DNA from: a virus
Virus record (IMG/VR): IMGVR_UViG_3300028840_001555
Location: 1 to 21,327 of that record
Direction: 5' to 3' (one strand)
DNA: 21,327 nucleotides
Part shown: positions 1 to 21,327 of the stretch, piece after piece
Layout: every line of letters starts with the position of its first letter
Position numbering within the stretch: position 1 is the stretch's first letter
The notes under the pieces: generated by a model
What the model was told of the DNA's origin: nothing
Seen by the model: the letters and a program-made list of their open reading frames with translations, nothing else
The model's database searches: none
Translations under genes and position numbers: made by a program

Positions 1-44
1 AGTCTGGTACTTTTTAAAATTTCTTTCGTCGGCAATATCAACTA

Positions 45-2156
45 ATGGACAAGACTTCAGACGCATACAAAAGTCACCTTGCAAATGCTGGCAAGCGACA
101 GCGGCAGCAGACTCGCGCCGGCCAGGACATCGGCCCGTTGCCTGAAATCGTCGACGCTGCACGCCGTGCGTCATGCCGTGACGATTTGCGGCGATACCTG
201 CAAACGTACGAATCCGCAACATTCAATTTGCCGTTTTCGCCGTCGCATGATTTGATCATTGAGCACCTGCAACACATCGCGTTGAAAGGTGGCACGCAGG
301 TTTTGGTGGCGCCGCGTGGCAGCGGCAAATCGTCGATGACTGAGGCGGCGGGCCGATGGGCTATTTTGTACGGACATCGGAAATGGATTGTTCTGATTTC
401 GGACAATGAAGAGGCCGCAAAAGAGATGCTCGAATCGTGTCTCAGCGAGTTCGAGAACAACGATTTACTTTATGACGATTTTCCAGAAGCCTGCCATCCG
501 TATCGGGCGTTAGAAGGTGAGTCTCGCAAGTGCAACGGGCAGCGGCTCGACGGCGCACGTACGAAAATGAAGCTCGGTGCGAAGACGTTTCGTCTGCCTG
601 TTATTGATGGCTCGCTGTGCAGTGGTAGCCGAATCAGTTGCGTTGGCTACGGCGGGCGCATCCGCGGACTGAAGCAGAAGATGCCGGACGGCTCGACCGA
701 ACGTCCGGATTTCGTGATTATCGACGATCCGGCGAAGGATGAACAGAACACGACTGAGAAGCGACTGAAGACGCTTGAGAAGGGTATTCTCGGACTTGGC
801 GGGCCGGGCAAGAAGATCGCGTGTGCCGTGCTGGCAACAGTCCTTGAACGTGGTGACTATGCCGATACGCTGCGAGACAAGCGACTGCACCCTGAATGGC
901 GAGCCATCAGCATCCAGGCGATGGAATCGATGCCCGAACGGATGGACTTATGGGAACAGTGGCACGAAATTGACACTGAGTGTTACGGCGACGATGATCA
1001 CGAGCCGGCGCACCAGTTCGTGCGAGACAATTACGACGCGATGCATGAAGGTGCGAGCCATTATTGGCCTGAGCGTGTTGAACCTGGCGATGTTTCGGCT
1101 GTTGAGTCGGCGATGCGTGTCTATTTCAATCGTCGTGAGGCGTTCTTTTGCGAGCTGCAAAACGATCCAGAGGTGTCCGATGCAGTGGCATTGCTTGACG
1201 CGCCAATGATCATGCGGCGCACCAGTGGCCTGCCAGCCGGCATCGTACCGAACGACGCAACACACCTGACGGTCGGCATCGACTGTCACGCTAATGCGCT
1301 GTATTACGTTGTCACAGCGTGGAATGTCGAGGATTTCAGCGGCTGGCTTGTTCGGTATGGTGCTTATCCGGACCAAAAGCGGCGATTCTTCAAGCTGCAC
1401 GATGCACCGCGACCGCTCGGCAAGGAGGCACAGCAACACGGATATGCGACAGCTGAAGGTATACTGTACTATGGCATCATGCAAACGTTGCTTTCGGTGT
1501 GTCAATCCTATGCGTTGGTCGATGGTGGCACTATTGCAATAAATCAAGGCCTCATAGATGCTGGCTGGCAGACTGATACTGTCTACGCAGCCTTGCAGGC
1601 AGACATTCGAGCCACTGCACAAGATATTCGACCAACGGGCAATCTTGGATATGACATTGTTGTTCCATCGCATGCGCCGATCTTACCATCATTCGGTCGT
1701 GGCATCCGCGCAACGATGAACGAACTGAATGCACCGGTGCGGAAGAAACGCAAAGGCGAGCAGCGCGGCCGGCAATGGTACACACGAACCAGCGTTGGCA
1801 AGCCGCGCCACTGCGTCTTTGACGCGAACCATTGGAAGACGTTCATTCGTGACCGACTCGTTACACCGATTGGCGAGCCAGGCGGCCTAGTACTCTTCGG
1901 CGACGATCCACGTACGCACGAAATGCTGGCTGAGCACATCTTGGCCGAGATGCCGCAGACGGTCATGTCTGATTCACGTACGGTCGAGGAGTGGAAGCTC
2001 CGGCCGGGCGGCCCGGACAACCACCTGTTCGATTGCCTAGTGTTGTCGGCGGTCGCTGCCTCGATTGCCGGTGTTCATCTGCCGGGCGAAACGATACAAG
2101 CGGCACGTCGGCCGCGAAAAACCTACACCCCCCCGTCCCATAGTTACAGGAGATAG
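45..2156 (+). CDS. Phage terminase large subunit (packaging ATPase/nuclease)
   Basis: This 703-residue protein is the motor that translocates DNA into the prohead and cuts it. Residues 88-95 (APRGSGKS) form a Walker A P-loop, and about 223-229 (FVIIDDP) is the Walker B strand with its acidic pair. The C-terminal half looks like an RNase H-fold nuclease: Asp413 in a VGIDCH strand and Asp663 in HLFDCLVLSA are the likely metal ligands. It is somewhat longer than lambda gpA (641). The next gene begins 4 nt after its stop and the head genes follow, which fits the usual terminase-to-portal order. No small terminase is seen; it would lie upstream of the window. The ATG at 45 lacks a clear Shine-Dalgarno, so the start is the least certain part. 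The P-loop, Asp residues and order are visible; the role comes from the family. Confidence 0.93.
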   Translation: MDKTSDAYKSHLANAGKRQRQQTRAGQDIGPLPEIVDAARRASCRDDLRRYLQTYESATFNLPFSPSHDLIIEHLQHIALKGGTQVLVAPRGSGKSSMTEAAGRWAILYGHRKWIVLISDNEEAAKEMLESCLSEFENNDLLYDDFPEACHPYRALEGESRKCNGQRLDGARTKMKLGAKTFRLPVIDGSLCSGSRISCVGYGGRIRGLKQKMPDGSTERPDFVIIDDPAKDEQNTTEKRLKTLEKGILGLGGPGKKIACAVLATVLERGDYADTLRDKRLHPEWRAISIQAMESMPERMDLWEQWHEIDTECYGDDDHEPAHQFVRDNYDAMHEGASHYWPERVEPGDVSAVESAMRVYFNRREAFFCELQNDPEVSDAVALLDAPMIMRRTSGLPAGIVPNDATHLTVGIDCHANALYYVVTAWNVEDFSGWLVRYGAYPDQKRRFFKLHDAPRPLGKEAQQHGYATAEGILYYGIMQTLLSVCQSYALVDGGTIAINQGLIDAGWQTDTVYAALQADIRATAQDIRPTGNLGYDIVVPSHAPILPSFGRGIRATMNELNAPVRKKRKGEQRGRQWYTRTSVGKPRHCVFDANHWKTFIRDRLVTPIGEPGGLVLFGDDPRTHEMLAEHILAEMPQTVMSDSRTVEEWKLRPGGPDNHLFDCLVLSAVAASIAGVHLPGETIQAARRPRKTYTPPSHSYRR

Positions 2157-2160
2157 AAGA

Positions 2161-2379
2161 ATGCCGGATCATCCGAAAGCCACGAAAAGCTTTGCATGCC
2201 CTAATTGCGGTAAAGCGTTCAGCCAAGTGCAACGCACTTATTCAAAGGAAGGCGAAATGGTACGATACCGCCGATGCTTGCAGTGCGGTTCACGCTTCAC
2301 AACCAGCGAAGTTCCGCGACAAGCGGCGACACCAAAGAAAAAGGTGGCACGCAAGCGGCCGCCGAAAAAAAAAACATAA
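2161..2379 (+). CDS. Small NrdR-like zinc-ribbon protein with basic tail
   Basis: This 72-residue protein has a four-cysteine zinc ribbon (Cys13, Cys16, Cys39, Cys42). The second knuckle, RYRRCLQCGSRFTTSE, closely matches the N-terminal zinc ribbon of the transcription repressor NrdR, but the ATP-cone domain of NrdR is absent. Residues 51-72 are a Lys/Arg/Pro tail likely to bind nucleic acid. The start at 2161 is chosen because AGGAG at 2148-2152 lies 8 nt upstream and the terminase stop is at 2154-2156; longer readings in this frame lie inside the terminase gene. Its place beside the terminase suggests a DNA-recognition role in packaging (perhaps doing part of a small terminase's job) or regulation. 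Both are inference. A run of ten A lies at codons 69-72. Confidence 0.75.
   Translation: MPDHPKATKSFACPNCGKAFSQVQRTYSKEGEMVRYRRCLQCGSRFTTSEVPRQAATPKKKVARKRPPKKKT
2365..2374 (+). repeat. A10 homopolymer at the end of the zinc-ribbon gene
   Basis: Ten consecutive A residues encode the final lysines of the zinc-ribbon protein. Such a run can cause ribosomal or polymerase slippage, which here would only change the last few residues. It is also a place where sequencing errors are common. Confidence 0.6.
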
Positions 2380-2473
2380 AAAATATAGGAATGTCATATA
2401 TAGACAAAGGTACGCCATAAAACACACCATCATCGTGTAATATACAACTGTCGTCGACGGGCGATCCATTTAT

Positions 2474-2538
2474 AAAAGCGCAAATTCAAGGCCGTGTGGG
2501 GCCACACCCCTGCACGGTCTTTGTTTTTGCGCTTTTTT
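2474..2538 (+). terminator. Long two-tier hairpin, probable (bidirectional) intrinsic terminator
   Basis: AAAAGCGCAAA (2474-2484) pairs perfectly with TTTGCGCTTTT (2526-2536). Inside it, AAGGCCGTG (2488-2496) pairs with CACGGTCTT (2513-2521) with one G-U, and a GGGG/CCCC pair closes the tip. The outer arm runs into six T (2533-2538), the layout of an intrinsic terminator; the leading A run would serve the opposite strand. It lies in the 187-nt gap between the zinc-ribbon and gpW-like genes, in which I see no other gene. Transcripts from the terminase side should drop here unless read-through or antitermination occurs. Confidence 0.75.
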
Positions 2539-2566
2539 GTTTCTTGGCACGATGCAGGTGATGCAA

Positions 2567-2767
2567 ATGGCTGAAATCGATCCGGACACAATTGCGGAAA
2601 ACGCAACGAAACCACAATCGGCAAGCGGCGACGGCGAAAGCGTGTCGCAATATAGCATCAGTGAGCAGATTGCGGCGGATAAGTACCGCGCGAGCCAGGC
2701 GGCTGCGTCGTCTGGTGCCATCGGTATCCGCTTCATGACGGTGCGACCACCGGGAACGGCTGAATAA
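2567..2767 (+). CDS. gpW-like small head-completion protein
   Basis: This is a 66-residue acidic-to-neutral protein between the terminase and portal genes, where lambda has gpW (68 residues). A central helix-like stretch (SISEQIAADKYRASQAAASS, about 30-49) is followed by a beta-like tail ending in RPPGTAE. That pattern is seen in small proteins at this locus in lambda-type phages. By analogy it would plug or stabilise the portal end of the filled head. The ATG at 2567 is preferred because AGGTG (2556-2560) sits 6 nt upstream; in-frame ATGs at 2552 and 2561 and a TTG at 2537 are alternatives, the TTG lying in the terminator T-run. Its TAA overlaps the portal ATG (TAATG), so the two are translationally coupled. 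Function rests on position and size. Confidence 0.65.
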   Translation: MAEIDPDTIAENATKPQSASGDGESVSQYSISEQIAADKYRASQAAASSGAIGIRFMTVRPPGTAE

Positions 2768-4263
2768 TGGGTATGTTATCCAAGATTTTTGGCCGACGTG
2801 GCAAACCGTCAGCGGCCAAGCAGCTTAAAGCGACGTTGCAGCAGAATGACAAGTTGCGGCGCCAGCTTTTTAGCGTCATGGCATCGTACGATGCAGCGCA
2901 GTCCACCGACGCTAACACTCGTTACTGGACGGCGGCCGACAACCTTAGCGCCGACGCATCCAACAACGCTGGCACGCGGGAAACGCTTCGCAAACGTGCC
3001 CGCTATGAAATCGCAAACAACTCGTCGCTTGCAGGCATCGCAAAGACGCTTGCCAATGATCTAATTGGCACGCAGATTCGTTTGCAACTGACGGGCATGT
3101 CGGATGAAGTCGGCCGAATCGTCGAACGGCAGTTTCAAGAATGGGCCAAGGCGGTACGTCTGGCGGACAAGCTGCGGATGTTGCGGCGTGCCAAGCTCGT
3201 TGACGGCGAAGCGTTCGCACTGCTGGCGCACAATCCGGGAATTCGGTCGGCCGTGCAGTTGGATTTGGTGCCAATCGAATGCGATCGTGTCACCGATCCA
3301 TGGAACAGTGAAGTCGATCCGCAGAATGTTGACGGTGTGAAACTTGACGACTACGGCAATCCGGTTGCGTACTACGTTTTGCGGTCGCATCCCGGCTCGC
3401 AAGAGTGGAACGCGGTCACGACCGAATACGACACATATGATGCAGAACATGTCATTCACTGGTTTGCCTCTGAGCGGCCAGGCCAACATCGAGGCGTGCC
3501 AGAAATCACACCGGCACTGGAATCGTTTGCATCCCGTCGCGGTTATCAGCAAGCGGTGGTCGATGCAGCAAAGCTGGCAGCGCAATTCTCGCTTATCTAC
3601 AAAACATTGCAGACACCGGACGAGACAGCCCAATCGGTCGACGCGTCGACGCTCATCGATGTTGTCCGCAATATGATTCAGTTTGCGCCGGAAGGCTGGG
3701 AACCGGTGCAGCTAAAGGCCGAGCAGCCCGTTGCAGCGTTTGAAGGGTTTGACCGTCGCCTGCTTGGTGAAAACGCACGCTGCCTGAACATGCCGTTAAA
3801 TGTTGCGGCGGCCGATTCATCCGGCTACAACTACGCATCTGGTCGCCTCGATCATCAAGTGTATTGGCGGTCGCAGGATGTCGATCGTACTGATTTGGAA
3901 TTGACGGTGCTTGACCGCATCGTGCAGCGATGGGCGGCCGAAGCCATTTTGATCGACGGCTACCTACCGCAAGAGGTTCGTTACCTCGACACCGACTGGT
4001 CACACCAGTGGTACTACGACGGGCGCGAACACGTCGACCCGGAAAAGGAAGCGAAGGCGCAGACGGTACGCCTGACCAACAAAACAACAACGTATGCCGC
4101 AGAGGCCGCACGCAGCGGTTACGCGGACTGGCAAACCATGATGCGACAGCAAGCGGCGGAACAGACGTATGCCGCCGAGCTTGGCATCAGTACCCTTTAC
4201 GGAGAGCAAGCAAGTGGCACGCAAGAACCCGCGCCGCAAGGCGAGCCAACAGAACAAGCGTAA
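2767..4263 (+). CDS. Phage portal protein (lambda gpB family)
   Basis: This 498-residue protein should form the dodecameric ring at the unique head vertex, through which DNA enters and leaves and to which the tail connects. The N-terminal part (about 40-110) contains the lambda-type portal signature: a tyrosine/tryptophan-rich start (RYWTAADN), then RKRARYEIANNSSLAGI and KTLANDLIGT. A conserved middle (EHVIHWFASERPGQHRGVPE, about 223-242) is also typical of the family (Phage_portal_2). Its length is a little under lambda gpB (533). The ATG overlaps the previous stop in TAATG, and a second ATG lies two codons in. Its 3' end overlaps the protease-capsid gene by about 50 nt. Recognition is strong. 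Confidence 0.93.
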   Translation: MGMLSKIFGRRGKPSAAKQLKATLQQNDKLRRQLFSVMASYDAAQSTDANTRYWTAADNLSADASNNAGTRETLRKRARYEIANNSSLAGIAKTLANDLIGTQIRLQLTGMSDEVGRIVERQFQEWAKAVRLADKLRMLRRAKLVDGEAFALLAHNPGIRSAVQLDLVPIECDRVTDPWNSEVDPQNVDGVKLDDYGNPVAYYVLRSHPGSQEWNAVTTEYDTYDAEHVIHWFASERPGQHRGVPEITPALESFASRRGYQQAVVDAAKLAAQFSLIYKTLQTPDETAQSVDASTLIDVVRNMIQFAPEGWEPVQLKAEQPVAAFEGFDRRLLGENARCLNMPLNVAAADSSGYNYASGRLDHQVYWRSQDVDRTDLELTVLDRIVQRWAAEAILIDGYLPQEVRYLDTDWSHQWYYDGREHVDPEKEAKAQTVRLTNKTTTYAAEAARSGYADWQTMMRQQAAEQTYAAELGISTLYGEQASGTQEPAPQGEPTEQA

Positions 4264-6289
4264 GCAGGCCAGGATGCAGGCGTCCCGACAAATACCGCGC
4301 AAGCCTTACCCGATTCGCGCGACGGCTGCACCTGGTTCGCTTACGATTGCCAGCGATGCGGATGATGACGTCAAGTCATGTCACATCGTGGCCTATACGG
4401 GCGGCTTTCTAAATCTGCCCAATTACAAATTACCGGTTGTAGTGGACCTCGATTCGCTTCGCGTGCCCGAACGCCCGGTGATGCTATTGAAAAACCACGA
4501 CCAAGACCAACCGGTTGGCCATGTCACAGCCTGTCGTGTGGAAGATAACCAATTGCTAGCTGACGGTCTGCTGTCGGCTGCTACGGATGCGGCGGAAGAA
4601 ATCGTCACGTCCGCACGTCGCGGTTTCCCGTGGGGTGCAAGTATCGGTGCCGATCCAGAATCCCTGGAACCGGTCGCCGCTGGCGCGACGGTCACGATCA
4701 ATGGGCAAACACTCACTGGTCCGTTTTTGGTCGCTCGCAATACGGAGTTACGAGAAATTACGTTCTGTCCGTGCGGCGTTGACAGTTCGGCTTATGCAAC
4801 GGTTGCCGCGCAGTACGACATACAAGGAGAAGATGTTATGATGACACTTGAGCAATGGGCGGAAAGCCTGGGAATCGACTTGACGCAACTTGACGATGCA
4901 GCCGTGGCTGCGTTGGAAATCGCCTTCAACAGCTTGCAAGAGCCGATAACGGCCGAAGAAGAAGAGCCGGAGATTGAAGCGGCGGAAGAGCCTGCCGCAC
5001 CTGTCGAAGAAGAGAAAGCGGCCGAACCGGTTGCCGCCTCGCGTCCAGCGATTGCGACACCGAAGCAGAAGCTGCAAGCGTTGCGTGACCGCACTCCGCG
5101 CGCACCTGCCGGGCATCACGCCGCACCGAAGCAGCACGCCTCGCGAACGATTGAAGCCGCCTTGTGTCTGTCGGGTGGACTCGATGAAGATGCGATCGTC
5201 AACGACTATGGCGAGCGAACTGTCGAAGCGGCCCGCAAGGATTATCGCGGATGCTCGATTAAGCAACTGATGATTGAGTCGGCCCGTGCATCCGGTCAAA
5301 CGATCAATCCGTTCGGCTTTGGCGATTCGCACATCCGCGCCGCCTTGGAAACGGCCCGCTATAATCCGGGCATCCAAGCATCGGGCGGATTCAGTACGCT
5401 CAGCGTGTCGGGCATCTTGGCGAACGTCGCCAATAAGGCCTTGATGAATTCCTTCGACTCGCACAAGGAAACAGCCACAACGCTTTGTGATGACGACACC
5501 GCGCCGGACTTCAAGCAGAAGACACTGGCACGCTTCACACTCGGCGGCGGCCTGCAACTGGTTGGGCCGGCTGGCGAAATCCAAGATGTTGACGCCGACG
5601 ACGAGACGTACAACACGCAGGTCAAGACCCGCGCGGCCATGATCACGCTGACGCGTGAAATGATCATCAATGATGACCTTGGCGCGTTTCTGAAGATTCC
5701 GAAGCTGTTTGGTCGGAAGTCGAAACTTTCGCTCGATGAGGTGTTCTATACGCTGCTGCTCGCTAATACCGACAGCTTCTTTGCATCGGGCAACGGCAAT
5801 CTCGTTGCCACCGCATCGACTGAAGCGCTGAGCATTGACGGCCTGACCGCGGCCGAGGTACTGCTGGAAACGCAGACTGATAAGGTGGGTGATGCCATCG
5901 CGCCCGAAGGCAAGTATCTGGTGGTTCCTCCGCAGCTGAAGAACACAGCGCACGTTTTGATGACCTCGACGCACGTGAACGAAGCAGCAACCGCTGGCTC
6001 TCCTGCACCTGATGTCAACCCGCACAGTGGCAAGTATGAAATCGTTAGCTCGCCGTTTTTGCAGAATAGCGGCATCACTGGCTACAGCACCACGGCCTGG
6101 TATCTCTTCGCTGATCCGAAGGCCCTTCCGGCGTTCACGATCACGTATTTGAACGGTCAGAAATCGCCGACGATCGAAAACGCTGAAGTCGACTTCGCCA
6201 AGCTTGGCATGTCGTGGCGATGCGTCTTTGATTTTGGTGTCGATCAAACCGACCCGCGTGGTGCAGTCATGTCCGATGGTGCCGACTGA
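4214..6289 (+). CDS. Prohead protease / scaffold / major capsid fusion protein
   Basis: A 691-residue fusion read from GTG 4214, chosen because GGAGAG (4201-4206) is 7 nt upstream; ATG 4169 would add 15 residues deeper in the portal gene. Residues about 40-200 match HK97-type (S78-like) prohead proteases: His95 in LLKNHD, then PVGHV, then Ser143 in GASIGAD are the likely catalytic residues. Residues about 209-300 are Glu/Ala-rich and helix-prone, like a scaffold or delta domain. Residues about 300-691 are a HK97-fold capsid domain, with an FTLGGGLQLVGPAGE loop, a RAAMITLTREMIINDD helix and a C-terminal AEVDFAKLGMSWRCVFDFG strand. Protease-capsid fusions are known in phages. The protease would process the scaffold and mature the shell. 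A strong internal start (see 4824-4843) should give capsid protein without protease. Confidence 0.9.
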   Translation: MARKNPRRKASQQNKRKQARMQASRQIPRKPYPIRATAAPGSLTIASDADDDVKSCHIVAYTGGFLNLPNYKLPVVVDLDSLRVPERPVMLLKNHDQDQPVGHVTACRVEDNQLLADGLLSAATDAAEEIVTSARRGFPWGASIGADPESLEPVAAGATVTINGQTLTGPFLVARNTELREITFCPCGVDSSAYATVAAQYDIQGEDVMMTLEQWAESLGIDLTQLDDAAVAALEIAFNSLQEPITAEEEEPEIEAAEEPAAPVEEEKAAEPVAASRPAIATPKQKLQALRDRTPRAPAGHHAAPKQHASRTIEAALCLSGGLDEDAIVNDYGERTVEAARKDYRGCSIKQLMIESARASGQTINPFGFGDSHIRAALETARYNPGIQASGGFSTLSVSGILANVANKALMNSFDSHKETATTLCDDDTAPDFKQKTLARFTLGGGLQLVGPAGEIQDVDADDETYNTQVKTRAAMITLTREMIINDDLGAFLKIPKLFGRKSKLSLDEVFYTLLLANTDSFFASGNGNLVATASTEALSIDGLTAAEVLLETQTDKVGDAIAPEGKYLVVPPQLKNTAHVLMTSTHVNEAATAGSPAPDVNPHSGKYEIVSSPFLQNSGITGYSTTAWYLFADPKALPAFTITYLNGQKSPTIENAEVDFAKLGMSWRCVFDFGVDQTDPRGAVMSDGAD
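4824..4843 (+). promoter_or_regulatory. Internal Shine-Dalgarno and in-frame start for capsid precursor
   Basis: AAGGAG at 4824-4829 lies 8 nt before ATG 4838, with a second ATG at 4841; both are in frame with the fused gene. Initiation here would make a 483-residue product (4838-6289) holding the scaffold and capsid parts but no protease. The site falls exactly at the domain boundary and matches the consensus better than the site at the gene's own start. This is like lambda C/Nu3, where a shorter scaffold product starts inside a longer protease gene in the same frame. Confidence 0.75.
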
Positions 6290-6303
6290 TCGTAGCATTC
6301 AAC

Positions 6304-6336
6304 GCCGGGCCGCGCTTGTGCGGCTCGGCTTTATTT
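6304..6336 (+). terminator. Intrinsic terminator after the capsid gene
   Basis: GCCGGGCCGC (6304-6313) pairs with GCGGCTCGGC (6320-6329) over 10 bp with one G-U, with a 6-nt loop and a T-rich tail TTTATTT (6330-6336). It lies 15 nt after the capsid stop and 38 nt before the next start. Partial termination here would keep capsid mRNA more abundant than downstream mRNA. Confidence 0.8.
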
Positions 6337-6374
6337 GATTCGCGAACATAATTTTCTTTCTGGAGATACAAAAA

Positions 6375-7256
6375 ATGGCTCAGACCTATCAAGCAGTTTA
6401 CCGTCAAAGCGGCGGCGAAATCGACCACACACCTGCCAGTGCCGTAACGGCTGGTGACGTGGTAGTCATTGGCGACAACCTCGTATGCGTGGCGTCGGTG
6501 GACATTGCAGCTAGCGCACTCGGCTCGGTTCGTACCGGTGGCGTGTATGACATGGTAATCAAAAACGAAAGTATCACCGCCGGTGATGCGTTGTACTGGG
6601 ATGCCGATGGCGATCCGTACAATGGCACGGCGGGCACTGGTGCATTGACGGCAACGTCGAGCGCGGGTCCGTTTGCGGGCTGGGCGGCCGAAGCCGCGAT
6701 CGGTGGGACCGATGAGTTTGTGAGTATCGCACTGCGATCGGCCGAAGACGCCGCACCAAGTGCAACGTTTGCCGACATGGCAGCGGGTACAGGCATCTCG
6801 ACCGGAACCGGCACGATTTGCGAGCATTCGGTGACGAAAGTTGGCGGGCTTTACAAGACTGAAATTCTTGTCGATCTGACCGGCCTGAACAGTGGCGACA
6901 CCGCTGGCGACATCATCGGAGTGGATGGTGAAACAGCCAATTGTCACATTGGCCAAATCACAGCCGCGATCAATGGTGCAATTATTTCCGGTCGCGTCAC
7001 GTGCTTTGAGACGCCAGCCGGTGGCGATCCTGACATCAATATCTATTCGGCCACCGAAGCCACTGGCGCGCAAGATGCGGCCGTTGCCGACTTGACGGAA
7101 ACATCACTAATCAATCATGGCGATTGGACGGCCGAGGACATCGATCATCTCGATACGATGCCTGCCGCTGACGAGTATCTGTACTTGACGTGCGGTGACG
7201 CTACTGACGCTGATTACACGGCCGGTATTTTGCTCATCGAGCTGTGGGGTAAATAA
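6375..7256 (+). CDS. DUF2190-type capsid decoration protein with extra C-terminal domain
   Basis: This 293-residue protein follows the capsid gene directly. Residues 1 to about 117 look like DUF2190: a small beta-barrel with AGDVVVIGDNLVCVA and SITAGDALYWD turns and an AAEAAIGGTDEFVSIAL ending, a family found beside capsid genes and regarded as head decoration. Residues about 125-293 are a second beta-rich, Asp/Gly/Thr-rich domain that I do not recognise (starting near TICEHSVTKVGGLYKTE and ending near AGILLIELWGK). DUF2190 proteins alone are usually about 100-120 residues, so the second half is an addition, perhaps an exposed head-surface domain. GGAG at 6362-6365 supports ATG 6375. Its TAA overlaps the next ATG. 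The N-terminal assignment is moderately firm; the C-terminal role is inference. Confidence 0.75.
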   Translation: MAQTYQAVYRQSGGEIDHTPASAVTAGDVVVIGDNLVCVASVDIAASALGSVRTGGVYDMVIKNESITAGDALYWDADGDPYNGTAGTGALTATSSAGPFAGWAAEAAIGGTDEFVSIALRSAEDAAPSATFADMAAGTGISTGTGTICEHSVTKVGGLYKTEILVDLTGLNSGDTAGDIIGVDGETANCHIGQITAAINGAIISGRVTCFETPAGGDPDINIYSATEATGAQDAAVADLTETSLINHGDWTAEDIDHLDTMPAADEYLYLTCGDATDADYTAGILLIELWGK

Positions 7257-7618
7257 TGTCGCTAATGTCAGACGGGGCGGCCCTACGTGCCTCGCTGCGT
7301 AGTGCCGCCTTTGGCAGTGCAATCAGTTACACACGCGGCAGCACGCTGTCAGCGGCTATTGTCGCACGCTCTGCAATCGTGCAGCGTGAGATGATGACCG
7401 GCGAGAGTATCTTGATTGTCGACGGACGCGACTTTGTCTTTGCAGTTGCCGATGCGGTGTGGATTGAGGATGGAAGCTCGTTCACGCCGCAAGTCGGCGA
7501 CAAGATAGCATACGGTGGCAGCACGTACGAAGTCGCCAATCATGGCGATGTCTGCTACGAGCCATCGGACAGCAGCGGCGTTTCGATTCGCGTGCATACG
7601 GTAGAGGTGGCAAGTTAA
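7256..7618 (+). CDS. Probable head-closure / head-tail joining protein
   Basis: This 120-residue protein starts with a helix (about 1-18, MSDGAALRASLRSAAFGSA), followed by beta-rich segments (AISYTRGSTLSAAIVARSA, ESILIVDGRDFVFAVAD, GDKIAYGGSTYEV). Small proteins with this layout, containing a GDxI...YEV barrel, sit after the decoration gene in lambda-like modules and act as head-completion or connector proteins (lambda gpFII-like position). It is coupled by TAATG overlaps to both the decoration gene and the next gene, so equimolar production is likely. No catalytic motif is visible. The call rests on gene order, size and a beta-barrel-like pattern. Confidence 0.6.
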   Translation: MSLMSDGAALRASLRSAAFGSAISYTRGSTLSAAIVARSAIVQREMMTGESILIVDGRDFVFAVADAVWIEDGSSFTPQVGDKIAYGGSTYEVANHGDVCYEPSDSSGVSIRVHTVEVAS

Positions 7619-8070
7619 TGAGCATGACGACATACGCATCAGTGACGGACGTGACGCAGTGGTTTGCCGATGAGCTGGACGGTAATTCGTGGTCGGTGAA
7701 GTTCACGGCATCACGGTATTACTTGCCACTGACGGCACTGAAAGATATTAGCGTTGCTAAGGTGTGCGTGTATCCGTCCGAGATTACGACTACGCCACGC
7801 TCGCACAGCGAAATGGTCGACGAGGTTGACATTATCATCAAGGTCTACGCACGCGTAACCCTTGGCACGTTAGCCACGCAAGACAGTTACTTGAAACTCG
7901 TGGAGGAGATACGCGACCACTTTTTGCATCCCGACACGACACCGCCAAGCGGCATCGCCTGGGAAGGCAGCAACATGTTGCTAACCATCGACACCGACTT
8001 AATGAATGAAGACAATCTATTTTCCGCCACGCTTACTTTTCCAATGACATGCGTGAGGACAGTGACATGA
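7618..8070 (+). CDS. Probable tail terminator / tail completion protein
   Basis: This 150-residue protein follows the head-closure gene with a TAATG overlap; AGAGGTGG (7603-7610) is 7 nt before ATG 7618, and an alternative ATG lies two codons on. It has an alpha/beta pattern: an N-terminal helix, strands around KDISVAKVCVYP and EVDIIIKVYARV, a helix around SYLKLVEEIRDHFLHP, and paired strands NMLLTIDTDLMNEDNLFSATLTF at the end. This is the usual order of tail terminator (gpU-like) or completion proteins, which cap the tail tube and join it to the head connector. Its last codons overlap the protease start (ATGA). No firm family match can be made by eye. Confidence 0.55.
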   Translation: MSMTTYASVTDVTQWFADELDGNSWSVKFTASRYYLPLTALKDISVAKVCVYPSEITTTPRSHSEMVDEVDIIIKVYARVTLGTLATQDSYLKLVEEIRDHFLHPDTTPPSGIAWEGSNMLLTIDTDLMNEDNLFSATLTFPMTCVRTVT

Positions 8071-9017
8071 AGAAATTAATTACAAGTTTATTACTGTGTA
8101 TGCTGGCAACAGCCGCCGCCGCCCAAGAGGTAGTGCGATACCAAGCCGATCGGTCTGGGTTGCACAGATGCGTGGTGCGTGTCCAGTGCGGCAATGCCGC
8201 GGGCACGGGCACTATCGTCGAAACTAATGGCTATGACGTTGTTATCACGGCCGCCCATGTCGTCAGTGGCGGCGATGCCGTGACACTGTGGGATGGCACG
8301 CGACGCATCAACGGTGAAGTCATCGGCCGCGACAAGGCCAACGACGTTGCCGTTATCGCGGCACGCAACCTTGACATGCTTGACGTTATCGCGGCACCGC
8401 TGCTTGACAGGCGGGCCAGGCAAGGCGAAACCGTGCAGCACTGCGGATATGCACGGGGGCGATTAGAGTCCACTAAAGGTGTCGTGCTCGCCGCCAATGA
8501 CTCACGGGCACGGTGCACCGGTGAAGCGATAAGCGGCGACAGTGGCTCGCCATTTTTCATCGATGGCAAAGTCGCTGGAATTGTGACAAACAAAACCACG
8601 TATAGCGTGCCAGTGTCTACAGGGCTATTCGGCCGCGTGCGATACTCGCAGCCAGAACCGGCTTTCATCGGCACGGCGTCACTGATTATCACGGCAATCA
8701 TTTACGCCAAGCCAATCATCATGAAAATCATTGAGCTTTACAAAGCGTGGCGAGCGTTTCGCAATCGCGTGATTCCAACGTCGCCGTGTTTGCCGTGTCG
8801 TCCGAAAAAAGACGAGGCACCGACACCGCCACCGGCACCAGAGCCCGCACCAACGCCGATGCCGCCGCCCGTTGGCTCGCCACCGCCGCCAGTCGTTGAA
8901 GCCTCTGGCATCTCGCCGTGGTGGATTGCGGCGGGGCCTGGTTGTATGGGCGTAGCTATTCTTACATTTTTTGCCGCGTGCATTGTCGGCATGAAACCTA
9001 AAGCAGTAAAGGGATGA
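8067..9017 (+). CDS. Secreted, membrane-anchored trypsin-like serine protease
   Basis: A 316-residue protein from ATG 8067, which overlaps the previous stop (ATGA) and begins with a classical signal peptide: MKK, a Leu-rich core and an ATAAAA-Q cleavage-like site near residue 19. The chymotrypsin fold is clear: His64 in ITAAHVV, Asp93 in KANDVAVI and Ser159 in SGDSGSP form the triad. After the protease domain come a hydrophobic segment (about 200-225), a CLPC motif (241-244), a proline-rich linker (about 252-278) and a second membrane span (about 285-308) with a short basic tail. It should act outside the inner membrane. Exported trypsin-like proteases are unusual inside a tail-gene run. With the next two membrane-protein genes it may form an envelope or lysis cassette. 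The enzyme class is near certain; the role is inference. Confidence 0.88.
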   Translation: MKKLITSLLLCMLATAAAAQEVVRYQADRSGLHRCVVRVQCGNAAGTGTIVETNGYDVVITAAHVVSGGDAVTLWDGTRRINGEVIGRDKANDVAVIAARNLDMLDVIAAPLLDRRARQGETVQHCGYARGRLESTKGVVLAANDSRARCTGEAISGDSGSPFFIDGKVAGIVTNKTTYSVPVSTGLFGRVRYSQPEPAFIGTASLIITAIIYAKPIIMKIIELYKAWRAFRNRVIPTSPCLPCRPKKDEAPTPPPAPEPAPTPMPPPVGSPPPPVVEASGISPWWIAAGPGCMGVAILTFFAACIVGMKPKAVKG

Positions 9018-9021
9018 TAAC

Positions 9022-9354
9022 ATGGCAACTTGGCTGATTATTACACTTTCTATCGTTGGTGCCATTGCCGTTGGCGTGCTTGGCTATCTGCTCTATCGCA
9101 AGGCTGATAAAACCTCTGACGATTTACAACGACGCATCAACAAGCTCGAAAATATGTTCGCCGCCGCTGGTTCGACGTGGATGAGCGAATTGCTTGAAGA
9201 CATCGTCGTCGGTGACGCGTCGGCAATCACGACTAAAATGCGTGATATTTTTGAAGCCGACAATACCACGGAGTTTTTCGTTGAAAAGGTGGCACGCCCT
9301 TGCGCGGCCTTTGTGCGCAAATATGACGCAGACCGCAAAAAGGCAGTGAAGTAG
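9022..9354 (+). CDS. Small membrane protein with N-terminal span
   Basis: This 110-residue protein has one strong membrane segment (about 4-26, WLIITLSIVGAIAVGVLGYL), followed by a basic YRKADKTSDD stretch and a helical, charged domain (to 110) with a short coiled-coil-like part (DDLQRRINKLENMFA). The basic residues after the span suggest that the C-terminal domain faces the cytoplasm. It begins 4 nt after the protease stop, with AAAGGGATGA upstream, so it is in the same operon. I do not recognise a family. A holin, antiholin or spanin-like partner of the protease is possible, as is a protein that excludes other phages; the sequence does not decide. Confidence 0.65.
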   Translation: MATWLIITLSIVGAIAVGVLGYLLYRKADKTSDDLQRRINKLENMFAAAGSTWMSELLEDIVVGDASAITTKMRDIFEADNTTEFFVEKVARPCAAFVRKYDADRKKAVK

Positions 9355-9373
9355 AAAGAAGCGGAGAGGCACT

Positions 9374-9640
9374 GTGGCAAGCGATAATGATATTTTAGCG
9401 GCAATTTTACAAAAGCTCGCTGACATTGAAAAAAAGATGGCGGTACACACTGAGCATCACGTGGCTATGTCGCGGCGATGCGAAGATCATAGCACCAAGA
9501 TCACCGGGATGGCTGGCACGCTCTACGGCAACGGGCGGCGCGGCCTCATCACCATCGTCGCCGTTCATAGCTGGGCGATTGGGCTCAGTAGTTTTGTCGC
9601 CGGTTCTTGTATCACGGCACTTGCCATGAAAGTATTTTGA
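9374..9640 (+). CDS. Holin/haemolysin XhlA-like small membrane protein
   Basis: This 88-residue protein starts at GTG 9374, preceded by GGAGAGG. Residues about 4-30 form an amphipathic coiled coil (ILAAILQKLADIEKKMAVHTEHH). It is followed by a short linker (YGNGRRG) and a C-terminal membrane span (about 57-86). A coiled-coil N-terminus, a basic junction and one C-terminal span is the layout of XhlA-type holin partners and similar phage lysis or tail-attached proteins. It stands 19 nt downstream of the previous membrane protein and third in the protease cassette. The topology is visible; the XhlA comparison is by architecture only. Confidence 0.6.
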   Translation: MASDNDILAAILQKLADIEKKMAVHTEHHVAMSRRCEDHSTKITGMAGTLYGNGRRGLITIVAVHSWAIGLSSFVAGSCITALAMKVF

Positions 9641-9652
9641 GGACAAATAATT

Positions 9653-10009
9653 ATGACATATGAAGAATTAACAGCGGAACAACAGGCGTCGATTGACGCA
9701 CTCATGGCGATCGTGCGACCGCAGGCTGGCACGTTGGCCCGGCTACTTGAATCGTTTCAGGCGATTGTCTCGCAGTACACTGGCAACATCGAAACGATTC
9801 TTAATCTCATTGACGCTGCCGAAGAGATTCCGAATCAAACGGGGCTGGCAGGCGCACAAGCCATGACCCGTGCCGACGTGCAAACGCTCATTGGCTACAT
9901 GACCACGGCAGCGGCGACAGCTGATGGTAGCGACGGCTCTTATAACACCAACTACCATCGCAGCTTGTACGCGAAGGCATGCGGTGCCGTCAATATGATT
10001 AATAGGTAA
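9653..10009 (+). CDS. Small helical phage protein, unknown function
   Basis: This 118-residue protein is supported by GAGGA (9639-9643) 9 nt before ATG 9653, overlapping the previous stop. It is mostly helical: YEELTAEQQASIDALMAIVRP, then LARLLESFQAIVSQYTGNIET, then TRADVQTLIGYMTTAAATAD, with a Gly/Ser/Asn-rich loop before the last helix. It has no signal peptide, membrane span or catalytic motif. It lies directly before the beta-helix gene, so a structural or chaperone role in tail-tip assembly is possible. I do not recognise a named family. Confidence 0.6.
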   Translation: MTYEELTAEQQASIDALMAIVRPQAGTLARLLESFQAIVSQYTGNIETILNLIDAAEEIPNQTGLAGAQAMTRADVQTLIGYMTTAAATADGSDGSYNTNYHRSLYAKACGAVNMINR

Positions 10010-10015
10010 TAACTG

Positions 10016-11167
10016 ATGGCTATAACCGAATGGTATGTCAACGGAAGCACAGGAACAGACGACCTTGCCGCAGGGCGTGGCGAGTCGAGCGGTGATCCGT
10101 GGGCGACGATTGTATATGCACTTGATACCGGAATACCGAATACCGGACAAGGTGCGAACGGCGACCGGCTGAACATCGCGGCTGGCACGTATACGATTAC
10201 AAAGGCATTGTCGTCAACAACGTATGGCACAACTTATACACCGTCCTCTTCTCGTCCATTATACTTTGTTGGCGCAAGTTCAAGCAACACCACGATTGAT
10301 GGCGATGGGACTTATTCAATTTGGAATAATAGCACAAAAGATTACATCGGCTTTCGAGATTTAGAACTAACGAATACCGGCAGCAATTATATTTTACGGG
10401 TTGATGGCTATTGCCACATTGTTCGATGCAGCCTGCATAATACATCAAGTCATTGGGTTCTATGCGGTTCGTATAATCGTATTTTCGATTGTTTATTTTA
10501 CAATAATAGCGGCACTACAGGAATTGCCTGTGGGTTTGGATCAAAGGTTGAGGGCTGTTATTTTAGTGGCACGACTGCGACACCATCAACGGTCGTTATC
10601 GACTTTTCAAGTCTTGTAGGGTGTGCGTGTAAAAATATTATTAGAATGCTAGCGGGGCAAAACGGCATCGCTATACGATTAAGCGGGATCGCTTGCGAGG
10701 TCATTAATAACTCGATTTACGCCGCCGCGACAACGGGAACTGGCATTCAAGCAGTCGCGGTCAATCCGACAGTCATTGGGAATATTATCGATGGGTTCAG
10801 CGGCACAGGTGGCAACGGAATTGACTTGAATACAGGCGGGGCCGCGCGGGGCGTTTTGGCAAATAACGCTGTCTACAATTGCACAACCGCGTATACCGGC
10901 GATACTACAGAATCGAATGGCTGGCTCTACGTCAACGACAACGAAACACTCTCATCATCGCCATTCACCGACGCAGCCAACGGCGACTTCACGCCCGTCG
11001 ACACCGGCAACGTCAAGGAAGGCGGCTGGCCTGATTTTACGGTCCCGTTTGGCACGCAGCAATCATATCCGTGGAAAGGTGCGATACAGCCGCAGGCAGC
11101 GGGCGGCGGTGGCACGTCCGTTTACTTACCGACAATGCAAGGCCGATTCGGCGTAATGGAGAGCTAA
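10016..11167 (+). CDS. Right-handed beta-helix protein (tailspike/fibre type)
   Basis: This 383-residue protein opens with WYVNGSTGTDD...GDPWATIVYAL and GDRLNIAAGTYTI, the standard entry of pectate-lyase-like parallel beta-helices. It continues with short turns typical of successive coils (NRIFDCLFYNNS, KVEGCYFSG, CEVINNSIYAA, PTVIGNIIDGF, RGVLANNAVYNC) over about residues 70-290. The C-terminus is Gly-rich (AAGGGGTSVYLP). Such proteins in phages bind or degrade surface polysaccharide, but the catalytic residues cannot be read by eye. No signal peptide is present, which fits a virion protein. Codons in about 10200-10700 are distinctly more A+T-rich than in neighbouring genes, which suggests later acquisition. 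The next ATG lies 1 nt after the stop. Confidence 0.8.
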   Translation: MAITEWYVNGSTGTDDLAAGRGESSGDPWATIVYALDTGIPNTGQGANGDRLNIAAGTYTITKALSSTTYGTTYTPSSSRPLYFVGASSSNTTIDGDGTYSIWNNSTKDYIGFRDLELTNTGSNYILRVDGYCHIVRCSLHNTSSHWVLCGSYNRIFDCLFYNNSGTTGIACGFGSKVEGCYFSGTTATPSTVVIDFSSLVGCACKNIIRMLAGQNGIAIRLSGIACEVINNSIYAAATTGTGIQAVAVNPTVIGNIIDGFSGTGGNGIDLNTGGAARGVLANNAVYNCTTAYTGDTTESNGWLYVNDNETLSSSPFTDAANGDFTPVDTGNVKEGGWPDFTVPFGTQQSYPWKGAIQPQAAGGGGTSVYLPTMQGRFGVMES

Positions 11168-11168
11168 C

Positions 11169-12248
11169 ATGGCAAGCACTGACGCACGCCCAGTCCCGAA
11201 AAAAAACACGGCCTATCGTCATTATTTTTCGATTCGAAAAAACGATGGCACGCTGATAACGACATGGGCGGGCCAGGATAGCGAGCTATCGGCCGACGGC
11301 GGCAACTTCGCGGATGCGACCAATGAGGCCACGGAGATTCAGACAAGCGGCATCGGCTACATTGACTTGACGGCTGGCGAGATGAACTATGACTGCGTGG
11401 TACTGAAAGTCACGGTCACCAACACCGACGCATTGCCGTACGTTGTCACTCTGTTTCCAGAAGAAGCCGGTGACATCCGTACGAACGTCACGCAGTATGC
11501 AGGAAGCACGGCCGCCGCCACCAACGGTTATCCGCTAGTTGACGTCTATTATATGGCAGGCGGCTCGTTCTACATGGACAGCGGCTATTTTGTCGTCAAT
11601 CCAGCGACAGTCAATGCAGCCAATATCAAACAGATCGACGACGTGGGTGTTCCGTCCGACGGCAGCGGGTATTTGTACGTTTTAGCCTACGACGACAGCG
11701 GCAGCTCGCTCGCCACGGCGGCGGCACTGGCAACCGCTGACGGCGTCATCGACAACGTCTGGGGCGTCGTCAGCAATCTGAACGACACCATCGAAGACAA
11801 CGGCGGCACGTACCGGTTCACGACGGCGGCGTTGGCACAGGCACCGAGCGGTGAGACGGCAGTGACCATCACGCCATTGCAGTCGTCGACGATTAACAGC
11901 GGGCGACAGAATACAGCGTATTTGACTGCCTATCAACATGCGACATTCAGCGACATGATAGCGGTGACAGACAACGACGACAACGCCGTCAATTTGTCAG
12001 GCGTTGCCCTGACGTTCCTAGCCTGGGACCCTGACGATACGTCAACGATAATACTCAACCTGTCCACGGCCGCCGGTGACATCAGCGTCGGCGGTGCCAG
12101 TAACAACCAAGTCACAATCGCTGGTGATGCGACAGACACAGGCACGGCCTATACACGGCTACGCTGGCGACTCATTGGCACAAGTAACGATACTCAGTAC
12201 GCACACGGCTATCTTGACATCGAAGCAATGGCCGACATACCATCGTAA
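11169..12248 (+). CDS. Two-domain tail/baseplate-type structural protein
   Basis: This 359-residue protein has GGAGAG upstream of ATG 11169. Residues 1 to about 105 form a beta domain (YRHYFSIRKNDGTLITTWAG, SELSADGGNFADATNEATEI, GYIDLTAGEMNYDCVVLKVT) of a type often seen in phage structural proteins, where it may act as a docking module. The C-terminal about 100 residues (TFSDMIAVTDNDDNAVNLSG, ALTFLAWDPDDTSTII, YTRLRWRLIGTSNDTQYAHG) resemble the immunoglobulin-like N-terminal domain of baseplate upper protein BppU. Between them lies an Ala/Asp-rich linker. It probably carries the beta-helix protein or another receptor-binding part. Phage structural nature is fairly safe; the precise position in the virion is inference. 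Confidence 0.65.
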   Translation: MASTDARPVPKKNTAYRHYFSIRKNDGTLITTWAGQDSELSADGGNFADATNEATEIQTSGIGYIDLTAGEMNYDCVVLKVTVTNTDALPYVVTLFPEEAGDIRTNVTQYAGSTAAATNGYPLVDVYYMAGGSFYMDSGYFVVNPATVNAANIKQIDDVGVPSDGSGYLYVLAYDDSGSSLATAAALATADGVIDNVWGVVSNLNDTIEDNGGTYRFTTAALAQAPSGETAVTITPLQSSTINSGRQNTAYLTAYQHATFSDMIAVTDNDDNAVNLSGVALTFLAWDPDDTSTIILNLSTAAGDISVGGASNNQVTIAGDATDTGTAYTRLRWRLIGTSNDTQYAHGYLDIEAMADIPS

Positions 12249-12265
12249 CAATAAGGAGATAGAAC

Positions 12266-12715
12266 ATGGCAGCCGGACGAGCAGCAGAACTGCATTATGA
12301 AGTAGCGACCTACGACGACTTTGACGGTACGTCATTGACTGAAATTACCAAGGCGCAGGACATTACCGTCAATGACAGTCGCGGCGAAATCGTCGAAAAC
12401 GATCGCACATCAATTGTCAACGGCACGTCACTGGGACAGCGTACCGTCGATGTTTCGTTCAATTACCACTACACGCCGGGCACCGATGCCGTTTATACGG
12501 CGCTTCGCAGTGCCTACACGGGCGACACCACGATTAACGTGGCGGTAACCGATGGCGTGCTTGCCACCGCTGGCACACGCGTCTTGTGGTTTGAGGCACG
12601 CGTCGCATCCTGTCCGTTGATGGGTGCGGCACCGCTGGAAGGCGCAATGAGCTTGCCAATTAAATTAGTATTGGCAAACGCCGCGAACATCGAAGACGCC
12701 ACCGTGAGTGCGTAG
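12266..12715 (+). CDS. Major tail tube protein
   Basis: This 149-residue, beta-rich protein has a near-perfect ribosome site (AAGGAGATAGAACATG). It contains KAQDITVNDSRGEIVENDRT, then SLGQRTVDVSFNYHYTPGTD, and ends APLEGAMSLPIKLVLANA. Such proteins (TIGR-type phage tail tube, lambda gpV-like fold) form the hexameric rings of a non-contractile tail. The ordering sequence (tail tube, gp10-like, G/GT chaperones, tape measure) strongly supports the role. No sheath gene is near, so the virus is siphovirus-like. The gene is 17 nt after the preceding stop. Confidence 0.8.
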   Translation: MAAGRAAELHYEVATYDDFDGTSLTEITKAQDITVNDSRGEIVENDRTSIVNGTSLGQRTVDVSFNYHYTPGTDAVYTALRSAYTGDTTINVAVTDGVLATAGTRVLWFEARVASCPLMGAAPLEGAMSLPIKLVLANAANIEDATVSA

Positions 12716-12717
12716 CA

Positions 12718-13215
12718 ATGGATGTCAACGTCACCTTACACACCAAGCAAATGAAAGCGGCGTTCCAGTCGTTGGAGCGTAGCGTACAACGCCGTGCGTT
12801 ACGATACGCGACCGACGCCGCCGCTGGTGTAATAAAGAAGGCGTTACAGGCATCGGCACCGGTACGCAGCGGGGCGACCAAGCGAAGCATTAGAGTTAAG
12901 AAAGTCAAGATTCGCGGCGGCGAGAAGCGTGTCATCGGGCCTTCGATGAAAGAGTTTTCTTTGCGTCGAACGAAGAAGGGCCGCGTGCGAGTTGCGACAA
13001 AGAAGACGGCCGCACAGGCTTTCGGTAAGCACGTGCCGGGCCGCGTCGCCCATCTCGTTGAGTTCGGCCACGGTGGCCCGCATCGTGCTGCCCCGCATCC
13101 ATGGATGCAGCCAGCATTTAAGAGTTCAGTCGGTGCCGCACGGGCCAAGATGGCGAGCAAGTTACAAAGTGAAATCATGAAAGGTGCAGAACGTGCAGCA
13201 GCTAAGGCGAGATAA
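12718..13215 (+). CDS. HK97 gp10-like neck/tail-completion protein
   Basis: This 165-residue, highly basic protein has a helix near the start (KQMKAAFQSLERSVQRRALRY), then APVRSGATKRSIRVK, and the family hallmark VAHLVEFGHGG...HPWMQPAF at about 120-143. This is the HK97-gp10/lambda-Z-like family of minor tail or neck proteins, which join tube and head. It is normally found before the tube gene, so the order here is swapped. It starts 2 nt after the tail tube stop. Its 3' end overlaps the chaperone gene by about 30 nt, which suggests coupled translation. The motif makes the call good. Confidence 0.8.
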   Translation: MDVNVTLHTKQMKAAFQSLERSVQRRALRYATDAAAGVIKKALQASAPVRSGATKRSIRVKKVKIRGGEKRVIGPSMKEFSLRRTKKGRVRVATKKTAAQAFGKHVPGRVAHLVEFGHGGPHRAAPHPWMQPAFKSSVGAARAKMASKLQSEIMKGAERAAAKAR

Positions 13216-13546
13216 TATTGCGTCGATCGTGACGCCGCGAGTCAAGCAGGGCATCGAGTCACTGGACTGCGAAGTGTGGTTTAAGCGGCTATCGTACGCG
13301 GAAGTTTTGAAAGTCAGGGAAGTGGCAAGCCTGGATGCTGAGGGCGGTGACAGTTGGCCGGCGTCGTGCGACATCGTACAGCGTGCCACGTTCGACGGCG
13401 ATACCGATACACCGCTCTTTGATACCGCCGAAGAGGTTCAGGGCTTGCCAGTGGCCGTGGTAACGTCGCTTATCATCGGACTGCTCGAGGCCAATGGCCT
13501 TGGCAAGCAAGAGGAAGCGACCGACGAAGCGGTAAAAAACGACTAA
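13184..13546 (+). CDS. Tail assembly chaperone, short (G-like) form
   Basis: This is 120 residues read from GTG 13184; GTG 13193, 6 nt after an AGGTG, is an equally good start. The protein carries WFKRLSYAEVLKVREVASLD, a typical start for tail chaperones of this class, then ATFDGDTDTPLFDTAEEVQG and AVVTSLIIGLLEANGLGK. G-like chaperones bind the tape measure and recruit tube subunits; they are not in the finished virion. The gene overlaps the gp10-like gene upstream. Its end contains the slippery A AAA AAC at 13534-13540, so a fraction of ribosomes should enter the next frame and make the longer GT form. Function comes from gene order and the frameshift site. Confidence 0.75.
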   Translation: MQNVQQLRRDNIASIVTPRVKQGIESLDCEVWFKRLSYAEVLKVREVASLDAEGGDSWPASCDIVQRATFDGDTDTPLFDTAEEVQGLPVAVVTSLIIGLLEANGLGKQEEATDEAVKND

Positions 13547-13608
13547 AGCGGCGTGACGTGCGTTTGCATTTGGCAGTAGCCGTGGCTCTTGGCCTGCCGT
13601 CACGTCGC
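13534..13608 (+). promoter_or_regulatory. Programmed -1 frameshift site with downstream stem
   Basis: The zero frame reads GTA AAA AAC GAC TAA, which contains the heptamer A AAA AAC (13534-13540), a classic X XXY YYZ slippery site. After a 7-nt spacer, GCGGCGTGACG (13548-13558) can pair with CGTCACGTCGC (13598-13608) over 11 bp with one G-U; the 39-nt loop has further pairing (GGCAG/CTGCC). Slipping back one base gives CGA CTA AAG CGG..., which is open into the T-like frame and adds 84 residues. Heptamer, spacer and stem together fit -1 frameshifting as in lambda G/GT. Confidence 0.82.
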
Positions 13609-13794
13609 GAGCTATACGAGCGAGTGAGCTATGAAGAGTTGGCTGAACTTTGCCTGTATTACGCACAAGAGCCATTTGGTGAGATTCGCAGCGACATGCG
13701 GACGGCATTGACGGCGTACACGACGGCACAGGTACAGACAACGCAGCGATTGTCAATTGATGACTTTATGTTAAAGGTGCACAGGAATGGCTAG
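13534..13794 (+). CDS. T-like extension of tail chaperone (GT form by -1 frameshift)
   Basis: This is the -1 frame that follows the short chaperone. Entered by slippage at 13534-13540, it makes a GT protein of about 203 residues with the G part. Read alone it would start at GTG 13558 (78 residues), but no good ribosome site precedes that codon. The extension has LHLAVAVALGLPSRRELYERVSYEELAELCLYYAQEPFGEIRSDMR in outline: an L-A-A-L-G start, then an aromatic/EPFG and R-D-R motif, the pattern of lambda gpT-like tails. It overlaps the tape measure start by 8 nt, as in lambda. GT forms link tape measure to tube subunits during assembly. Confidence 0.78.
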   Translation, partial: KKRLKRRDVRLHLAVAVALGLPSRRELYERVSYEELAELCLYYAQEPFGEIRSDMRTALTAYTTAQVQTTQRLSIDDFMLKVHRNG

Positions 13795-15247
13795 CAGCAA
13801 AGCAGTCGGCAAGCTCTGGGTAGGCTTAGACATGGAGGCCAGCGGATTCAAACGCGGCCTTGATAAGTCTGAGTCTGCAATGAAGCAGTCGGCGGGACGC
13901 ATGAAAGGCATATTCAGTTCCGTCTTCAGCGGTGCCATGCTTGGCAACTTGGCGGCGGCTGGCATTACTCGCATCCTTGGCAGTATTCGCAACACAATCA
14001 CCAGTGTCTTTGACCGGTTCGAGAACCTTGACGCCATAGCGAAGTTTTCGCGTCAAATCAATATTTCTTCAGAATCCTTAATTGCCTGGAAACAGGCCGC
14101 TGAGCTTGCGGGCACTGGCGGCGACACCTTGCAAAAAGGCCTTGAAAAGCTGTCCATCAATCTTGGCTACGCTGCCGACAAAGGCGGGCCAATTGCCGAT
14201 GCTATTAAGGCATTGAATCTTGACGCTCGCATGTTGGCAAATATCAAACTTGATAAAGCGTTCCTGCAAATTGCCGACGCAATCTCCAAAGAAAATAATG
14301 CCATCCAGCGTGCCTATTTAACGTCGCTGCTCTTCGGCAAGGCAGGGCCAAAAATTGCACTGATGATGGAAGGCGGGGCCAAGTCGCTTGAAGATGCTAT
14401 TGAATCGGCACGTAAAGATGGCATCTTATTTTCGGAAGACCAGCTGGCACGCATCGAACGCGCAAACGATGCGATGACGATGATGCGTGATAAATGGGCG
14501 GCAGCGAAAGACGAGCTTGCCATTGGGATTGCACCGCTCGTGAAAGTCATCGCCGACGATCTGAAAGACGCGTTTGGCAGCATGGACGCCGCTGAGGGCG
14601 GTGGTATTGTCGGATTATTTGAAAGTTTGTCTGACGTTATTTATACCATTGGCCAAGGTTTGCAGGCATTATTTGGTGTTGTGCAGTTTGGCGTTGGCGT
14701 ATTGATTGGTGGCATTGACACCGCAATACAAGCAATCGGCCAAGCGATTGATTCTATTATGCCTGATGCAATCCAACCGCAATGGATTACCGATTTAGCC
14801 AAAAACGGCACTGGGCTGAACGCTGCTGGGCAAGCTATCGCTGATAAAGGCTCGGCAAACATGCAAGGGGCATGGGATAGCTTTATCCGCTTGACACCTA
14901 GTGAACGTGCCGAAGCAGAAAGGCGAAGAAAGGCAGGTGGCGGCAAGGATACCAGTGCACCTGAGCAGCCAGCATCTGTATCTCCAAATGCAACACCGGC
15001 GGCCACGCTAATACGTGGCACGCAAGAAGCGTATTCGGCAATTGCCAAGTTTCGAATGAGCGGCGAAACCAATGAAGAAATCCAGAAGCAGCAACGTGAA
15101 GAGCTACGCAAGCAAACCGCTGAGCAAGAGAAGATGCAAGAGAAACTTGACGCTGTTGTCGATTACGCACAGCGGCAATACGAAGGCTTTAAGCAGTGGT
15201 GGAAAAAAGGCATCCAGCATATTCAGACAACCAGCATAGGCATGTAA
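13787..15247 (+). CDS. Short tail tape measure protein
   Basis: This 486-residue, largely helical protein follows the chaperones directly and overlaps the T-like frame by 8 nt. It has an amphipathic N-terminus (GLDMEASGFKRGLDKSESAMKQ), an Ala-rich segment (GAMLGNLAAAGITRILGSI), a middle about 80-250 typical of tape measures, a hydrophobic part (about 270-325, DVIYTIGQGLQALFGVVQFG) and a charged coiled coil at the end (about 425-470, rich in Gln/Glu/Lys). Tape measure length sets tail length; at the usual 0.15 nm per residue the tail would be about 70 nm, short for a siphovirus. No lytic transglycosylase or peptidase domain is seen. Confidence 0.82.
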   Translation: MASSKAVGKLWVGLDMEASGFKRGLDKSESAMKQSAGRMKGIFSSVFSGAMLGNLAAAGITRILGSIRNTITSVFDRFENLDAIAKFSRQINISSESLIAWKQAAELAGTGGDTLQKGLEKLSINLGYAADKGGPIADAIKALNLDARMLANIKLDKAFLQIADAISKENNAIQRAYLTSLLFGKAGPKIALMMEGGAKSLEDAIESARKDGILFSEDQLARIERANDAMTMMRDKWAAAKDELAIGIAPLVKVIADDLKDAFGSMDAAEGGGIVGLFESLSDVIYTIGQGLQALFGVVQFGVGVLIGGIDTAIQAIGQAIDSIMPDAIQPQWITDLAKNGTGLNAAGQAIADKGSANMQGAWDSFIRLTPSERAEAERRRKAGGGKDTSAPEQPASVSPNATPAATLIRGTQEAYSAIAKFRMSGETNEEIQKQQREELRKQTAEQEKMQEKLDAVVDYAQRQYEGFKQWWKKGIQHIQTTSIGM

Positions 15248-15251
15248 CGAC

Positions 15252-16097
15252 ATGGCAGTCACAAGCGTAGCAGAGCAACTCGGCACCTTCGACGGCACCC
15301 GCGAATACAACGGGCCGGATGGTGCCGCCTTGCAGTACAAAGTAAAGACCGACAGCAAGATGACGTCGTTGGAAGTCATCGACGACGCCCAGGATCACGG
15401 CCTACCGTCGTTTGGCGACGTCTTATACACTGGCAGTCTGCTTGTCGCCCGTCGCTTCAGTGCCTTTGAAGAGGCTTACAACCAGTGGGTAGTGTCCGTT
15501 GAATATCGGCCGCGAGATCCGCTGGAAACCGAAGACGAAGATCCACCGGACGAGCGGCCGGCGACGTATTCGTGGAGCTACGTGGAATATCAAGAGACGC
15601 GAGAGCAAGATGCCGAAGGCAACGCCTATGTAAACTCAGCCGGTGATCCGATCGACAAGCCGCCGACGTTTATACTGCCGGGACTCGTGCTGACAGTCAA
15701 GCAGTACCAAGCTGCCTTCGATCCGACGTTTTATATGGATTTTGTCGGCACCACGAATAAAGGCCTTTTTTTCAACGCCCCTGAAGACACGCTGAAATTC
15801 AAGCCAGCGTCAGCGACCCGCGAATATGTCGACGGTGCATTTTATTACGCGGTGACGTTTCAATTTGAGTACCGACCTGACCAATGGCAGCCGGTTGACG
15901 TACTCGATCAAGGGCCGCGAGTTTTAGAGAATGGCAGCGTCGTTGCTGCAACGGATGCCAACGGCGTGGTGACTGGCAAGTCAGTACTGCTTGACGATGC
16001 CGGTGCTGCCGTTGCCGTCGGAGGCGAGCCACACTTTCTACAGTTCCGACCATTTAGGCAAATGAACTACGACGCACTTGGCCTGCGTTTAGTATAG
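15252..16097 (+). CDS. Distal tail or baseplate protein, unnamed family
   Basis: This 281-residue protein follows the tape measure, where distal-tail proteins are normally found. It is beta-rich, with LQYKVKTDSKMTSLEVIDDA, an aromatic stretch (RPATYSWSYVEYQETREQDA), YYAVTFQFEYRPDQWQPVDV and a C-terminal LQFRPFRQMNYDALGLRL. The region about 95-105 (ETEDEDPPDERP) is acidic and loop-like. I recognise no catalytic motif. The role as a hub that joins tube to fibre is inferred from position. A weak ribosome site and 4-nt spacing to the tape measure stop suggest coupling. Confidence 0.6.
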   Translation: MAVTSVAEQLGTFDGTREYNGPDGAALQYKVKTDSKMTSLEVIDDAQDHGLPSFGDVLYTGSLLVARRFSAFEEAYNQWVVSVEYRPRDPLETEDEDPPDERPATYSWSYVEYQETREQDAEGNAYVNSAGDPIDKPPTFILPGLVLTVKQYQAAFDPTFYMDFVGTTNKGLFFNAPEDTLKFKPASATREYVDGAFYYAVTFQFEYRPDQWQPVDVLDQGPRVLENGSVVAATDANGVVTGKSVLLDDAGAAVAVGGEPHFLQFRPFRQMNYDALGLRLV

Positions 16098-16107
16098 GAG
16101 AGCAAAC

Positions 16108-16623
16108 ATGCAGTTAGATAAGACGTATAACGACAAAGTTTTTTATGGTGACGTGACATTCGCCGGTGACGTCAATCTGCCTGACGGCGTCGTCGACAAT
16201 GCCGACATCAACAGTGACGCCGACATTGCTTACAGCAAATTGCAGCACGTCCACCACTGCGTCATCGAACAGGCGAACGGCTCAGCGGTTGCCGATCAGG
16301 AAAGTATTGTGTTTATCGCCACGGCACCATGCACGATTCTAGCCGTCGAGATTATGATTCTAACGGCGGCGGCCGGTGACAGCACCGTTGACGTCGACGT
16401 GAAGAAATCGACTGGCGGCGGGGCGTTTAGCTCGATCCTTTCAGCCGCCGAGCAGATCGACAGCACGACGGTTGTACGCACACTCGTTGAAGCCGCGCTG
16501 AGTGGCACGCCTACGTTGGCCGACGGCGACGCCATCGAAATCGTCATCGATGCCACCGTAGGCACTGGCACGCTGCCACAGGGCATTATCGTCGACGTCA
16601 CCATCGCCGAAGAAGGACAGTAA
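16108..16623 (+). CDS. Small tail-fibre or tip structural protein
   Basis: This 171-residue protein has AGGAGAG before its ATG. Its N-terminus (VFYGDVTFAGDVNLPDGVVD, then NADINSDADIAYSKLQHVHH) resembles the short linker repeats of phage fibres. The remainder is a Val/Thr/Ala/Asp-rich beta sandwich (ESIVFIATAPCTILAVEIMI; DAIEIVIDATVGTGTLPQG). It has no membrane segment. Its TAA overlaps the next ATG (TAATG), linking it to the collar-type fibre gene, so it may be that fibre's shaft or adaptor. Structural role is likely; the rest is inference. Confidence 0.55.
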   Translation: MQLDKTYNDKVFYGDVTFAGDVNLPDGVVDNADINSDADIAYSKLQHVHHCVIEQANGSAVADQESIVFIATAPCTILAVEIMILTAAAGDSTVDVDVKKSTGGGAFSSILSAAEQIDSTTVVRTLVEAALSGTPTLADGDAIEIVIDATVGTGTLPQGIIVDVTIAEEGQ

Positions 16624-17717
16624 TGGAATCGTACACCTTCGACAAACAGTCAACGGAGCGTATCGGAACCACCGTACGACGCGTGGAAGGTATGCCGCGT
16701 GTGCAGACCGGGGCGTCGATGTCCGACGCTCCGCTTGTGCCGTTTCAGATCCAGCGATTTCGCTTAACTGGCACGTGGAGCGGGCTGTCTGCGGAGGCTA
16801 ACCGCGTCTATTGGGACGGCAGTGCGTATGCGGTGGATGCGTCGAAAACGTACACAGTGCATTCTTTCTTAGAGCCGTGGGATACATATTTTAATCAAGG
16901 CTCGCCATCCAATCCGCTTGATTACGTGATTGCATATCACCGCCATGATTGCGATCGCTGGGAAGTCTTAAATTTCAACCAAAACCATACAATGCCCGCA
17001 AAGTGCCAAGAGGACTGGCAGTTACCGTCGACGTGGACTCGACCACATGTTGGCATCAAGTTGCTCAGCGATAATTTATCCACTGAAATCTCGGCACAGT
17101 TCGACGCCATTATTGACGTTGCCTGGGATGCAACATATCTATCGAAACCGGCACCCGAGCTATTCAGTGGTGATTATTGCAGTGTGACTATTACATCGTG
17201 GGGTGACGTCATCGTCACGTCGCCGCTGGCATTTTCATTTCTTGGTGAATTGCGACATTGGACGGGCAGTGCCACCAACATACCTGATGGCTGGGTGCTC
17301 GCCAATGGTGCTGCATTGCCTGCCAGTAAAAAAGTCACCGCCACCAATTCACCGAATCTTAAGGGCCGGTTCATTATGGGCATTGATCCAAATGACGCGG
17401 CCGGTGATAGCAGCGAAAATACGATCGGCGACGTAGGCGGATTTCGCTGGCATGGTGTCGAAGAGAACAATCATCTAAACCACGACAACCATCGCCACGC
17501 ATTGGATGCAGCCACCTACACTACAGCACAGGTCGCAACTGGCACGGACGAAACGGTCATCACGAACGATACCACGCCGTATACCAGTGGCGCAACGAAT
17601 TTGAGCGGCGGCGGCACCGACATTCTAAATCATCTCGGCGGCGATGGACCATCAAGCGACAGTACCGACAACAGGCCACGATTCTACGTATCGGCTATTC
17701 TGTATCGATACAAATAG
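16623..17717 (+). CDS. Collar-type, histidine-rich receptor-binding tail fibre
   Basis: This 364-residue protein ends the late operon. The N-terminal two thirds are beta-rich (about 40-210). At about 220 a tail-collar-like segment begins (IPDGWVLANGAALPA, then NLKGRFIMGIDPND). A histidine cluster at about 277-293 (HGVEENNHLNHDNHRHA) recalls the HxH metal-binding needles of T4 gp12/gp37-type fibre tips. The last residues, NRPRFYVSAILYRYK, are the usual end of collar-domain fibres. These proteins form the receptor-contacting end. It is coupled to 16108-16623 by a TAATG overlap. No chaperone gene follows it on the plus strand. Confidence 0.75.
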   Translation: MESYTFDKQSTERIGTTVRRVEGMPRVQTGASMSDAPLVPFQIQRFRLTGTWSGLSAEANRVYWDGSAYAVDASKTYTVHSFLEPWDTYFNQGSPSNPLDYVIAYHRHDCDRWEVLNFNQNHTMPAKCQEDWQLPSTWTRPHVGIKLLSDNLSTEISAQFDAIIDVAWDATYLSKPAPELFSGDYCSVTITSWGDVIVTSPLAFSFLGELRHWTGSATNIPDGWVLANGAALPASKKVTATNSPNLKGRFIMGIDPNDAAGDSSENTIGDVGGFRWHGVEENNHLNHDNHRHALDAATYTTAQVATGTDETVITNDTTPYTSGATNLSGGGTDILNHLGGDGPSSDSTDNRPRFYVSAILYRYK

Positions 17718-17722
17718 AAACG

Positions 17723-17750
17723 CGTCAGATGGCCAATAAATGACGGTTTT
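17723..17750 (+). terminator. Weak candidate terminator after the late operon
   Basis: CGTCA (17723-17727) can pair with TGACG (17741-17745) around a 13-nt loop, followed by GTTTTT. The stem is only 5 bp, so this is a weak intrinsic terminator; it would end transcription of the tail genes before the convergent gene at 17798. Confidence 0.35.
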
Positions 17751-17759
17751 TCGCGTGTG

Positions 17760-17778
17760 CGGGTGTAGGCTACACCCG
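17760..17778. repeat. Perfect 8-bp inverted repeat between convergent genes
   Basis: CGGGTGTA (17760-17767) and TACACCCG (17771-17778) form a perfect hairpin with a 3-nt loop. It lies between the ends of the fibre gene (+) and the zinc-ribbon gene (-). No T-run adjoins it on either strand, so it is a stable RNA end or a pause element, not a standard terminator. Confidence 0.55.
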
Positions 17779-17797
17779 GTTGGGCCAGTCTTCACTG

Positions 17798-18067
17798 TTA
17801 GAACGCTGGGTAAAACAACAAGCCCATAAATGGCAATAAAAGAATAACAATAATAATTAGCAACAGGCATCCAACGCATCCACTGTCTGATGACTTAACA
17901 TGAACGATTTGCGGCTCTGGTGGTGGCTGCCGCTGCTGGCTCGCCACCGCCGGCGGATGCTCAGGCATTGTGAAAACGTTCGCGCAATACGGACACGTCG
18001 TCGGCTGTCCAGTAAGCTCTGTCGTCCACTGGACGCCACCATTGCAATGCGGGCATTGTAAGCTCAT
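17798..18067 (-). CDS. Zinc-ribbon, proline-rich, C-terminally membrane-anchored protein
   Basis: This is an 89-residue protein and the only minus-strand gene seen. Cys5/Cys8 and Cys25/Cys28 (CPHC and CPYC) form a compact zinc ribbon. A Gln/Pro-rich linker follows (about 37-55). A strong membrane anchor (about 64-87, with Cys64 and Cys67 at its start) and a short tail end the protein. AGGAGA lies upstream of its ATG on the minus strand. Proteins with a CPxC..CPxC ribbon followed by a Pro-rich part and a span are common in planctomycetes, which is one reason for that host guess. A gene in the opposite direction next to late genes may be expressed in the prophage state (a moron), but this is inference. 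Confidence 0.75.
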   Translation of the reverse strand: MSLQCPHCNGGVQWTTELTGQPTTCPYCANVFTMPEHPPAVASQQRQPPPEPQIVHVKSSDSGCVGCLLLIIIVILLLPFMGLLFYPAF

Positions 18068-18111
18068 CGTCTCGTCTCCTTCTTTCTAGCGCGCCACCTG
18101 TCACTATTTGC

Positions 18112-18140
18112 AGTATAGTCAAACCGCCAGTGGCACGCAA
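18112..18140 (-). promoter_or_regulatory. Sigma70-like promoter for the minus-strand zinc-ribbon gene
   Basis: On the minus strand TTGCGT (18140-18135) and TATACT (18117-18112) are separated by 17 nt. The -10 matches 5 of 6 consensus bases and the spacing is ideal; it lies about 45 nt before the gene's start. The -35 overlaps a GTGGCACGC copy (18130-18138). Confidence 0.5.
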
Positions 18141-18198
18141 TAGATGGTACGCTGAATCTCTGTTTTGTGAATTTCTTAAAATTTATAAGATAATTATA

Positions 18199-18228
18199 TT
18201 GACTTATCGTAAAAATTGCCGATAATAG
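18199..18228 (+). promoter_or_regulatory. Sigma70-like promoter for the small-gene operon
   Basis: TTGACT (18199-18204) is followed, after 16 nt, by GATAAT (18221-18226), or after 18 nt by TAATAG (18223-18228). The surroundings are very A+T-rich (about 18160-18235), unlike the rest of the window. It is divergent from the minus-strand promoter about 60 nt away and would drive 18282-18985. The 214-nt gap 18068-18281 holds these promoters and no gene that I can see. Confidence 0.6.
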
Positions 18229-18281
18229 ATATATCAGCAACGGGAAAGCTGAACGAAACATTTCACAAAGGGAGCGAAAAA

Positions 18282-18407
18282 ATGCTGAACTGGATGCGAA
18301 ACGAATGGAGCGAAAAGGGCACGATTGAAAAGAGCTTTTGGGGCACGATGTTGTTCGCATTGTCGCCCGCTGCGGCAATTATGTTCTTTGTTGCGATGCG
18401 AAAGTAA
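18282..18407 (+). CDS. 41-residue small membrane peptide
   Basis: The ATG at 18282 has GGGAG (18270-18274) 7 nt upstream; a longer reading from TTG 18216 would begin inside the promoter. The peptide starts with a charged, amphipathic part (MLNWMRNEWSEKGTIEKS), followed by one hydrophobic segment (about 21-38, FWGTMLFALSPAAAIMFFV) and a basic end (MRK). It is the first gene after the operon promoter. No family is recognised. Tiny early membrane peptides of phages often alter the host membrane or block other phages, but nothing here proves that. Confidence 0.55.
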   Translation: MLNWMRNEWSEKGTIEKSFWGTMLFALSPAAAIMFFVAMRK

Positions 18408-18436
18408 GTCGAACCATCACGAAAGGAGTACGAACA

Positions 18437-18607
18437 ATGACCGGCACGGCAATCTATCTCAATCGAGTCACCCGCGAAACGTATGAATTAGGATTTGAAA
18501 TTTCGAGCGACGAAACCGCCTTGTCGCGGGCATGGGATCTTGTCGAACTGGTGGCACGCTTGCAAGGCTGGTGCCAGTATGATATTTTTGTAAACGAAGC
18601 AAAGTAA
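18437..18607 (+). CDS. 56-residue small early protein, unknown
   Basis: The ATG at 18437 has AAAGGAG about 10 nt upstream. The protein starts MTGTAIYLNRVTRETYELGF and ends in a helix and a short acidic tail (ALSRAWDLVELVARLQGWCQ, then YDIFVNEAK). It is soluble by appearance, with one cysteine. Its reading frame holds a GTGGCACGC copy (18551-18559), read as Val-Ala-Arg. It lies 29 nt after the previous small gene and 10 nt before the next, all with their own ribosome sites. I do not recognise it. Confidence 0.55.
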   Translation: MTGTAIYLNRVTRETYELGFEISSDETALSRAWDLVELVARLQGWCQYDIFVNEAK

Positions 18608-18617
18608 GGAGCGAATC

Positions 18618-18770
18618 ATGGAAGACCGAATCAAAGCACTGGAAGCGTTAATTGCAACACTACAAACACTCGTTTTAAGCCTGACCGATAAAGTCAATAC
18701 GCTCGCCATCGAGCATGTCGACACGCGGCAACGCGTTAACAGGCTTACTAGAAAGGTATGGTTCAAATAA
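18618..18770 (+). CDS. 50-residue coiled-coil protein
   Basis: ATG 18618 has AAGGAG-like sequence (TAAGGAGCG, 18605-18613) just upstream. The protein is short: MEDRIKALEALIATLQTLVL, then SLTDKVNTLAIEHVDTRQRV, then a basic end RLTRKVWFK. Leu/Ile at heptad positions (about 5-30) predict a two-stranded coiled coil, so it probably dimerises. Its TAA overlaps the next ATG (TAATG), so it is translated together with the helix-turn-helix protein and may partner it. I do not recognise a family. Confidence 0.6.
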   Translation: MEDRIKALEALIATLQTLVLSLTDKVNTLAIEHVDTRQRVNRLTRKVWFK

Positions 18771-18985
18771 TGCCTGAAGGTTACATCAGTGTGAAAGAAG
18801 CGGCGGATCTGTTCGGCTATCGAGTTCAATATCTCTATCAGCTAATCAAACAATACGGCGCACCGGCCGAGCAGATCGGTACGACGTGGATCATCCATCA
18901 AGAGACGTTTAAGCGGTGGCTCGCCGATCGCAAAAAAACCAACATCGGCCGACCGCCTAAGAACAGTACGGGCAGCGAACCGTAG
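18770..18985 (+). CDS. Excisionase/MerR-type helix-turn-helix protein
   Basis: This 71-residue protein starts at ATG 18770, overlapping the previous stop (TAATG); ATG 18758 would add four residues. Its sequence YISVKEAADLFGYRVQYLYQ, then TTWIIHQETFKRWLADRKK, is the usual winged-helix pattern of Xis/HTH_17 proteins: a VxEAAxxxG start, a recognition helix and an ETFxRWL wing end. Residues 58-64 (IGRPPKN) look like an AT-hook core. Such proteins act as excisionases or small repressors. As the last gene of the small-gene operon it may control it. An intrinsic terminator follows 13 nt later. The domain is clear; excisionase versus repressor is open, because no integrase is in the window. Confidence 0.75.
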   Translation: MPEGYISVKEAADLFGYRVQYLYQLIKQYGAPAEQIGTTWIIHQETFKRWLADRKKTNIGRPPKNSTGSEP

Positions 18986-18998
18986 AAACCACACAAGG

Positions 18999-19034
18999 CA
19001 AGCCGGTAATTGTGAAAGTTGCCGGCTTGTTTTT
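18999..19034 (+). terminator. Intrinsic terminator of the small-gene operon
   Basis: CAAGCCGGTAA (18999-19009) pairs with TTGCCGGCTTG (19019-19029) over 11 bp with one wobble, around a 9-nt loop, followed by TTTTT (19030-19034). It ends the operon 18282-18985. Confidence 0.88.
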
Positions 19035-19085
19035 CTAACATCGCCAAATCCGGTAAAATTTACACGAATTTCGTACTCAAAATGA

Positions 19086-19114
19086 TTGCGGTGAATCACT
19101 CGCGCGAGTACATT
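19086..19114 (+). promoter_or_regulatory. Palindromic operator candidate in a possible promoter
   Basis: The 12-bp perfect palindrome ACTCGCGCGAGT is at 19098-19109. It lies in the spacer of a weak sigma70-like pair, TTGCGG (19086-19091) and TACATT (19109-19114), 17 nt apart. A dimeric repressor bound there would block this promoter, which faces the winged-helix regulator gene. The promoter match is poor (3 of 6 and 4 of 6); the palindrome is certain. The 230-nt gap 18986-19215 holds this and the items at 18999 and 19132, and no gene that I can see. Confidence 0.35.
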
Positions 19115-19131
19115 AAATAGCATCAAAAACA

Positions 19132-19164
19132 CGAGCTACCACTGCCAACAACAAGAGTAGCTCG
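19132..19164. repeat. 8-bp inverted repeat upstream of the regulator gene
   Basis: CGAGCTAC (19132-19139) and GTAGCTCG (19157-19164) are perfect inverted copies with a 17-nt gap. No T-run follows, so it is not a terminator. It could be a protein-binding site or a leader hairpin for the gene at 19216. Confidence 0.5.
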
Positions 19165-19215
19165 CTAGCATGCCACACGGACCAATCGTGTCGCACACAT
19201 GTCTGAAAGCATAGC

Positions 19216-19653
19216 ATGTTTGCGCCATGGTGTAAACACTTCTTTCGAGCTATGCAAACAAAAATTCACAAGGACGTGGTATTGTCGCTTCTGACGACAG
19301 CCGCCATGGACGGCGACATGCTCGCACTGGATGAGTGCGCTGTTTCTGATTTCCTGCGAGCCATTCGGGCGGCGGGCCACCGTTCTGAGCGGCTGCAGGT
19401 CTTCGACGACGGCAGCATTGAGGTTGATGGCGAGCCGATCGAGATTCAAGCTCAGACGGCTGACATCATCCGTCTTATCTATCAACGCGGTCGCATTTCA
19501 CGATCGGCAATTGCGCAATCTATTTGGGGCTGTCATGACACGGCCAATAAAGTGCAAGTTGCCATTTCTAAAGCCAAGTCGCTACTCGAAAAGCATGACT
19601 TGACGATTCTTTATCTTCCAAGCGAGTTGCTACAAATTTCTGATATTTCCTGA
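19216..19653 (+). CDS. Winged-helix (OmpR-type C-terminal domain) regulator
   Basis: A 145-residue protein from ATG 19216; ATG 19252 is an alternative, and neither has a good ribosome site. Residues about 60-75 form a short beta hairpin (LQVFDDGSIEVDGEPIEI) like the strands before Trans_reg_C domains. Residues about 80-135 then carry TADIIRLIYQRGRISRSAIA, SIWG and ANKVQVAISKAKSLLEKHDL, matching the winged-helix fold used by OmpR-type regulators (a helix, an R-S-R turn, a QSIWG-like loop, then the recognition helix VQVAISKAK). It has no receiver domain. It lies between a palindrome-bearing upstream region and a structured leader, so a phage lysis-lysogeny or late-gene regulator is plausible. 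The domain call is by pattern and moderate. Confidence 0.55.
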   Translation: MFAPWCKHFFRAMQTKIHKDVVLSLLTTAAMDGDMLALDECAVSDFLRAIRAAGHRSERLQVFDDGSIEVDGEPIEIQAQTADIIRLIYQRGRISRSAIAQSIWGCHDTANKVQVAISKAKSLLEKHDLTILYLPSELLQISDIS

Positions 19654-19687
19654 GAATTACCTGAGGAAAGGATCAGGAAAGTTTTCT

Positions 19688-19885
19688 TTGTAAAATTACA
19701 ACCGTAACGCAGGCAACAAGCCAACACGCGGCAAGATCTCAGATGCGATCGGCCGGAGAGTGGCACGCCTGCACCGGATGCAATTTTACAATCTACATGC
19801 GAAGCAAACTCGCGCCGCCTACGTCCGTCTTATCGCATCCGGGCACTTATGACGTAGGCGGCGTTTTGTTTTACGAGGTGCCCAA
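19688..19885 (+). promoter_or_regulatory. Structured leader or small RNA ahead of the ParB-fold genes
   Basis: This non-coding stretch has several long-range pairings. TTGTAAAATT (19688-19697) is the exact inverse of AATTTTACAA (19782-19791). The loop of the terminator stem holds ATCGCATCCGG, which can pair with upstream GATGCGAT (19742-19749, with 19832-19839) or CCGGATGC (19774-19781, with 19835-19842). These two options exclude each other. A GTGGCACGC copy lies at 19760-19768. The layout suits either an attenuator or riboswitch-like leader controlling the ParB genes, or a discrete structured RNA ending at 19872. No known riboswitch class is recognised. Confidence 0.45.
19813..19872 (+). 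terminator. 13-bp perfect-stem terminator before the ParB-fold gene
   Basis: CGCCGCCTACGTC (19813-19825) pairs perfectly with GACGTAGGCGGCG (19851-19863) around a 25-nt loop, followed by TTTTGTTTT (19864-19872). Being just 13 nt before the next ATG, it is placed like an attenuator. The loop can pair with upstream DNA (see 19688-19885). Confidence 0.75.
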
Positions 19886-20716
19886 ATGCTTCAATTGGAA
19901 TTTCTGACGGAGGGCGTGCCACCAATCGGCTACGTGTTAGTAACGCCAGAACTAGCGGAAGAGTGGCTTAAGCTTAACACGCATAATCGACCACTGAAAA
20001 AAAGTCTTGTCGCCAAATATGTCGCCGACATCGAAAACGGTTGTTGGCATATCACGCATCAAGGCATTGCATTTGACGAGAACGGCCGACTTGTTGATGG
20101 GCAGCATCGTCTTTATGCCATTATCGTTGCGGATGTTTCGATTGTCATGGCTGTGACTGATGGAGTTAAATCTGAAGCACAGCTTGCTTTCGATGATGGT
20201 GGCGGCCGAACCGCACACGATGCGTTTGTTTTGTCTGGTGCATTGCCTGGCGTCACGCGGCGACACGTTCAGATTTGCCGCTCGATGGTTTTTGAACGCA
20301 GTGCAAAGCGACCGAAAACAAAAACGCAATTACTCGAATGGTTACAAAAGCACTGGCAAGCTGTCGACTTTACCGTGTCTACAGTTGACGACATCGGTAA
20401 GCGAAACGGCATTACACAGGCGACAGTGATGGCTGTGATTGCTCGCGGATGGTATCACGTGCCGCTCGATAAGTTGCGGCGATTTTATGAAATCCTTTAT
20501 ACCGGCCTTTGCGAGCCGTCGGAAGCTGTGGTGATCAAATTGCGTGATCGCATTTTAGAGAGCCAAGGGAATCGGGCGACGAGCCAGCGTGCCACCAGGC
20601 TAACGATTCACAGGCTGACCGAATCCGCATTACGTGCATTTGTCGAAGGTCGAACGGTTACATATTTACGGCATGCGAAAAACGAATTGTTCCCACTGCC
20701 AGAAGAGAAGGAGTAG
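19886..20716 (+). CDS. ParB/Srx-fold phage protein
   Basis: This 276-residue protein has GAGGTG (19875-19880) 5 nt before ATG 19886. Residues about 38-82 hold KKSLVAKYVADIENGCWHIT, then GIAFDENGRLVDGQHRLYAI; the DGQHRL motif (about 71-76) is the phosphate-binding or catalytic signature of the ParB nuclease-like superfamily. The rest is helical, with a basic stretch (RSAKRPKTKTQLLEWLQKHW) and a C-terminal helix pair. Similar stand-alone proteins are common in phages, with unproven roles (nuclease, nucleotide hydrolysis or DNA binding). The second ParB-fold gene follows 5 nt later, so the two may work together. The family call is firm; the reaction is not. Confidence 0.75.
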   Translation: MLQLEFLTEGVPPIGYVLVTPELAEEWLKLNTHNRPLKKSLVAKYVADIENGCWHITHQGIAFDENGRLVDGQHRLYAIIVADVSIVMAVTDGVKSEAQLAFDDGGGRTAHDAFVLSGALPGVTRRHVQICRSMVFERSAKRPKTKTQLLEWLQKHWQAVDFTVSTVDDIGKRNGITQATVMAVIARGWYHVPLDKLRRFYEILYTGLCEPSEAVVIKLRDRILESQGNRATSQRATRLTIHRLTESALRAFVEGRTVTYLRHAKNELFPLPEEKE

Positions 20717-20721
20717 CAATT

Positions 20722-21327
20722 GTGTCAACGAAAACAGAAACGATCCAACTTTCACAAGTCATCTTTCGCCAAGACTTGTATCCACGGATCGAGCATGATC
20801 CGGCCCTTGTCCAGCGTTATGCCGCGAACATCGAACAATTACCGCCGATCGAAGTGAATCAGCATTATGAGCTGATCGATGGTTGGCATCGGTGGACGGC
20901 GCACAAGAAAGTCGAGTCCGAGACGATCGAGGTACAGATTACCGAGACAAAGAGCGAAGCCGAGCTTCTCGCACTTGCCATACGGCGGAATGCCAGTCAC
21001 GGCAAACAGCTCGAGGAAAAAGATAAGGAATCGATGGCACACCGCTTACATCGGCCGAGTCCAAGCCGTGCGGATGGATTTAGCGATAAAGAAATCGCTG
21101 AAATACTGTCGGTTTCCGTACGGATGGTCGGCGAATATCTTCGTGAAGATAAAAAACGCGAGAAAAAGGAACGTAATGAAAAGATCCGTGCCATGTGGCT
21201 GGCTTGCCACACGCTTGACGAGATCGTGGATTATCTAACGGTGCCAAAAAAGACAGTACATGATTATGTGCAAGTTTGTGCGAAAATGGAAACTCTTCCA
21301 AATTCGCACAAACTCGCCGCCACCTAT
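20722..21327 (+). CDS. ParB N-terminal-domain protein, partial at the window edge
   Basis: The frame is open from GTG 20722 to the last base (202 codons, no stop). AAGGAG (20707-20712) is 9 nt upstream and the previous stop is at 20714-20716. Residues about 51-58 are LIDGWHRW, the ParB-type box; then a long helical part with IRRNASHGKQLEEKDK (about 89-105), typical of ParB N-terminal proteins. Two helix-turn-helix segments follow: SDKEIAEILSVSVRMVGEYL (about 121-140) and TLDEIVDYLTVPKKTVHDYV (about 164-183). In phages this architecture often continues into a DNA methyltransferase domain; that cannot be seen here. A single-protein partition or defence-like role is also possible. Confidence in the ParB domain is high; the rest is inference. 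Confidence 0.8.
   Translation, partial: MSTKTETIQLSQVIFRQDLYPRIEHDPALVQRYAANIEQLPPIEVNQHYELIDGWHRWTAHKKVESETIEVQITETKSEAELLALAIRRNASHGKQLEEKDKESMAHRLHRPSPSRADGFSDKEIAEILSVSVRMVGEYLREDKKREKKERNEKIRAMWLACHTLDEIVDYLTVPKKTVHDYVQVCAKMETLPNSHKLAATY

Follow-up and report, generated by a model that had tools for sequence, protein, structure and literature searches.

A conserved internal start signal at the protease-scaffold seam of phage protease-scaffold-capsid fusion genes suggests two nested in-frame genes

Introduction

In-frame internal scaffold starts are already known, being annotated in lambda (C/Nu3) and in Mu (I/Z). In lambda, the annotation places an in-frame start within gene C, the protease gene, and the scaffold made from it lacks the protease but has the same C-terminus. 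In Mu I/Z (p20), the scaffold Z begins at an ATG inside the protease gene, preceded by an internal Shine-Dalgarno (SD) sequence. In herpesviruses, the scaffold UL26.5, which lacks the protease, is nested in frame; it is made from a separate internal transcript, and there is no fusion to the capsid protein. For PaMx73, an internal in-frame scaffold start like that of Mu I/Z has been proposed (PMC4378225).

Other phages carry the protease and the capsid protein in a single gene. In Gifsy-2-type genes (Fels-1, mEp460, MD8), protease, scaffold, and capsid share one ORF, and Lactococcus phage c2 encodes a protease-capsid fusion, l5. Descriptions have been published of the tripartite protease-scaffold-capsid gene of MD8 (PMC8508860) and of the fused genes of Paracoccus phages (PMC6536676), and neither of these descriptions of the fused genes mentions an internal start. 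A literature search covering open-licence papers likewise found no report of an internal start in protease-scaffold-capsid fusions. These genes pose the puzzle of why a shell would be built from subunits that each bear a protease, to which the conserved internal start described here would provide an answer.

Results

Organization of the fusion ORF

The window, that is the whole stretch of DNA analysed (21,327 nucleotides), is a 21.3-kb virus record with terminase, portal, capsid, and tail module. One of its ORFs combines an N-terminal protease with a C-terminal HK97-fold capsid protein (Table 1) and matches phrog_4523, 'major head and protease protein' (E = 3.9e-70). The GTG at 4214 aligned to the ATG start of the nearest relative (L002, 74% identity), which supports it as the start of this ORF.

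Table 1. Features of the fusion ORF and of the internal start signal (window positions)
Feature	Position	Strand	Remarks
Protease-scaffold-capsid fusion ORF, 691 aa	4214..6289	+	GTG start, TGA stop 6287-6289
Protease part, residues 1-208	4214..4837	+	assemblin-like fold; phrog_3244 head maturation protease, E = 2e-16
Protease-scaffold linker, modelled with low confidence, residues 199-209	4808..4840	+	AlphaFold2 pLDDT <50
Internal SD, AAGGAG	4824..4829	+	duplex dG -8.5 kcal/mol
Internal start codons ATG ATG (4838, 4841)	4838..4843	+	in frame with the fusion ORF ending at 6289
Predicted 483-aa short product, scaffold plus major capsid precursor	4838..6289	+	split-relative capsid genes
Scaffold/delta-like region, residues 209 to ~389	4838..5380	+	AlphaFold2: helices and disordered acidic segments
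Major capsid domain, residues 390-685	5381..6268	+	PF25209 Phage_capsid_4, E = 7.5e-40

In the protease part, H95 and S143 are invariant and E181 is near-invariant (in A4), and H95 and S143 are the putative catalytic His and Ser. When the N-terminal protease part was modelled by itself with AlphaFold2, the mean pLDDT was 79.8. The best 50 PDB matches listed by Foldseek for this model were all herpesvirus proteases (best E = 7.5e-5), with a modest TM-score of only ~0.4. A domain search found no PF00574 (ClpP) in the window fusion protein, and this, together with the assemblin-like fold, places the ORF in the fusion family and outside its ClpP subtype. In the full-length AlphaFold2 model, the low-confidence linker gives way to confidently predicted helices from about residue 212 on. 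The middle region, which opens with the conserved motif M-x-F-x-x-W-x-x-x-x-G, is a putative scaffold that would later be removed. For the C-terminal part, the top Foldseek matches were HK97-fold capsids. By eye, the N-terminal end of the scaffold seemed plausibly homologous to Mu Z (MNETLRKLLARLGV); hhalign gave this no support, and the idea was set aside.

An internal start signal at the protease-scaffold seam

The first-pass annotation had placed an AAGGAG and a double in-frame ATG at the junction of the protease and the scaffold-capsid parts; coordinates, frame, and the AlphaFold2 linker agree with this placement, and the product sizes that it had given follow from GTG 4214 (691 aa) and ATG 4838 (483 aa). 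The first internal Met of the fusion ORF is residue 209, and since this residue lies at the end of the linker, just ahead of the helices, the proposed start falls at the protease/scaffold seam. The window ORF has, at this boundary, an in-frame internal start site preceded by an SD, with a GGAG-to-ATG spacing of 8 nt for ATG 4838 and 11 nt for ATG 4841.

The signal is rare in the window. An SD energy of -8.5 kcal/mol is reached by 3 of 369 plus-strand ATGs (4838, 4841, and 12266), while the remaining nine in-frame ATGs of the fusion ORF have SDs no better than -5.2. A scan for AAGGAG-N4-9-ATGATG gave a single hit in the record and none in its reversed control. Compared to the full-length start GTG 4214, the internal ATG has a stronger SD (-8.5 versus -6.6) and a more accessible one (mean unpaired 0.69 versus 0.40). 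L002 retains both the GGAG and the ATGATG, although the surrounding stretch differs in length by three codons. Synonymous-codon shuffling of the window gene by itself gave p = 0.10.

Conservation of the signal among fused homologues

Relatives were collected from viral contigs, prokaryote genomes, and annotated phages. Using profiles for two protease types and the capsid, we obtained 233 fused ORFs, represented by 77 sequences at 65% identity, and took the end of the protease domain as the sole criterion for placing the junction zone. The first-pass annotation had regarded absence of the site from close homologues as evidence against an internal start; the site was present, with an in-frame ATG in the junction zone of 76 of the 77 representatives, which are mutually related and so not fully independent. 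The best junction SD was ≤-6 kcal/mol in 73% of the representatives, ≤-7 in 58%, and ≤-8 in 38%, compared to 5%, 2%, and 1.1% for 1,229 other in-frame ATGs and 10%, 5%, and 4% for out-of-frame ATGs in the zone. The start signal is present at this position and conserved across the fused genes. Near codon 200, L106 has no junction ATG, GTG, or TTG; a CAGGAG is followed there by a CTG at start-codon spacing, which could be a CTG start or a degraded site.

Split relatives and exchanged proteases

In L014-L017, L019, and L026, and separately in L036/L046, the genes are split. Their protease gene ends shortly past the protease domain and is followed by a separate gene for scaffold and capsid (~510-545 aa), which opens with an ATG that has a strong SD in most cases and a weaker one in L046. 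The stand-alone capsid genes of L014-L017, L019, L026, and L036 match the predicted 483-aa product in length and position, and when the N-terminus of split L014 (MNKKLRAFLVANGLRNEANEQEAW) is aligned to its fused sister L050 (MNQKLRAMLEKKGLDPSATEEQAW), the two match from the first Met of L014, which pairs with the internal Met of L050. L073 was dropped as a gene split, as its break falls inside the capsid domain.

Split relatives with a capsid start at the same point are also compatible with a vestige of gene fusion, in which once-separate genes lost the intervening stop, the old start is no longer used, and all subunits are made full-length and then cleaved. We consider this improbable. An unused start should decay, yet the SD and ATG persist in nearly all 77 divergent representatives while the neighbouring residues vary freely. 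Moreover, on a quick, unrooted capsid tree, the gene split appears as two changes, both nested among fused genes, which makes fission the simpler reading, with the root not inferred.

The same tree requires at least 9 switches between the assemblin-like and the ClpP protease type. In L163 (2391-4745), the capsid part belongs to the window's own group, yet the protease is of the ClpP type (PF00574, E = 1.5e-28). L163 retains the AAGGAG, AAGGAGCAACAC-ATGGATTTC, and the scaffold motif MDFNAWL. Since the start and the scaffold motif are kept in this ClpP-type fusion and protease types have been swapped repeatedly upstream of the start, the internal start appears to mark a seam between exchangeable modules.

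Coupling of the SD to an in-frame start codon

Within the junction zone, 94 of 141 SD 5-mers (67%) have an in-frame ATG 4-11 nt downstream, the corresponding numbers in the other frames being 8 and 0, whereas outside the zone this holds for 26 of the 450 SD 5-mers in these ORFs (5.8%). The SD-ATG spacing at the junction is mostly 5-9 nt. Residue 2 after the junction Met is small or polar in 98% of cases versus 62% after other Met residues (p = 2e-12), and in this it looks like a true N-terminus. In 11 representatives there is no ATG with an SD at ≤-5.5; in five of these an SD precedes a GTG instead, and in two the site lies just beyond the zone. SD-like sequences within ORFs are generally known to affect elongation, and an SD-like stretch might pause the ribosome between domains, as a folding aid or to stimulate frameshifting, with the ATG being incidental. 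The coupling of the SD to an in-frame ATG, which is almost lacking out of frame, the N-terminus-like composition at residue 2, and the replacement of ATG by GTG, another start codon, all argue against such a pause, which we regard as very improbable.

There is also very little chance that the motif is a by-product of a charged linker (K-E, G-E) and a subsequent Met being conserved in the protein, because, although AAG-GAG (K-E) and GGA-GAN (G-E/D) are common encodings and part of the signal survives synonymous shuffles, the 53 best sites show 51 different tripeptides ahead of the junction Met, the SD core occupies more than one codon phase, and synonymous-codon shuffling weakens the best SD (mean -7.2 real versus -5.4 shuffled, Wilcoxon p = 3e-10; a collective signal, with per-gene p-values mostly non-significant). 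For the 20 ClpP-type fusions by themselves, the synonymous test was not significant (p = 0.09).

SD strength at the two starts

The first-pass annotation had proposed an internal start giving two products, few of them long and many short. The start itself is strongly supported by conservation; the ratio is not borne out by SD strength, since over 73 representatives the mean was -7.25 at the full-length start and -7.42 at the internal start, with the internal SD being the stronger one in 40. SD strength was rejected as a general predictor of the product ratio, the two starts being similar.

Neighbouring genes and hosts

Inside the structural gene block, window positions 8049-9640 hold an ORF for a trypsin-like serine protease (PF13365, E = 1e-11) that seems to carry a signal peptide and has a C-terminal membrane segment, and two small membrane-type ORFs come next. 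No relatives of this protease ORF were found among 248 loci. Together, the three ORFs are possibly a lysis or surface-acting cassette. In the tail region, ATG 12266 starts a 149-aa ORF with an SD as strong as that of the internal start; it probably encodes an abundant tail protein, and related loci carry weak relatives of it (E ~1e-4) downstream of the capsid gene.

The genome matches of the fused family (L170-L249) are mostly from Planctomycetota, Lentisphaeria, and Kiritimatiellae (PVC group), which suggests a PVC host for the window virus. On the planctomycete chromosome CP087563.1 (isolate syqfu), we counted at least 11 separate fused-capsid-gene loci (L190, L191, L196, L199, L200, L203, L227, L231, L232, L244, and L245), an unusually large load of related prophages.

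Discussion

The combined observations indicate that the internal start is very probably genuine and that the fusion ORF consists of two nested in-frame genes with a shared 3' end, specifying a long and a short product. Initiation at GTG 4214 would give the full 691-aa protease-scaffold-capsid protein, and initiation at ATG 4838/4841 would give a 483-aa scaffold-capsid precursor. The two forms should co-assemble because the same assembly domains are present in both. Through co-assembly, the protease would enter the prohead as part of the long form, most shell subunits would be of the short form, and the protease would then cut off the scaffold part. We infer initiation at the site, the two products, their co-assembly and ratio, and protease delivery by the long form.

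With moderate confidence, we extend this reading to the fusion genes as a rule. They would be two nested genes in which the internal start yields the bulk precursor, the full-length protein is a minor, protease-delivering subunit, and the start serves as the seam for protease swaps and gene splits; this arrangement would be general and so far undescribed. If so, the main start of these capsid proteins is wrongly annotated, and the sub-stoichiometric delivery of the protease is explained. It would also suggest a natural way of loading an enzyme as cargo, by tagging a minority of shell subunits. The internal start can be tested in the culturable phages mEp460, MD8, RcKemmy, and c2.

The fusion genes would thereby follow the same nested-gene principle as lambda C/Nu3, Mu I/Z, and herpesvirus UL26/UL26.5. 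The parallel with lambda, which the first-pass annotation had drawn, is apt in principle, as both have an in-frame start inside the protease-encoding gene, from which a protease-free product with the same C-terminus is annotated in lambda and predicted in the window. It is incomplete in that the lambda capsid protein E has a separate gene and Nu3 is scaffold alone, whereas the predicted short product of the window comprises scaffold and capsid. In addition, the lambda protease is annotated in the S49 family and that of the window is assemblin-like. As positive controls for SD strength by the same measure, the SD of lambda Nu3 failed, being weak (dG -2.7), and that of Mu Z (CAGGAG, dG -7.4) passed. 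The window resembles Mu in its internal SD and ATG, and its capsid domain matches Mu gpT (PF10124); unlike in the window, the Mu capsid gene T stands separately. A profile comparison of the window protease with Mu gpI gave no significant sequence homology.

Closest in layout are the Gifsy-2-type genes of Fels-1, mEp460, and MD8, which have the same three parts in one ORF, a capsid of the same family, and an SD and ATG at the junction as well; their protease is of the ClpP type, unlike the assemblin-like protease of the window. It is the herpesvirus assemblins of UL26/UL26.5 that the window protease matches in fold.

Lactococcus phage c2 was not among the relatives recovered by searches for window homologues. 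Its l5 gene resembles the window ORF in having an in-frame SD and ATG at codon 131, right after the protease (AAAGGAG...ATG, dG -8.7); no other in-frame ATG of l5 has an SD stronger than -4.5. The gene differs in its shorter protease and scaffold and in its long SD-to-ATG gap of 11 nt. The c2 record (L252) annotates the mature protein from codon 206 and leaves the codon-131 start unannotated, a pattern that would be consistent with translation starting at codon 131 and the subsequent removal of ~75 residues.
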